Of a stretch of DNA of 64,000 nucleotides, positions 1 to 64,000 are shown one piece after another. The notes under the pieces were generated by a model. The model was not told the DNA's origin, made no database searches, and saw nothing but the letters and a program-made list of their open reading frames with translations. Each line of letters starts with the position of its first letter. Position 1 is the first letter of the stretch. The position numbers and the translations under genes were made by a program. Source of the DNA: Steroidobacteraceae bacterium. Lineage in GTDB: Bacteria; Pseudomonadota; Gammaproteobacteria; Steroidobacterales; Steroidobacteraceae. Location: the NCBI GenBank assembly GCA_019634915.1, contig JAHCAN010000003.1:1-64000 (forward strand), in the 5' to 3' direction.

Positions 1-599
1 TGCAGATCAAGCCGCTGCTCGCCGGCCTCGGCATCGGCGGCATCGCGATCGCGCTCGCCGTGCAGACCGTGCTCGGCGACCTGTTCGCCTCGCTGTCGAT
101 CACGCTCGACAAGCCGTTCGAGATCGGCGACTCACTGGTCGTCGAGGACGCGTCCGGCACCGTCGAGCGCATCGGCATCAAGAGCACGCGGCTGCGCAGC
201 GTGAACGGCGAGCAGATCATCATCGCCAACGCCGACCTGCTGAAATCGCGCGTGCGCAACTACAAGCGTATGCGCGAACGGCGCTATGTGTTCACGGTCG
301 GCGTCACCTACGAGACCCCGCGCGAGCGGCTGGCGGAGATCCCGTCGATCATCGAGGCGGCGGTGCGCGCGCAGCCGAAGACGCGGTTCGATCGCAGCCA
401 CCTGCTCGGCTTCGGCGAGTCCGCGCTCAATTTCGAGACTGTCTATTTCGTGACCGAGCCCGACTACCTGCTGTTCGCGAACACGCAGCAGGCGATCAAT
501 TTCGCGCTGCTCGAGGAGTTCGCAAAGCGCGACATCGAGTTCGCCTATCCGACGCAGCGGCAGATCAACGAGGAGCGCGTGCTCAGCGCCCCGTCTTGA
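1..599 (+). CDS. MscS-family mechanosensitive ion channel, 3' part (5' end outside window)
   Basis: The reading frame is open from base 3, so the gene is cut by the left edge and the GTG at 60 is not the true start. The first visible residues, GLGIGGIAIALAVQ, match the pore-lining TM3 of MscS channels, which is rich in Gly and Ala. The beta-domain follows (DLFASLSITLDKPFEIGD) and then the mixed alpha/beta cytoplasmic cage. Such inner-membrane channels release osmolytes on hypo-osmotic shock. The end of the gene overlaps the convergent binding-protein gene by 17 bp. The family is certain; which MscS paralogue it is cannot be decided without the N-terminus. Confidence 0.9.
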   Translation, partial: QIKPLLAGLGIGGIAIALAVQTVLGDLFASLSITLDKPFEIGDSLVVEDASGTVERIGIKSTRLRSVNGEQIIIANADLLKSRVRNYKRMRERRYVFTVGVTYETPRERLAEIPSIIEAAVRAQPKTRFDRSHLLGFGESALNFETVYFVTEPDYLLFANTQQAINFALLEEFAKRDIEFAYPTQRQINEERVLSAPS

Positions 600-1677
600 A
601 GCGCGTCCACATGCGCAGCCGTTCGCGCAGGTAGGCGTCGTCCTTCATCGGATCCGGAAAGAGGCGCGTCATCTGCGCCGCCGGCGGGAAGACCAGTGGA
701 TCGTCGCGCAGGGCCGCGGCCAGTGAAGCCCGCGCTGCGGCGTTCGGTGTCGCGAAGCCGGTGGCCGCCGTGATCCGCGCGCCGACCTTCGCGTCGAGGA
801 TATAGTCGATGAACTGATGCGCGGCGCGCACGTGCGGTGCGTCGGCCGGGATCGCCATCAGATCGAACCAGAGCTGCGCGCCTTCGCGGGGAACCGAATA
901 GGCGATCTCGATGCCGCGACCGGCGTTGCGCGCCTGCTCGCGGGCCTGGAACGCATCGCCGCTGCCGGCGAGGGTGAGGCAGACGTCGCCGTTCGGCAGG
1001 TCGGTGAACTGCCGCGTATTCGACAGATAGCGGACATACGGGCGGATCGCGAGCAGCGCTTCGCCGGCGCGCTCGAGATCGTCGAGACGCTCGCTGTTCG
1101 GATCGCGCCCCAGCCAGGCGAGCACGTGCGGCACGACGGCGATCGGCGTGTTGAAGAGCACGACGCCGCAGTCGGCGAAATGCGCGACGATCGCGGGATC
1201 GAACACCATGCTCCAGCTGTCGAGCGGAGCTGCCGGCAAACGCGCGAGAATCGCGTCGCGGTCGTAGGCGAAGCCGTTCGTGCCCCAGACATAGGGCACG
1301 CCGTAGGCATTGTCTGGATCCTGCGGCCGCACGGCCGCGACGATGTCCGGATCGAGGTTCACGAGATTCGGCAGCAGCGACTTGTCGAGCCTGCGCAGCG
1401 CGCCGGCCCGGCTCAGGCGTTCGACGTACGCGGCGCTCGGCACGACCACGTCGTAACCCGAATGCCCGGCGAGCAGTTTCGTTTCGAGCACCTGGTTGGT
1501 GTCGTAGACGCTGTAGTTGACCTTGATGCCGTAGCGCGCTTCGAATTCCGCCAGCGTGTCGTCGGCGACATAGCCGGGCCAGCTGTATACGTTGACGACA
1601 GGGCTCTCGCTGCGCTGGCACGCCGAGAGGCCGGTGAGGGTCGCGGCGAGCAGCACGGCGAGCGGGGCGCCGCGCAT
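583..1677 (-). CDS. Extracellular solute-binding lipoprotein, spermidine/putrescine (PotD/PotF) type
   Basis: This 364-residue periplasmic binding protein should deliver polyamine-like ligands to an ABC permease. A signal peptide ends in the lipobox LSAC (Cys about 20), so it is probably a lipoprotein. The start of the mature protein, NVYSWPGYVADDTLAEFE, is typical of the PotD/PotF family, as is the YGVPYVWGTNG stretch near residue 130. The gene starts 4 bp after pyrD on the same strand, so the two are probably co-transcribed. No ABC ATPase or permease gene lies in the window, so the transporter partner must be encoded elsewhere. The ligand (spermidine, putrescine or other) cannot be read from the sequence. 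Confidence 0.85.
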   Translation of the reverse strand: MRGAPLAVLLAATLTGLSACQRSESPVVNVYSWPGYVADDTLAEFEARYGIKVNYSVYDTNQVLETKLLAGHSGYDVVVPSAAYVERLSRAGALRRLDKSLLPNLVNLDPDIVAAVRPQDPDNAYGVPYVWGTNGFAYDRDAILARLPAAPLDSWSMVFDPAIVAHFADCGVVLFNTPIAVVPHVLAWLGRDPNSERLDDLERAGEALLAIRPYVRYLSNTRQFTDLPNGDVCLTLAGSGDAFQAREQARNAGRGIEIAYSVPREGAQLWFDLMAIPADAPHVRAAHQFIDYILDAKVGARITAATGFATPNAAARASLAAALRDDPLVFPPAAQMTRLFPDPMKDDAYLRERLRMWTRFKTGR

Positions 1678-1681
1678 GGAC

Positions 1682-2674
1682 TCAGCCGCCCGCGCAGGCC
1701 GTGTCCGGCGAGTCCCTGCCGATGCGCAGCGAGCCGGTGAGCTCGCCGACCGAGCGCAGGCCGCGCGCGCGCAGGTAGTCGGCGATGCCGGCGTTCACCT
1801 TCTTGCAGACCATCGGATCGTAGAAGAGCGCGGTACCGATGCCGACCGCGGTGGCGCCGGCGATCAGGAACTCGATTGCGTCGCGCGCGCTGACGATGCC
1901 GCCCTGGCCGATGATCGGCACGCGGTGACGGGCCGCGACCTCGTGGACCTCGCGGACCTTGAGCAGCGCGATCGGCTTGATCGCCGGTCCCGACAGCCCG
2001 CCCTGCACGTTGCCGAGCCAGGGGCGGCGCGCGTCGGCGTCGATCGCCATGCCCATCACGGTATTGATCACCGCGAACGCGTCGGTGCCGGCCTCGATGC
2101 AGCGGCGCGCGTTCTCGCGGATGTCGGTCTGGTTGGGCGAGAGCTTGGTGATCAGCGGCTTGCGGGTCACCGCGCGGCAGGCCGCGACCACGCGCGCCGA
2201 CATCTCGGGCGAGTTGCCGAACACGACGCCACCTTCCTTGACGTTCGGGCAGGAGATGTTGATCTCGATTGCGTCGATCGGCGAATCGTCGAAGCGGCGC
2301 GTGACCTCGACGTACTCGTCGACGGTCGAGCCCGAGACATTGGCGATGAAGCGCGTCTCGGTGAAGTCGAGTCCGGGCAGGATCTTCGTAACGACATGGT
2401 CGACGCCGGGATTCTGCAGGCCGATCGCGTTCAGCATGCCCATCGGCGTCTCGTAGACCCGGTGCGGCGGGTTGCCGAGGCGCGGCTTGCCGGTGGTGCC
2501 CTTCAGCACGATCGCGCCGGCGTCGGCATTCGAGAAACCCTCGACCCGCGTGTACTCCTCGCCGAAGCCCACGCAGCCCGAGAGCAGCACGACCGGCGAG
2601 GCGAACCGCAGGCCGCAGAACTCGAGCGCGAGGGAATCGGGGAGCACTTCGGGGACGGCCGGCATCGCGCTCAT
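1682..2674 (-). CDS. pyrD: Dihydroorotate dehydrogenase, class 1B-like catalytic subunit
   Basis: It oxidises dihydroorotate to orotate in de novo pyrimidine synthesis using FMN. At about 330 residues it has the length of soluble class 1 enzymes and no N-terminal membrane helix. The active-site segment INISCPNVKEGG carries the Cys base of class 1 enzymes; class 2 enzymes use Ser. The NVK(E/H)GG context resembles class 1B, which normally pairs with an FeS/FAD subunit (PyrK), and no pyrK is in view. There are two candidate starts: ATG at 2674, or ATG at 2665, which sits exactly 7 nt after a perfect TATAAT (2673-2678) and would be leaderless. The gene is divergent from trmL. Confidence 0.88.
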   Translation of the reverse strand: MSAMPAVPEVLPDSLALEFCGLRFASPVVLLSGCVGFGEEYTRVEGFSNADAGAIVLKGTTGKPRLGNPPHRVYETPMGMLNAIGLQNPGVDHVVTKILPGLDFTETRFIANVSGSTVDEYVEVTRRFDDSPIDAIEINISCPNVKEGGVVFGNSPEMSARVVAACRAVTRKPLITKLSPNQTDIRENARRCIEAGTDAFAVINTVMGMAIDADARRPWLGNVQGGLSGPAIKPIALLKVREVHEVAARHRVPIIGQGGIVSARDAIEFLIAGATAVGIGTALFYDPMVCKKVNAGIADYLRARGLRSVGELTGSLRIGRDSPDTACAGG

Positions 2675-2678
2675 TATA
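2673..2678 (-). promoter_or_regulatory. Perfect -10 hexamer abutting pyrD start
   Basis: TATAAT on the minus strand. The ATG at 2674 overlaps it, while the next in-frame ATG (2665) lies 7 nt downstream, the expected -10 to transcription-start distance. This favours a leaderless mRNA starting at 2665. No convincing -35 is visible in the GC-rich upstream DNA. Confidence 0.55.
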
Positions 2679-2744
2679 GCCCGCGGCGGGGCCGGCACCG
2701 CGCGCCACTGTCCGTCGCGGGCGGCAGGCCCTAAGCTCGGCACG

Positions 2745-3200
2745 ATGTTCCACGTCGTGCTGCACGAGCCGGAGATTCCGCCGAACACCGGCAACATCAT
2801 CCGCCTGTGCGCGAACACCGGCGCCGCGTTGCACCTGGTGCGCCCGCTCGGCTTCACGCTCGACAAGCGCTCGCTGCGCCGCGCCGGGCTCGACTACGAC
2901 GATCTCGCGACCGTCAGCGTGCACGCCGATCTCGACGCCTGCCGCGCGGCGCTCGATGGCGCGCGCTGGTTCGCGATCGAGACCGGCGGCACGCGCGCGC
3001 ACAGCGAGGCGGCGTTCCGCGCCGGTGACGCATTGCTGTTCGGCTCGGAGCGCACCGGATTGCCGGCGGCCGTGCTCGGGTCGCTGCCGGCCGGGCGGCA
3101 TCTGTCGCTGCCGATGCGTCCCGGCAACCGCAGCCTCAATCTCGCCAACGCCGTCGCGGTCGTCGTCTATGAGGCCTGGAGGCAGTGCGGTTATGCCTGA
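2745..3200 (+). CDS. trmL: tRNA (cytidine/uridine-34-2'-O)-methyltransferase TrmL
   Basis: A 151-residue SPOUT-class methyltransferase that 2'-O-methylates the wobble base of tRNA-Leu isoacceptors. Family hallmarks are visible: the N-terminal EPEIPPNTGNIIRLCANTG, the central FGSERTGLP, and the C-terminal knot segment RSLNLANAVAVVVYEAWRQ. The ATG at 2745 begins the conserved MFHVVLHEPEIPPN. A much longer upstream extension of the frame has no family similarity and overlaps pyrD, so it was rejected. A TAAGCT hexamer ends 7 nt before this ATG. The stop overlaps the start of the symporter gene by 8 bp. Confidence 0.95.
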   Translation: MFHVVLHEPEIPPNTGNIIRLCANTGAALHLVRPLGFTLDKRSLRRAGLDYDDLATVSVHADLDACRAALDGARWFAIETGGTRAHSEAAFRAGDALLFGSERTGLPAAVLGSLPAGRHLSLPMRPGNRSLNLANAVAVVVYEAWRQCGYA

Positions 3201-4446
3201 GGCACGCACCAACGGCGCGTGGATCGTGCTGGCGCTCGTCGCCGGCATGGCGATCGGCATCGCGGTGGCCGCGTCCGGCGCCGCGACGCCCGCCGCGGCG
3301 ATCGGGACGCTCGAACCGATCGGCACCGTGTGGCTCAACGCACTGCGGATGACCGTGATTCCGCTGGTCGTCTCGCTGCTGGTCGCGGGCATCGCCTCGG
3401 CGGCCCGGACCGCGGCCAGCGGGCGCATCGCGGGCCGCGCGATCATGCTGTTCGTCGCCGGCTACGTCGCCTCGGTCGCGATCGGCGCCGCGTTCGTCCA
3501 GGGTTCGTTCGCGCTCTGGCCGCTCGACGACACCGTGCGCGCCGCGCTGCGCGCCGGTGCCGGGGTCCAGCACGTGCCGCCGTCGTCGATGCCGCCGCTC
3601 GGCGAGTGGCTCACCACGATCGTGCCGGTCAATCCGTTCGCGAGCGCGGCGGCGGGCGCGATGCTGCCGCTGGTCGTGTTCGCGCTGTTCTTCGGCTTCG
3701 CGGTCGCGCATCTGCCGGATGCGCAGCGCCTTGCGCTGACCGGCTTCTTCGAGGCGCTCGCCGAGACGATGCTCGTGATCGTGCACTGGGTGCTGTGGGC
3801 CGCGCCGCTCGGCGTGTTCGTGCTCGCGCTCGGCGTCGGACTGCGCGGCGGTCTCGGCGCCGCCGGCGGCATCCTGCACTACGTGCTGCTGCTGTGCGCG
3901 GTGAGCCTGCTGCTGACGCTCGCCACTTATCCGTGCGCGATCTGGGCCGGTCGCGTGGCGCTCGCACGCTTCGCGCGCGGCGTCGCGCCCGCGCAGGCAG
4001 TGGCGTTCAGCACGCAGTCCTCGCTCGCATCGCTGCCGGCGATGCTGACCGGCGCGCGCGAGACGCTCGGCGTGTCGGCACGCGTCAGCTCGATCGTGCT
4101 GCCGCTCGCGGTGACCCTGTTCCGGGTCAGCAGTCCTGCCGTGAACCTCGCGGTCGTGCTGTTCGTCGCGCATGTCTACGCGGTTCCGGTCGGGCCCGGC
4201 GTGCTCGCGGCCGGCATGATCGTCGCGCTGGTCAACAGCCTGAGCTCGGCGGGGCTGCCCGGCCAGACCTCTTTCTTCACCGGCACCGTGCCGGTCGCGC
4301 TCGCGATGGGCATGCCGCTCGAGCTGCTCGCGCTGCTGCTCGCGGTGGATGTCGTGCCCGACATCTTCCGCACGCTCGCGAACGTGACGGCCGACGTCGC
4401 GGTCGCGTCGATCGTCGAGCGCATGGAGGGCGGCGCGCCGGGCTGA
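3193..4446 (+). CDS. Dicarboxylate/amino acid:cation symporter (DAACS family)
   Basis: A 417-residue secondary transporter of the GltP/DctA fold. Hydrophobic helices run through the protein, with the family's serine-rich re-entrant motif (FSTQSSLASLPAML, about residue 272) and a second hairpin region rich in Ser, Gly and Pro (NSLSSAGLPGQTSFF, about residue 350). It should import acidic amino acids or C4-dicarboxylates with Na+ or H+; the substrate is undetermined. The start overlaps trmL by 8 bp, so translation is probably coupled. The sequence is unusually Ala-rich relative to E. coli homologues, fitting the GC-rich genome. Confidence 0.88.
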   Translation: MPEARTNGAWIVLALVAGMAIGIAVAASGAATPAAAIGTLEPIGTVWLNALRMTVIPLVVSLLVAGIASAARTAASGRIAGRAIMLFVAGYVASVAIGAAFVQGSFALWPLDDTVRAALRAGAGVQHVPPSSMPPLGEWLTTIVPVNPFASAAAGAMLPLVVFALFFGFAVAHLPDAQRLALTGFFEALAETMLVIVHWVLWAAPLGVFVLALGVGLRGGLGAAGGILHYVLLLCAVSLLLTLATYPCAIWAGRVALARFARGVAPAQAVAFSTQSSLASLPAMLTGARETLGVSARVSSIVLPLAVTLFRVSSPAVNLAVVLFVAHVYAVPVGPGVLAAGMIVALVNSLSSAGLPGQTSFFTGTVPVALAMGMPLELLALLLAVDVVPDIFRTLANVTADVAVASIVERMEGGAPG

Positions 4447-4462
4447 GCGCGGCCTGCGACCG

Positions 4463-5485
4463 TCAGCCGTCGAACTCGGCGCGCACCGGCCGCGACATCA
4501 GCTCGCGCACCACCTCGATCGCCGGCACGCCGTCGTACAGCGTGCGGTGGATGCCCTCGACGATCGGCATCGAAACGGCCTCGCGCCGCGCGACCGCCAG
4601 CACCGCGCGCGCGGCCGGATAGCCCTCGACGACCTGGCCGATCTCGTGCAGCGCCTCCTGCGGCGCCGCGCCGCCGGCGAGCAGCAAACCGAAGCGGCGA
4701 TTGCGCGACTGGTCATCGGTGCAGGTGAGGACGAGGTCGCCGAGGCCGGCGAGGCCCATGAACGTTTCGCTGCGCGCGCCGAGCGCGACGCCGAGGCGCG
4801 TCATCTCGGCAAGCCCGCGCGTGATCAGCGCGATGCGCGAGTTCGCGCCGAAGCCGAGGCCGTCCGACAGCCCCGCGCCGACGGCCAGCACGTTCTTGAC
4901 GGCGCCGCCGGTTTCGACGCCGACGATGTCGGTCGAGGTGTAGGCGCGAAACGTCGCCGACGAGATCGCCTCGGCGAGCGTCTTCGCATAGCCCTCATCG
5001 GGCGAGGCGACCGTCATCGCGGTCGGCAGGCCCGCGCCGACTTCACGCGCGAAGGTCGGCCCCGACAGCACCGCGACGCTGGCGCGCGTGCCGGCGACTT
5101 CGCGCGCGACCTGGTGCGGCAGCAGCCCGCTGCCCTGCTCGAAGCCCTTGGTCGCCCAGGCGATGCCCGTGCCGGCGTCGGCGAGGCGTGCGACGTCGGT
5201 CAGCAGCGCGCGAAACGCGTGGCTCGGGACTACGATCACGGCGTTCTGCGCGCCGCGCAGTGCGCTCGCGAGCTCGGGCTCGACCATCAGCGAGTCGGGG
5301 AACGGCGCGTCGGGCAGGTAGCGGGCGTTGCGTCGCGCGCGGTCCATCGTCGCGAGCGCCGCGCGGTCGCGGCTCCAGAGGCGCACCATGTGCCCGGCAC
5401 GCGCGAACTGGATCGCGAGCGCCGTCCCCCAGGAGCCCGCGCCGAGCACGGCGACCGGCGCGTGCGGCACGCTGGCCGCGCTCAT
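4463..5485 (-). CDS. gpsA: Glycerol-3-phosphate dehydrogenase [NAD(P)+]
   Basis: It reduces dihydroxyacetone phosphate to sn-glycerol-3-phosphate, the backbone for phospholipid synthesis. At 340 residues it has normal length. The Rossmann motif VLGAGSWGTALA is at residues 13-24 and the catalytic-lysine region is GGAVKNVLAVGAGL near residue 195. It is the last gene of a minus-strand operon rhodanese-grxC-secB-gpsA, the same order as yibN-grxC-secB-gpsA in E. coli. Only 1 nt separates the secB stop from this ATG. Confidence 0.97.
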   Translation of the reverse strand: MSAASVPHAPVAVLGAGSWGTALAIQFARAGHMVRLWSRDRAALATMDRARRNARYLPDAPFPDSLMVEPELASALRGAQNAVIVVPSHAFRALLTDVARLADAGTGIAWATKGFEQGSGLLPHQVAREVAGTRASVAVLSGPTFAREVGAGLPTAMTVASPDEGYAKTLAEAISSATFRAYTSTDIVGVETGGAVKNVLAVGAGLSDGLGFGANSRIALITRGLAEMTRLGVALGARSETFMGLAGLGDLVLTCTDDQSRNRRFGLLLAGGAAPQEALHEIGQVVEGYPAARAVLAVARREAVSMPIVEGIHRTLYDGVPAIEVVRELMSRPVRAEFDG

Positions 5486-5486
5486 G

Positions 5487-5957
5487 TCAGTTCTTCGTCG
5501 CGTTCTGGCCGTCGGCCAGCGAGCGCGCGTACAGCGCGTCGAAGTTCACCGGTGGCAGCAGGAACTGCGGGAAACCGCCCTGCATCACCAGGTGCGAGAT
5601 CGCCGCGCGCGCGTAAGGGAACAGCGTGCCCGGGCAGATCGTGGTCAGCGCGCGCTTGGTGTCGTCGTCGGAGAGGTTCCGCATCAGGAACGCGCCGGCC
5701 TGTTTCACTTCGACCAGGAAGGCGGTCTGCTCGCCCTGCTTTGCCGACACCGTGACGGTCAGCAGCACTTCACGCAGGTCCTCGCCGAGCGTCGAGAACG
5801 AGGTGTTGATGTCGAGGTTGATCTGCGGATTCCAGCCCGACTCGACCCGCGGACCCTGCGGCGCTTCGAACGAGCAGTCTTTCAGGTAGACGACCTGCAG
5901 CGCGAGCTGCGGCCCGGTGGCTTCCGCCGGCGTCGTGCCGGCTGTCTCTGTGCTCAC
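5487..5957 (-). CDS. secB: Protein-export chaperone SecB
   Basis: A 156-residue cytosolic homotetrameric chaperone that holds preproteins unfolded and hands them to SecA. The sequence shows the SecB core (LQVVYLKDCSFEAPQ, PQINLDINT, FLVEVKQAGAF) and the C-terminal FPYARAAISHLVMQGGFPQ. Residues before about 12 are variable, as usual. The start is a GTG whose last bases overlap the grxC stop (GTGA), indicating coupling. No zinc-binding C-terminal cysteines are present, as in E. coli SecB. Confidence 0.97.
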   Translation of the reverse strand: MSTETAGTTPAEATGPQLALQVVYLKDCSFEAPQGPRVESGWNPQINLDINTSFSTLGEDLREVLLTVTVSAKQGEQTAFLVEVKQAGAFLMRNLSDDDTKRALTTICPGTLFPYARAAISHLVMQGGFPQFLLPPVNFDALYARSLADGQNATKN

Positions 5958-6220
5958 GATGATCTCCCGAGTAGCGGATCGAGTTGGCCTGCGGCGTCGA
6001 GCGCGTGCAGATCGTCCGATCCGCCGACGTGCCGCTCGCCGATGAAAATCTGCGGAACCGTGCGCCGACCGCTGCGGTTCATCATCTCCTGCCGGCCGCC
6101 GGGGGCGGCCTCGACGTCGATTTCCTCGAACTGGACGCCCTTGGCGGCGAACAGATTACGCGCGCGCGCGCAGTAGGGACACCAGCTCGTGGCGTACATG
6201 ACGACCCGCGGCGCCGTCAT
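5954..6220 (-). CDS. grxC: Glutaredoxin 3
   Basis: An 88-residue dithiol glutaredoxin that reduces disulfides with glutathione. The active site CPYC is at residues 14-17, followed by the cis-Pro TVPQIFI and the glutathione-binding GGSDDLHAL, all canonical. The start ATG overlaps the upstream rhodanese stop (ATGA) and the stop overlaps the secB GTG, so the gene is embedded in a tightly coupled operon. The cysteine pair is intact and the length is standard. Confidence 0.96.
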   Translation of the reverse strand: MTAPRVVMYATSWCPYCARARNLFAAKGVQFEEIDVEAAPGGRQEMMNRSGRRTVPQIFIGERHVGGSDDLHALDAAGQLDPLLGRSS

Positions 6221-6645
6221 TTCGTGTCTTTCGTGACCGGCAGGTTCTCGGCGCGCCAGGCAGCGATGCCGCCGCGCAGGTTGACGACCTTCGTGAAGCC
6301 CTGTGCGGCGAGCTGGCGCGCGGCCGACGCGCCGAGCGAGCCGGTCTCGCAATAGACGACGATCGGCTTCTCGACATGCTTGGCGAGGTGCTCGCGGGCC
6401 TTCAGGATCAGCTCCGAGGCCATGTGCCGCGCACCGCCGATATGCCCCGCCGCGAACTGCTCGGGCGTGCGGATGTCGAGCAGCAGCGCGCGCTGGTTCA
6501 TCAGGCTGATCGCCTCCTGCGGCGAGACGGCGGCGAAGGCCTGCGTGCGGGCGCGCAGCTCCCAGGCAATCACGAGCAGCACCGCGAGCACCGTCGTGCC
6601 GACGAGCCACGGGTGACGGGAAGCGTATTCGAGCAGTCGCTCCAT
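6217..6645 (-). CDS. Membrane-anchored rhodanese-like sulfurtransferase (YibN type)
   Basis: A 142-residue protein with one N-terminal membrane helix (about residues 12-28) and a single rhodanese domain. The active-site loop YCETGSLGASAARQL has Cys near residue 99, so sulfurtransferase chemistry is possible; the LDIRTPEQFAAGHIGGA segment is typical of the fold. Position at the head of the grxC-secB-gpsA operon matches E. coli yibN. Its biochemical role is unproven in the family. A consensus TATAAT 30 nt upstream on this strand (6675-6680) and a GAGG 10 nt before ATG give it a conventional leader. Confidence 0.9.
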   Translation of the reverse strand: MERLLEYASRHPWLVGTTVLAVLLVIAWELRARTQAFAAVSPQEAISLMNQRALLLDIRTPEQFAAGHIGGARHMASELILKAREHLAKHVEKPIVVYCETGSLGASAARQLAAQGFTKVVNLRGGIAAWRAENLPVTKDTK

Positions 6646-6674
6646 GAGCCGGGAACCTCGGAAAAGGGGCGCGA

Positions 6675-6680
6675 ATTATA
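6675..6680 (-). promoter_or_regulatory. -10 element for the rhodanese-grxC-secB-gpsA operon
   Basis: A perfect TATAAT on the minus strand, 29 nt before the first start codon of the operon, in the 63-bp divergent spacer shared with envC. No good -35 is apparent at 16-18 nt spacing. On the other strand, TAGACT (6696-6701) ends 7 nt before the envC ATG. Confidence 0.6.
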
Positions 6681-6708
6681 GCGGGCGCGCTACGCTAGAC
6701 TACCCCGG

Positions 6709-7890
6709 ATGTCATTGCTGCGGTGTGTCCGGATCCTTGGCCTCGTATTGCTCGTGTCGCACGCCGGCGTCCTCGCCGGCAGCGCCGTCGCCCGGGGCCA
6801 GGCGAAGGATGCCGCACGGGCCGAGGCCGACCTGAAGGCGGTCAAGGCCGAAATCGCGAAGATTGCGGCCCAGGCGAAGCGCGATACGGTCGACCGCAAC
6901 AAGCTCACCCGCGACCTGCGCGCGGCCGAGGTCTCGGTGGCCGAAGCCCGCGGTGAGCTCACGCGGCTGCGGGGCGAGCGCGGCGAGCGCACGGCGCGCC
7001 GCGCCGCGCTGGCGCGCGAGAAGGCCGATCACGAGGCCGCGCTCGCCGCGGAGCAGCGCGCGCTCGCCGGCGAGCTGCGCGGTGCCTACGTGATCGGCCG
7101 CGAAGAGCCGCTGAAGCTGCTGCTGAACCAGGAGGATCCCGCGCGCGCCGGGCGCATGTTCGCGTACTACAGCTACTTCGGCCGCGCCCGCGCTGGGCGC
7201 ATCACGCGCATCGCGGCGCACGTCGGGGAGATCGCGGCGCTCGATGCGAAGCTGCAGGCCGAAGAGGAGCGGCTGGCCGCGCTCGAGGACCGGCAGAAAT
7301 CGGAGCTCGCGCGGCTCGAGGCGGCGCGCGCCGGGCGTGGCAAGGCGCTCGCGGCGCTCGAGTCGGCGGCGAAATCCCGCCAGGCTTCGCTCGCGCAGCT
7401 GCGCTCGCAGCAGGCGGGGCTCGAGAAGCTCGTGCGCGAGCTGCGCCGCGCGCTCGAGCGCCATCCGGTCGACGCGAGCTCGGCATTCGGCAAGCTGCGC
7501 GGCAAGCTCGCGTGGCCGTCGGCCGGCAAGATCGTCGCGACCTACGGTGCGCCGCGCGCCGGTGCGATCAAGTGGGACGGCATGATGATCGCGGCCGAGC
7601 GCGGCGCACCGGTGCGCAGCATCGCGAGCGGCCGCATCGCCTACGCCGACTGGCTGCCGGGGCTCGGCCTGATCGTGATCGTCGATCACGGCGGCGGTTA
7701 CCTGAGCCTCTACGGCCACAACGACCAGCTCTACAAGGCAGTCGGCGAGCGCGTCGCGCCCGGTGACACGATCGCGGCCGTCGGCGACAGCGGCGGGCGC
7801 AGCCGGCCCGAGCTCTACTTCGAGATCCGCCGCGCCGGGCGGCCGATCGACCCGCGGCCCTGGTTCAACCGGTCCGCGCCGCCGCCCTGA
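6709..7890 (+). CDS. envC: Murein hydrolase activator EnvC
   Basis: A 393-residue periplasmic protein that activates AmiA/AmiB amidases at the septum through FtsEX. There is a signal peptide (LVLLVSHAGVLAGSAVARG), a long Arg/Glu/Ala coiled coil (about residues 25-255) and a C-terminal LytM/M23 fold (about 275-390). The LytM zinc ligands are absent: the usual HxxxD region reads AIKWDGMMI and the HxH motif is replaced by RPELYFE. It is therefore a regulator rather than an enzyme, exactly as in EnvC. It is divergent from the rhodanese operon and upstream of ctpA, a neighbourhood known in many proteobacteria. Confidence 0.93.
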   Translation: MSLLRCVRILGLVLLVSHAGVLAGSAVARGQAKDAARAEADLKAVKAEIAKIAAQAKRDTVDRNKLTRDLRAAEVSVAEARGELTRLRGERGERTARRAALAREKADHEAALAAEQRALAGELRGAYVIGREEPLKLLLNQEDPARAGRMFAYYSYFGRARAGRITRIAAHVGEIAALDAKLQAEEERLAALEDRQKSELARLEAARAGRGKALAALESAAKSRQASLAQLRSQQAGLEKLVRELRRALERHPVDASSAFGKLRGKLAWPSAGKIVATYGAPRAGAIKWDGMMIAAERGAPVRSIASGRIAYADWLPGLGLIVIVDHGGGYLSLYGHNDQLYKAVGERVAPGDTIAAVGDSGGRSRPELYFEIRRAGRPIDPRPWFNRSAPPP

Positions 7891-7891
7891 C

Positions 7892-7914
7892 GGATCCGCT
7901 GCCGTGGCGGACCC
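7892..7914 (+). terminator. Possible hairpin terminator after envC
   Basis: An 8-bp stem with one mismatch (GGATCCGC / GCGGACCC) directly after the envC stop. There is no U-tract, so at best it is a weak or Rho-assisted terminator. Confidence 0.3.
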
Positions 7915-8105
7915 GCAGCGCGCCGGTCGCGCACGCGTGACGCGGCTCACACAATTACGGCCGATCGCCACCGATTTGCGGCTGCCCGCGCGCCACCGTG
8001 CTCGTTCACACTCGACATGCTCCGGTGAGCGGGCGAAACGCCAACTCGATCAACGTCTTGCCGGCACCGGCATGCGATGGTCCGCCGGCGCCAGGAGGAA
8101 AACGG

Positions 8106-10352
8106 ATGCCTGTACCCGCGGACAATGCGCGTGCCGATCGCTGGGCATCCCTCGAGCCCTATGCGCAGCTCGTGCGCTCGCTGCTGCCGCGTGCCTCCGG
8201 CATCGCGGTATTCGATTCCGCCGCGAACCTGCGCTGGTCGAACGACACGGCCGTGTGGCCCGATCTCGTGCACGCCGTCGAGCAGTCCGCCGCCGAGGCT
8301 TCGGCCGACAGCGCCGCGCCCGGCCAGCTGCGCGTGCTCGAAGGCAACGTGCCGCTGTACCTGTGCTGGCTGCGCGACGACACGACGCAGCAGCTGCTCG
8401 CGGTGATCGCGATCCAGTGCCGCGCGAGCAGCGACGGCGAGCAGCGCTCGTTCTCGTTCGTGCACGCGCTGATCCGCCCCGCGCTCGAGTGCCTGCGCCG
8501 CGAGCTGCTCGCGCGCCACAGCCTCGACCTGCTCACCGAAAATCTCAGCGCGCGCGACCGCGACCTCGAGCTCGTGCTCGCCGTGTCGAGCCGCGATGGC
8601 GCGCGTCCGGGCGATGACGCCTCGGCGCTGCGCGTGATCCTCGAGAACAGCGTCGAGCACCTCGGCTGCGCGCTCGCCGCGCTGCTGGTGCCCGACAAGA
8701 GCCTGGTGCTGTTTCGCATGTCGCGCGAGCAGCCCGCCGACGGCCGCCTGCTCGCGCAGACGCACCGCCATCTGCTCTCGCTCGGCCAGGTGCGCCGCGA
8801 GCCGCTGATCATGAACCGCCTCGCGCAGGGCAGCGCGTTCGGCACGCTGCCCTACAAGATCCTCTCGTGCTCGCTGCGCAACGCCGCGGGGCGCCCGATC
8901 GGCATCTTCGCGCTCTACCGCCACGAGGCTGCGGCCGATTTCAACGATCGCGAGGCGCGCCTCGCCGAGGTGCTCGCGCGCAAGGCCTCGATGATCATCG
9001 AGTCGAGCTACGACGCGATGACCGGCCTGCTCAACCGCCAGGCCTTCGAGCAGCGTGCCGCCGACCTGATCGCCGGCGCCGCCGCCGGCAAGCCGCTCGC
9101 GGTGCTGTATGTCGACGTCGACCAGCTGCACCTCGTCAACGAGAACTTCGGCATGCACGTCGGCGACCTGATGCTCTCGATGCTCGCCGACATGATGCGG
9201 CGGCGGCTGCCACCGGCCGCGGTCGCGGCGCGCATCTCCGGCGATCGCTTTGCCGTCGTCGTGCCGGGGCCGCTCGAGGCGGCGCTCGAGCTCGCGACCT
9301 CCTGGTGCGAGACCGCCGCGCAGCTTGCCGCTGTGCAGGGCGACGAGCGCTCGCGCGCCTCGCTCAGCATCGGCGTCGCCGAGCTCGTGCCCGGCGACGT
9401 CGGGCTCACGCACACGCTGGCCGCCGCGGAAACCGCGTGCAAGGCGGCCAAGGACCGCGGCCGCAACCGTGCCGAGGCCTACCAGGCCGCCGACGAAAGC
9501 GTCGTGCGCCGTTTCACCGACATCACGATCGCCGCCTCGCTGCGCGCTGCCGTCGCCGACGACCGGCTGCGGCTCGATGCGCAGTTCATCCAGCCGCTCG
9601 ACGCCGCGCCGTCCCGTCCGCCGCATTTCGAGGTGCTGCTGCGCATGATCGACGACGAGGGCCGGACCCTCGGTCCCGACCGGTTCCTGTCCGCGGCCAA
9701 CCGTTACCAGCTGATGCCGACGATCGATCGCTGGGTGATCGAGCGCGCGCTCGGCATGCTGCGGCCCCATGCCGGGCTGATCGACGCGACCGGCGCCGTG
9801 TTCGCGATCAACTTCTCCGGCCAGTCGCTGAACGACGCCGAATTCGCCGACGAGCTGATCGCGCGCATCGAGGCGAGCGGCATCGGCCCGCAGCACCTGT
9901 GCTTCGAGCTGACCGAGAGCGCGACGATCGCCAATCTCGCGCGCGCCGAGCTGCTGATGCGCCGGCTGCGCAAGCTCGGCTGCGGCGTCGCGCTCGACGA
10001 TTTCGGCACCGGGCTGTCCTCGCTCGCGTACCTGCGCCAGCTGCCGGTGTCGATGCTCAAGATCGACGGCAGCTTCGTGCGCGACATCCTGCGCGATGCG
10101 CGCTCGGAGTCGCTCGTGCAGGCGATCGCGCAGCTCGCGCGCTCGATGCAGATGGTCACCGTCGCGGAGTACGTGGAAACCGATGCGATCCGCGAACGCA
10201 TCGCGGCGCTCGGCGTCGACTATGCGCAGGGATTCTCGATCGGCCGGCCGGTGCCGCTCGCCGACGTGCTGGCCGACCTGCAGGGCGTCCTCGCGCGCGC
10301 GCCGCGGATCTTCCCCGACCCGGTGCCGCCGCCCGCCCCCGGGCTGCATTGA
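8106..10352 (+). CDS. GAF-like/GGDEF/EAL protein, likely c-di-GMP phosphodiesterase
   Basis: A 748-residue cytosolic signalling protein. The N-terminal part (about 180-300) looks GAF-like. A GGDEF domain starts at YDAMTGLLNRQ (302), but its signature is SGDRF (378-382), so cyclase activity is unlikely. The EAL domain keeps its catalytic set: ExLxR as EVLLR (509-513), NFSGQSL, FELTES, DDFGTG, KIDGSF and QGFSIGRP. I infer c-di-GMP hydrolysis with a GTP-sensing or vestigial GGDEF. The ATG at 8106 was chosen because GGAGG lies 7 nt upstream; an in-frame ATG at 7998 lacks this. It sits between envC and ctpA. Confidence 0.9.
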   Translation: MPVPADNARADRWASLEPYAQLVRSLLPRASGIAVFDSAANLRWSNDTAVWPDLVHAVEQSAAEASADSAAPGQLRVLEGNVPLYLCWLRDDTTQQLLAVIAIQCRASSDGEQRSFSFVHALIRPALECLRRELLARHSLDLLTENLSARDRDLELVLAVSSRDGARPGDDASALRVILENSVEHLGCALAALLVPDKSLVLFRMSREQPADGRLLAQTHRHLLSLGQVRREPLIMNRLAQGSAFGTLPYKILSCSLRNAAGRPIGIFALYRHEAAADFNDREARLAEVLARKASMIIESSYDAMTGLLNRQAFEQRAADLIAGAAAGKPLAVLYVDVDQLHLVNENFGMHVGDLMLSMLADMMRRRLPPAAVAARISGDRFAVVVPGPLEAALELATSWCETAAQLAAVQGDERSRASLSIGVAELVPGDVGLTHTLAAAETACKAAKDRGRNRAEAYQAADESVVRRFTDITIAASLRAAVADDRLRLDAQFIQPLDAAPSRPPHFEVLLRMIDDEGRTLGPDRFLSAANRYQLMPTIDRWVIERALGMLRPHAGLIDATGAVFAINFSGQSLNDAEFADELIARIEASGIGPQHLCFELTESATIANLARAELLMRRLRKLGCGVALDDFGTGLSSLAYLRQLPVSMLKIDGSFVRDILRDARSESLVQAIAQLARSMQMVTVAEYVETDAIRERIAALGVDYAQGFSIGRPVPLADVLADLQGVLARAPRIFPDPVPPPAPGLH

Positions 10353-10405
10353 CGCGATGCAACAGAAACTTGCCGCCCGCCCCCGGCCTGTGTCGTAATC
10401 GGTCC

Positions 10406-11614
10406 ATGCAGGTCCGCTCCCGCACCATGCTCGCCCTCGCCACGGGTGCCATCCTCGGGATTTCGGCCTCGATGACCGGCAATGTGCTCGCCGATCTGCG
10501 CGATGGCGCGTCGGCCGATGCGCTGCCGTGGGAAGACGCGCGCCTGCTCGCCGAGGTCCTCGAACGCGTCAGGCGCGACTACGTCGACAGCGTCGACGAC
10601 CATGCGCTGATGGAGAACGCGGTGCGCGGCATGGTCAGCGCGCTCGATCCGCACTCGGCGTTTCTCGACGCCAGTGAATACGACGAGATCCGCGCGAGCA
10701 CGACCGGCTCGTATCCGGGCGTCGGCATCGAAGTGGCCGCCGAGCCCGAAGGCATCAAGGTGTTGCGCCCGATCGAGGGCTCGCCGGCCTGGCGCGCGGG
10801 CGTGCGCCCGGGCGACCTGATCGTCGCGATCGACGGCGAGGCGATCGGTCTCGATCTCGACGGCGCGATCGAGCGCATGCGCGGGCCGGCGGGCAGCCGC
10901 ATCACGCTCACGCTCGCGCGGGTCGGCACACCGGCGCCGATCGACGTGCCGCTGCAGCGCGCGCAGGTGGCCGTGCACAGCGTCGAGCACGCGATGCTCG
11001 AGCCCGGCTACGGCTACCTGCGCATCACGAATTTCAGCGAGACCACGGTCGCCGATGCCGGCCGCGCGATCGCCGATCTCGAGCGCGGCGCACAGGGCGC
11101 TCTTGCGGGGCTCGTGCTCGATCTGCGCAACAACCCGGGCGGCGTGCTCGAAGCGGCGGTCGAGGTGAGCGACATGTTCCTCGACGCCGGCGTGATCGTG
11201 ACCGCCGAGGGCCGCACCAGCGATTCGCGCTTCCGCATGGACGCCTCGCCGGGCGACGAGCTCGGCGGCGCGCAGCTCGCGGTGCTCGTCAACGGCGGCT
11301 CGGCGTCGGCGGCCGAGATCCTCGCCGGTGCGCTCAAGGACAATCGCCGCGCCGTGCTGGTCGGCCGTACCACCTACGGCAAGGGCTCGGTGCAGACCGT
11401 GATGCCGCTGTCGAGCGGCCGCGCGATCAAGCTGACCACGTCGCGGTATTTCACGCCGTCCGGCGCCTCGATCCAGCAGAAGGGCATCGCGCCCGACATC
11501 GTGATCGACGGTGAGGCGGTGACGCCCGATCCGGCCACCGTCGCGACCGACCGCGAAGTGCGCATCGCGCTCGATGCGCTGAAGTCGCGCCGCCTCGCGC
11601 AGCTCGATCGCTGA
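10406..11614 (+). CDS. ctpA: Carboxyl-terminal processing protease CtpA (S41 family)
   Basis: A 402-residue periplasmic Ser/Lys protease. It has a signal-anchor (LALATGAILGISASM), a PDZ domain (about 95-180, with YPGVGIEV and GSPAWRAGVRPGDLI) and the S41 catalytic core. The nucleophile is predicted as Ser301 in GSASAAE and the general base as Lys326 in TYGKGS; the 25-residue spacing matches Prc. LDLRNNPGG is also canonical. It probably trims envelope hydrolases or lipoproteins. The ATG at 10406 has a CGTAAT hexamer ending 6 nt upstream. DedA follows 1 nt after the stop. Confidence 0.95.
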   Translation: MQVRSRTMLALATGAILGISASMTGNVLADLRDGASADALPWEDARLLAEVLERVRRDYVDSVDDHALMENAVRGMVSALDPHSAFLDASEYDEIRASTTGSYPGVGIEVAAEPEGIKVLRPIEGSPAWRAGVRPGDLIVAIDGEAIGLDLDGAIERMRGPAGSRITLTLARVGTPAPIDVPLQRAQVAVHSVEHAMLEPGYGYLRITNFSETTVADAGRAIADLERGAQGALAGLVLDLRNNPGGVLEAAVEVSDMFLDAGVIVTAEGRTSDSRFRMDASPGDELGGAQLAVLVNGGSASAAEILAGALKDNRRAVLVGRTTYGKGSVQTVMPLSSGRAIKLTTSRYFTPSGASIQQKGIAPDIVIDGEAVTPDPATVATDREVRIALDALKSRRLAQLDR

Positions 11615-11615
11615 T

Positions 11616-12272
11616 TTGGACCTGCTCTACACGCTGACCGATTTCGTGCTGCATCTCGACCGGCATCTGGTCGAGATGCTGGTGCGTTTCGACCTGTGGA
11701 TCTACGCGATCCTGTTCGCGGTGATCTTCGCCGAGACCGGCTTCGTCGTGACGCCTTTCCTGCCCGGCGACTCGCTGCTGTTCGCGGCCGGCGCGCTCGC
11801 CGCGGTCGATACGAGCGGCACGCTGACCGCGGGCGGGCTGATCGCCACGCTCGGCGTGGCCGCGGTCCTCGGCAACTCGGTCAATTATTCGATCGGCGCG
11901 TACATCGGCCCGCCGGCGTTCAGCGGGCGCTACCGGCTGCTGAAGCTCGACTACCTGCACCGCACCGAGGATTTCTTCCGGCGCTACGGGCCGATGACGA
12001 TCGTGCTGTCGCGCTTCGTGCCGATCGTGCGCACGTTCGCGCCGTTCGTCGCCGGCGTCGGCCACATGCCCTATGCGCGCTTCCAGGCCTACAACATCGC
12101 GGGCGGCCTCGGCTGGGTCGTGCTGTTCGTCGTCGCCGGCTACCTGTTCGGCAACCTGCCGTGGATCAAGCGCAACTTCGGCCTGGTCACGATCCTGATC
12201 GTGCTCGTGTCGGTGATCCCGATCGTGCTGATGCTGCTGCGCTCTAGAGCGCCGCGCGCAGCGCGCCGATGA
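11616..12272 (+). CDS. DedA-family membrane protein
   Basis: A 218-residue integral membrane protein of the DedA/SNARE-associated family, linked to undecaprenyl-phosphate or phospholipid flipping and proton-motive force. Signatures are ETGFVVTPFLPGDSLLF in the first half and the Arg motif GPMTIVLSRFVPIVRTFAPFVAG in the second. The start is a rare TTG 1 nt after the ctpA stop, which implies translational coupling; no better in-frame ATG precedes the conserved region. Its last 29 bp overlap the convergent MAPEG gene. Confidence 0.9.
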   Translation: MDLLYTLTDFVLHLDRHLVEMLVRFDLWIYAILFAVIFAETGFVVTPFLPGDSLLFAAGALAAVDTSGTLTAGGLIATLGVAAVLGNSVNYSIGAYIGPPAFSGRYRLLKLDYLHRTEDFFRRYGPMTIVLSRFVPIVRTFAPFVAGVGHMPYARFQAYNIAGGLGWVVLFVVAGYLFGNLPWIKRNFGLVTILIVLVSVIPIVLMLLRSRAPRAARR

Positions 12273-12627
12273 GCGCGCCCGCGGTGAGCGCGATCATCGG
12301 CAGGATCGAGGCCATGTAGCCCCAGTGGCGCTTCTGCGCCGCGCGCGTGTAGCCGAAGAAATAGCCGATACGGCCGAGCACGAACACCAAGCCGAGACCG
12401 GCCGACCACAGCGGATCGACGTAGAGCGCGAAGATCAGCATCGCGGGCACGAGCACGATCAGCGATTCGAGCGTGTTCGCCTGCACGCGGTAATAACGCT
12501 CGAAATCGGCATGGCCGGTGGTGGCCGGCGCGGGCAGCTTGTAGCGGCCGCGGGCGCGCGCCACCTCGAAGCCGAACCACAGGTACTCGGCGAGCGCGAG
12601 CGCGATGACGGCGTGGACCCATGCCAT
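12244..12627 (-). CDS. MAPEG-family membrane protein
   Basis: A 127-residue, four-helix membrane protein of the MAPEG group (microsomal glutathione transferase/eicosanoid-like). The segment RYYRVQANTLESL carries the family's Arg/Asn/Glu pattern before helix 2 (ERxxRAxxNxxE). The start at 12627 is preferred over 12678 because GGAG lies 9 nt upstream and the product then begins with the typical short MAWVHAV helix. Substrate is unknown. The gene ends inside the convergent dedA gene. Confidence 0.85.
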   Translation of the reverse strand: MAWVHAVIALALAEYLWFGFEVARARGRYKLPAPATTGHADFERYYRVQANTLESLIVLVPAMLIFALYVDPLWSAGLGLVFVLGRIGYFFGYTRAAQKRHWGYMASILPMIALTAGALIGALRAAL

Positions 12628-12686
12628 GCCGGCATTCTCCGCCAGGCCGACGACACTGCGCAACGGGCGATGGCACAATAGCGCGC

Positions 12687-13136
12687 ATGGCAGGCAAGCT
12701 CCGTGGCTACGCGCACCGCATCGACATCGCGGCCGACACCGCCCGCGTGTGGTGGGCGCTGACCGCGCCGGCCGCGCTCGCGCGCTGGTGTGCGCCGGGC
12801 GCCGCGATCAGGCCGCGGGCGGGCGGGAGCTTTCGCGCGAGCGTCGATCGCATCGGCACGATCGATGCGCACATCGACGTGTTCGACCCCGGCCGCCGGC
12901 TGCGCCTGATCCACATGGCGCAGGACGGCCTGCCGACCGACGAGGCCACGCTGATCGACGACTTCCTGCTCGAAGCCGACGGTGGCGCCACGATCGTGCG
13001 CCTGCTCGGCTCGGGCTTCCCCGACGACTCGGCGTGGGATCCGTATTTCCTGCGCCTGCGCACGAGCTGGGAGCGTGCGCTCGCGCGGCTGAAGGTCTAC
13101 CTGGAAAAGAACATGGACGAGAAGGAGGCGAAATGA
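12687..13136 (+). CDS. SRPBCC (AHSA1/START-like) domain protein
   Basis: A 149-residue single-domain protein with a helix-grip ligand-binding fold. The IDIAADTARVWWALTAPAALARWCAPG start, the GGSFRASVD strand and the C-terminal SWERALARLKVYLE helix fit AHSA1-like proteins. Function is unknown; relatives bind small hydrophobic ligands or act as co-chaperones. A CACAAT hexamer ends 7 nt before the ATG. The stop overlaps the next gene as ATGA, so the pair is probably co-expressed. Confidence 0.82.
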   Translation: MAGKLRGYAHRIDIAADTARVWWALTAPAALARWCAPGAAIRPRAGGSFRASVDRIGTIDAHIDVFDPGRRLRLIHMAQDGLPTDEATLIDDFLLEADGGATIVRLLGSGFPDDSAWDPYFLRLRTSWERALARLKVYLEKNMDEKEAK

Positions 13137-13501
13137 CGGGTTTCCTGCTGCGCGCGGTGATCGCCGCCTGCGGGCTCTGGCTCGCGTCGAGCTGGGTCGA
13201 CGGCTTCTCGATCTCGACCACCGGCACGCTGCTGATCGCCGCGGCGCTGCTCGGCGTCGTCAATGCGGTCGTGCGGCCGATCGCGGTGATCCTCACGTTC
13301 CCGATCACGATCGTCACGCTCGGCGTGTTCCTGCTCGTGATCAACGCGGGCATGGTCGCGCTGGTCGCTGCGGTGCTGCCGAACTTCACGATCACGGGCT
13401 TCTGGCCCGCGCTGCTCGGCGCGCTGATCGTCAGCCTCGTGTCGTGGCTCGGCTCGTGGTTCGTCGGCTCGACGTTGAAGATCGACACGCTGCGCCGTTA
13501 G
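13133..13501 (+). CDS. Phage-holin-4-type small membrane protein
   Basis: A 122-residue protein with about four hydrophobic helices and short polar turns, matching the family named phage_holin_4_2 (YvlD-like). The NAVVRPIAVILTFPITIVTLGVFLLVINA stretch is very characteristic. Despite the name, these are chromosomal membrane proteins and there is no prophage context here. It overlaps the SRPBCC gene by 4 bp (ATGA). Confidence 0.85.
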   Translation: MTGFLLRAVIAACGLWLASSWVDGFSISTTGTLLIAAALLGVVNAVVRPIAVILTFPITIVTLGVFLLVINAGMVALVAAVLPNFTITGFWPALLGALIVSLVSWLGSWFVGSTLKIDTLRR

Positions 13502-13516
13502 GCGCCGCCCGCACGT

Positions 13517-14431
13517 TCAGCCCGGCGATTCGGGCGTCGAGACCTCTTCGGGCCAGTTGACCAGCACCACGCCCGCGAGGATCACCGCCATGCCACCGAG
13601 CATCAGGCCGGTCAGCTGCTCGTGCAGCAGCCACCAGCCGAGCAGCGTCGCGATCGCCGGGTTCACATAGCCGTAGGTCGCGACGCGCGCCGGCGTCGTG
13701 TGCTGCGCGAGCCAGGCATAGGCCGTGTAGGCGAGGCAGGAGCTGAACACGATCAGATAAGCCATCGACAGGATTCCGGCCGCCGACCAGGTCCACTCGT
13801 GGTGCTCGCCGAGGCCGAGGCCCGTCACCGTCAGCATCGTGCCGCCCGCGAACATCTGCAGGCCCGTGAAGGCGAGGATGTCGAGTCCTTTCGTCGCGTT
13901 GCGGAAATATATCGTGCCGGCCGCCCAGCCCATGCAGCCGACGAGGATGCCGATCTGCGGCACGAAGTGCGCGATCGAGAAGCCTTCGCTCGGCCAGACG
14001 ATCGCGAGCGTGCCGAGGAAGCCGAGCGCGAGACCGATGCCCGTGCGCCCGTCGATCGCCTGCGCGCGAGCGCCGAATAGGCCGAGGATCGCGATCCAGA
14101 ACGACGAGGTCACGTTCAGCAGCGCGGCCTGGCCCGACGGCACCCACTGCAGCGCCCAGACATTGAAACCGTTCGAGACCGCGATCGACAGCAGCGCCAT
14201 GACGAGGATCTGCTTCGCGTCGATCGCATCGATCCAGATGCGCTCGCCGCGCGCGCGCGCGATCGCGGTGAGCGCGATGCCGGCGATCATGAAGCGCACG
14301 CCGCCGAACAGGAACGGCGGCAGCCGGTGCACCCCGATCGAAGTCACGAGGTAGCTCGATCCCCAGACGATGTAGATGATCGCGAAGCACGCGATCATGC
14401 GCGTGCGGAAGGCGGTGGCGGGGGCGGTCAT
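13517..14431 (-). CDS. EamA/DMT-family transporter
   Basis: A 304-residue drug/metabolite exporter with ten predicted helices in two EamA halves. Conserved pieces include IVWGSSYLVTSIGV at the N-terminus, the end of the first half (ILGLFGARAQA), GWAAGTIYFRNA, and YGYVNPAIATLLGWWLLHE near the C-terminus. It is most like RhaT/YedA-type exporters of metabolites or amino acids. The ATG at 14431 starts the first helix; upstream in-frame sequence is Arg-rich and was discarded. It is convergent with the holin-like gene, with a 15-bp spacer. Confidence 0.88.
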   Translation of the reverse strand: MTAPATAFRTRMIACFAIIYIVWGSSYLVTSIGVHRLPPFLFGGVRFMIAGIALTAIARARGERIWIDAIDAKQILVMALLSIAVSNGFNVWALQWVPSGQAALLNVTSSFWIAILGLFGARAQAIDGRTGIGLALGFLGTLAIVWPSEGFSIAHFVPQIGILVGCMGWAAGTIYFRNATKGLDILAFTGLQMFAGGTMLTVTGLGLGEHHEWTWSAAGILSMAYLIVFSSCLAYTAYAWLAQHTTPARVATYGYVNPAIATLLGWWLLHEQLTGLMLGGMAVILAGVVLVNWPEEVSTPESPG

Positions 14432-14453
14432 GGAGACCGCAATGCTGCCACAG

Positions 14454-14942
14454 TCAGCCGTCGGGCCGTGATCTCGCCGCGCGAAAACGTTCGAGGCTGA
14501 CCGCCGGCCAGGTCGCCTTGACGTCGTAGAACTCCGGCACCGCCGGGACCCCCTCCGGCAGCACCACCCAGGGCAGCTTCGTCGACGTGAAGATATGAAT
14601 GTCCGGCGGGAACCGCCCCGGCTCATCGAGCGTGCCGGTGCGCAGGAAGGCGATGCGTGGCCCGGCGCCCGAGTAGTGGCTCCACAGCGCGACCTGGCAC
14701 TGCGCGCAGCGCGCCACCTTCTGGCCGCGGCCGCTCGCCGACGGTGTGTCGATGGTGACCGGCGCGCCGGACAGCAGCACGATGCGGTCGACTTCGACCA
14801 TCGCGTTCAGCACGAAGGCCGAGCCGGTCTCGCGCTGGCACCAGCTGCAGTGACAGCAATTCACGAACAGCGGCGCCGCGGTGAGGCGATAGCGCACCGT
14901 GCGGCAGCTGCAGCCGCCCTCCATCGAAATCTCATCCGGCAT
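14454..14942 (-). CDS. GFA (glutathione-dependent formaldehyde-activating)/CENP-V domain protein
   Basis: A 162-residue zinc protein. The N-terminal half has the structural and catalytic Cys pattern GGCSCRTVRY (about 9-18) and NCCHCSWCQRETGSAF (29-43). A later pair, CAQC (79-82), completes the zinc ligands. The founding member makes S-hydroxymethylglutathione, but most homologues have unknown substrates, so only the fold is assigned. The start overlaps the ogt stop by 11 bp, forming a two-gene unit with a DNA-repair enzyme. Confidence 0.87.
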   Translation of the reverse strand: MPDEISMEGGCSCRTVRYRLTAAPLFVNCCHCSWCQRETGSAFVLNAMVEVDRIVLLSGAPVTIDTPSASGRGQKVARCAQCQVALWSHYSGAGPRIAFLRTGTLDEPGRFPPDIHIFTSTKLPWVVLPEGVPAVPEFYDVKATWPAVSLERFRAARSRPDG

Positions 14943-15486
14943 GGCTGGACTCCCTGAAAAGCGGCAGGGTTTCGGCCGCGAGCGCGCCCTCGATCTCGAG
15001 CAGGCGGCGCTTGGTCGCGACCTGGCCATGCGCCGAAAAGCCGCCCGGCCGGTGACCGGCGGCGAGCACGCGATGGCATGGAATGACGATCGGCAGCGGA
15101 TTGTGCCCGAGCGCCTGGCCGACGGCGCGCGCCGCGCCGGGCTCCCCGAGGCGCTCGGCGACCTCGCCGTAGCTGAGCGTGCTGCCGGCGGGAATCGCGC
15201 GCGCGACCTCGTACACGCGCAGGTTGAACGGCGGCACGCCGTCGAGGTCGAGCACCGCCTCATCGAACCGCGCCGGCCGCCCCGCGAGGAGCGCGACGAT
15301 CGCGTCGATTACGCGCTGCACTGCCGGTGGCGGCGTGCCTTCCCGCGCGCCCGGATGATGACGCATGAGGCGCGCGCGCGTCGCGGCCGCGTCGGCCTCG
15401 GGCAGCTGCACGCCGCGGATGCCGCGCGCGGACCAGGCGATGCCACAGGGCCCGAGCGCCGTGTCGAACAATGCGAAGCCGGTCAT
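14932..15486 (-). CDS. ogt: Methylated-DNA-[protein]-cysteine S-methyltransferase
   Basis: A 184-residue suicide repair enzyme that removes O6-alkyl groups from guanine. The methyl-acceptor Cys lies in PIVIPCHRV (about residue 145), followed by GGFSAHGQVATKRRLLEIEG. The IPAGSTLSYGEVAERLG helix-turn-helix and an Arg finger precede it. The short N-terminal domain lacks Ada zinc-binding cysteines, so this is an Ogt-type enzyme. It is followed by the GFA gene with an 11-bp overlap. Confidence 0.94.
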   Translation of the reverse strand: MTGFALFDTALGPCGIAWSARGIRGVQLPEADAAATRARLMRHHPGAREGTPPPAVQRVIDAIVALLAGRPARFDEAVLDLDGVPPFNLRVYEVARAIPAGSTLSYGEVAERLGEPGAARAVGQALGHNPLPIVIPCHRVLAAGHRPGGFSAHGQVATKRRLLEIEGALAAETLPLFRESSHAG

Positions 15487-15498
15487 GTGCGATGCCGT

Positions 15499-15987
15499 TC
15501 AGGTGCCGGTGAGGGCAACGAAGTTGCCCTCGAAGTGCCCGGCGATGGTGCCGTCATACTCCACCGTCGCGAGCACCGCAATCCGCGCCTTGCCCCGGCG
15601 CTGCAGCAGCCCGACGAAAGGCTCCCAGGATTCCGGCGTTGTGAGCGCCGCGCGCGCGGTGAACGTGCCGTCGATCGGCCGCACGTACTCCATCACGTTG
15701 CGCTGGATCACGAGCCGGTTCGCGATGCCGGCGGCCCGCAGCCGCAGATGCAGCAGCGACCAGGCCGCGAGGATCGCGAGCGCCGACACGCTGCCGCCAA
15801 AGGCCGTGTCGCGATGGTTGATGTTCGGTGCGAGCGGCGCGGACAACCTGACCGCGTCGGCGTCCGCGACCAGCACATCGATGTCCATCGCCGCGGCGAG
15901 CGGGATGTGCGCGCGCAGGTAGTCGCGCAGCGCGCGCGCCTCGATGGCGGTCGCCTGCGCCTCACGCCTCGCCTGCGCGTCGCTCAT
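15499..15987 (-). CDS. YiiD C-terminal-like hotdog-fold protein (putative thioesterase)
   Basis: A 162-residue protein with a single hotdog domain. The helix-capping segment NHRDTAFGGSVSALAILAAW (about 57-76) is diagnostic of the YiiD_C thioesterase group, followed by beta strands through EYVRPIDGTF. The acyl-thioester substrate is unknown. It lies 12 bp upstream of ogt on the same strand and 13 bp downstream of the OPT transporter gene start region, so it may belong to a long minus-strand unit. Confidence 0.82.
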   Translation of the reverse strand: MSDAQARREAQATAIEARALRDYLRAHIPLAAAMDIDVLVADADAVRLSAPLAPNINHRDTAFGGSVSALAILAAWSLLHLRLRAAGIANRLVIQRNVMEYVRPIDGTFTARAALTTPESWEPFVGLLQRRGKARIAVLATVEYDGTIAGHFEGNFVALTGT

Positions 15988-16000
15988 CGCCGGCGGCGTG

Positions 16001-17932
16001 TCAGCGCGGCGGGGTCGCGTCGTCCCGCGAGGCGACGCGATACAGCCACCAGCCGAGCGCAGCGATCAGCAGAATGCCGAGCCAGGCGCCGAAGTGCAGC
16101 GACTCCGGCAGCGCGAGCACGTCGCGATTGGCCGTCATCACGATCGGGATCGCGATCACGATGCCCATCAGTGCCTCGCCGGTGATCATGCCGGCGCCGA
16201 ACAGCACGCCCTTGTCGCTCGCCCGTTCCGCCTCGCTCTCGCCGGCTCGCTCGCCGCGCGCGCGCTTGACGAAGTACGCGAGCAGGCCACCGAGGAAGAT
16301 CGGCGTCGTGTACTCGAGCGGCAGGTAGATGCCGACTGCCACCGCGAGCACCGGCGCGCGGAAGTGCGAGCCGCGGGCCTGCAGCACGAGATCGAGGATG
16401 ATGATACCGATGCCGATCGCGATGCCGATCACGACCATGTCCCACGGCAGTTGCCCGCCGAACATGCCTTTGGCGACCGCCGCCATCAACGTGGCCTGTG
16501 GCGCGAGCAGCGGCGTCGGGTGCGCCGCGGACGGCGCGCCGATGCCGTAGGCGCTGTTCAGCAGGTTCAGCACCGGCGCCATCACGAGCGCGCAGGACAC
16601 CGCGCCGATCGCCAGCATCACCTGCTGCCGCCACGGCGTCGCGCCGACCAGCTGGCCGCACTTCAGGTCCTGCAGGTTGTCGCCGCCGACCGCCGCCGCG
16701 CAGCAGACGACCGCGCCGATCATGATCGCCGCGACCGGGCCGAGCGGCGCAGTGCGGCCCATCAGCAGCCACAGCACGAGCGAGGCGAACAGGATCGTGC
16801 AGATCGTGATGCCCGACACCGGATTGTTGGACGAACCGATCAGGCCCGCCATGTACGCCGACACCGAACAGAAGATGAACCCGGCGACGATCATGATGAT
16901 CGTCATCGGCAGGCTGACACCCCAGCTGCCGACGATCGCGTGGTAGAGCAGCGCGAGCGGGATCGTGAACAGCACGATGCCGATCAGCACGAGATTCATC
17001 GGCAGGTCGCGCTCGGTGTCGGCGATCAGCGCGCCGGCGCCGGCGCGGGTGGCCGCGAGCCCGCTCTTCACGCCCGACAGCAGCGAGCTGCGCAGGCTGA
17101 TCACGGCCCAGATGCCGCCGATCAGCATCGCACCGACGCCCATGTAACGGATCTTCGCTGCCCAGATCGCATAGGCGGCATCGCTGGCGGACAGCCCCTG
17201 CAGCGTCGCCGCCATCGCCGGATCGGCGGCGGCGAAGTGCGCGGCGTACAGCGGGATCGCGATGTTCCACGAAATGATGCCGCCGCCGACGATCAGGATG
17301 CCGATGTTCAGGCCGACGATGTAGCCGACGCCGAGCAGCGCCGGCGAGAGATTCGCGGCGACGTAGGCGATGCCCTTGCCGGCGAAGCCCGCGGCGGCAG
17401 CGGTATCGGGAATCAGCCGCAGCCCGCTGCCGGCGAGCAGCTTGACCAAGCCGCCGCCGATCGCCGAGCCGATCAGGATCTTCAGGCCCTGCGCCGGATT
17501 CGCGCCGGTCTTCAGCACCTCGGCCGCGGCGACGCCCTCCGGAAACTTCAGCTTCTGCTCGATGATCAGCGAGCGGCGCAACGGCACCGAGAACAGCACG
17601 CCGAGGATGCCGCCGAGGCCGGCGATCGCGAGCACCCACGAGTACTTGAAGTCGCTCCAGTACTCGAGGATCACCAGTGCCGGGATCGTGAAGATCACGC
17701 CCGCCGCGATCGACGCCGCCGCCGAAGCGCCGGTCGCAACGATGTTGTTCTCGAGGATCGTGCCGCCGCCGAGCATGCGCAGCACGCCCATCGATACCAC
17801 TGCCGCCGGGATTGCCGAGGCGATCGTGAGGCCCGCGAACAGGCCGAGATAGGTGTTGGCGGCCGCGAGGATCATCGCGAGCACGATCGACAGTGTGATC
17901 GCGCGCAGCGAAAGCTGGGCGGTAGCGGTCAT
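16001..17932 (-). CDS. Oligopeptide transporter, OPT family
   Basis: A 643-residue polytopic protein (about 15 hydrophobic segments) of the prokaryotic OPT family. The N-terminus LSLRAITLSIVLAMILAAANTYLGLFAGLTIA is characteristic, as are the NIVATGASAAASIAAG segment and the GGDNLQDLKCGQLVGATPWRQQ loop near residue 430. OPT proteins carry small peptides or metal chelates with protons. A cytosolic loop (about 555-580) is rich in Arg and Glu. With the POT transporter and peptidases nearby, the substrate may be peptides, but that is inference. Confidence 0.93.
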   Translation of the reverse strand: MTATAQLSLRAITLSIVLAMILAAANTYLGLFAGLTIASAIPAAVVSMGVLRMLGGGTILENNIVATGASAAASIAAGVIFTIPALVILEYWSDFKYSWVLAIAGLGGILGVLFSVPLRRSLIIEQKLKFPEGVAAAEVLKTGANPAQGLKILIGSAIGGGLVKLLAGSGLRLIPDTAAAAGFAGKGIAYVAANLSPALLGVGYIVGLNIGILIVGGGIISWNIAIPLYAAHFAAADPAMAATLQGLSASDAAYAIWAAKIRYMGVGAMLIGGIWAVISLRSSLLSGVKSGLAATRAGAGALIADTERDLPMNLVLIGIVLFTIPLALLYHAIVGSWGVSLPMTIIMIVAGFIFCSVSAYMAGLIGSSNNPVSGITICTILFASLVLWLLMGRTAPLGPVAAIMIGAVVCCAAAVGGDNLQDLKCGQLVGATPWRQQVMLAIGAVSCALVMAPVLNLLNSAYGIGAPSAAHPTPLLAPQATLMAAVAKGMFGGQLPWDMVVIGIAIGIGIIILDLVLQARGSHFRAPVLAVAVGIYLPLEYTTPIFLGGLLAYFVKRARGERAGESEAERASDKGVLFGAGMITGEALMGIVIAIPIVMTANRDVLALPESLHFGAWLGILLIAALGWWLYRVASRDDATPPR

Positions 17933-18206
17933 GGGGCCCCCGTTGATCGTTCCTTGCCTGGTTGGAGAGGAGCTTAAGGCCAGAATCGTCTGTTGGCTAA
18001 CGGCTGGCGGGCGATGGCGCCGAAGAGTATTACATATGGAAGCTGACCGGCGCGTTCAGCGCTCATCCTGGGGCGCCCGCCGTCATTCACGCTGGCGGGC
18101 AGGTCCGAGGCGTTCGATCAAAAATAATACTGCAGATGTGCGGAACCGTCGACGCTATCGGGCATTGGTAGCCAGGCGTCCACTGCCGCGATGTCGGACA
18201 GCGCTG
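17933..18206. other. Intergenic junction between core genome and accessory island
   Basis: About 270 bp with no supported gene. Two AT-rich patches stand out (around 18026-18036 and 18117-18131); they contain AGTATTA and its complement TAATACT about 95 bp apart. A 10-bp direct repeat GCTGGCGGGC occurs at 18003-18012 and 18091-18100. Composition shifts here from very GC-rich to moderate GC, so this is the likely left edge of the accessory island. I see no att site or transposase. Confidence 0.5.
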
Positions 18207-18620
18207 TCAGGACCGGGAGGGATTCCTTCGGAGTTGCTCCCAGAAACCTCTCGGCGAAAGGATCTGGAGTGGCAGTTTGTCCGCAATCCCTGTGAGGTCC
18301 GCATCACCTGTAACCAATACCTCGGCATTGCCAGCTACTGCCTCGGAAAGCACGGGTACATCGGTCCTGTCTCGAATCTTTATTGCCAGCTCTTCGGCCT
18401 TCTTCACGACGGTAGCTTCCTGCCGGAGCAACGCAACGAACTCGTCGATCGTCGTGCCGGGCACCCGCATTTTCTCGCCCAGAACTCGCCTGAGCTCAGA
18501 CAGTACCGTCTCGCCAACGATCAGCTCGTGCTCGGCCAGGACCAGATTGAACACATCTGCGCACAGACCGCGGGTGGCCACGGCGCTGACCAGCACATTG
18601 GTGTCGAGGGCAACCCTCAC
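18207..18620 (-). CDS. PIN-domain ribonuclease toxin
   Basis: A 137-residue VapC-like toxin. The acidic PIN catalytic residues are visible: DTNVLVSA at the N-terminus (Asp6), E-rich helices with SELRRVLG, and GDADL near the C-terminus (Asp about 109) after NAEVLVTGD. The start is a GTG overlapping the stop of the ribbon-helix-helix gene (GTGA), the usual antitoxin-toxin order. The family name COG1569 (putative toxin with PIN) fits better than classic VapC. GC content is visibly lower than in neighbours. Confidence 0.87.
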   Translation of the reverse strand: MRVALDTNVLVSAVATRGLCADVFNLVLAEHELIVGETVLSELRRVLGEKMRVPGTTIDEFVALLRQEATVVKKAEELAIKIRDRTDVPVLSEAVAGNAEVLVTGDADLTGIADKLPLQILSPRGFWEQLRRNPSRS

Positions 18621-18838
18621 GATACGTCGCGAAAAACGTCCTCGTCTGTAACGTAGCCACGGGCTTCGGCCAGAGGCATGACGCGGCGGCGCAAGTCCTG
18701 GAACTGAGCCAATGCCAGTTGCCGCCGCACTGCGTCGCGAACCACCTCACTGCGGCTGCGTCCGGTGTGCTTGGCTACCCGGGCCAACTGACGGTCCAGC
18801 TTGGGGTCCAACCGGATGGTGAGAGCCGAGGATTTCAT
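18617..18838 (-). CDS. Ribbon-helix-helix antitoxin of the PIN toxin
   Basis: A 73-residue protein. SALTIRLDPKLDRQLARVAKHTGRSRSEVVRDAVRRQL is a textbook RHH/CopG DNA-binding domain; the remainder should wrap the toxin. I favour ATG 18838 over ATG 18847 because a TACAAT -10 (18846-18851) ends 7 nt before 18838, with TGGACG 17 nt further upstream (18869-18874), and a palindrome covers this promoter. It overlaps the toxin by 4 bp. It should neutralise the toxin and repress the operon. Confidence 0.85.
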   Translation of the reverse strand: MKSSALTIRLDPKLDRQLARVAKHTGRSRSEVVRDAVRRQLALAQFQDLRRRVMPLAEARGYVTDEDVFRDVS

Positions 18839-18856
18839 GTCTTGCATTGTAAGACA
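18838..18856. promoter_or_regulatory. Palindromic operator over the RHH/PIN promoter
   Basis: A 19-bp near-perfect palindrome with TGTCTT / AAGACA outer arms and 8 of 9 base pairs matching. It overlaps the minus-strand -10 TACAAT and the antitoxin start codon. This is the expected position for RHH-dimer autoregulation. Confidence 0.6.
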
Positions 18857-18992
18857 ATTGGGCGATGCCGTCCAGCAGATCGGTGCAGCGAATCGTGCAT
18901 CTTCCGGCTGGAAAACCGGGGAAGCCTGTCGTAGCCTGAACTGTGTGTCAGACCGGTCGGCCTTGGCCATGGATGCCTGCACAGCTTCAATC

Positions 18993-19955
18993 ATGCTGCC
19001 AACCGTAAAACAGATCGAGTCGTCAACACGGCATGTCTATTCGGTACTCACTCCGACGCCTCAGTATTGCTGGCCCCTGTTGTCGGAGCGCCTCGGCGTC
19101 GAGGTGTGGCTGAAGCACGAGAACCACACGCCCGTGGGTGCGTTCAAGATTCGCGGCGGCCTGGTGTACTTCGCCGATCTCGCGAGCGGCCATGGAACCG
19201 GGAAGGTGATTACCGCAACTCGCGGCAACCACGGTCAATCCGTCGCGCTCGCTGCGAAGCGCTACGGGATTTCCAGCACGGTCGTCGTGCCGTTGGGCAA
19301 CAGCGTCGAGAAGAACGATGCGATGAGGTCGCTCGGCGCCACGCTGGTCGAGCACGGTGAGGATTTCCAGGCGGCGAGAGAGCACGCCGCGGCGCTGGCC
19401 GAGGCCTCGGGTGCACACATGGTGCCGTCATTCCATCCGCTGCTGGTCCAGGGAGTCGCGACATACTCGCTGGAGCTGTTTCGCGCGGTCCATGGCCTCG
19501 ACTATCTGTATGTCCCGATCGGGCTCGGCTCCGGCATCTGCGGCGCCATTGCCGTGCGCAACGAGTTGAGCCCGGGCACGAAGATCGTCGGCGTGGTCTC
19601 GGCGCACGCGCGGGCCTATGCGCTCTCGTTTGCCTCGAGGCGGCAAACGGAATCGCCGGCATCGACCGCATTGGCGGAGGGTATCGCGTGCCGGGTTCCG
19701 CAACCGGAGGCACTGGAAGTGGTCTGGCGGTACGTGGATCACATCGCGGAAGTGACCGACGACGAGGTTGCGCAGGCGATGCGTACCCTCCATGAGTGCA
19801 CGCACAACTGTGCGGAAGGTGCCGGTGCCGCGGCCACCGCGGCCATCGCCAAGGAGCGCGACCTGCTGGCGGGCCGGAAAGTCGCGGCCGTGCTCAGCGG
19901 ATCCAATGTGGATCGTGAGGTTTTTGCCAGGGTGCTTTTGACCCGGCAAGCCTGA
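18993..19955 (+). CDS. Threonine/serine dehydratase-like PLP enzyme
   Basis: A 320-residue fold-type II PLP protein. The lysine that should bind PLP is in HTPVGAFKIRGG (about residue 53), the phosphate-binding loop is GLGSGICGAI, and the asparagine loop is TRGNHGQS. It resembles biosynthetic/catabolic threonine ammonia-lyases without the ACT regulatory domain. Substrate (Thr, Ser or a hydroxy-amino acid) is not settled by sequence. ATG 18993 begins the conserved MLPTVKQIE; ATG 18969 is an alternative. It lies inside the accessory island and may be cargo. Confidence 0.85.
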   Translation: MLPTVKQIESSTRHVYSVLTPTPQYCWPLLSERLGVEVWLKHENHTPVGAFKIRGGLVYFADLASGHGTGKVITATRGNHGQSVALAAKRYGISSTVVVPLGNSVEKNDAMRSLGATLVEHGEDFQAAREHAAALAEASGAHMVPSFHPLLVQGVATYSLELFRAVHGLDYLYVPIGLGSGICGAIAVRNELSPGTKIVGVVSAHARAYALSFASRRQTESPASTALAEGIACRVPQPEALEVVWRYVDHIAEVTDDEVAQAMRTLHECTHNCAEGAGAAATAAIAKERDLLAGRKVAAVLSGSNVDREVFARVLLTRQA

Positions 19956-20004
19956 GCACGCCGGCTACCCCTTCGGGGCACTCGATAAGTGCCGACATTT
20001 CGCG

Positions 20005-20033
20005 TTGATTTTACTCGAGACTTGGCGCATATT
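20005..20033 (+). promoter_or_regulatory. Promoter of the AbiE locus
   Basis: TTGATT (20005-20010), a 17-nt spacer, then CATATT (20028-20033). The -10 ends 6 nt before ATG 20040, so the transcript may be leaderless. The -10 lies inside the left arm of an inverted repeat. Confidence 0.55.
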
Positions 20034-20070
20034 GCCGGCATGCCACGACGACGTGCCGACAATATGCGCC
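20024..20070. repeat. 17-bp inverted repeat over the abiEi start (putative autoregulatory operator)
   Basis: The arms 20024-20040 and 20054-20070 are complementary at 16 of 17 positions, separated by 13 bp. The element covers the -10 and the first codons of the AbiEi gene. AbiEi antitoxins are known to repress their own promoter by binding inverted repeats, so an operator is the simplest reading. A hairpin in the mRNA is the alternative. Confidence 0.65.
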
Positions 20071-20648
20071 GCCTGAACGACGCCGGCATGGCGGGCTTCT
20101 TTCGTGCGGATCAGCTCAAAGCGGCGAGTCTTACCCGCCACCAGCTTCCGGCGCTCGTGCGCTCCGGCGGCGTCGAACGCGTTGGCCGCGGGCTCTACCG
20201 GGTCGCCGACGCCGAGCCCACCGAGTACTACTCGCTTGCAATGGCCTGCGCACGTGTGCCGAACAGCATCGTCTGTCTGCTTTCGGCGCTGCGCGTGCAT
20301 GGCATCGGCAGCCAGATGCCCACCGAGGTGTGGCTCGCCGTCCATCACAAGGCCCGTGCGCCGCAACCGCGGGAGCTCCGATTGCGCGTCGTCCGTTTCA
20401 GCGGTCCGGCCTGGACGCTCGGCGTGCAGGAGGCCACCTTCGAGGGCGTGCCGGTGCGTATCACGTCGCCTGCGCGCACTGTCGTCGACTGTTTTCGCTT
20501 TGAGCGGCTCGTAGGGCCCGAGGCTGCGATGGAGGCGCTGCAGGATGCGCTGCGCCAGCGCAAGGTGACGATCGCCGAGCTCTCGCGTATCGCCGAGGTT
20601 CTGCCGTCGCGCCGCCTCGCTGCGGCGCTCGACGTGAGGTCGATATGA
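20040..20648 (+). CDS. AbiEi-type antitoxin (type IV toxin-antitoxin, winged helix)
   Basis: A 202-residue protein. The N-terminal winged helix (MAGFFRADQLKAASLTRHQL, then VRSGGVERVGRGLYRVAD) is typical of AbiEi_4 antitoxins; the C-terminal domain contains LLSALRVHGIG and ITSPARTVVDCFRFERLVG. It should antagonise the nucleotidyltransferase AbiEii and repress the operon. ATG 20040 follows a promoter-like element; ATG 20064 or GTG 19989 are alternatives. The stop overlaps the start of the toxin remnant (ATGA), but that toxin is broken, leaving an orphan antitoxin. Confidence 0.85.
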   Translation: MPRRRADNMRRLNDAGMAGFFRADQLKAASLTRHQLPALVRSGGVERVGRGLYRVADAEPTEYYSLAMACARVPNSIVCLLSALRVHGIGSQMPTEVWLAVHHKARAPQPRELRLRVVRFSGPAWTLGVQEATFEGVPVRITSPARTVVDCFRFERLVGPEAAMEALQDALRQRKVTIAELSRIAEVLPSRRLAAALDVRSI

Positions 20649-21077
20649 GCGCCGACGTTGCGGCTTCGAAGGGTGCGGCTTTGCTTGCGGTACGGCTCCC
20701 CGATCCCTACCGCGCAACCCGGGATGTGGACGTCCTGGCGTCAGGCGCGACGGATGACGCTGCTGTCCAATCTGGTCGTGCAGACGATCCGGGCGGAGGA
20801 CGAGTATTCCGGCAAGCGCGCCCGCTTCCGCGCGTTCCTGGGCAAAGCACGCATCGTCGTGCAGCTCGATATCGGCGTGGGTGATGCCGTCGCGATCGAG
20901 CCGGAAGACGTTGTCTATCCGACGATGCTGTCGACGCTACCCGCTCCGCGACTGCGCGCCTATCCGCGTGAAGTATCGGTGGCGGAGAAGTTCGAAGCGA
21001 TGGTCAAGCTCGATACCCGCAACAGCCGGACGAAAGACTTCCACGACGTGTGGCCATCCTGCGGGCCGTGGCAATGA
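20645..21077 (+). pseudogene. Decayed AbiEii nucleotidyltransferase toxin
   Basis: The ATG overlaps abiEi as in intact systems and the first residues MSADVAAS match AbiEii N-termini. They run directly into KGAALLAVRLPDPYRATRDVDVL, so roughly 45 residues normally in between are missing. The nucleotidyltransferase signature TRDVDV is present. About residue 45 the frame is lost; family sequence resumes in another frame (EDEYSGKRARFRAFLG, VQLDIGVGDAV, APRLRAYPREVSVAEKFEAMVKL) and stops prematurely after KDFHDVW. Internal deletions plus a frameshift and a truncated C-terminus make an active toxin very unlikely. Confidence 0.8.
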
Positions 21078-21085
21078 GCGCCGAC
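20645..21085. repeat. 12-bp direct repeat flanking the toxin remnant
   Basis: ATGAGCGCCGAC occurs at 20645-20656 and again at 21074-21085, bracketing the pseudogene. The second copy ends 1 bp before the stop codon of the M2 peptidase gene, at the right edge of the island. It may be a recombination scar, or the residue of a duplicated start region. Confidence 0.6.
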
Positions 21086-21086
21086 A

Positions 21087-22919
21087 TCACCACCCGCAGG
21101 TCTGCCCCTTGTTCTGCTCCGCCAGCCACTCCTGCAGCGGCTGGAAATACTCGAGGATCGCCGCGGCGTCCATCGAGCGCGTGCCGGTGAGCTTCTCGAG
21201 CGTGTCCTGCCACGGCTCGCTCTGGCCGAGCTTGAGCATCGCGGCGAAGCGCTCGCCGGCGGCCTTGTTGCCGAAGATCGAGCACTCGTGCAGTGGGCCC
21301 TTGAAGCCGGCCGCTTCGCACAGCGCCTTCTGGAACTGGAACTGGATGATGAACGACAGGAAATAGCGCGTGTACGGGGTGTTGCCCGGCACGTGGTATT
21401 TCGCGCCCGGATCGAAGTCGGCCTCGGTGCGCGCGACCGGCGGCGCGACGCCCTGGTACTGCGTGCGCAGCTGCCACCAGGCCTCGTTGTAGTGCTCGGG
21501 CGTGATTTCGCCGGAGAACACTTTCCAGCGCCACTCGTCGATCAGCTTGCCGAAGGGCAGGAAGGCGACCTTTTCGGTGGCCATCTTCATCTGCTGGTTG
21601 ATCACCGCTTCGCGCGAGGGCTTCACCGCGCTGACGAGCCCGATCCTGTGCAGGTACTCCGGCGTCACCGAGAGGTTGACGGTATCGCCGATCGCCTCGT
21701 GGAAGCCGTCGTGCGCGCCGTTCTGGAACAGCAGCGGCTGGTCGTTGTACCAGAGGTAGTAATAGATATGGCCGAGTTCGTGGTAGATCGTGAAGAGGTC
21801 TTCCTCGTTCGGCTGCATGCACATCTTGATGCGCACGTCGCCCTCGTCATCCATGTCCCAGGCGCTCGCGTGGCACACGACCTCGCGATCGCGCGGCCGC
21901 ACGAGCATCGAGCGCTCCCAGAAGGTTTGCGGCAGCGCCGGGAAGCCGATCGAGGTGTAGAACGCCTCGGCCGACTTCGTCATGCGCACGGCATCCCACT
22001 TCTGCCGCGCGAGCTCGCGGTCGGCCGACTCGATGCTCGCCTTCGGATAGGGCTTGAGGATGTCGTCGTAGATCTTGTTCCAGGTCTGCGCCCACATGTT
22101 GCCGAGCAGGTGCGCGGGAATCGGCTTGCCGGCCGGCACCTTGTCTTCGCCATAGCGCTTCGCGAGGCGGCTGCGCGCATAGCACTGCATCTCGTTGTAC
22201 AGCGGCTTGACCTGGTTCCACAGGCGCGAGGCCTCGGCGGCGAACTCGTCGGGAGGCATGTCGTAACCCGAGCGCCACATCGCGCCGAGGTCCGCGAAGC
22301 CGAACTCGCGCGCGCCTTCGTTCGCGAGCTCGACGAAGCGCTCGTACTTCGGCCGCATCGGTTTGGCGACGTCGTGCCAGCCGACCCAGGCCTGCTCGAG
22401 CTGGTCGTAGTTGCGGCTCGTCGCGAGCGTCTCGGAGAGCTGGTCGAGGTTGCGGCAGGAGTCGGGGCCCGAAGGGCAGTACTTGCCCTCGCCGTACATC
22501 GCGCCGAGGCTCGCGAGGATCTCCGTCAGCTCGGCGCGCTTGGCGGGATCCGACGGCGCGGGCGCGGACGACTGCAGCTTCAGCAGCTTCAGCGCGCGCT
22601 TCGTCGCCGGCGTCGCCTCGGCGTCGGCGTAGGCCTTCGACTTCTCGGTCATCGCGCCGAGGAACGCGAGATAGCGGTCGTTCGCGCGCGCGCTCAGCAG
22701 CTGCGTATCGAGCGTGATGTCGGTCGCCTGGGTCCAGTCGGCGGCGGCCACTTCGCGCAGCACCGGCTTCAAGTCCTCGTTGACCTGCGCGATGAACTGG
22801 TCGGCGTTGAGCTTTCTGGCTGCCTCGGCATCGGGACCGGCCGAGTGCTGTGTGCAACCCGCCAACGCGACGACGCCCGCGACGACCAGGACGCGCCGCA
22901 CGGCGCCCGCGCGCGTCAT
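21087..22919 (-). CDS. M2-family dipeptidyl carboxypeptidase (ACE homologue), lipoprotein
   Basis: A 610-residue zinc metallopeptidase releasing C-terminal dipeptides. The zinc motif HELGH is at residues 380-384 and the third ligand is Glu408 in GFHEAIGD, the same 24-residue spacing as in human ACE. The C-terminal FIIQFQFQKALC and CSIFGNK also match. The signal peptide ends in the lipobox LAGC, so it is probably anchored in the outer membrane facing the periplasm. The start overlaps the POT transporter stop (ATGA), suggesting that dipeptides released by the peptidase are taken up by that transporter. Confidence 0.95.
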   Translation of the reverse strand: MTRAGAVRRVLVVAGVVALAGCTQHSAGPDAEAARKLNADQFIAQVNEDLKPVLREVAAADWTQATDITLDTQLLSARANDRYLAFLGAMTEKSKAYADAEATPATKRALKLLKLQSSAPAPSDPAKRAELTEILASLGAMYGEGKYCPSGPDSCRNLDQLSETLATSRNYDQLEQAWVGWHDVAKPMRPKYERFVELANEGAREFGFADLGAMWRSGYDMPPDEFAAEASRLWNQVKPLYNEMQCYARSRLAKRYGEDKVPAGKPIPAHLLGNMWAQTWNKIYDDILKPYPKASIESADRELARQKWDAVRMTKSAEAFYTSIGFPALPQTFWERSMLVRPRDREVVCHASAWDMDDEGDVRIKMCMQPNEEDLFTIYHELGHIYYYLWYNDQPLLFQNGAHDGFHEAIGDTVNLSVTPEYLHRIGLVSAVKPSREAVINQQMKMATEKVAFLPFGKLIDEWRWKVFSGEITPEHYNEAWWQLRTQYQGVAPPVARTEADFDPGAKYHVPGNTPYTRYFLSFIIQFQFQKALCEAAGFKGPLHECSIFGNKAAGERFAAMLKLGQSEPWQDTLEKLTGTRSMDAAAILEYFQPLQEWLAEQNKGQTCGW

Positions 22920-24424
22920 TTCACGCCTCCCATCAGGCGCTTCGCGTACGGCGAGATCAGGAACATCACGATGCCGCCGATCGCGCCCCACCAGAAGATG
23001 CCGAGGAACTGGTTCGGCATCGCCGCGATGTTGTTCGGGTCGAACTCGCCGGCGAACTGGCCCGCGAGGTTGTTGCCGATCGCGGTGGCGAGGAACCACA
23101 CGCCGAGCGCCTGGCCGACGAAGCGTGTCGGCGCGAGCTTCGACATCGACGACAGGCCGACCGGCGACAGGCACAGCTCGCCGAAGGTGTGGAACAGGTA
23201 GGTGAAGACCAGCCAGGTCGGCAGCACCTTCTCGCCCGCGACGACGTACTGCGCGGCGAAGTACATCACGACGAAGCCGATGCCCATCAGCACGAGGCCG
23301 AGTGCGAACTTCACCGGCGCCGACGGATCGAGGTTGCGCTTGCCGAGCGCGACCCACAGCGCCGCGAAGACCGGCGAGAAGATGATGATGAACAGCGGAT
23401 TGACGTTTTGCAGTACGCCTGCCGGCATCAGCCAGCTGCCGATCTGGCGATCGGTGTGGCGGTCGGCGAAGATGTTCAGCGAGGCGCCGGCCTGCTCGAA
23501 GCCCGCCCAGAACATCACGCAGGCGATGAATAGCGCCAGCATCACGAGCACGCGCTTGCGCTCGACCGTCTCGAGGCCCGCGAAGAAGAGCATGTAGGCG
23601 AAGTAGCCGGCGGCAAATGCGCTGATCACCCAGAACGAGCTCTCGAGCAGATTGACCGGGTCGATGTGGATCATCCCGCCGATCGCGAGCAGCACGACGG
23701 CGACGATCACGGCAACCACCGCGGACACGACCCACCACGCCCGCTGCGTCGCCGCCGGTTCCGCGTGCGACATGCCGGGCTCGACGCCGGCATGCCCGAG
23801 GAAGTGACGCGTGGCCGCGAACTGGATCAGGCCGAGCAGCATGCCGATCGCCGGTGCGAGGAAGCCCATGCGCCAGCCATAGTGCGCGGCGAGGATCGGC
23901 ACGATCGTCGAGCCGAGGAAGGCGCCGAGATTGATGCCGGTATAGAAGATGTAGAACCCGGCGTCACGCCGCGAGCCGCCCTCGGGGTAGAGCTGCGCGA
24001 CGATCGCGCTGATGTTCGGCTTCAGCAGGCCGACGCCGAACACGATCAGCATCAGGCCAAGGAAGAACAGCTGCGTCGAACCGATGGCGAGCAGCCCGTT
24101 GCCGACCATGATCAGGATGCCGCCCCACCAGACCGCGCGCTGCGCGCCGGTCAGGCGGTCGGCGATCCAGCCGCCGGCGAGCGACAGCAGATAGGTGCCG
24201 GAGATGTACAGGCCGTAGATCGCATTGCCGGTGCGGTCGTCGATGCCGAGGCCGCCGCTGTCGATCGAGGCGATCAGGAACAGCACCAGGATCGCGCGCA
24301 TGCCGTAGTAGGTGAAGCGCTCCCACATCTCGGTGAAGAAGAGCGTGGCGAGGCCTCGCGGATGCCCGAAGAACCCCCTGCCCGAATCCCCTGCGACCAC
24401 CGTCGTCGTCATCGAATCAGCCAT
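22916..24424 (-). CDS. POT/PTR-family proton-coupled di/tripeptide transporter
   Basis: A 502-residue MFS transporter. The proton-coupling signature ExxERFxYYG is present as EMWERFTYYG near residue 35. The PTR2 motif is seen as FYIFYTGINLGAFLGS (about 155). A C-terminal FGELCLSPVGLS segment completes the family pattern. It imports small peptides. Translation is coupled to the downstream ACE-like peptidase by a 4-bp overlap. Confidence 0.95.
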   Translation of the reverse strand: MADSMTTTVVAGDSGRGFFGHPRGLATLFFTEMWERFTYYGMRAILVLFLIASIDSGGLGIDDRTGNAIYGLYISGTYLLSLAGGWIADRLTGAQRAVWWGGILIMVGNGLLAIGSTQLFFLGLMLIVFGVGLLKPNISAIVAQLYPEGGSRRDAGFYIFYTGINLGAFLGSTIVPILAAHYGWRMGFLAPAIGMLLGLIQFAATRHFLGHAGVEPGMSHAEPAATQRAWWVVSAVVAVIVAVVLLAIGGMIHIDPVNLLESSFWVISAFAAGYFAYMLFFAGLETVERKRVLVMLALFIACVMFWAGFEQAGASLNIFADRHTDRQIGSWLMPAGVLQNVNPLFIIIFSPVFAALWVALGKRNLDPSAPVKFALGLVLMGIGFVVMYFAAQYVVAGEKVLPTWLVFTYLFHTFGELCLSPVGLSSMSKLAPTRFVGQALGVWFLATAIGNNLAGQFAGEFDPNNIAAMPNQFLGIFWWGAIGGIVMFLISPYAKRLMGGVK

Positions 24425-24491
24425 GTTGGGCTCGCTTTATGTTGTATGGACGCCTGCGGCGCCGCGATGGCGCCCGAGTGTGAACGATGTT

Positions 24492-24509
24492 GCCTTGCGC
24501 CAGCAAGGC
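24492..24509 (-). terminator. Hairpin downstream of tatC
   Basis: A perfect 7-bp stem (GCCTTGC / GCAAGGC) with a 4-nt loop, 9 nt beyond the tatC stop and upstream of the POT gene on the same strand. No U-run follows, so termination would be weak or Rho-assisted. Confidence 0.4.
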
Positions 24510-24518
24510 GGGCGGGCC

Positions 24519-25265
24519 TCAGGCCGCTTCGCGCCGCATCCTCTGCATGATGCGCGCCATCACGAGGCCGCCCTCGTAGAGCAGGTACATCGGGATCGCC
24601 ATGATGCTCTGGGAAATGGCGTCGGGCGGCGTCAGGAACGCGGCGGCGACGAAGATGCCGATCAGCACGTAGCCGCGCGCCTTGGCCAGCTTCTCGACGC
24701 GCACGAGCCCCGCGAGCACGACGAGCACGACCGCGACCGGCATCTCGAACGCGACACCGAACGCGAAGAACATCGTCAGCGCGAAATCCATGTAGTTCGA
24801 GATGTCGGTCATCATCATGACGCCGGCCGGTGCCGTGTTCGCGAAGAACTGGAACATCACCGGGAACACCGCGACGTACGCGAACGCGGCGCCGGCGTAG
24901 AACAGCAGCACCGATGACACCAGCAGCGGCACCGCGAAGCGCCGTTCGCGCCGGTAGAGCCCCGGCGCGACGAACGCCCAGACCTGGTACAGCACGACCG
25001 GCATCGCGATGAACACCGCGACAAAGAACGCGAGCTTGAACGGCGTCATGAACGGCGAGATCACGCTGGTCGCGATCAGCGAGCCGCCCGTCGGCAGCTT
25101 GTCGAGCAGCGGCTGTGCGAGGAACGAGAAGATCTCGTCGGCGTAGAACGCGCACGGCGCGAACGCCACGATCACTGCGAGGAATGCCCGCAGCAGCCGG
25201 TCGCGCAGCTCGAGCAGGTGCGAGAGCAGCGTGCCCTCGGCGAGTCGCTCAGGCTCCTCGCTCAT
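24519..25265 (-). CDS. tatC: Twin-arginine translocase subunit TatC
   Basis: A 248-residue inner-membrane protein with six helices; it is the signal-peptide receptor for folded protein export. The conserved HLLELRDRLLRAFLAV N-terminus, YQVWAFVAPGLYRRER in the first periplasmic loop region and the C-terminal ADAIS-like LTPPDAISQSIMAIPMYLLYE are diagnostic. ATG 25265 begins MSEEPERLAEGTLLSHLLELRDR; the upstream in-frame Arg-rich extension lies inside tatB and is rejected. It overlaps tatB by 17 bp. Confidence 0.97.
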   Translation of the reverse strand: MSEEPERLAEGTLLSHLLELRDRLLRAFLAVIVAFAPCAFYADEIFSFLAQPLLDKLPTGGSLIATSVISPFMTPFKLAFFVAVFIAMPVVLYQVWAFVAPGLYRRERRFAVPLLVSSVLLFYAGAAFAYVAVFPVMFQFFANTAPAGVMMMTDISNYMDFALTMFFAFGVAFEMPVAVVLVVLAGLVRVEKLAKARGYVLIGIFVAAAFLTPPDAISQSIMAIPMYLLYEGGLVMARIMQRMRREAA

Positions 25266-25686
25266 GTTCCACGGGGGGCGTCGGTGCGGTGGACATCGCG
25301 GGCGTTGCGGCAGGTGTTGCCGGTGGCGGCGCGGTTGGCGATTCGGCAGGCGTCGCGCCGGCGTCCGTGACCGCCGGCTCTGCGTCCGGCTCGCTGCCCG
25401 CATCCGCGTGGCTCACGTCGGTGCGCGCCACGTCGTCGTCGGGCTGGTAGTACTTGTCGGTGTCCGGCGGTGGCGGCGAGGGAGGCGGTGCGGCCGCGGG
25501 CCTGCGGGTCGTCTCCTCGAGGATCGTCTCTTCCTCGAGCTGCTCGCGGAACTGGCGCGCCATCGCGCGCGCGCGGCCGAGCCAGCGCCCGAGCTGCGCG
25601 GCGACGCGCGGCAGCTTCTCGGGGCCGAGCACGATCAGTGCGAGCGCAAAGATCAGCAGCAGCTCGGTGAAGCCGACCTCGAACAT
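25249..25686 (-). CDS. tatB: Twin-arginine translocase subunit TatB
   Basis: A 145-residue protein with one N-terminal helix (MFEVGFTELLLIFALALIVLGPEKLP, with the TatB-type Glu in the helix), an amphipathic helix to about residue 55, then a long Pro/Ala/Asp-rich tail. TatB docks Tat substrates with TatC. The tail (about residues 60-145) is low-complexity and extends into the tatC start. Gene order tatA-tatB-tatC is standard. Confidence 0.95.
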   Translation of the reverse strand: MFEVGFTELLLIFALALIVLGPEKLPRVAAQLGRWLGRARAMARQFREQLEEETILEETTRRPAAAPPPSPPPPDTDKYYQPDDDVARTDVSHADAGSEPDAEPAVTDAGATPAESPTAPPPATPAATPAMSTAPTPPVEHERGA

Positions 25687-25707
25687 GGCGGCGGGTCGAA
25701 GCGCCGC

Positions 25708-25959
25708 TCAGGCGCCGGGGCCGGTCTTGCTCCCGGCGTCGCGCCTGGCGACCTCGGGGAACTCCGCATCCTTCTCGCCCGCGCGGATCTGCTTGACGTC
25801 GTCGTCGGCGTCCTGCCCGGCCTCGCCGTCGTTGACCGCCTTCTTGAAGCCACGTACCGCGGCGCCGAGATCCGAGCCGATCGTCCGCAGCTTCTTGGCG
25901 CCGAAAACGAGCAGCACCACCAGCAGGATGATGATCAGCTCGCGCATTCCAATACCCAT
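25708..25959 (-). CDS. tatA: Twin-arginine translocase subunit TatA
   Basis: An 83-residue pore-forming Tat subunit. The helix [37 protein letters not shown] shows the TatA pattern of a short helix, FGxKKL hinge and amphipathic helix. ATG 25959 is preferred over 25995 because it starts the canonical short MGIG N-terminus and has GAGG upstream. It leads the tatABC operon, 21 bp before tatB. Confidence 0.94.
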
Positions 25960-25972
25960 GGGAACCTCGAAA

Positions 25973-25989
25973 TACGCAACTCTTGCGTA
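25973..25989 (-). terminator. Hairpin between dtd and tatA
   Basis: A perfect 7-bp inverted repeat TACGCAA-CTC-TTGCGTA, 14 bp upstream of tatA and 49 bp after dtd on the same strand. It could end dtd transcription or serve as an operator for the tat operon; no U-tract is present. Confidence 0.35.
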
Positions 25990-26038
25990 GTCCACCGATG
26001 ATAGGCCAAAAGACGCGTCGGAGCCGGGAAAGTTCAGC

Positions 26039-26485
26039 TCAGGCGGCGTGCGCCTCGAGCCAGAATGTGACGGGGCCGTCGTTTTCGAGCGCGACCTTCA
26101 TGTGGGCGCCGAACCGGCCGCTCGCGACGTCCGCGTGCCGCGCCCGCGCGGCGGCGACGAGCTGTTCGAACAACGCCTGCGCGAGCGCCGGTGCCGCGGC
26201 GGTACTGAAGCCCGCGCGGGCGCCCTTGCGGGTGTCGGCCGCGAGCGTGAACTGCGGCACGAGCAGCAGGCCGCCCCGTGTCTCGGTGAGCGAGCGGTTC
26301 ATGCGGCCCTCGTCGTCGGCGAAGATGCGATAGCCGAGCACGCGCTCGAGCAGGCGCTCGCCGGCCGCCGCGGTATCGCCGGCCTGTACGCCGACCAGCG
26401 CGAGGATGCCGGCCCCGATGCGCCCGACGATGCGGCCTTCGACGCTGACTGCGGCGAAATTGACGCGCTGTATCAGTGCGATCAT
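26039..26485 (-). CDS. dtd: D-aminoacyl-tRNA deacylase
   Basis: A 148-residue chiral proofreading enzyme that removes D-amino acids from tRNA. It begins [17 protein letters not shown] and carries the NxGPVT signature as [10 protein letters not shown] (about 135-144). The other universal motif, SQFTL, reads PQFTL here (about 77-81), with Pro replacing Ser, and the usual RPSF after it reads ARAGF. The codon is clearly CCG. The rest of the protein is normal, so activity is likely but the substitution deserves attention. Confidence 0.93.
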
Positions 26486-26548
26486 GGCGGGCGCATCGTG
26501 CCATCCGTCCGCAGCGCGGGGAACCCGTGGTGGCCTTTTTCGCGCCCA

Positions 26549-26567
26549 AGCCGTAACATTTACGGCT
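26549..26567. promoter_or_regulatory. Perfect 19-bp palindrome upstream of the cytochrome gene
   Basis: AGCCGTAA-CAT-TTACGGCT: two exact 8-bp arms around a 3-bp centre, in the 102-bp divergent spacer between dtd and the cytochrome c gene. A -10-like TAACAT lies inside it. Size and symmetry suit a dimeric transcription factor, but I do not recognise the motif. Confidence 0.55.
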
Positions 26568-26587
26568 GTTTTACGCAGGGGTTTCCC

Positions 26588-27226
26588 ATGTCGACGCCCA
26601 CCCGGACCGCATTCGCTTTCGCACTCGCCGCATTCCTCGCAGGCGCGATGCACACGGCGGGCGCGGTCGACGGCGGCGATCCGGTGCGGGGCCAGCACCT
26701 CGCTTACACCTGCCTCGGTTGCCACGCGATCGAGGGCTACAAGAACGCCTATCCGACCTACAGCGTGCCGAAGCTGCGTGGCCAGCATGCCGAATACATC
26801 GCCACCGCACTGCGCGGTTATCGCTCCGGCGACCGCTCGCACGGGACGATGCATGCGCATGCGGCGTCGCTGACCGACCAGGAGATCGCCGACATCGCGG
26901 CCTATCTCGGCGGCGATGCGATCAAGCCGGCCGAGACCCCGCCGGCCGGGACCCCGCCGGAAGCCGCGCAGGTCTGTGTGGCCTGTCATGGCGCCGACGG
27001 CGTCGGCGTGCTGCCCGAATACCCGACGCTGGCCGGCCAGCATGTCGACTACCTCGAGCGCGCGCTCGAGGAGTACAAGAGCGGAGCGCGCAAGAATCCG
27101 ATCATGGCCGGCTTCGTCACGATGCTGAGCGCCGAGGACATGAAGACGCTCGCCGCGTACTACGGCAGCCAGCGGCCGAGCCTCGAGACGGTAAAGAAGC
27201 GCACGTCGCGCTTCAGCGCACGCTGA
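26588..27226 (+). CDS. Dihaem cytochrome c (c4-like)
   Basis: A 212-residue periplasmic electron carrier. A signal peptide (about residues 1-27, ending near AGAVDG) is followed by two class I cytochrome domains with haem motifs CLGCH (42-46) and CVACH (130-134). Met ligand candidates lie in HGTMHA and NPIMAGF. The tandem arrangement and length fit cytochrome c4, a donor to terminal oxidases. ATG 26588 follows a GCAGGGG Shine-Dalgarno-like stretch. Confidence 0.93.
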   Translation: MSTPTRTAFAFALAAFLAGAMHTAGAVDGGDPVRGQHLAYTCLGCHAIEGYKNAYPTYSVPKLRGQHAEYIATALRGYRSGDRSHGTMHAHAASLTDQEIADIAAYLGGDAIKPAETPPAGTPPEAAQVCVACHGADGVGVLPEYPTLAGQHVDYLERALEEYKSGARKNPIMAGFVTMLSAEDMKTLAAYYGSQRPSLETVKKRTSRFSAR

Positions 27227-27252
27227 CGTTCCAGGCTCGCTGAGGTTCCAGG
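27223..27252 (+). repeat. Short tandem duplication after the cytochrome gene
   Basis: CTGACGTTCCAGG (27223-27235) recurs as CTGAGGTTCCAGG (27240-27252), 17 bp apart, spanning the cytochrome stop codon. It is probably a local slippage duplication. Confidence 0.5.
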
Positions 27253-27265
27253 GCCGGCCGGCGCC

Positions 27266-29113
27266 TCAGGGCGGGTTGCCGGCGAAACGCTCGAGAAACG
27301 CCGCCGCCGTAATCATCCAAGCGTCGCGGTTCGCCTTGCGGCGAAACTCGTGCGCTTCGTCCTTCGCCGCGAGATACCACACTTCCGCACCGTTGCCGCG
27401 CGCGCCCGCGACGAGGCGCTCCGCCTCGTACGCCGACGCCAGCGTGTCCTGCACGCCCTGCACGACCAGCAGCGGCCGGCGCAGCGCGCGCGCGTTCGGG
27501 ATGCGCGCGAAGTTCACGACGCCGGCCAGATCGATGCCCGCGACGACGCGATCGGCGTACTGCGCGAGCGAGCCGAGCGCGACCTGCGCCCCCTGCGATT
27601 CGCCCATCAGCACGATCCGCGTGCGGTCGAGGTCGTGCTGCACGCCGATCCACACCAGCAGCGAGCCGATGTCGCGCACGGCATCCTCGCGCCGTGTGCC
27701 GTCGCCGAGCGATGCGAAGCCGCGGCCGTAACCCGGCGCGCCGCGCACGGTCGGTGCGATCACCACATAGCCGAGCACGTTCACCGCGAACTGCGTGAGC
27801 GCGTCGTATGCCGGCCGGTACTGCTCGCCCGGCCCGCTCGCGATGCGCACCAGCACCGGGTGCGGACCCGGCGTGCGCGGCCGGTAGACCCAGGCCGGCA
27901 GCATGCGCGCGCGGCCGTTGGCACGATCCCAGGTCGGAAAGCTGATCAGCTCCGGTGCGACGAGTTGCGCCGGATCGACCGGCCCGGTCTCGCTGTGGGT
28001 CCAGCGCGTGAGCACATTGTTCGCCGGCTCGTAGACCCAGGCATCGGCCGGCTGCGTCGCGCCGCCGGCAGTGAGCGCGAGCCGCGTGCCGGCGCGATCG
28101 AAGGCGAGATCGCCGATGCGGCCGGCGGGCAGGCCCTGCGGCGCGAGCTCGTTGCGCGCGAGCTGATCGAGCACCGTGAGCCGGCTCACGCCCGCGACGT
28201 TCGCGACGTAGGCGAGCCAGCGGCCGTCAGGCGAGACCGCGAAATCCTCGATGTCCCAAGGCACGGTATCGGTGATCACGCGCAGCGCGCCGGTCACCGG
28301 ATCGAGGTAATGCAGCTGCGCGAAATCGCCGGTGAGCGGCGCGACGAGATAGATGCCGCGGCCGTCCGGTGCGAAGCGGGCGAGCGTCACGCGCCGCGCC
28401 CCGGTTTCGAGGGCGATCGGCGTGATGCCGCCCGACTGCACGTCGGCGAAATACAGCTCGACCTGCTGCGAGGTCTCGTTCGCGAGCAGCAGGCGCGCGC
28501 CGTCCGGTGACCAGGCGAGCGGTCGCCAGTTCCTGAGGCCCGCCGCGACCAGCAGGCGCGGCACCGGTGCGCTGCCGCCCGGCTCGAAGGCGAGGATGTC
28601 CTGGTGCAGGCCGTCGGCCGCCGTGCCGGCGAACGCCACGGCGCGTCCGTCAGGCGAGCAGACGAGATCGGACGTCTGCATGCGCGGTGTCGCGATGCGC
28701 AGGCTCGTGCGGTCGGCGAGTCGCAGGGCGTGCAGTTGCGGCGCGGCGCCACCGGCGATGTAGGCCACGCCTTTCGCATCGGGCGCCGGCGAGGCCGCTG
28801 CGGCATCGACGGGCATATCGCCGAAGCTGAGCTGTTCGCGCGCGCCGAGCGGAGCCGCGACGCGGTGCAGCTGTTCGATGTCGCCGAAGCGCGTGGTCAC
28901 GAGCAGCGCGCCGTCCGGCAGCCAGCCGCGCGCGGTGGCCGAACGCGCGTGCAGCCACGGAGACAGGCGCTCGATGAGCGCCGGTGACGCGGCGGGCACA
29001 CCGTCGAGGATCAGCGTGCCGCGCTCTTCGCGGGCGGCGTGCAGAGGCGGGGCAAGACTGGCGGCCACGACGCCGAATGCGGCGATGGCCAGCGCGGGAA
29101 ATGGGCGATGCAT
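27266..29113 (-). CDS. S9-family (prolyl oligopeptidase) serine peptidase, exported
   Basis: A 615-residue protein with a signal peptide (ALAIAAFGVVAASLAPPLHA), a beta-propeller of TolB/PD40-type repeats (about 60-360, e.g. CSPDGRAVAF, WSPDGARLLL, VSPDGRWLAY) and a C-terminal alpha/beta hydrolase. The catalytic triad is predicted as Ser506 in MGESQGAQ, Asp in QGVQDTLAS and His in DEAHEF. It should cleave short peptides in the periplasm. Divergent from the NAD(P)-binding gene. Confidence 0.9.
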   Translation of the reverse strand: MHRPFPALAIAAFGVVAASLAPPLHAAREERGTLILDGVPAASPALIERLSPWLHARSATARGWLPDGALLVTTRFGDIEQLHRVAAPLGAREQLSFGDMPVDAAAASPAPDAKGVAYIAGGAAPQLHALRLADRTSLRIATPRMQTSDLVCSPDGRAVAFAGTAADGLHQDILAFEPGGSAPVPRLLVAAGLRNWRPLAWSPDGARLLLANETSQQVELYFADVQSGGITPIALETGARRVTLARFAPDGRGIYLVAPLTGDFAQLHYLDPVTGALRVITDTVPWDIEDFAVSPDGRWLAYVANVAGVSRLTVLDQLARNELAPQGLPAGRIGDLAFDRAGTRLALTAGGATQPADAWVYEPANNVLTRWTHSETGPVDPAQLVAPELISFPTWDRANGRARMLPAWVYRPRTPGPHPVLVRIASGPGEQYRPAYDALTQFAVNVLGYVVIAPTVRGAPGYGRGFASLGDGTRREDAVRDIGSLLVWIGVQHDLDRTRIVLMGESQGAQVALGSLAQYADRVVAGIDLAGVVNFARIPNARALRRPLLVVQGVQDTLASAYEAERLVAGARGNGAEVWYLAAKDEAHEFRRKANRDAWMITAAAFLERFAGNPP

Positions 29114-29146
29114 GCTGGTATGGTGACACACATGGGCAATGGAACG

Positions 29147-29953
29147 ATGACGCGCCGCGCGACGCTGGCGCTCGTGGTACTCGGGCTCAGCCTCGGCTGC
29201 GGCACGGTGCCGGCGACGGTGGCGGATGGTGCGACCGGCGCCGCGACCGACGCGGCCTCCGGCGACCTGGTGCTGGTGGTCGGTGCGACCGGCCGCACCG
29301 GTATTTATGCGGTCGAGCAACTCGTCGACCGCGGCTATCGCGTGCGCGCGCTGGTGCGCAATCCGGACAAGGCGCGCGCGGCCCTGCCCGCGGGTGTCGA
29401 CGTCGTCGTCGGTGACGTGCGCGATCCGGCGACGCTCGATCCGGCGATGCAGGGCGTGAAGTACGTGATCTCGGCGATCGGCGGCGGTGCCCGCAACACC
29501 GTGGCCGGCAACGGCCCGGAAGAGGTCGATCATCTCGGCAACGTGCATCTGGCCGACGCCGCGCAGCGCGCGGGCGTGGCGCAGTTCGTGCTCGTCTCCT
29601 CGGGCAGCGTGACGCACGCGGCCGACTACCCGGTGCCGTTCATGCGGCCGGTGCTCGCCGCGAAGCTGAAGAGCGAGGACTATCTGCGCGCGAGTGGCCT
29701 GCCATACACCGTCGTGCGCCCCGGCGCGCTGATCGACGAACCCACCGGGCCGGGCCACATCGTGCTGCGCCAGGGCGATGGCCCGCCGGGGCAGATCTCG
29801 CGCGTCGAACTGGCGCGGATCAGCGTGGCCGTGCTCGGCAGTGCCGCGGCGCTCGGCAAGACCTTCGAGGCGGCCGCCGAGGCCGGCGAAGCGGCCGGCG
29901 ACCTCGAGGCACTGTTCGCGGCGCTGCAGCCCGATCCGTCGCCGGCGCAATGA
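29147..29953 (+). CDS. NAD(P)-binding atypical SDR (NmrA-like)
   Basis: A protein of about 268 residues. A hydrophobic N-terminus with Cys (LGLSLGCG) suggests export, but it is a poor lipobox. A Rossmann fold follows with VVGATGRTGIYAVEQL and RNPDKARA, then DVVVGDVRDPATLD and VLVSSGSV, as in NmrA/YwnB-type proteins. The Tyr/Lys catalytic pair of classical SDRs is not obvious. ATG 29147 is chosen; ATG 29132 and 29120 are in frame. The stop overlaps the MBL gene (ATGA). Confidence 0.82.
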   Translation: MTRRATLALVVLGLSLGCGTVPATVADGATGAATDAASGDLVLVVGATGRTGIYAVEQLVDRGYRVRALVRNPDKARAALPAGVDVVVGDVRDPATLDPAMQGVKYVISAIGGGARNTVAGNGPEEVDHLGNVHLADAAQRAGVAQFVLVSSGSVTHAADYPVPFMRPVLAAKLKSEDYLRASGLPYTVVRPGALIDEPTGPGHIVLRQGDGPPGQISRVELARISVAVLGSAAALGKTFEAAAEAGEAAGDLEALFAALQPDPSPAQ

Positions 29954-30906
29954 CGCTGCCGCGCATGCGCGGGCCCGACGACATCACGGCGATCGACGCG
30001 GGCTACGTGCGCCCGCAGATGGCCGCGATCCACCTGATCGAACACGGCGGCCGCGTCGCGCTGGTCGATACCGGCACGTCGCACTCCGTGCCGGCCGTGC
30101 TCGCGGCGCTCGCGGCGCTCGGCCACGAACCGGGCGACGTCGAGCACGTGATCCTGACCCACGTGCACCTCGATCACGCGGGCGGCGCGGGCGCGCTGAT
30201 GCGCGTGCTGCCGAATGCGCGGCTCGCGGTGCACCCGCGCGGCGCACCACACATGATCGATCCGTCGAAGCTGGTCACCGCGTCGATCGTGGTCTACGGC
30301 GAGTCGCTCTATCGCGAGCTGTACGGCGAGATCCTGCCGATCGATGCGGCTCGCGTGCATGCGACCGCCGAGGGCGAGCAGCTGTCGCTCGCCGGCCGCG
30401 TGCTCGAGTTCTGGTTCACGCCCGGGCATGCGATGCATCACCAGGCGATCGTCGATCATGCCTCGCACACGGTGTTCACCGGCGACACCTTCGGCCTCTC
30501 GTATCGCGAGTTCGACACGGCGCGGGGCGCGTTCATCCTGCCGACGACGACGCCGACGCAGTTCGATCCGCAGCAGCTCGAGGACTCGGTCGCGCGCATC
30601 GCGGCCTACCGGCCGCGTGCGGTGCACCTGACCCATTACGCGCGCGTCACCGACGTCGAGCGGCTCGCCGCCGACATGATCGCGCAGGTGCGCGCCTGCG
30701 CCGCGCTCGCGCAGCGCCATGCGGACGATGCGGATCGCCGCGACCGCATCCGCGCCGGGCTGCGCGCGCTGCTGCTCGATCGCTCGCGCGAGCACGGCTG
30801 CACGATGAGCGAGGCGCGCTTCGATGAGCTGCTCGGCGCCGATCTCGACCTGAACGCCGACGGCCTCGTCGCCTGGCTCGAACGCAGCACACGCGGCCGG
30901 GCCTGA
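29950..30906 (+). CDS. Metallo-beta-lactamase-fold hydrolase
   Basis: A 318-residue cytosolic protein. The metal motif is HVHLDHAGG (about 74-82), with further ligand candidates in FTPGHAMHH and VFTGDTFG. The C-terminal third (about 225-318) is helical and Arg-rich, beyond the minimal fold. The substrate is unknown; relatives include thioesterases, glyoxalase II-like enzymes and lactonases. It overlaps the NAD(P)-binding gene by 4 bp. Confidence 0.88.
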   Translation: MTLPRMRGPDDITAIDAGYVRPQMAAIHLIEHGGRVALVDTGTSHSVPAVLAALAALGHEPGDVEHVILTHVHLDHAGGAGALMRVLPNARLAVHPRGAPHMIDPSKLVTASIVVYGESLYRELYGEILPIDAARVHATAEGEQLSLAGRVLEFWFTPGHAMHHQAIVDHASHTVFTGDTFGLSYREFDTARGAFILPTTTPTQFDPQQLEDSVARIAAYRPRAVHLTHYARVTDVERLAADMIAQVRACAALAQRHADDADRRDRIRAGLRALLLDRSREHGCTMSEARFDELLGADLDLNADGLVAWLERSTRGRA

Positions 30907-30934
30907 TGCCGGTCAGTGGCGCTAAGATGGCGCC

Positions 30935-31933
30935 ATGACCGCACCAGACACGTTCCGGGCTTACCGGATCCACGAAGAGAACCGCAAGGTCGTCGCGCGC
31001 TTCGAGCAGCTGACGCTCGACGACCTGTCGCCGGGCGAGGTCGTGATCCGCGTCTCGCACTCCGGCATCAATTACAAGGACGCGCTTGCCGCGACCGGCG
31101 CGGGCCGCATCCTGCGCCGCTATCCGCTGGTGGGCGGCATCGATCTGGCCGGCAGCGTCGAGTCATCGAGCGACCCGCGCTACGAGGCGGGCGACGCGGT
31201 GCTCGTCACCGGCTGCGGGCTGTCGGAGACCGTCGATGGGGGCTACACCGAGATCGCGCGCGTGAAGGGCGACGCGGTGATCCCGATGCCGGCGGGACAC
31301 GATGCGCTGAGCGCGATGACGCTCGGCACGGCGGGTTTCACGGCGGCACTCGCGATCCATCGCATGGAGCACAACGGCCAGACGCCGGCGCAGGGACCCG
31401 TGGTCGTCACCGGTGCGACTGGTGGTGTCGGCAGCCACGCGATCGACATGCTCGCGGGGCGCGGCTACGAGGTCGTCGCGGTCACCGGCAAGGCGCAGCA
31501 TGCGGACTACCTGCGCGCGCTCGGCGCCACCTCGGTGCTGCTGCGCCAGGAGATCGACTACGGATCGAAGCCGCTCGAGGCCGAGCGCTTCGCCGGGGCG
31601 ATCGACAACGTGGGCGGCGAGATGCTGACCTGGCTCACGCGCACGGTGGGTTTCCGCGGCAACATCGCGAGCATCGGGCTCGCCGGCAGCCCGAAGCTCG
31701 AGACCACGGTGATGCCGTTCATCCTGCGCGGCGTGAACCTGCTCGGCATCAATTCGTCGGCGACGCCGCGCGAGCTGCGGCTCGCGGTCTGGGCGCGCAT
31801 CGGCAGCGATCTCGCGCCGCGCCACCTCGAGCGTGTCCGCACGCGCATGATCGCGTTCGGCGAGCTGCCGGGCGCCTTCGCCGCGCTGCTCGAAGGCGGA
31901 GTCGTCGGCCGGACAGTCGTCTCGATCCGTTGA
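30935..31933 (+). CDS. acuI: Acryloyl-CoA reductase (AcuI/YhdH-type MDR oxidoreductase)
   Basis: A 332-residue zinc-independent medium-chain reductase. The N-terminus [20 protein letters not shown], the [13 protein letters not shown] segment and NADPH-binding [18 protein letters not shown] are typical of the YhdH/YhfP group. AcuI reduces acryloyl-CoA to propionyl-CoA. The gene lies just upstream of prpB and prpC, which consume propionyl-CoA, so AcuI function is plausible though other enoyl substrates remain possible. A TAAGAT hexamer ends 6 nt before the ATG. Confidence 0.85.
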
Positions 31934-31940
31934 CGGTTCG

Positions 31941-31958
31941 CGGCCCGCCGGGGGGCCG
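31941..31958 (+). terminator. GC hairpin after acuI
   Basis: A stem CGGCCC / GGGCCG with a 6-nt loop, 7 nt after the acuI stop. A TACAAT hexamer at 31967-31972 just beyond it may start prpB transcription with a 35-nt leader. No U-tract is present. Confidence 0.4.
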
Positions 31959-32007
31959 CGATCCGCTACAATTGCGGGCTCCCGGCCCGACCCAGACAGG
32001 TACGCGA

Positions 32008-32895
32008 ATGCCCACAGTCTCCTCCGCCGGTGCGCGCCTGCGCGCTGCCGTCGACGCCGAACGCCCGCTGCAGGTCGCCGGCACGGTCAATGCGTACTCG
32101 GCCCTGCTCGCCGAGCGCGCGGGATTCAAGGCGATCTATCTGTCCGGCGCCGGCGTCGCGAATGCCTCGTTCGGCCTGCCCGATCTCGGCATCACCTCGC
32201 TGAACGACGTCTGCGAGGACGTGCGGCGCATCGGGTCGGCGACCGACCTGCCGTTGCTCGTCGACGCCGACACCGGCTGGGGCGGCGCCTTCAACATCGC
32301 GCGCACGAGCCGTGACCTCACCCGCGCGGGCGCCGCCGGCATGCACCTCGAAGACCAGGTGCAGGCGAAGCGCTGCGGCCACCGGCCCGGCAAGGCGCTG
32401 GTGCCGGCCGCCGAGATGGTCGACCGGCTGAAGGCCGCAGTCGACGGGCGCACCGATCCGGCGTTCGTGATCATGGCGCGCACCGACGCGCATGCGGTCG
32501 AGGGCCAGGCCGCGGCGGTCGAGCGCGCGCAGCGCTATGTCGAGGCGGGCGCCGACATGATCTTCGCCGAGGCGCTGACCACGCTCGAGGAGTATCGCGA
32601 GTTCACGCGCGTCGTGCCGGTGCCGGTGCTCGCGAACATCACCGAATTCGGCAAGACGCCGCTGTTCACCACTCAGGAACTCGCCGGCGCCGGCGTGCGG
32701 CTCGTGCTCTATCCGCTGTCGGCGTTTCGCGCGATGAGCCGCGCGGCGCTCGGGGTGTATGCCGCGATCCGCCGCGACGGCACGCAGAAGGCCGTCGTCG
32801 ACACGATGCAGACGCGCGCCGAGCTCTACGACGTGCTCGGCTACCACGACTACGAGCGCAAGCTCGATGCCCTGTTCGGACAGGAGGGAAGCTGA
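32008..32895 (+). CDS. prpB: Methylisocitrate lyase
   Basis: A 295-residue TIM-barrel lyase that splits 2-methylisocitrate into pyruvate and succinate in the methylcitrate cycle. The catalytic loop is KRCGHRPGK (about residue 123) with Mg-binding DADTGWGG upstream; [20 protein letters not shown] and YPLSAFRAM complete the PrpB pattern. Its TGA overlaps the prpC ATG by one base, with AGGAGG inside the prpB end serving prpC. Confidence 0.95.
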
Positions 32896-34052
32896 TGACT
32901 GACCCGGTTGCACCGAGCGGCCCGAAGCCAAAGAAATCCGTCGCCCTCTCCGGCGTCGCCGCCGGCAATACTGCGCTGTGCACGGTCGGGCGCAGCGGGA
33001 ACGACCTCGCCTATCGCGGCTACGACATCCTCGAGATTGCCGAAGCCTGCGAGTTCGAGGAAATCGCCCACCTGCTGATCCACGAGAAACTGCCGAACCG
33101 CGCCGAACTCGCCGCGTACAAGGCAAAGCTGCGCGGCCTGCGCAGCCTGCCGGCGGTCGTGCGGACCACGCTCGAGGCGCTGCCCGCCTCGAGCCATCCG
33201 ATGGACGTGCTGCGCACCGGCGTGTCGGCACTCGGCTGTGCGATGCCCGAGAAGGACGATCATTCCGCCGCCGGCGCGCGCGAGATCGCCGACCAGCTGA
33301 TCGCCTCGCTCGGCTCGATGCTGTGCTACTGGTACCACTACAGCCATTCGGGCCACCGCGTGCACGTCGAGACGCAGGACGACTCGATCGGCGGGCATTT
33401 CCTGCACCTGCTGCATCGCAAGGCGCCGCCGGAGTCGTGGGTGCGCGCGATGCACACCTCGTTCATTCTCTATGCCGAGCACGAGTTCAACGCGTCGACC
33501 TTCACCGCGCGCGTGATCGCGGGCACAGGCTCCGACCTGCACTCGTGCATCACCGGCGCGATCGGCGCGCTGCGCGGGCCGAAGCACGGCGGCGCGAACG
33601 AAGTCGCGCTCGAGATCCAGCAGCGCTATGCGACGCCCGACGAGGCCGAGGCCGACATCCGCCGCCGCGTCGCGCAGAAGGAAGTCGTGATCGGCTTCGG
33701 CCACCCGGTCTACACGATCGCCGACCCGCGCAACCAGGTGATCAAGGGCGTTGCGCAGCGGCTCGCCGAGGAGGCGCGCAACACCGGCCTGTACGACATC
33801 GCCGAGCGGCTCGAGCGCGTGATGTGGGACGCGAAGAAGATGTTCCCGAACCTCGACTGGTTCAGCGCGGTGTCGTATCAGCTGATGGGCGTGCCGACCG
33901 CGATGTTCACGCCGCTGTTCGTGATCGCGCGCACCACCGGCTGGGCCGCGCACGTGATCGAGCAGCGTGCCGATGGCAAGATCATTCGTCCTTCCGCCAA
34001 CTATGTCGGGCCGGAGAATCGGGCGTTTGTGCCGATCGAGCGGCGGCCTTGA
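32895..34052 (+). CDS. prpC: 2-Methylcitrate synthase
   Basis: A 385-residue citrate-synthase-fold enzyme condensing propionyl-CoA with oxaloacetate. Catalytic residues appear in [18 protein letters not shown], the [14 protein letters not shown] His segment, [13 protein letters not shown] and [13 protein letters not shown]. The type II short form (about 385 aa) and the neighbouring prpB support methylcitrate rather than citrate synthase. It follows prpB with a TGATG overlap and precedes the palindromic spacer. Confidence 0.94.
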
Positions 34053-34093
34053 GGGATGCGGGCGCAGCGCATGCGAGAGGCGAAGCGGGGTGT

Positions 34094-34311
34094 GCCAGTA
34101 GCCGGCCGGCCGCGAGGCTGCGCGTGCTGCGTGCCGGTTCCGGGTCGCGCGCGCCTCGTTCCTCGGCGTGCCCTCGCGGCGGGGGCGATGCGCGCCATTG
34201 GGACATCGCGGACCAGAGCGTGGGCGACGCGCATCGCTGCTCCCCGCCGCTCGGCGCGCTCCACGGAACCGGCACGCAGCACGCGCAGCCTCGCGGCGCG
34301 CGGGTTCTGGC
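34094..34311. repeat. Long palindromic element (perfect 34-bp inverted repeat with nested stems)
   Basis: This fills most of the 327-bp gap between prpC and prpD. The arms 34109-34142 and 34264-34297 are complementary at all 34 positions. Pairing continues imperfectly outward to 34094 and 34311. Inside, 34149-34155 pairs with 34253-34259, 34176-34184 with 34242-34250 and 34185-34194 with 34228-34237, leaving a 33-nt apical loop. Transcribed RNA would form one long hairpin of about 60 bp with a bulge. No frame encodes a recognisable protein. It could be a miniature mobile element, an attenuator or a structured RNA. Confidence 0.8.
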
Positions 34312-34379
34312 GCGCGCGCAGGCCTGAGCCGATACCCTTGCCCGCATCACTTCACCCATGTTTAGAGGTTTGAACGAAG

Positions 34380-35831
34380 ATGTCTGCCCACGACCACAAG
34401 TCTGCCGCGCGGCCTGATCCTGATCAGGTGATCGTCGATATCGCGGGTTATGCGAGGGACCGCGCGATCGACTCGCGGCTCGCCTATGACACCGCGCGTC
34501 ATTGCCTGATGGATACGCTCGCCTGCGGTTTCCAGGCGCTCGCGTATCCGGCCTGCACGCGGATGATGGGGCCCGTGGTGCCGGGCGCGACGATGCCGGG
34601 CGGCGCGCGCGTTCCAGGCACCAGCTACGAGCTCGACCCGGTGCAGGCCGCGTTCAACATCGGCGCGATGATCCGCTGGCTCGATTTCAACGACACCTGG
34701 CTCGCGGCCGAGTGGGGCCATCCGTCCGACAACCTAGGCGGCATCCTCGCTGTGGCCGATTACCTGTCGCGCAAGGCGATCATGGAGGGCGGCAAGCCGC
34801 TCACCGTGCGCGACGTGCTGACCGGCATGATCAAGGCGCACGAGGTGCAGGGCATCCTCGCGCTCGACAACAGCTTCAACCGCGTGGGTCTCGATCACGT
34901 GCTGCTGGTGCGGGTGGCCTCGACTGCGGTCGTGACCGCGATGCTCGGCGGCAGCCGTGAGCAGGTGGTGAACGCGGTGTCGAACGCCTGGATCGACGGC
35001 GGTGCGCTGCGCACCTACCGGCACGCGCCGAACACCGGCTCGCGCAAGAGCTGGGCGGCCGGAGACGCGACCAGCCGCGCGGTGCGCCACGCCTTCATCG
35101 CGATGACCGGCGAGATGGGTTATCCATCGGCGCTGTCGGCGAAGGCCTGGGGCTTCCAGGACGTGCTGTTCAAGGGCAAGCCGGTCACGCTCGCGCAGCC
35201 GCTCGGCAGCTACGTGATGGAGAACGTGCTGTTCAAGATCAGCTTCCCGGCCGAGTTCCACGCGCAGACCGCGGTCGAGTGCGCGATGCAGCTGCATCCG
35301 CAGGTCAGGGACCGGATCGACTCGATCGAAAAGATCGTCATCGAGACGCAGGAGCCCGGCGTGCGCATCATCGACAAGACCGGCCCGCTCGCGAACCCCG
35401 CCGACCGCGACCACTGCATCCAGTACATGGTGGCGATCCCGCTGCTGTTCGGGCGCCTGACCGCCGCCGACTACGAGGACGCCGTGGCCTCCGATCCGCG
35501 CGTCGACGCGCTGCGCGCGAAGATGACGGTGCAGGAGAATCCGACGTTCACGAAGGAATACTACGAGCGCGACAAGCGCTACATCGGCAACGCGGTGCAG
35601 GTGTTCTTCAGGGACGGCACGAGCACGCCGCGTATCGCGGTCGATTTCCCGATCGGCCACAGGAAGCGCCGCGACGAGGGCATGCCGGTGCTGGTCAGGA
35701 AGTTCGAGACCTCGGTCGCGGCGCATTTCGCCGCGAAGCAGGCGGCGGCGATCGTCGCGCTGTTCCTTGACGCCGCGAAGCTCGACGCGATGCCGGTGCA
35801 CGAGTTCGTCGCGGCGATGGTCAAGAACTGA
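34380..35831 (+). CDS. prpD: 2-Methylcitrate dehydratase, MmgE/PrpD family
   Basis: A 483-residue enzyme forming 2-methylaconitate from 2-methylcitrate. Typical segments are [64 protein letters not shown] and [14 protein letters not shown]. It represents the PrpD route, so no acnD/prpF pair is needed. An AGAGG lies 11 nt before the ATG. It is separated from prpBC by the palindromic element, so its expression may be uncoupled from them. Confidence 0.95.
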
Positions 35832-35834
35832 CGC

Positions 35835-36497
35835 GTGAACGCGGCAGCGGGCACCGCGGAGCAGGCGCGGCTCGTCCGCGACGCCGCGGCGCTCGACGTG
35901 CCGCTCGCCGCCGCGCAGGCGACGGCGCTGCTGCGCCTGCTCGATGAGCTCGCGCACTGGAACCGCAGTTACAACCTCACCGCGATCGACGATCGTGCGA
36001 CGATGCTCACGCATCATCTGCTCGACAGCCTGTCGGTCGCGCCGTACGTCGCCGGCGCGACGCTCGCCGATGTCGGCACCGGCGCGGGCTTCCCGGGCCT
36101 GCCGCTCGCGATCCTCGCGCCGCAACGGCGCCACACGCTGATCGATTCGGGCAGCAAGAAGGTTCGCTTCGTTGCACACGCGGTGCGTGCGCTCGGGCTC
36201 GGCAACGTCGAGCCGCTGCACGCGCGGGTCGAGAACCTGCGCCCGGCCGTGCCGTTCGATACGGTCGTCGCGCGGGCGCTGGCGCCGCTGCCGCGTCTGC
36301 TCGCGCTGGTCGCACCGCTGTGCGGGCCCGGCACCCGCGTGCTGGCGATGAAGAGCGCGCGGCTCGACGAGGAACTGCCCGCCGTCACGGCGCCGTGGCG
36401 CGTGGAAGCCGTGCACGAGCTGAAGGTGCCGGGGATCGACGCCGTGCGCACCCTTGCCGTCCTGCAGCGCGATGCGGCCGCCGGCGCGAGCCGCTAA
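35835..36497 (+). CDS. rsmG: 16S rRNA (guanine-527-N7)-methyltransferase
   Basis: A 220-residue SAM-dependent enzyme (GidB). The SAM-binding ADVGTGAGFPGLPLAI, the preceding HWNRSYNLTAIDD, and IDSGSKKVRFV are canonical. The start is GTG 35835, 3 nt after the prpD stop. It heads the conserved rsmG-parA-parB-atp block; the usual upstream mnmG is not here, its place being taken by prpD. Confidence 0.95.
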   Translation: MNAAAGTAEQARLVRDAAALDVPLAAAQATALLRLLDELAHWNRSYNLTAIDDRATMLTHHLLDSLSVAPYVAGATLADVGTGAGFPGLPLAILAPQRRHTLIDSGSKKVRFVAHAVRALGLGNVEPLHARVENLRPAVPFDTVVARALAPLPRLLALVAPLCGPGTRVLAMKSARLDEELPAVTAPWRVEAVHELKVPGIDAVRTLAVLQRDAAAGASR

Positions 36498-36506
36498 ACT
36501 CGCCCG

Positions 36507-37310
36507 ATGAAGCGCGTCATTGCGGTGGCGAACCAGAAGGGCGGTGTCGGCAAGACCACGACGGCGGTCAATCTTGCAGCCTCGCTGGCCGCGACCCGGC
36601 GGCGGGTATTGCTGATCGATCTCGACCCGCAGGGCAATGCGACGATGGGCTGCGGCGTCGAGAAATCACAGGTCGTGCGCGGTACCTGCGAGGTGATGCT
36701 CGGCGAATGCGACATCGGCAGCGCGATCGTGCCGGTCGAGCAGGCCGGCATGTTCCTGCTGCCCGCGAACCAGGACCTGACCTCGGTCGAGGTGCGCCTG
36801 CTGACGATGATCACCGGCCGGGAGCTGAAGCTGCGCAATGCGTTGCGAGCGGTGCGCGAACAGTACGACGTGATCCTGATCGACTGCCCGCCGGCGCTCA
36901 ACATGCTCACGGTCAACGCGCTGGTCGCGGCCGACAGCGTGCTGATCCCGATGCAGTGCGAGTACTACGCGCTCGAGGGGCTGTCGGCGCTGGTCTCGAC
37001 GATCGAGCAGATCCGTGCGGCGGTGAACCCCGACCTCGAGATCGAGGGCATCCTGCGCACGATGTTCGACCCGCGCAACAACCTCGCCAACGAGGTCAGC
37101 GCCCAGCTGATCGAGCATTTCGGTGACAAGGTGTTCCGCACCGTGGTGCCGCGCAACGTGCGGCTCGCGGAGGCGCCGTCCTTCGGGCGCCCGGCGATGT
37201 TCCACGACAAGGAATCCCGCGGGGCGCTCGCCTATCTCGCGCTCGCCGGCGAAATGTTGCGTCGTGAGGACGAGGCGCGCACTCCCGAACGGCTATCATC
37301 GGCGCCATGA
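36507..37310 (+). CDS. parA: Chromosome-partitioning ATPase ParA (Soj)
   Basis: A 267-residue deviant Walker ATPase with KGGVGKTT at 11-18, LLIDLDPQGNATMG (Walker A') and ILIDCPPALNMLTVNAL (Walker B). It binds DNA non-specifically as an ATP dimer and is displaced by ParB to segregate origins. A TAAACT hexamer, which includes the rsmG stop, ends 6 nt before ATG. The stop overlaps parB (ATGA). Confidence 0.97.
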   Translation: MKRVIAVANQKGGVGKTTTAVNLAASLAATRRRVLLIDLDPQGNATMGCGVEKSQVVRGTCEVMLGECDIGSAIVPVEQAGMFLLPANQDLTSVEVRLLTMITGRELKLRNALRAVREQYDVILIDCPPALNMLTVNALVAADSVLIPMQCEYYALEGLSALVSTIEQIRAAVNPDLEIEGILRTMFDPRNNLANEVSAQLIEHFGDKVFRTVVPRNVRLAEAPSFGRPAMFHDKESRGALAYLALAGEMLRREDEARTPERLSSAP

Positions 37311-38224
37311 CCCAGAAGAAGACGACCCTCGGTCGCGGGCTCGCCGACCTGCTCGGACAGTCGGCCGCGCGCGCGGCAGCACCCGCGGCAGCGGCCGGAG
37401 CGCCGCCCGCCGGCGAGGAACTCGCGAAGCTGCCGCTCGACCTGCTGCAGCGGGGCCGTTACCAGCCACGCGTCGACATGCGGCCCGAGACGCTGCAGGA
37501 ACTGGCCGATTCGATCAAGGCGCAGGGCGTCGTGCAGCCGATCGTCGTGCGTCCGCTCGCGGGCGCCGGCGAGGGCGCGACCCAGCGTTACGAGATCATC
37601 GCCGGCGAGCGCCGCTGGCGCGCCGCGCAGCTCGCGGGGCTCGCGGAGATTCCCGCGGTCATCCGCCGGGTCGCCGACGACGCGGCGATCGCGATGGCGC
37701 TGATCGAGAACATCCAGCGCGAGAACCTGAATCCGCTCGAGGAGGCCCGGGCCCTCGAACGCCTGATCGCCGAGTTCGGCGTCACGCACCAGCAGGCCGC
37801 CGAAGCGGTCGGCCGCTCGCGCGCGGCGGTCAGCAATCTGCTGCGCCTGCTCGAGCTCGCGCCCGAGGTGTGCGAGCTGGTCGAGAAGCGCGCGCTCGAG
37901 ATGGGGCATGCGCGGGCGCTGCTCGGCCTCGGCCAGCGCCGCCAGCAAGCCGAAGTCGCCTCGCTCGTCGCGCGCAAGGGCCTGTCGGTGCGTGAAACGG
38001 AGGCGCTGGTGCGCCGCCTCGCGAGCCCGGGCGGCACTGCCTCCCCGGGGGCTGCCGCGGATTCTGGCCGGCGGGACCCGAACGTGAGCCGCCTCGAGGG
38101 CGAGCTGGCCGAAAAGCTCGGCGCGAAGGTGGCTATCCAGCACACGGCGAGCGGCAAGGGCAAGCTGGTCGTCAACTACAACAGCCTCGATGAGCTCGAC
38201 GGCATCCTCGCGCACATCCAGTAG
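37307..38224 (+). CDS. parB: Chromosome-partitioning CTPase ParB (Spo0J)
   Basis: A 305-residue clamp that loads at parS. The CTP-binding GERRWRAAQLAG box (about 98-109) and ENIQRENLNPLEEA, the HTH (VTHQQAAEAVGRSRAAVSNLLRLLEL) and a C-terminal dimerisation domain (KLVVNYNSLDELDGILAHI) are visible. I saw no parS-like 16-mer in the window. A TATCAT hexamer within the parA end sits 7 nt before ATG, so parB may also have its own promoter. Confidence 0.97.
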   Translation: MTQKKTTLGRGLADLLGQSAARAAAPAAAAGAPPAGEELAKLPLDLLQRGRYQPRVDMRPETLQELADSIKAQGVVQPIVVRPLAGAGEGATQRYEIIAGERRWRAAQLAGLAEIPAVIRRVADDAAIAMALIENIQRENLNPLEEARALERLIAEFGVTHQQAAEAVGRSRAAVSNLLRLLELAPEVCELVEKRALEMGHARALLGLGQRRQQAEVASLVARKGLSVRETEALVRRLASPGGTASPGAAADSGRRDPNVSRLEGELAEKLGAKVAIQHTASGKGKLVVNYNSLDELDGILAHIQ

Positions 38225-38264
38225 CCGGGGCGGGGGCGATTCCTAGGTAGTTCCCGCGTATTTC

Positions 38265-38293
38265 TTGCTGGCGCGGGGCTTCCCCCCTATAAT
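38265..38293 (+). promoter_or_regulatory. Promoter of the atp operon
   Basis: TTGCTG (38265-38270), a 17-nt spacer and a perfect TATAAT (38288-38293), in the 145-bp gap between parB and atpI. It gives a leader of about 70 nt before the atpI GTG. This is the best sigma-70-type promoter I can see in the window. Confidence 0.75.
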
Positions 38294-38369
38294 CCGCGCG
38301 CTTCGCAAACGGGGCCCTAAGTGGCTGCCGTGCAAGGAAAATTGGGCTGAAGGCCGTCTCCGTTCGATC

Positions 38370-38765
38370 GTGATCCAGTCGCGCGATGGCATCTGGCATC
38401 TGGCCGCGTGGATCCTGCTCGCGCAGGCAGCCGTCACGATCGCCGCCGCAGCACTGTGTTACGGCGTGTGGGGCGCAAGGCATGGAGCGTCGGCGCTCGC
38501 GGGCGGCTCGATCGGCGTCATTGCGAATTTGTACATGACCCTGGCGGCGCTGCGGCAAGGCGGCGGCGCCGGCGTGGTACTGGGCCGGATATTGATCGGC
38601 CAGTTCGTCAAGATTGCGCTCACCGTGGCGATGTTCGTCGCGGTCGCGCGGACCGGCAAGGCGGCGTGGCCGCCGTTGATCGCGACCTATGTCGCAACGC
38701 TGGTGGTGTTCTGGGCCGTGCCCGCAATGGCGGCGCCCCGGTTGCCGCCGCGTTCGAGAGTGTGA
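38370..38765 (+). CDS. atpI: ATP synthase assembly protein AtpI
   Basis: A 131-residue membrane protein with about four helices that assists c-ring assembly. The ALAGGSIGVIANLYMTLAALR segment and RILIGQFVKIALTVAMF helix match AtpI. GTG 38370 gives the normal length; a longer start at 38265 would lie on the -35 of the operon promoter and is rejected. Confidence 0.85.
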   Translation: MIQSRDGIWHLAAWILLAQAAVTIAAAALCYGVWGARHGASALAGGSIGVIANLYMTLAALRQGGGAGVVLGRILIGQFVKIALTVAMFVAVARTGKAAWPPLIATYVATLVVFWAVPAMAAPRLPPRSRV

Positions 38766-39929
<1,164 letters not shown>

Positions 39930-39957
39930 TGCACGCGCAAGCCGAAGGAGACAGGCG

Positions 39958-40437
39958 ATGAACGTCAACGCGACATTCATCGGGCAGGTGATCGTATTCG
40001 TGATCCTGCTCTGGTTCTTCTGGAGGTTCGTCGTGCCGCCGCTCGCGCAGGCGAACACGGACCGGCAGAAGAAGATCGCCGCGGGCCTCGCGGCCGCCGA
40101 GCGTGGCCAGAAGGATCTCGAGGAGGCGAAATCGCGCGCCGACGCCGTCGTGCGCGAGGCGCGCGAGCGTGCCAACCAGATCCTCGACCAGGCGAACCGC
40201 CGCTCGGGCGAGATGATCGATTCGGCCAAGCAGACCGCGAGCGCCGAAGGCGAGCGCCTGCTCGCGAGCGCGCGCGCCGAGGCCGGCAACGAGACCGCGC
40301 GGGCCCGCGATGCGCTGCGCCGCGAAGTCGGCGCGCTGGCCGTCACCGGCGCCAGCCGCCTGCTCGGTCGCGAGATCGACGCGAAGGCGCACGCGCAGCT
40401 GCTCGACGAGCTCGCCGAGGAGATCGCGCGTGGCTGA
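39958..40437 (+). CDS. atpF: ATP synthase subunit b
   Basis: A 159-residue peripheral stalk subunit: one N-terminal helix (IGQVIVFVILLWFFWRFVVPPL) followed by a long charged coiled coil with Ala/Arg/Glu heptads. Length matches E. coli (156). AAGGAG lies upstream. It overlaps atpH by 8 bp. Confidence 0.96.
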   Translation: MNVNATFIGQVIVFVILLWFFWRFVVPPLAQANTDRQKKIAAGLAAAERGQKDLEEAKSRADAVVREARERANQILDQANRRSGEMIDSAKQTASAEGERLLASARAEAGNETARARDALRREVGALAVTGASRLLGREIDAKAHAQLLDELAEEIARG

Positions 40438-40966
40438 GAACGCCACCCTGGCGAGGCCTTATGCGCGTGCCGCGTTCGAGTTCGCGCGGGATGCGAAGGC
40501 GCTCGCCGGCTGGGGCGACCTGCTCGCCACGGCCGCGGTCGTCGTCACCGATGAGCGCTTCGCGGCGCTGATCGGCAGCCCGGAACCGGGCCCGGCGGCG
40601 CTCGCCGGAGTCGTGCTCGACATCGCCGGCGGGAGTGCCGACGAGCACGGCCGCAATTTCGTGCGCCTGCTCGCGCAGAACCGCCGCCTCGCGCTGCTGC
40701 CGGAGATCGCCGCACAGTTTGCGCGGCTGCGCGCCGAAGTCGAAAACACGGTCGACGTCGAGGTCGCCTCGGCGCTGCCGCTGACGGGCGAACAGACCGA
40801 GCAGCTCGCGCGCGCGCTGACGCGCCGCCTGAACCGCCGCGTGCGCCTGCATGCGAGCGTCGATCCGTCGCTGATCGGCGGCGCCGTGGTGCGCGCCGGC
40901 GACTTCGTGCTCGACGGTTCGCTGAAGGGCCGGCTCGAGCGCCTCGCACAGTCCATGACGAATTGA
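40430..40966 (+). CDS. atpH: ATP synthase subunit delta
   Basis: A 178-residue stator subunit linking F1 to subunit b. The [15 protein letters not shown]-terminus and C-terminal [23 protein letters not shown] are the family signature. GTG 40430 begins inside atpF and yields the conserved [12 protein letters not shown] start. Confidence 0.96.
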
Positions 40967-40986
40967 TTCCCGAGGATTCCACACCC

Positions 40987-42525
<1,539 letters not shown>

Positions 42526-42529
42526 CAAG

Positions 42530-44826
<2,297 letters not shown>

Positions 44827-44841
44827 GGCGAGGGCAAGAGC

Positions 44842-45264
44842 GTGGCGAATACCATAGACGTCGATGTCGTGAGCGCCGAAGGCGAGATCTTCTCGGGTCC
44901 CGCGCTGATGGTGTTCGTGCCGGCGTCCGAGGGCGACATCGGCATCGCGCCGCGCCACGCGCCGCTGCTGACGCTGCTGAAGGCGGGCGAGGTGCGCATC
45001 CAGACGCCGGACGGCGGCGAGCACCTGATCTTCGTCGGTGGCGGCGTGCTGGAAATCCAGCCGCGCAAGGTCACCGTGCTGGCCGACACCGCGCTGCGCG
45101 CGCGCGACATCGACGAGGCGGCGGCGCTCGCGGCCAAGCAGCGCGCCGAGGAAGCGCTCAAGGACAAGGTCGACAAGATTTCGCAGGCCGAGGCGCTCGC
45201 CGAGCTGACGCGCGCGGCCGCGCAGCTGAAGCTGATCGAGAAACTGCGCAAACTGAAGGGCTGA
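44842..45264 (+). CDS. atpC: ATP synthase subunit epsilon
   Basis: A 140-residue regulatory subunit of F1. The N-terminal beta barrel (VVSAEGEIFSGPALMVFVPASEGDIGIAPRHAPLLTLL) and C-terminal two-helix tail are standard. The start is GTG 44842. It is the last gene before a hairpin terminator. Confidence 0.97.
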   Translation: MANTIDVDVVSAEGEIFSGPALMVFVPASEGDIGIAPRHAPLLTLLKAGEVRIQTPDGGEHLIFVGGGVLEIQPRKVTVLADTALRARDIDEAAALAAKQRAEEALKDKVDKISQAEALAELTRAAAQLKLIEKLRKLKG

Positions 45265-45320
45265 TCCGGCTCACCGGATTCCGTGCGGCGGTGCCGCGTC
45301 GCGGCGCTGCCGGGAGTCGC

Positions 45321-45350
45321 CCCCCGCGGGCCGCTCCAGACCCGCGGGGG
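45321..45350. terminator. Hairpin terminator after the atp operon
   Basis: A perfect 10-bp stem CCCCCGCGGG / CCCGCGGGGG with a 10-nt loop, between the converging atpC and EF-hand genes. The symmetry could serve both strands. No U-tract is present, so Rho or stem strength must do the work. Confidence 0.6.
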
Positions 45351-45369
45351 ACGCGCACCGAACCAGAGC

Positions 45370-45636
45370 TTACTGGCCCGGGTCCGTCTCGCTCTGCGGC
45401 CTGGCCGAAGCCTGCCAGCGCGCGAACTCCTCCTTCGACACCGCGCCGTCGCTGTTCGCGTCGGCGGTCGTGAAGGCGGCCGACAGGTTCTTGTCGGCCA
45501 CCGATTCGCTCGCGGTGATGACGCCGTCGGCGTTCTTGTCGAGCGACTCGAACGACTTCGAGGCCATCGTCTCGTCGGCGGCGAAGGCGGCACCGGTCAG
45601 CAGTGCCGCAGCGGCAATGATCGCCTGGTATTTCAT
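45370..45636 (-). CDS. Exported EF-hand calcium-binding protein
   Basis: An 88-residue protein with a signal peptide (AIIAAAALLTGAAFA, cleavage near residue 20) and two EF-hand loops. Loop 1 is DKNADGVITASE (33-44) and loop 2 is DANSDGAVSKEE (59-70); both have ligands at positions 1, 3, 5 and 12. Periplasmic calcium sensing or buffering is likely; no partner is apparent. GGAGG lies 9 nt before ATG. Confidence 0.88.
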   Translation of the reverse strand: MKYQAIIAAAALLTGAAFAADETMASKSFESLDKNADGVITASESVADKNLSAAFTTADANSDGAVSKEEFARWQASARPQSETDPGQ

Positions 45637-45916
45637 GGTCGGGTTCCTCCGGGGGTTGTCAGCACGTCGCTGCTGCGACGGTCGGTGTGACGCTAATGCG
45701 CGCCGGCGCCCGGCGGAATGTCCGCGATCGGCAACAGGCGCGCCGCAGCGCCGGCCGCGGCGTGCGGCGTGAGCGCGGAAAAGCCTTTGATTGCAGGCTC
45801 CGCGGCACACCCGGTCGCGCCGCTGTCGGACGACCGCCGACGCACGATTCAGCACGCCCCGACCTCGCGGACGCGTGAAGTCCTACACCGCGATGGCGCT
45901 CGGATACAATCTGCCG
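45637..45916. other. 280-bp spacer between the EF-hand gene and glmU
   Basis: No supported gene. It must contain divergent promoters. On the plus strand TACAAT (45905-45910) ends 6 nt before the glmU ATG. GC-rich partial inverted repeats around 45700-45755 look like ordinary composition effects. Confidence 0.5.
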
Positions 45917-47281
45917 ATGCCCCTCACGATCGTGATTCTCGCCGCCGGCCAGGGAAAGCGGATGCAGTCGGACCTGCCGAAGGTGCTGCAGCCGCTCGCG
46001 GGCCGGCCGCTCCTGCAGCACGTCATCGCCACCGCACAGACGCTCGGCCCCGCCGCGGTCCACGTCGTCTACGGCCACGGCGGCGAGCGCGTGCGCGAGG
46101 CGCTGGCCGCGGCCCCGGTGTGCTGGGCGCTGCAGGCCGAGCAGCGCGGCACCGGCCACGCGCTCGCGCAGGCGATGCCGCGGATCGATGACGGCGATCT
46201 CGTGCTGGTGCTGTATGGCGACGTGCCGCTGATCCGCACCGAAACCCTGCAGGCGCTGATCGCCCCGGCCGGTCCGGATGCGGTGACGCTGCTGACTGCC
46301 GCGCTCGACGATCCGACCGGTTACGGCCGCATCGTGCGCAATGCGCGCGGCCAGGTGCAGCGCATCGTCGAGGAGAAGGACGCGACCGCGCGGCAGCGGC
46401 GCATCCGCGAGGGCAACACGGGTGTGCTGGTCGCGCCGGCGAAGCGGCTGCGCCAGTGGCTCGCGCGGCTCAAGGCCGACAACGCCCAGGGCGAGCTGTA
46501 CCTGACCGACATCGTCGCGATGGCGGTCGCGGAGAAGGTGAAGGTGCTGCCGCAGGTGGCCGACAACGCGACCGAGGTGCTCGGCGTCAACGACCGGCTG
46601 CAGCTCGCCGAAGTCGAGGCGGCGTACCGCGCGCGCCGCGCGCGTGCGCTGCTGCTTGCGGGCGTCACGCTGGTCGACCCGCTGCGCATCGACGTGCGCG
46701 GCGAGCTCGAGGTGGGCCGCGACACGCAGATCGACGTCAACGTCGTGTTCGAGGGGCGGGTGCGGCTCGGCCATCGCGTCAGCATCGGCCCGAACTGCGT
46801 GATCCGCGACAGCGAGATCGGCGACGACAGCGTCGTGTTCCCGAACTGCGTGATCGAGCGCGCGAACATCGGGCCGGGCTGCCGGATCGGGCCGTTCGCG
46901 CGCTTCCGGCCGTCGTCGACGCTGGCGCGCGGCGTGCACGTCGGCAATTTCGTCGAGGTCAAGAACAGCGTGCTCGGCGCGGGCAGCAAGTCGAACCACC
47001 TGACCTATCTCGGCGACGCGGTGATCGGCAGCGGCGTCAATGTCGGCGCCGGCACCGTCACCTGCAATTACGATGGCGTGAACAAGTCGCAGACGCACAT
47101 CGACGACGGTGCGTTCATCGGCTCGGGCAGCATGCTGGTCGCGCCGGTGCGGATCGGCGCGCGCGCGACGATCGGCGCGGGCTCGACGATCACGAAGGAC
47201 ACGCCGCCCGACAAGCTGACGCTCGAGCGCTCGAAGCAGGTCACGATCGATGCCTGGCAGCGGCCAACGAAAAAAGGCTGA
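45917..47281 (+). CDS. glmU: Bifunctional GlcNAc-1-P uridyltransferase / glucosamine-1-P acetyltransferase
   Basis: A 454-residue enzyme making UDP-GlcNAc for peptidoglycan and LPS. The N-terminal uridyltransferase has ILAAGQGKRMQSDLPKVL (8-25) and LYGDVPLI; the C-terminal left-handed beta helix has hexapeptide repeats ending with NHLTYLGDAVIGSGVNVGAGT and KSQTHIDDGAFIGSGS. Length matches E. coli (456). The ATG follows TACAAT by 6 nt. Its 3' end contains the start of the ModE-like gene. Confidence 0.97.
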   Translation: MPLTIVILAAGQGKRMQSDLPKVLQPLAGRPLLQHVIATAQTLGPAAVHVVYGHGGERVREALAAAPVCWALQAEQRGTGHALAQAMPRIDDGDLVLVLYGDVPLIRTETLQALIAPAGPDAVTLLTAALDDPTGYGRIVRNARGQVQRIVEEKDATARQRRIREGNTGVLVAPAKRLRQWLARLKADNAQGELYLTDIVAMAVAEKVKVLPQVADNATEVLGVNDRLQLAEVEAAYRARRARALLLAGVTLVDPLRIDVRGELEVGRDTQIDVNVVFEGRVRLGHRVSIGPNCVIRDSEIGDDSVVFPNCVIERANIGPGCRIGPFARFRPSSTLARGVHVGNFVEVKNSVLGAGSKSNHLTYLGDAVIGSGVNVGAGTVTCNYDGVNKSQTHIDDGAFIGSGSMLVAPVRIGARATIGAGSTITKDTPPDKLTLERSKQVTIDAWQRPTKKG

Positions 47282-47633
47282 GTTCGCCCCCGGCCTGCTG
47301 CTGCGGCTCGACCTCGCGCCGGGCGTGCGCTTCGGGCCCGGCAAGGCGCGGCTGCTCGAGTTGATCGAATCCGAAGGCTCGATTTCGGCGGCGGCGCGCG
47401 CGATGAAGATGAGTTATCGCCGCGCCTGGCTGCTGATCGACGAAATGGATGCGGCGTTCTGCGAGCCGGTCGTGGCGCGCTCGACCGGCGGGCGCCACGG
47501 GGGCGGCGCGCGGCTGACGCCGCTCGGCGCCTCGCTGGTCGAGGAATACCGGCGCATCGAGTCCGCCGCGCTGCGCGATGCCGACGGCGGCATCGGCCGG
47601 CTGCGCGGCCTGCTGCGCGCGGCCCGACGCTGA
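47250..47633 (+). CDS. ModE-type winged helix DNA-binding protein (no molybdate-binding domain)
   Basis: A 127-residue protein. The segment FGPGKARLLELIESEGSISAAARAMKMSYRRAWLLIDEMD is the ModE/LysR-like HTH, followed by the wing with GGRHGGGARLTPLG. Full-length ModE (about 260 aa) adds two MOP domains that bind molybdate; these are missing. It starts inside glmU (32-bp overlap) and its stop overlaps modB (TGATG). It may regulate modA through the operator at 49438-49461, but how it would sense molybdate is unclear. Confidence 0.88.
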   Translation: MPGSGQRKKAEFAPGLLLRLDLAPGVRFGPGKARLLELIESEGSISAAARAMKMSYRRAWLLIDEMDAAFCEPVVARSTGGRHGGGARLTPLGASLVEEYRRIESAALRDADGGIGRLRGLLRAARR

Positions 47634-48325
47634 TGGAATTCACGGCCGGCGAGCTCGATGCGCTGCGCCTGAGTTTCAGTGTCGCGTCGCGCAGCGTGCT
47701 GCTGTCGCTGCCGGTGGCGACGCTGATCGCATGGCTGCTGGTGCGCGGGCGCTTCCGCGGCCGCTTCGCACTCGATGCGCTCGTGCACCTGCCGCTCGTG
47801 CTGCCGCCGGTTGTCGTCGGCTATCTGCTGCTCGTGATTTTCGGCCGTCGCGGACCCGTCGGCGGCTGGTTGCACGAGCATTTCGGCATCCAGCTCGCCT
47901 TCACGACCGCCGGCGCGGCGCTCGCGACCGCGGTGATGTCGTTCCCGCTGATGGTGCGCGCGATCCGGCTGTCGCTCGAGGCTGTGGACCGCGGGCTCGA
48001 GGACGCCGCGCGCACGCTCGGCGCCGGCCCGCTCGACCGCTTCGTGTCGATCACGCTGCCGCTGATGCTGCCGGGGATCCTCGCCGGCGCGGTCACCGCG
48101 TTCGCGGCGAGCCTCGGCGAGTTCGGCGCCGTGATTACATTCGTATCGAACATTCCCGGCGAGACGCGCACCTTGCCGCTGGCGCTCTACACGGCGATCC
48201 AGACGCCGGACGGCGATGCGGCGGCGGCGCGCATCGCGGTGCTGTCGCTGGTGCTCGGCTTCGGCGGCCTCGCGCTCGCAGAGGGGCTCGCGCGCTACGT
48301 GCGCCGGACGCTGGGCCAGGCATGA
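47633..48325 (+). CDS. modB: Molybdate ABC transporter permease ModB
   Basis: A 230-residue inner-membrane permease with about five helices. The EAA-loop is AARTLGAGPLDRFVSITLPLMLPGILAG (about 124-151), and SLGEFGAVITFVSNIPGETRTLPLALY is typical of ModB. It overlaps the ModE-like gene by 1 bp and modC by 4 bp, a coupled unit. Confidence 0.95.
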   Translation: MEFTAGELDALRLSFSVASRSVLLSLPVATLIAWLLVRGRFRGRFALDALVHLPLVLPPVVVGYLLLVIFGRRGPVGGWLHEHFGIQLAFTTAGAALATAVMSFPLMVRAIRLSLEAVDRGLEDAARTLGAGPLDRFVSITLPLMLPGILAGAVTAFAASLGEFGAVITFVSNIPGETRTLPLALYTAIQTPDGDAAAARIAVLSLVLGFGGLALAEGLARYVRRTLGQA

Positions 48326-49437
48326 TCCACGTCGATGTCGCGCTGCGCCGCGGAGACTTCGCGCTCGAGGCACGCTTCGAGGCGCCGGGGGCCGGGGTCG
48401 TCGCGCTGTTCGGCCGCTCCGGCTGCGGCAAGACGACGCTGGTGAACCTGATCGGCGGCCTGCTGCGCGCCGATGCCGGTCGCATCGCGATCGGCGGTGA
48501 AGTGCTGCTCGATACCGCAGCGGGCCGCGACGTCCCGCCCGAGCGCCGCGAGCTCGGTTACGTGTTCCAGGACGCGCGCCTGTTCCCGCACCTGACCGTG
48601 CGCGGCAATCTCGACTATGGCCGGCGCCGCGCGCGCAGCCGCAGGCAGGCGGTCGCGTTCGACGACGTGATCGAGCTGCTCGCGCTCGCACCGCTGCTCG
48701 GGCGCCGGCCGTACACGCTCTCGGGCGGCGAGCGCCAGCGTGTCGCGCTCGGCCGCGCGCTGCTCGCGCAGCCACGGGCGCTGCTGCTCGATGAGCCGCT
48801 CGCGTCGCTCGATGCGGCGCGCCGCGAGGAAGTGCTGCCTTATCTCGAGGCGCTGCGCACGCGGCTTGCGCTGCCGATGATCTATGTGAGCCATGCGTTC
48901 GACGAAGTGCTGCGCCTTGCGACACACCTGGTCGTGATGGACCATGGGCGGGTGGTCGCCCAGGGTCCGCTCGCCGACGTGAGCCTCGATCCGGCGCTGA
49001 CCGCGATCATCGGCACCGGTGCGACCGGCGCCGTGCTCGATGCACGCGTGCTCGAACACGACGCCGCGAGCGGCCTCGCGCGTATCCGCGTCGGCCGCGA
49101 CGCCGAGCTGCGCGTGCGCGCGGACGCCGCCGCGCCGGGCGCGCCACTGCGCGTGCAGATCCTCGCGCGCGACGTGATCGTCTCGGTACACCCGCCGCAG
49201 GGACTGAGCGTGCGCAACGCGCTGGCCGGGCGCATCGAGTCGCTCGCGGCGCAGGCCGATGCGACCTGCAGTGCGCTGATCGACATCGGCGACGCGCGGC
49301 TGGTTGCGCACCTGACGCGCGAGGCCGTCGACGACCTCGCGCTGCGGCCGGGCAGCGCAGTGTGGGCTTTGGTCAAATCGGTCTCGTTGCGCAGTCATCC
49401 GTTTCCGGATCCCGCTCCCCGTCCGGTGCCGGCATAG
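48322..49437 (+). CDS. modC: Molybdate ABC transporter ATP-binding protein ModC
   Basis: A 371-residue ATPase. Walker A is GRSGCGKTT (about 32-40), the signature TLSGGERQRVALGRAL, Walker B LLLDEPLASLD, and the H-loop VSHAFDE. The C-terminal part (about 270-360) is a TOBE/Mop-like domain (SVRNALAGRIESL) that may bind molybdate and modulate transport. ATGA overlap with modB. Confidence 0.95.
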   Translation: MIHVDVALRRGDFALEARFEAPGAGVVALFGRSGCGKTTLVNLIGGLLRADAGRIAIGGEVLLDTAAGRDVPPERRELGYVFQDARLFPHLTVRGNLDYGRRRARSRRQAVAFDDVIELLALAPLLGRRPYTLSGGERQRVALGRALLAQPRALLLDEPLASLDAARREEVLPYLEALRTRLALPMIYVSHAFDEVLRLATHLVVMDHGRVVAQGPLADVSLDPALTAIIGTGATGAVLDARVLEHDAASGLARIRVGRDAELRVRADAAAPGAPLRVQILARDVIVSVHPPQGLSVRNALAGRIESLAAQADATCSALIDIGDARLVAHLTREAVDDLALRPGSAVWALVKSVSLRSHPFPDPAPRPVPA

Positions 49438-49461
49438 CGTAATATTCACGCCGCTATAACG
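49438..49461. promoter_or_regulatory. ModE-box-like operator upstream of modA
   Basis: A 24-bp imperfect palindrome in the 39-bp modC-modA gap (arms CGTAATAT.. and ..TATAACG). Compared from memory with the E. coli modA operator (CGTTATAT-N8-ACATAACG), 18 of 24 positions match at identical spacing. It overlaps the end of modC. This suggests that modA has its own molybdate-responsive promoter. Confidence 0.6.
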
Positions 49462-49476
49462 CGCCGGGAGCGCAAC

Positions 49477-50760
49477 ATGCGGCGAATCCATCGACGACCC
49501 TTCCTGCTGCTCGCGCTGTGCGCTGCCGCGTTCATGCCGGCTACCCCGCAGGCTGCGCGCGCCGCGCCGGCCGCCGAACGCGGCATCACGGTGTTCGCGG
49601 CCGCATCGATGACCGACGTGCTGCAGGAACTCGGCGCGCGCTACCAGCAGGAGACCGGTACGCCGGTCACGCTGTCGCCGGGTGCGAGCTCGACGCTCGC
49701 GCGCCAGATCGAGGCCGGCGCGCGGGCCGACGTGTTCGTGTCGGCCGACCAGGACTGGATGGATTACCTCTCCGCGCGGCAGTTGATCGATACCGCGAGC
49801 CGGCGCGACATCGCGGGCAACAGCCTCGTGCTGATCGCGCCGGCGGACAGCAGCGTGCAGCTGCCGATCGCGCCCGGCATGCCGCTCGCCGCAGCGCTCG
49901 GCGACGGGCGGCTCGCGGTCGCCGATCCGGACACGGTGCCGGCCGGCCGCTACGCGAAGGCCGCGCTGACCCAGCTCGGTGTCTGGGACAGTGTCGCCGG
50001 CCGTCTCGCCAATGCCGACAACGTCCGCGCCGCGCTCGCCTTCGTCGCACGCGGCGAGACGCCGCTCGGCATCGTCTACTCGACCGATGCGCGCATCGAG
50101 AAGCGCGTGCGCGTCGTCGGCGTCTTTCCTGAAGGCACGCACGCACCGATCACTTATCCGGCGGCGCTGCCGCGCGAGGCCGGGCCGGGTGGCGCGGCAT
50201 TCCTCGCGTGGCTGATGACCGCGGAGAGCCAGGCGACGTTCGCGCGCTACGGCTTCACCGCGCCCGGCAGTGTTACCGCGCCCGCCGCGGCCGACCCCTG
50301 CGTCAGCGACATCTGGAAGATCGAACACGAAGTCGCCGTGATGTCGACGCCGCCGGTCGCGCTCGATGCGGCCACCGACGCCGGTGCGCCATTGCCCGAG
50401 CTCGCGCCCGACACGGCCTACCAGCTGGCGCTCGGCCCGCAGAGCGCCGTGCGCTTCGCGTACGCGCCGGAGCGCGCCGCGCAGGCCGCACAGGCGACGG
50501 CGGGACTCGTGCAGCTGCGTGTCGCCACCGCCGGCCGCTACCGCATCTCGCTGTCGAGCGCGCACTGGGTCGACGTGCTCGACGGCGGCCGGCCGCTGAC
50601 CGCGCTGTCGTTCCACGGCCACCAGGGCTGCGCGGCCCTGCGCAAGATCGTCGAATTCGAGCTGCCCGCGGGCCGGCCGCTGGTGCTGCAGCTGAGCAAG
50701 GCCAGCGTCCGTTCGGTGCGGGTCGCCGTGACGCCGCAAAATGTCAAAAAAGCGCCATAG
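49477..50760 (+). CDS. modA: Molybdate-binding protein ModA fused to an extra C-terminal domain
   Basis: A 427-residue exported protein; ordinary ModA is about 255. A signal peptide (about 1-30) precedes the ModA core: GITVFAAASMTDVLQELG, SPGASSTLARQIEAGARADVFVSADQDWMDYL and LADPDTVPAGRYAK-like LAVADPDTVPAGRYAKAAL. From about residue 272 a second domain of roughly 150 residues follows, with CVSDIWKIEHE, GRYRISLSSAHWVDVLDGG and FHGHQGCAALRKIVEFEL; its two cysteines are 275 and 385. The extra domain resembles small exported proteins of unknown function sometimes misnamed homogentisate dioxygenase. GGGAG lies upstream. Confidence 0.88.
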   Translation: MRRIHRRPFLLLALCAAAFMPATPQAARAAPAAERGITVFAAASMTDVLQELGARYQQETGTPVTLSPGASSTLARQIEAGARADVFVSADQDWMDYLSARQLIDTASRRDIAGNSLVLIAPADSSVQLPIAPGMPLAAALGDGRLAVADPDTVPAGRYAKAALTQLGVWDSVAGRLANADNVRAALAFVARGETPLGIVYSTDARIEKRVRVVGVFPEGTHAPITYPAALPREAGPGGAAFLAWLMTAESQATFARYGFTAPGSVTAPAAADPCVSDIWKIEHEVAVMSTPPVALDAATDAGAPLPELAPDTAYQLALGPQSAVRFAYAPERAAQAAQATAGLVQLRVATAGRYRISLSSAHWVDVLDGGRPLTALSFHGHQGCAALRKIVEFELPAGRPLVLQLSKASVRSVRVAVTPQNVKKAP

Positions 50761-50774
50761 TGTGGCGCCCGTCC
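50752..50774 (-). terminator. Intrinsic terminator facing left, at the modA stop
   Basis: Read on the minus strand, a 6-bp stem GCGCCA-cacta-TGGCGC (50752-50768) is followed directly by TTTTTT. It is a canonical Rho-independent terminator, yet no minus-strand gene lies upstream of it. On the plus strand, a second small hairpin CCGCC-GGCT-GGCGG (50773-50786) follows. Confidence 0.5.
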
Positions 50775-50833
50775 GCCGGCTGGCGGGCATTTGAGGCAGA
50801 ATACGCGCCCCTGACCGGAGAGCCAGCCGCCTC

Positions 50834-52669
50834 ATGTGTGGAATCGTCGGAGCCGTCGCCGAGCGCAATGTCGTACCCATCCTGATCGAGGGCCTGAGGC
50901 GGCTCGAATACCGCGGCTATGACTCGGCGGGCCTCGCGGTGCTCGACGCGAAGCAGCAGCTCGAACGGGTGCGCACGGTCGGCAAGGTGAAGATGCTCGA
51001 CGAGGCACTCGCGAAGCACCCGCTCGAAGGTCTGCTCGGTATCGCGCACACGCGCTGGGCGACGCACGGCGCGCCGAGCGAGCGCAACGCGCATCCGCAC
51101 ATCTCGCGCGACGGGCTCGCGATCGTCCACAACGGCATCATCGAGAACCACGACGAGCTGCGCGCCGCGCTCGAGCGTGCCGGCTACCAGTTCACCTCGG
51201 AGACCGATACCGAAGTGATCGCGCACCGCATCCACTTCCATCTGGGCAAGCTCGGTGACCTGCACCGGGCCGTGCGCGCCACCGTTGCCGAGCTCGAGGG
51301 CGCCTATGCGCTCGCGGTCGTCAGCGCCGCGGCACCCGATCGCGTGATCCTCGCGCGCGAGGGCTGCCCGGTCGTGATCGGTGTCGGCGTCGGCGAGAAC
51401 TTCGTCGCCTCGGACGTCGCCGCGCTGCTGCCGGTGACGCGCCGCTTCATCTTCATGGAGGAAGGCGACGTCGCCGAAGTCAGCCGCACCGCCGTGCGCA
51501 TCATCGATCGCGAGGGCAACGCCGTCGAGCGGCCGGTGCACGAAAGCGAGCTGTCGGCCGACGCGGCCGAGAAGGGGCAGTACCGCCACTTCATGCTGAA
51601 GGAAATCCACGAGCAGCCACGCGCGGTCGCGGACACGCTGCAGGAGCGCGTCGCGAACGGCCGGCTGCTCGACGCCGCGTTCGGCCCGGCGGCCGGCGAG
51701 ATCTTCCGCCGCACCGAGCACGTGCACATCGTCGCCTGCGGCACGAGCTACCACGCGGGCGCGGTCGCGCGCTATTTCATCGAGCAGATCTGCAAGCTGC
51801 CGTGCGCGGTCGAGATCGCGAGCGAATACCGCTACCGCAACCCGGTCGTGCCGCGCAATTCACTGTTCGTGACGATCTCGCAGTCCGGCGAGACCGCCGA
51901 CACGCTCGCCGCGCTGCGGCTTGCGAAGCAGGCGGGCTATCTCGCCTCGCTCGCGATCTGCAACCAGCCGGAGAGCTCGCTGGTGCGCGAGTCCGAGCTC
52001 GTGATGCTGACGCGCGCGGGCCCGGAGATCGGCGTCGCCTCGACCAAGGCGTTCACCACACAGCTGATGGCGCTGTCGATGCTGGTGGTCGCGCTCGCGA
52101 AGTACCACGCCGCCGACGCCGAGCGCGAGCGCGGCCTGGTCGCGCGCCTGATCGAGATCCCGGGCCTGATCGAGAAGGCGCTGACGCTCGATCCGCTGAT
52201 CCAGCGCCTCGCCGAGCGCTTCGCCGACAAGCAGCACACGCTGTTCCTCGGCCGCGGCGCCCTGCACCCGATCGCGATGGAAGGCGCACTGAAGCTGAAG
52301 GAAATCTCCTACATCCACGCCGAGGCCTACCCGGCCGGCGAGCTGAAGCACGGCCCGCTCGCGCTGGTCGACGCCGGCATGCCGGTGATCACCGTGGCGC
52401 CGAACAACGACCTGCTCGAGAAGCTGCGCTCGAACCTGATGGAAGTGCGCGCGCGCGGCGGGGAGCTGATCGTTTTCGCCGATCCGGAGGCCCGTTTCGA
52501 GCCCTCCGACGGCGTCACCGTGATCCAGATGCCGAGGCACGTCAGCTACTTCCAGGCACCCGCCGTCTACACGATCCCGCTGCAGTTGCTTGCCTACCAC
52601 GCTGCGATCCTGAAGGGCACCGACGTCGATCAGCCGCGCAATCTCGCGAAAAGCGTCACGGTCGAGTAA
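50834..52669 (+). CDS. glmS: Glutamine-fructose-6-phosphate aminotransferase (isomerising)
   Basis: A 611-residue enzyme making glucosamine-6-phosphate. The N-terminal Ntn glutaminase begins with the nucleophile Cys2 ([12 protein letters not shown]). Two SIS domains follow ([64 protein letters not shown]). The C-terminal NLAKSVTVE is canonical. With glmU it brackets the mod cassette; both act in UDP-GlcNAc synthesis. Confidence 0.98.
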
Positions 52670-52703
52670 CCTCGACATCCCCCAGACGCTCGATGGAGGT
52701 CCC

Positions 52704-52925
52704 ATGCCGACGGAGGACAAGCCCGAGGTCGCCGATGCGACCAAGGCTGCTGCGGAGAATCCGTACACGCAGCACCACGTAGTGCAGAAGGGCGACACGC
52801 TCTCGAAGATCGCGCGGGAATACTACGGCGACGCGATGCTGTACCCGAAGATCTTCGAGGCCAATCGCGACATCCTGACCGACCCGAACAAGATCAAACC
52901 CGGGCAGCGGCTGCGCATTCCCTGA
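52704..52925 (+). CDS. Small LysM-domain protein
   Basis: A 73-residue protein with one LysM domain (HHVVQKGDTLSKIAREYYGDAMLYPKIFEANRDIL, then PGQRLRIP). It has no signal peptide and resembles the C-terminal half of YgaU/Kbp proteins without the BON domain. It may bind potassium or peptidoglycan fragments; unproven. It opens a row of envelope-stress-type genes. Confidence 0.88.
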   Translation: MPTEDKPEVADATKAAAENPYTQHHVVQKGDTLSKIAREYYGDAMLYPKIFEANRDILTDPNKIKPGQRLRIP

Positions 52926-52958
52926 GCTGCACACCCTGATTCCGGAGGAGTACCCATC

Positions 52959-53564
52959 ATGATGATGAAGAGAACTGCCTGGATCGCGGCCGTGGCCATG
53001 CTGGCGCTGGCGGCCGGCTGCGCGAACCAGAAAGGCCCGGCGACGCAGGCCGTGGCCGATGCCGAGGCGGCGCTCGCCGCGTTCCGTGACGATGCCGCGC
53101 GCCTGCTGCCCGACGACCTGTCGAAGGTCGAGGCGAGCCTCGCGAGCGTCAAGGACAGCCTCGCCAAGGCGGACTACAAGGCGGTCGTGGCGGCATCGCC
53201 CGGCCTGTCGAACAGCATCGCCGCGCTGCGTGACGCGACGGCGTCGAAGAAGGCGGAGTGGGAGGCGGCCAACGCCGCGGCGCGCGAGCGCTGGGGAGCC
53301 TATGCCGCCGACCTGCCGAAGATGGTCGAGGCGATCCAGAGCCGCGTCGACATCCTCGGCAAGTCGAAACGGCTGCCGCGGAACGTCTCGCAGCAGGCTT
53401 TCGATGACGCCAAGGCGGGGCTCGACTGGATGAAGTCGAGCTGGGCGGAGGCCACCGACGCGTTCAACGCCGGCAATGCGGTCGAGGCGACCGACAAGGC
53501 CCAGGCCGTCAAGGACAAGGGCAACGAGGTCCTCGGTCTGCTGGGCCTCGCGCCGTCGTCATGA
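52959..53564 (+). CDS. Ala-rich helical lipoprotein of unknown function
   Basis: A 201-residue protein with a signal peptide and lipobox LAAGC (Cys about 21). The mature part is predicted all-helical and rich in Ala, Lys, Asp and Ser, with no recognised domain beyond a possible resemblance to DUF4398-type lipoproteins. GGAGG lies 11 nt before the ATG. The stop overlaps the DUF883 gene (ATGA). Confidence 0.75.
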   Translation: MMMKRTAWIAAVAMLALAAGCANQKGPATQAVADAEAALAAFRDDAARLLPDDLSKVEASLASVKDSLAKADYKAVVAASPGLSNSIAALRDATASKKAEWEAANAAARERWGAYAADLPKMVEAIQSRVDILGKSKRLPRNVSQQAFDDAKAGLDWMKSSWAEATDAFNAGNAVEATDKAQAVKDKGNEVLGLLGLAPSS

Positions 53565-53881
53565 GCGCGCACGACGAAGACGCCGCGAACGACGGCGTCG
53601 CCGGTGACGACCTGCGCGACCTGATCGAGCAGGCCGAGGACATGCTGCATTCGCTGCGTGACCAGACCGGCGAGGCGGCCGAGCGGCTGCGCGAGCGGGT
53701 CGAGGCGACGGTGAAGAGCGCGCGCAAGCGTCTCGCCTCGCTCGAGGGCGACGCCCGCCAGCTCACCGAGCAGGCCGCCGCCTCGGCCGACGAGTACGTG
53801 CGCGGCAATCCGTGGGCAGCGGTCGCGATCGCGGCCGTGGCCGGCGTGGTCGTCGGCGCGCTGCTGTCGCGGCGCAACTGA
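53561..53881 (+). CDS. DUF883 (ElaB/YqjD) ribosome/membrane-anchored protein
   Basis: A 106-residue protein: an amphipathic helical region (about 15-75) and a C-terminal membrane anchor (NPWAAVAIAAVAGVVVGALLSRRN). That C-terminal sequence is the hallmark of the ElaB/YqjD/YgaM family, which tethers ribosomes to the inner membrane in stationary phase. It is followed by YqjE- and YqjK-like genes as in E. coli yqjDEK. Confidence 0.88.
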   Translation: MSAHDEDAANDGVAGDDLRDLIEQAEDMLHSLRDQTGEAAERLRERVEATVKSARKRLASLEGDARQLTEQAAASADEYVRGNPWAAVAIAAVAGVVVGALLSRRN

Positions 53882-53898
53882 ACGCACCGCAGGGCGCG

Positions 53899-54294
53899 AT
53901 GAGCTCGCCGACCCAGCGCGTGCTCGAGGAGGCGCTCAGCATCGGCGCGCAGGGGCTGCGCATCGCGCAGACCCGGCTCGAGATGCTGAGCGTCGACCTG
54001 CAGCGCGAGAAGGCGGCCGTTGCGCGTCAGCTGGCCCTCGCGGTCGCCTGCGGCACGAGCGCGGCACTCGCCGCGTTCGCGACCGTGCTGTGGGTCGCGC
54101 TGTCGTTCGAGCCGCGCACGCGCTTCATCGTGCTCGGCGTGCTGGCGGGCGTGTTCCTGCTGATCGCGATCGTCTGCGGCGTGCTGTTCCGGCGCGCCCT
54201 CGCGCGCCGCGAGCGCCTGTTCGCGACGCTGATCGAGGCCCTGAAACGTGACGGCGAAGCCCTTGAACCCCGACGAACGCGCGAAGCTGCTTGA
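53899..54294 (+). CDS. YqjE-like membrane protein (Actinobacterial holin-X type)
   Basis: A 131-residue protein with an N-terminal amphipathic helix and two membrane helices (about 50-72 and 80-103). The order after DUF883 and before the YqjK-like gene supports the assignment to the YqjE group. Function is unknown. ATG 53899 lies 17 bp after the DUF883 stop. Confidence 0.8.
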   Translation: MSSPTQRVLEEALSIGAQGLRIAQTRLEMLSVDLQREKAAVARQLALAVACGTSAALAAFATVLWVALSFEPRTRFIVLGVLAGVFLLIAIVCGVLFRRALARRERLFATLIEALKRDGEALEPRRTREAA

Positions 54295-54470
54295 GTTCGA
54301 GGCCGAGCTGCAGCGGCGCACGCTGCGCGCCTCGATCGACACGCTGTACGCGGCCAAAGGGGTCACCTGGGCGCTCGCCGGCGCCTCGCTGGTCACGAAG
54401 CTGACCGGCGTCAACAAGCTGCGCAAGGCGAAATGGGCCGGCTATGCGCTGCTCGCCGGCCGGGCCCTGC

Positions 54471-55793
<1,323 letters not shown>

Positions 55794-55950
55794 CCGTGCA
55801 ATGATACGCCATGGGCCGCCCGGGCCGGGGCCCCCTGGTCCCGCCACCAGCCGGACGCGCCGGCATTCTGGTCCCCCGGATTGTCCGCCCGTTGAACCGG
55901 CCGGCGCGCGGCCCCTCGCTGCGCCGCGCCGCCTGCCCGACACTTGCGTC

Positions 55951-57126
55951 ATGAAAGATCTCCATGTCGCCATCGTCGGCGCCGGCATCGGCGGCCTCGC
56001 CGCCGCGCTCGCCCTGCAACGCGCGGGCTTGCGGGTCAGCGTGCACGAGCAGGCCCCGCAGCTCGGGGAAGTGGGCGCCGGGCTGTCGCTGAGCCCGACG
56101 GCGGCGCATTCGCTGCGCTACCTCGGCATTGGCGCCGCGCTCGACGTCGCCGCCTACCTGCCCGAGGACCAGGCCGTGCGCCACTACCAGGATGGCCGCG
56201 CGCTGCAGTGGACCAACCGCGGCCGCGCGCTGCTGGAGAAGTATGGCGAAAGATACTATCTGATCCATCGCGCGGATCTGCACGATGCGCTCGCGGCGGC
56301 AGTGCGCGCGAACGACGCCGCGGCGATCCGGCTCGGCCGGCGGCTCGTGACGCTCTCGCAGACCGGCGACGGTGTGCGGCTCGGCTTCGCCGACGGCGGG
56401 ACCGCCACGGCCGACGTCGTCGTCGGCGCCGATGGTTCGCGCTCGCAGACCCGTCATTTGCTGTTCGGCGACAGCGCGCCGAAGTACACCGGCTACATCG
56501 CCTGGCGCGGGCTCGTGCCGATGGACCGCGTGCCGCAGAGCGTGCTCGATCCGCCGTCCGGCATCTACGTGGGGCCCGGACACCTGGTCAACCGTTACCC
56601 GGTGCGTGGCGGGCGGCTGCTCAACTTCGTCGCCTTCGCCGAGCGCGAGGCGTGGACCGAGGAGGGCTGGTCGATCCCGTCGACGGTCGACGAGCTGCTG
56701 CGGGAATTCGAGGACTGGCATCCCGACGTGCGCACCTTCCTCGCCGCGGTGCCGCCCGAGAACCTGTTCAAGTGGGGCCTGTTCGACCGTGAGCCGCTGA
56801 CGGTCTGGCACCGCGGCCGCGTCACGCTGCTCGGCGACGCGGCGCATCCGGTGCTGCCGTTCCTCGGCCACGGCGCCGTGCTCGCGATCGAGGACAGCGT
56901 GCTGCTCGCGCGTGCCTTCGGCAGCGCCGGCAGCATCGACGAGGCGCTGGCGCGCTACGGCGCGGCGCGCATCCCGCGCGCGGCCTTCGTCGTGCGCGAG
57001 TCACGCCTCGCGGTGAAGGTGTTCCATTCGCACGAGCCGGAAAAATACCCGCAGAAGACCGGCGGGCGCGCCGCCGACGAGCGGCTCGGCCTGTTCGACT
57101 ACGATCCGACCAGGGTCGCCGTCTGA
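55951..57126 (+). CDS. FAD-dependent aromatic-ring monooxygenase (salicylate-hydroxylase-like)
   Basis: A 391-residue class A flavoprotein monooxygenase. The dinucleotide fold is [21 protein letters not shown] (7-27), the DG motif [12 protein letters not shown], and the second FAD motif [27 protein letters not shown]. Likely NAD(P)H-dependent hydroxylation of a benzoate-like substrate; the exact compound is open. No ring-cleavage genes are near. ATG 55951 starts the fold. Confidence 0.9.
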
Positions 57127-57233
57127 GCCTCGGCCGGCGCTTCCTTGCACGAGCGCAGGCCGGCGAACACGATCAGCGCGAAGATCGGCACGAGGATCCA
57201 CGGCCACGCGATGCCGCGAGTTTCGCCCGCCAT
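57099..57233 (-). CDS. 44-residue single-helix membrane protein
   Basis: A small ORF beginning MAGETRGIAWPWILVPIFALIV, with one hydrophobic helix (about 10-26) and a short polar tail containing Cys29. It starts 7 nt after the PEBP gene stop on the same strand, with GGAAG/GAG-like bases upstream, so co-translation is plausible. The last 28 bp overlap the convergent monooxygenase gene. No family is recognised. Confidence 0.55.
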   Translation of the reverse strand: MAGETRGIAWPWILVPIFALIVFAGLRSCKEAPAEAQTATLVGS

Positions 57234-57240
57234 TGGAGGC

Positions 57241-57756
57241 TCAGCTTCCGTATGTCGCCTGGATGTATGCGACGGCGAGTGCGTTCGCGTTGACCATGAA
57301 ACCGATCATCGCCGCGGTGGCGCCGGGCGGAGGATCGATCTTCGGCACTCCGAGCGCGAATAGCCGGAAGTCGTAGTGGTGCACGCCGTGGCCCTTCGGC
57401 GGTGCGGCGCCGCCGTAGCCCGCGGTGCCGAAATCGGTGACGCCGTGCTTCGCGCCGGCCGGCAGTTTCGAGCCGTCGGCCGCGCCGGCACCTGCCGGCA
57501 GGGCGGCGACCTCCGCCGGGATGTCGTAGACCACCCAATGCCACCAGCCGCTGCCGGTCGGCGCATCCGGGTCGTGCATCATCAGCGCGTAGCTCTTCGT
57601 GCCCGGCGGCGCGCCGCGCCAGCTGAGCGCCGGTGAGAGATTGCCGCCGCTGTAGCCCATGCCGTTGAAGAGCTGTGCGTCGGCGAAACGGCCGCCCGGC
57701 GTGAATGCCGTCGTCTCGAGAACGAAGCCGGGATGCCGGGTCGGGCCGGATGTCAT
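57241..57756 (-). CDS. YbhB/YbcL-type PEBP (Raf-kinase-inhibitor-like) protein
   Basis: A 171-residue phosphatidylethanolamine-binding-fold protein. Conserved residues lie in GGNLSPALSWRGAPPGTKSYAL, MHDPDAPTGSGWWHWVVYDIP, and HHYDFRLFAL. No obvious signal peptide. Function is unknown in bacteria. It is divergent from the methyltransferase gene across 42 bp and possibly coupled with the small ORF downstream. Confidence 0.92.
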   Translation of the reverse strand: MTSGPTRHPGFVLETTAFTPGGRFADAQLFNGMGYSGGNLSPALSWRGAPPGTKSYALMMHDPDAPTGSGWWHWVVYDIPAEVAALPAGAGAADGSKLPAGAKHGVTDFGTAGYGGAAPPKGHGVHHYDFRLFALGVPKIDPPPGATAAMIGFMVNANALAVAYIQATYGS

Positions 57757-57798
57757 GGCGCGAGTTTGCCAGCCGCGCCCGGTATAGTCACGATCCCG

Positions 57799-58398
57799 AT
57801 GGACCGACGCTTCGACCGCGCCTACTACCGGCGCTACTACGGCGATCCGCGCAGCCGCGTGACCTCGCGCGCAGAGATGGACGCGCGCGGCCGGCTGATC
57901 GGCGCCTGCGCACGCTACCTCGGCCTGCCGGTCAGGCGCATGCTCGATGCCGGCTGCGGCGTCGGGCTGCTGCGTGCCCCGCTGCGCCGAGCGCTGCCGC
58001 GTGCGGCCTATACCGGCATCGAGGTGAGCGATTACCTGTGCCGCCGCTACGGCTGGCTGCGCGCCTCGATCGAGTCGCATCGGCCGGCCGAGCCGTACGA
58101 CCTCGTGGTCTGTTACGACGTGCTGCAGTATCTCGGCGACCGGCAGGCCGCGAGCGCGCTCGCGAACCTGGCGCGCCTCACGCGGGGCCTGCTCTATTTC
58201 AGCGCGCTCACGCAGGCCGACTGGGACGAGAACTGCGACCAGTCGCGTACCGATGCCGACGTGCGGTTGCGCAGCGGCGACTGGTACCGCGCGCGCCTCG
58301 GCCGGCATTTTCGCGAGATCGGCGCGGGCTTCTGGCTGCGCAAGGGCCTCGCGCTGCCGCTGTGGGAGATGGAGGTTGCGCGCGGCGGGGCCGGCTAG
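57799..58398 (+). CDS. Class I SAM-dependent methyltransferase
   Basis: A 199-residue protein. The SAM-binding motif I is MLDAGCGVGLL (about 50-60), and the motif II/III region is DLVVCYDVLQYL. The N-terminus DRAYYRRYYGDPRSRVTSRAEM is Tyr/Arg rich. It resembles uncharacterised methyltransferases with no fixed substrate. A TATAGT hexamer is 10 nt upstream. A 16-bp gap separates it from the FAD protein gene. Confidence 0.85.
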   Translation: MDRRFDRAYYRRYYGDPRSRVTSRAEMDARGRLIGACARYLGLPVRRMLDAGCGVGLLRAPLRRALPRAAYTGIEVSDYLCRRYGWLRASIESHRPAEPYDLVVCYDVLQYLGDRQAASALANLARLTRGLLYFSALTQADWDENCDQSRTDADVRLRSGDWYRARLGRHFREIGAGFWLRKGLALPLWEMEVARGGAG

Positions 58399-58414
58399 GC
58401 ACTCTGGGACCCGC

Positions 58415-59788
58415 ATGCACACGATCGCCATCATCGGCGGCGGGTTCAGCGGCACATCGCTCGCGACGCGGCTGCTGCAGGACCCGCCTGCCCGCCCGAC
58501 GCGCATCCTGCTGATCGAGCGCCGCGCGCAGGTCGGGCGCGGCGTCGCCTATTCGACGCGTGCCTATCCCTATGTGCTGAACGCGCCGGCGTCGGGCATG
58601 TCGGCCGATCCGGCGCAGCCCGACGACTTCCTGCGTTACGCGCGCACGCGCGACGCCGGCGCGCAGGCCGGTGATTTCCTGCCGCGCGGCCTGTACGGCG
58701 ATTACCTGATCGCGAGGCTCGAGGCGGCCGTGCGCGCCGCGCCGGCACACGTCGTGCTCGAAACCGTGCACGCCGAGGTCACGGCAGTGCGGCGCGCGGA
58801 CGGCGGTGGCTGGCGCATCGAGATGGCGCCGGCCCGCAGCGTGGCCGCCGACGAGGTCGTGCTCGCGACCGGCAATCCGCGTCCCGCCTCGCTCGCGATC
58901 GGGCGCGGGCTCGATCGCATCAACGATCTGTGGGACGAGGCCGGTGTCGTGCCCGGCGAGCATCCGGTGCTGATCATCGGCACGGCGCTGACGATGGCCG
59001 ACATGGTCACGCGGCTCGCGGCGCACAGCACGCGCGCGGCGCCGATCATCGCGGTTTCGCGGCACGGCCTGCTGCCGCAGCCCCACGACACCGCGCACGG
59101 CGCGCCGTATGCCGGCGACGTGGCCACGCTGCAGCGTGCGGCCGGCACGTCGATGCGCACGCTGCTGCGCGCCGTGCGGGCAATGGCGAAGGATGCCGCG
59201 GCACACGGCAGCGACTGGCGTGCGGTCATCACGTTCATCCGCCCGCATGCGCCGGCGCTGTGGGCGGCGCTCGCGGGCGCCGAACGGGCGCGTTTCCTGC
59301 GCCACGTGCGCGTGTACTGGGACCTGCATCGCCACCGCGTCGCGCCGGCGATGGCACAGCGCATGGCGGCGCTGCGCGCGGCGGGCCTGCTCGAGATCTG
59401 CGCGGCGCGCATCGTCGCGCTCGAGTCGTGGGGCGATCGCATCCGCGCGACGCTGCTGCCGCGCGGCGGCGGCGAGGCGCGCGCACTGGTCGTCGACTAT
59501 GTCATCAACTGCACGGGCCCCGACTACCGGATCGCCACTTCGCGCGATCCGCTGCTGCGCCAGCTGCTCGGCGAGCGGCTCATCGCGCCCGACGCGCTCG
59601 GCCTCGGATTGCGCACGGGCCCGGCGGGCGAAGCGCTCGACCCGTCCGGCGCACCGGTGCCCGGGCTCAGCTATGTCGGCCCGCTGCTGCGGGCGAGCTG
59701 GTGGGAAGCGACCGCGGTGCCCGAGCTGCGCGGGCATGTCGAGCATCTCGCCGGTGCGCTCCGCGGGCGCGTCTCCGAGGCACCGTGA
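58415..59788 (+). CDS. FAD/NAD(P)-binding protein (NAD_binding_9 type)
   Basis: A 457-residue flavoprotein. The N-terminal IAIIGGGFSGTSLATRLL dinucleotide motif, then GRGVAYSTRAYPYVLNAPASGMSA and the second nucleotide motif VLIIGTALTMADMVTRLA are typical of PF13454 proteins. The C-terminus carries VINCTGPDYRI. Some relatives act as hydroxylases or amino-acid oxidases, but no function is established here. The stop overlaps the next GTG (GTGA). Confidence 0.85.
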   Translation: MHTIAIIGGGFSGTSLATRLLQDPPARPTRILLIERRAQVGRGVAYSTRAYPYVLNAPASGMSADPAQPDDFLRYARTRDAGAQAGDFLPRGLYGDYLIARLEAAVRAAPAHVVLETVHAEVTAVRRADGGGWRIEMAPARSVAADEVVLATGNPRPASLAIGRGLDRINDLWDEAGVVPGEHPVLIIGTALTMADMVTRLAAHSTRAAPIIAVSRHGLLPQPHDTAHGAPYAGDVATLQRAAGTSMRTLLRAVRAMAKDAAAHGSDWRAVITFIRPHAPALWAALAGAERARFLRHVRVYWDLHRHRVAPAMAQRMAALRAAGLLEICAARIVALESWGDRIRATLLPRGGGEARALVVDYVINCTGPDYRIATSRDPLLRQLLGERLIAPDALGLGLRTGPAGEALDPSGAPVPGLSYVGPLLRASWWEATAVPELRGHVEHLAGALRGRVSEAP

Positions 59789-60408
59789 CGCGCACGGCCG
59801 ACAGGCTGAAAGGCTGGGCGCCGTGGCTGTTCGCGCTCGCCGCGTTGCTGCTGGTCGTGCACTGGGCATCGACACGGCCACTCGAGCGGCGCCCGGGAGT
59901 CCTCGCGCCGGACGAGCCGGTGCAGACGGCGATCGACGTGGCCGCGCCGATCGATGCCGGCCACGGCTTCCGGCTGACGCCGCGCGCGCAGTTTGCCGCG
60001 ACCGTGCGCGTGCTCGCGAGCGAGCGCTACTACATCGATGCGATGGCGCCGATCGCGCCGGTCGATCTCGCGGTCGGCTGGGGACCGATGTCGGACACCG
60101 CGGTGCTCGGCGCGCTCAGCATTTCGCAGTCGGCACGTTTCTACTTCTGGCAGGGCCGCGAGCTGCCGCTGCCGCCGGCGGACATCACGCGCCATTCGGC
60201 GAACTGGCACATCGTGCCCGCCAGTGCCACCGTCTATCGTACGCTGCGCCAGCTGCGGCCGGGCCAGCTGATCCACCTGAGCGGCGAGCTGGTCGATGTC
60301 GAGGGGCCGGATGGCGGCAGCGCCCGCACTTCGCTCAGCCGCAACGATACTGGTGCCGGCGCCTGCGAGATCATCCACGTCGAGACGCTCGAGACCGTCG
60401 GCGGCTGA
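59785..60408 (+). CDS. Uncharacterised membrane-anchored protein
   Basis: A 207-residue protein with one N-terminal helix (PWLFALAALLLVVHWA) and a periplasmic domain. The C-terminal end has a G-Q-L-I-H-L-S-G-E-L strand and SLSRNDTGAGACEIIHVE, which I recall from a family of uncharacterised proteobacterial envelope proteins. Translation is coupled to the FAD protein (GTGA). No function can be given. Confidence 0.7.
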   Translation: MTRTADRLKGWAPWLFALAALLLVVHWASTRPLERRPGVLAPDEPVQTAIDVAAPIDAGHGFRLTPRAQFAATVRVLASERYYIDAMAPIAPVDLAVGWGPMSDTAVLGALSISQSARFYFWQGRELPLPPADITRHSANWHIVPASATVYRTLRQLRPGQLIHLSGELVDVEGPDGGSARTSLSRNDTGAGACEIIHVETLETVGG

Positions 60409-60432
60409 GCGCCGTTGCGCTATCCTGCACGG

Positions 60433-60822
60433 ATGATCGCCGGCCTTTCGAATGTACGCGTGCTGCGACCCGCGACCGGTCCGCTCGACCTGGTCCTGCT
60501 CGGCGAGGAAGTCGGCACCGCCGCGGCGCGCACCGAGGTCGCGTTCGCCGGCGCCGTGCACGAGCTGCCGGACGACCTGGAATATGCTGAAGTTTCGGTC
60601 GCCGACGGCGACCCCGGGACCTGGATCGTCGGCACCGCGCGCGGCGAATTCCGCGTGCGCGCGCGCAGCGCCCACGTGCATCGCGATGTGTCGGCGGCGT
60701 TGCGGGCGCGGCTGCCGCGCCAGCGCGCGCCGTTGCTGCGGCGGCTCGCATGGCGGGCATTGCCGGCACTCGTCTCATCGGTATTCGGCCGGCGACTGAT
60801 CGCCGCGGCGCGGCGGCGCTGA
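60433..60822 (+). CDS. Hypothetical protein
   Basis: A 129-residue Arg- and Ala-rich protein; I do not recognise a family. The N-terminal 60 residues could be beta-rich, and the C-terminal 45 residues are strongly basic (RARLPRQRAPLLRRLAWRAL). A TATCCT hexamer ends 6 nt before ATG. It is followed 1 nt later by the YdcZ gene. Coding is supported by the tight spacing and third-position GC, not by similarity. Confidence 0.6.
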   Translation: MIAGLSNVRVLRPATGPLDLVLLGEEVGTAAARTEVAFAGAVHELPDDLEYAEVSVADGDPGTWIVGTARGEFRVRARSAHVHRDVSAALRARLPRQRAPLLRRLAWRALPALVSSVFGRRLIAAARRR

Positions 60823-60823
60823 C

Positions 60824-61267
60824 ATGCCGGTCGCGCTGCTCACGCTCGCCTTCGTTGCGGGCTTCGGGATCACGCTCCAGGTGGGCTTCAATGACGCGCT
60901 CCGTGGCGCGCTCGGCACGGCGGGTCTCGCGACCTTCGTCAACTTCTCGGTCGGCATCGTGGCTCTGCTCGCTTTCGTGCTCGCCGTGCGCACGCCGCTG
61001 CCGTCCCGCGAGGCGATCGCGGGTGCGCCATGGTGGGCCTGGTTCGGCGGCATGCTCGGTGCGTTCTACGTCGCGGCCGTGACGATCGCCGGGCCGCGGC
61101 TCGGCGCGACGCTGCTGATCGCGGTCACCGTGCTCGGGCAGCTGGTCGCGGCGCTGCTCGTCGATCACTACGGCTGGCTCGGCTTTCCTCAGCAGCCGGT
61201 CTCGCTCACCCGCCTTGCCGGCTGCGTGTTGCTGCTCGGCGGCGTGCTGCTGGTGTCGCGCAGCTGA
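60824..61267 (+). CDS. DMT transporter of the YdcZ (DUF606) family
   Basis: A 147-residue membrane protein with five helices. The N-terminal [22 protein letters not shown] and [28 protein letters not shown] are characteristic of YdcZ. Substrates are unknown. The last base pairs overlap the CobW gene (TGATG). Confidence 0.88.
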
Positions 61268-62715
61268 TGGCCGCGCCACGCATTCCGGTCACCGTGCTCA
61301 CCGGCTTCCTCGGCGCCGGCAAGACCACGTTGCTGAACCGCATCCTGACCGGCCAGCACGGCAAGCGCATCGCGGTCATCGAGAACGAGTTCGGTGAGGT
61401 GGGCGTCGACCAGGCGCTGGTGATCGGCGCCGAAGAGGAGCTGTTCGAGACCAACAACGGCTGCCTGTGCTGCACGGTGCGCGGCGATCTGCTGCGCATC
61501 CTCGGCCAGCTCGTGCGCCGGCGCGACCGCTTCGACTACGTGCTGATCGAAACCACCGGGCTCGCCGATCCCGGGCCGGTCGCGCAGACTTTCTTCATCG
61601 ACGACGACCTGCGCGAGCAGTTCGTACTCGATGCGATCGTGACGCTGGTCGATGCACGGCACTTCGAGGGCCAGCTCGAAAGCAGCGCCGAGGCGGCCGC
61701 GCAGGTCGCGTTCGCCGACGTCGTGGTGCTCAACAAGACCGATCTCGCCGACGAGGCGGCGCTCGCGCGGATCGAGTCGCGGCTGCGCGCGATGAACGGC
61801 AGCGCGACCATCCATCGCGCGCGGAATGCCGACGTGCCGCTCGATGCGTTGCTCGGCCTCGGTGCCTTCGACCTGTCGCGCGCGCTCGCGGTCGACGGTG
61901 GCTTCCTCGAGCCGCAGTATCCGTTCGAATGGGCGGGCGCGTACGAGCTGGCCGCGGGCACGCACGTGCTGCGGGCCGGCGACGCGCATGACGGGCACGC
62001 TCCTGACCATGACCATGATCACGAGCATGCTCACGAGCACGAGCACGAGCACGAGCACGGATATGCGCACGGCCACGGCCACGATCACGCCCACGCCCAC
62101 GCCCACGCCCACGATGCCGGCATCGGTGCGGTGCTCGCGCCGCTGACCGCGGCGACCCGCGCGGGGCTCGATGCCGCGATCGACTCCGCGGTGCTCGCCT
62201 TCGCCGAGCCGGCGACGGCACTGCCGTGCGGCGGCACACTCACTCCCGCGGCGCACGGCTATCGCATCGACCTCGCGCATGACGGCGCGGAACTGTCGCT
62301 GCGCATCCCGGCCGATGGCGCCTACGGCCTCTTCCTCGAGCACGGCCCGGCGCGCGGCCTGCCGCGGGTCGACGGGCGCGCGCCGTCGGTGGCACGCGCC
62401 TTCGCCGCGCATGCGCATTCCGCCGGCATCTCGTCGATCGGCATCGACGATCCGCGCGCGCTCGATCCGCGCAAGCTGAACGACTGGCTGTCCTACCTGC
62501 TGCAGAGCCGCGGCCAGGACCTCTATCGCATGAAGGGCGTGCTCAACCTGAAGGGTGAGGACCGCCAGTACGTGTTCCACGGCGTGCACATGATGTTCGA
62601 CGGCCGCGCGGGCCGCGCCTGGGGCGACGCCGAGCGGCGCAATCGCCTCGTCTTCATCGGCCGCGACCTCGATCGCGCCGAACTCGAGGCCGGTTTCGAA
62701 TCGGCGGTCGCGTGA
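61267..62715 (+). CDS. CobW/COG0523-family GTPase with His-rich insert
   Basis: A 482-residue G3E GTPase, probably a metallochaperone. Walker A is GFLGAGKTT, the metal-binding motif GCLCCT (about 69-74), the Walker B-like ETTGLADP, and NKTD. A low-complexity insert at residues 247-283 has 17 His in 37 residues, alternating with Asp/Glu and Ala. CobW_C follows (about 370-470). Zinc or cobalt handling is likely. Its stop overlaps the WD40 gene (GTGA). Confidence 0.93.
62005..62115 (+). repeat. Short tandem repeats encoding the His-rich tract
   Basis: Runs of CACGAG (62032-62057) and CACGCC (about 62086-62112) within the CobW gene. They encode His-Glu and His-Ala dipeptides and could vary in copy number by slippage in frame-preserving 6-bp steps. 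Confidence 0.75.
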
Positions 62716-63737
62716 ACGCGAAGACGAAGCCCGCGCGGCTCGAGCCGCTCTGGGCGATCGATGCGGGCGAGTTTCCGACGGCGCTCGCGTGGCTGCCGGA
62801 CGGTTCGGGGCTCGTCAGCGGCAGTGCGTCGGGCGAGGTCTGCCTGATCGCGGCCGGCGACGGCGCGAGGCGCGTGATCGGCCACCACGAAGAGGGCGTG
62901 CTCGCGGTGGCCGCGCGCGGCGACGGCGCGCGCGTGGCTTCGTCGGGACAGGATTGCGAGCTCGCCGAATGGCGCGTCAGTGACGGCGCGCTGCTGCATC
63001 GGCAGGCTCGCGGGCGGGCCTGGGTCGAGCACCTGGCCTACCAGCCGGGCGGGCGGCTGCTGGCCTCTGCGGCGGGCAAGGCGGTCGATCTGTGGTCCGA
63101 GGCGGGCGAGCGGCTGCACGGTTTCGACGGCCACGGCGGCACCGTCTCGGCGCTGGCGTGGAACGGGCCGAAGCAGCTCGGCGCGGCCGCGTTCGGCGGT
63201 GTATGGATCCACAGTGTCGCGGGAGGCGCGTACGCGACCGAGGCGCTGCCGTGGAAGGGCGCGCCGCTGACGCTCGCATGGAGCCCGAACGGCAAGGTGA
63301 TCGCCTGCGGCATGCAGGACGCCAGCGTGCATTTCTGGCGCCGCCCGGGCGGGCACCATTCGCAGATGGCCGGCTATGCGACCCGCGTGCGCGAGACCAG
63401 CTGGAGCGCCAACAGCCGCTGGCTCGCGACCGGCGGCGGCCAGCAGGTCGTGCTGTGGGACTTCGGTGGCAAGGGCCCTGAGGGCACGCGGCCCGTGCAG
63501 CTCGAGGGCCACACCGACCGGCTCACCGCGGTCGCATTCCAGCCCGAAGGCGGGCATCTCGCCTCGGGCGGCCGGGACTGGCGGCTGTCGCTGTGGCGAC
63601 CGGCCAGCTCGCCGCTGGCACTCGACGCGCACCTGCTCGGCGCACCGGTCTGCGCGCTCGGGTGGGCGCGCGACGGCAAGCGCGTCGCGGTGGCGGCCGA
63701 GGACGGAGAGATCGCGCTCTACGCGCTCGTCGCGTGA
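62712..63737 (+). CDS. WD40-repeat protein
   Basis: A 341-residue beta-propeller of about seven blades (e.g. [50 protein letters not shown]). No signal peptide, so it is cytosolic. The GTG start overlaps the CobW stop. WD40 proteins next to COG0523 GTPases recur in proteobacteria and probably act with them, but the partner and role are unknown. Confidence 0.88.
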
Positions 63738-64000
63738 GGCGGGCGCGCCGTGGCGAGCGGCAGCGCCAGCCGCGCGCCGAGCGTCACGTAGGTGTTGAGC
63801 TGCGCCTGGAAGGTGTGGCCCCAGCTGTAGCGCAGCGCACGCTCGCGCGCCGCGCGGCCGAGCGCTTCGGTGTCGCGGTCGTACAGCGAGGCGATCGCGT
63901 CGGCGAAGCTCGCCGCGTCGTGAGGCACGGCGAGCTGACCGACCGATTCGTCGACCAGCTCGGGCACCGCGCCCGCGCGGGTGCCGATCACCGGACGCCC
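63719..64000 (-). CDS. Glycosyltransferase family 4, C-terminal part (truncated by window edge)
   Basis: The frame is open to the right edge (reading GRPVIGTRAGAVPELVDES), which is the C-terminal UDP/GDP-sugar-binding motif of GT4 enzymes (EPFG..E region, with PVIGT.AGGVPE pattern). About 93 codons are visible, ending with a helical tail. The start lies beyond base 64000. It overlaps the WD40 gene end by 19 bp on the opposite strand. Confidence 0.82.
   Translation of the reverse strand, partial: GRPVIGTRAGAVPELVDESVGQLAVPHDAASFADAIASLYDRDTEALGRAARERALRYSWGHTFQAQLNTYVTLGARLALPLATARPPHATSA

Follow-up and report, generated by a model that had tools for sequence, protein, structure and literature searches.

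What kind of element is the large palindrome that separates prpC from prpD in a Steroidobacteraceae genome, and how would it have come to lie there? Within the stretch of DNA that we analysed (the window, 64,000 nt), the two genes follow one encoding a PEP mutase/isocitrate lyase (Pfam) and are spaced 327 nt apart, and the space between them holds an inverted repeat. Its 34-bp arms (34109-34142 and 34264-34297) are each other's reverse complement without a mismatch, as an earlier note made from the sequence alone had reported, and they flank a core of 121 nt. The repeat extends at 88% to 51 bp (34102-34152 and 34254-34304) and ranks first among the 11 inverted repeats in the window with arms at most 300 nt apart. 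Energetically, the plus strand folds at −172.6 kcal/mol (shuffled mean −126.8, z −9.33) and the minus strand at −167.8 kcal/mol (shuffled mean −121.3, z −9.96), with 0 of 200 shuffles as good on either strand, so the shuffled-control folding that the note had proposed as a check came out in favor of the element. Two of the inner stems that it listed (34176-34184 with 34242-34250, and 34185-34194 with 34228-34237) and their 33-nt loop are as described; the other (34149-34155 with 34253-34259) exists as one register of the plus strand but is not part of the minus-strand fold common to other copies, which instead pairs 34147-34151 with 34255-34259 and 34172-34173 with 34253-34254, and forms a side hairpin from 34152-34155 and 34165-34168. 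The parts of the locus are as follows.

32895-34052, plus strand: prpC (2-methylcitrate synthase; Pfam citrate synthase family), its stop codon facing the element
34109-34297, minus strand (the modelled, folding strand): whole hairpin element, 189 nt; 148.7 bits with covariance model R1, itself built from this copy and one other, and 112 bits with model R2
34264-34297, minus strand: 5' arm of the outer stem, 34 nt; arm sequence varies between copies
34109-34142, minus strand: 3' arm of the outer stem, 34 nt; stem base 56 nt from the prpC stop codon
34143-34263, minus strand: branched core, 121 nt, starting TGGAG and ending CGACC; 78 of 121 positions identical to the copy on contig C30
34255-34259, minus strand: 5' side of core helix P1b, pairing with 34147-34151 (helix 3; 99.7% of cells paired)
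34147-34151, minus strand: 3' side of core helix P1b, partner 34255-34259
34251-34252, minus strand: GA of a GA/GA internal loop, partner 34174-34175
34242-34250, minus strand: 5' side of helix P3, pairing with 34176-34184
34176-34184, minus strand: 3' side of helix P3, partner 34242-34250
34238-34241, minus strand: one-sided AGCA bulge, identical in the first two copies and variable in others
34228-34237, minus strand: 5' side of helix P4, pairing with 34185-34194; elsewhere partly replaced by a tandem G-A loop
34185-34194, minus strand: 3' side of helix P4, partner 34228-34237
34195-34227, minus strand: apical loop, 33 nt, variable
34152-34168, minus strand: side hairpin P5 (34165-34168 with 34152-34155), the third arm of the junction (helix 6; 99.1% of cells paired)
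34380-35831, plus strand: prpD (Pfam MmgE/PrpD)

The same locus in relatives, a comparison that had been proposed for the palindrome, leaves the element no space. Twenty-six relative loci (L022-L047) were fetched via the prpC region, and in all 19 where prpD was also matched no more than 85 nt separates the two protein matches (in genome G004 the genes themselves are 47 nt apart), which is too little to accommodate a 189-nt hairpin; a prpD match was absent within the fetched DNA at seven loci, including that of G006. Judged from these sequences, the window copy is an insertion at prpC-prpD.

A BLAST search of the region against its own genome returned one convincing further copy, on contig C30 (G000:C30; L004), between ORFs that we take to be recG and ubiC. 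The two copies are identical at 12 of 34 arm positions and share the 78 core positions given above, and all 66 pairs are kept between them, 28 via changes on both sides (two loop nucleotides of the C30 copy excluded from the comparison), with 34 perfect outer pairs in each. With covariance model R1, 8 of 98 related genomes had matches at E ≤ 0.1, at least 71 in total: at least 19 (the window's own genome), 7, 1, 10, 3, 27, and 3 in seven genomes of the window's genus and at least 1 in G066, where at most 32 candidates per genome were scored under strict filters (in the own genome, 32 of 194 first-look candidates). Searched with a second model, R2, built from 63 copies, the 217 genomes of the family included at least nine carriers (E ≤ 1e-4; 14 candidates scored per genome): the seven genomes of the window's genus, G066 (at least ten copies), and G016 (at least one). 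These counts are lower bounds, since only part of the candidates was scored, and most of the genomes are drafts. An even sample of 369 genomes of the class yielded R2 matches in the own genome only, among 8 candidates scored each, a depth at which weak copies in other genomes of the class are conceivable. The earlier note's failure to see a second copy is correct within the window, where R2 has one match at E ≤ 0.01, and wrong for the genome, which holds at least 18 more; the copy count by BLASTN that it proposed, extended with the covariance model, has instead revealed a dispersed family.

Several other candidates were rejected along the way. A single-copy palindrome or assembly oddity is incompatible with at least 19 matches in the genome and at least 9 carriers among 217 genomes. 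The remaining BLAST matches look like chance GC-rich matches: of 15 loci that were folded, L004 alone gave a hairpin of this kind. A DNA pattern of the core with one mismatch allowed matched 34 of 98 genomes, not clearly more than a reversed-pattern control, and a pattern match on a viral contig (L161) had no R2 match at E ≤ 0.01 and lay inside a called ORF. BLAST searches of plasmids and phages gave no match, BLAST being weak for this hairpin family, and the parts of the literature available to us contain no description of the family. The sole match in G016 among the candidates scored (L178:5657-5823), in a single contig of 4.6 Mb, has a stem of ~50 bp and overlaps the start of a called ORF in the same direction.

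Structurally, 63 aligned copies show standard pairs in 90.3% of cells and covariation, with changes on both sides, at 32 of 44 pairs, counts that lean toward the modelled structure because the alignment was made with a model of that same structure. None of 500 shuffles reached any of five pairing and covariation measures, and sliding the partners against each other lowered pairing to 30-45%. Several helix positions switch between Watson-Crick pairs and G-A or A-G mismatches. With one vote per column, pair type, and genome, G-U outnumbers A-C by 42 to 18 (P 0.003) and G-A outnumbers C-U by 78 to 10 (P 3e-14), the votes being less than independent across neighboring columns and related genomes. 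The outer arms, strictly cut, show a weaker excess (G-U 28 versus A-C 18), and 31 of 70 such arms have no mismatch; an earlier arm count that reached beyond the arms (G-U 78 versus A-C 91) was replaced by the strictly cut arms and per-column votes. Read from the complementary strand, each G-U would be an A-C and each G-A a C-U, so that the imbalance marks the modelled strand, which in the window is the minus strand, as the one that folds. Covariation thus exceeds shuffled and slid controls on one strand, which bears out the structural part of the note's suggestion of a structured RNA; the strand excess says that the fold of this strand matters and fits RNA and single-stranded DNA alike. That stem letters change freely while the fold is kept suggests that shape, not sequence, is what counts. 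The family is, in sum, a lineage-specific, non-coding hairpin of ~190 nt, whose long, near-perfect outer stem is free in sequence and whose branched core is conserved.

The copies are arranged non-randomly with respect to each other and to genes. Among 82 copies, 21 of the 23 adjacent pairs (less than 2.6 kb apart) are inverted with their 5' bases inward. Alignment was possible for ten paired units of G005, including two truncated at contig ends. Eight of the ten are of a type A-spacer-B, and two (L152 and L154) have B-like outer parts at both ends. In L152, an A-like core is joined to B-like outer arms, and the A-B spacer of G005 (for example L143:5412-5845) carries a small inverted repeat, TGAGGTGAGGA / TCCTCACCTCA. 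The copies favor the 3' ends of genes: convergent genes enclose 28 of the 50 gaps that bear an element, versus 25 of the 112 remaining gaps at these loci (P 5e-5), and the other element-bearing gaps are 16 tandem and 6 divergent; in tandem gaps the 3' base points toward the stop codon in 12 of 13 single copies, as in the window, and the C30 copy, which stands outside the arrangement set, is contrary to this rule, with its 5' base toward the stop of the preceding gene. A looser call with a simple gene caller placed 75 copies in 34 convergent, 30 tandem (19 and 11), and 11 divergent contexts. The target duplications that the note had suggested looking for did not materialize: among the units open to testing (33 of 40 solo, 11 of 21 paired), the longest direct repeat equaled that of shuffled pairings. 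Such an absence can also mean that the insertions are old. Some copies of the own genome have CA at the 5' base and CGCG at the 3' base, but this junction motif did not hold across 65 copies. By eye, tandem heptamers of the type GGGCNNC continue from the hairpin base, complemented on the opposite side, in the flanks of G003 copies (L125, L129, L130, L131, and L132), and fainter ones are seen in G005 and, within the own genome, in L111.

Taken together, the copies are short, non-coding, and multi-copy, and the same place is empty in relatives, as expected of MITEs. We therefore assign a probability of about two in three to the reading that the window feature is a solo copy of a new, structure-conserved, dispersed repeat, most likely mobile and with structure-defined ends. 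We call it MITE/BIME-like because copies form inverted pairs, and we infer its mobility from the distribution of the copies and the empty sites.

The rival that survives best, and which we nonetheless consider unlikely, is that the family is primarily a non-coding RNA, with the minus strand transcribed, the folded RNA acting as an sRNA, 3'-end protector, or ribozyme, and dispersal secondary. A branched junction, common unpaired nucleotides, compensatory changes, G-U tolerance, and tandem G-A motifs on one strand would all suit such a molecule, and outgoing transcription in paired units would read both hairpins in sense. The hairpin also resembles the multi-copy ornate bacterial RNAs of Rfam in its branched fold, covariation, and common loops; unlike them, it is known here from DNA sequence alone and matches no family of Rfam 15 at the gathering threshold (window positions 33900-34500 and seven loci searched), the best sub-threshold match being MIR8670 at 44.5 bits, where 150 are needed, and others, on hairpin stretches, being MIR1144 and an L-myc IRES model. 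Neither a promoter-like site (sigma-70-like promoters included) nor a terminator-like one, with no T tract of an intrinsic terminator, was found at 34000-34450. Within 400 nt, 51 of 72 genes on the 3' side run antisense, so that transcripts of the neighbors would for the most part cover the opposite strand; on the 5' side, only 39 of 66 genes run in sense. Finally, a range from 1 to at least 27 matches per carrier genome, combined with free stem sequence, would be unusual for a functional RNA.

Evolutionarily, the outer arms turn over faster than their surroundings while remaining paired. Eleven copy pairs from seven sites adjoin the same gene in two species, and at these shared sites the outer 22 arm positions are 0.23-0.55 identical ungapped (0.45-0.59 at the best shift of up to four), compared with 0.42 without shift for random copies (47 copies), 0.61-0.77 for third codon positions of the flanking gene, and 0.69-0.91 for the cores. 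In 8 of 12 shared-site pairs (one of 13 was dropped for too few columns), the cores are no closer than those of non-corresponding copies from the same two species, whereas in 4 of 12 they are closer, as inheritance predicts; mean core identity is 0.78 within and 0.71 between genomes. Since sites are shared but most copies resemble those of their own genome, either repeated insertion at favored places or concerted evolution is implied, and vertical inheritance with concerted evolution, instead of re-insertion, could explain the sharing.

Arms that are less alike than neighboring third codon positions, yet paired, are also what one would expect of an ordinary MITE family of a DDE transposon whose ends turned palindromic and whose stems are paired by template-switch correction only, with no selection on shape. 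The G005 paired units, with their inverted ends, would fit that history, and template switching between arms can repair stems and keep them perfect, according to the parts of PMC8794818 available to us; it may well contribute to arm pairing here. Such correction, however, would erase rather than preserve the mismatched G-A loops, bulges, and branched core that are conserved, and both the strand asymmetry and the missing target duplication speak against this origin, which we regard as quite improbable. With MITEs and composite MITE units, including the TIME-COMPs and MITE-flanked integrons described in the available parts of PMC13367494 and PMC3934969, the family shares its short, non-coding make-up, its lack of an enzyme of its own, and the bracketing of cargo by two inverted copies; it differs in that each end is a complete structured hairpin, the arm sequence is not conserved, and neither a target duplication nor a parent was found. 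The parent, an autonomous element, was sought by eye in the ORF lists of the G066 units and of L134 and by domain searches of six cargo proteins, in genomes that are drafts.

Less probable still is a REP/BIME-type repeat with unusually large palindromes, mobilized by a RAYT (Y1) transposase, even though the dispersed palindromes, inverted pairs, and extragenic positions near gene 3' ends agree with it. As far as the available parts of PMC2817692 describe them, BIMEs are REPs in alternating orientation, and REPs are likewise dispersed extragenic palindromes, more alike within a genome, that usually exceed 100 per genome. By contrast, our hairpins are ~190 nt long with a branched core, the richest genome has at least 27 matches among the candidates scored, and the Y1_Tnp domain was found in 0 of 8 carriers (G016 left out) versus 5 of 14 control genomes, a result that largely refutes this origin. 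Because the domain is missing from those eight carriers, the element is not a REP in the defining sense. The note's MITE or REP/BIME-like reading thus holds for the dispersed palindromic family and its inverted pairs, and fails to find its Y1 transposase, target duplication, or autonomous parent.

Functionally, some paired units carry cargo. One pair in G001 encloses a TacA-like antitoxin and a PIN-domain ORF, and four pairs in G066 enclose 1.4-2.3 kb of lower-GC DNA (0.54-0.59 versus 0.64-0.66 outside), with DUF1697 and TfoX_N, DJ-1/PfpI, and HicB-like genes, respectively, in three of them. The left ends of the G066 units L172, the second pair of L171, and L173 (for which the partner hairpin was not found) share a stretch at 71-78%, and those of L172 and the second L171 pair resemble a stretch upstream of the integron integrase gene intI of G066, a resemblance equaled by 0 and 1 of 300 shuffles; BLAST at 1e-3 gave no match between these left ends and that integrase locus. 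By eye, these two left ends finish in GTTRRRY, the sequence with which attI sites end, and attI/attC-like sequences are visible in L171 and L172; an automated attC search of the cargo gave nothing of the expected form in L134, L171, or L173-L177, and its one result in L172 was a pair of boxes lying across the left end of the unit. In addition, a G066 hairpin (E 2.2e-9) lies ~385 nt past the end of intI, which runs toward the sense hairpin, a direction that would also suit a transcribed RNA; the far end of the G066 cassette array lies off the contig. These observations are suggestive of an integron derivation for some G066 units.

More broadly, eight of the nine carriers have an integron integrase that scores over the cut-off, and 51 of 208 non-carriers of the family have one at E ≤ 1e-60. 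We treat this association as a lead only, because the carriers are relatives of one another and the integrase is present, with no hairpin match, in four congeners of G066. Six integrase loci of the window's genus (L193-L198) have no hairpin at E 0.01. The integron integrase gene of the own genome (G000:C8:64905-65840; L189, L193) is in pieces with an internal stop codon, unlike that of most congeners. Ordinary attC-like palindromes of 60-88 nt occur in G002, G016, and G066, and locus L199 (G016:C1:426001-446000) of the single-contig genome G016 has several 88-nt ones of one type near an integron integrase. Integron attC sites act as folded single strands, and the hairpins resemble them in that structure is kept while sequence is free, one strand matters, and unpaired features are kept. 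That the hairpin is itself a giant attC or another substrate of the integron integrase is nevertheless the least probable of the rivals, despite the integrase distribution, the intI-proximal hairpin, and the intI-like left ends, given that in none of 82 copies do attC boxes (RYYYAAC / GTTRRRY) flank the matched stretch at a distance of up to 60 nt, that the hairpins occur in inverted pairs or solo and are at least twice as long as the ordinary attC-like sites found alongside in the same bacterial family, and that integrase loci without hairpins exist in the window's genus and among the relatives of G066.

Returning to a mobile, structure-defined repeat, we posit that each hairpin would be the end of a mobile unit, the unit consisting of two hairpins back to back that may or may not enclose cargo, their 5' bases inward and their 3' bases adjoining the host DNA, and that solo copies, including the one in the window, would be half-units or remnants. 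The end would probably be recognized as a folded single strand, DNA being likelier than RNA for the mobility step, by an enzyme that acts in trans and leaves no target duplication; our searches recovered no transposition event, excision product, or mobilizing enzyme. Stem pairing despite turnover might then reflect selection for shape, template-switch correction between the arms, or both, where correction would be expected to remove mismatched loops.

Among sites in mobile DNA that are defined by the shape into which a strand folds, integron attC sites are the well-known case. As a bolder conjecture, to which we give distinctly less than even odds, the family may represent a second, independently evolved structure-defined mobile DNA end, in which a recombinase would read the folded single strand (branched core, tandem G-A loops, and bulges) and ignore the stem letters, such that ends could diverge without limit, insert beside gene 3' ends without target duplication, and, in inverted pairs placed back to back, transport toxin-antitoxin and cassette-like cargo. 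Families of this sort escape sequence searches, as BLAST found one convincing further copy in a genome where a structure model found at least 18. With arms that diverge and stay paired, the family offers natural data on what preserves long stems, selection or template switching, and it poses a concrete search problem: which enzyme reads the fold.
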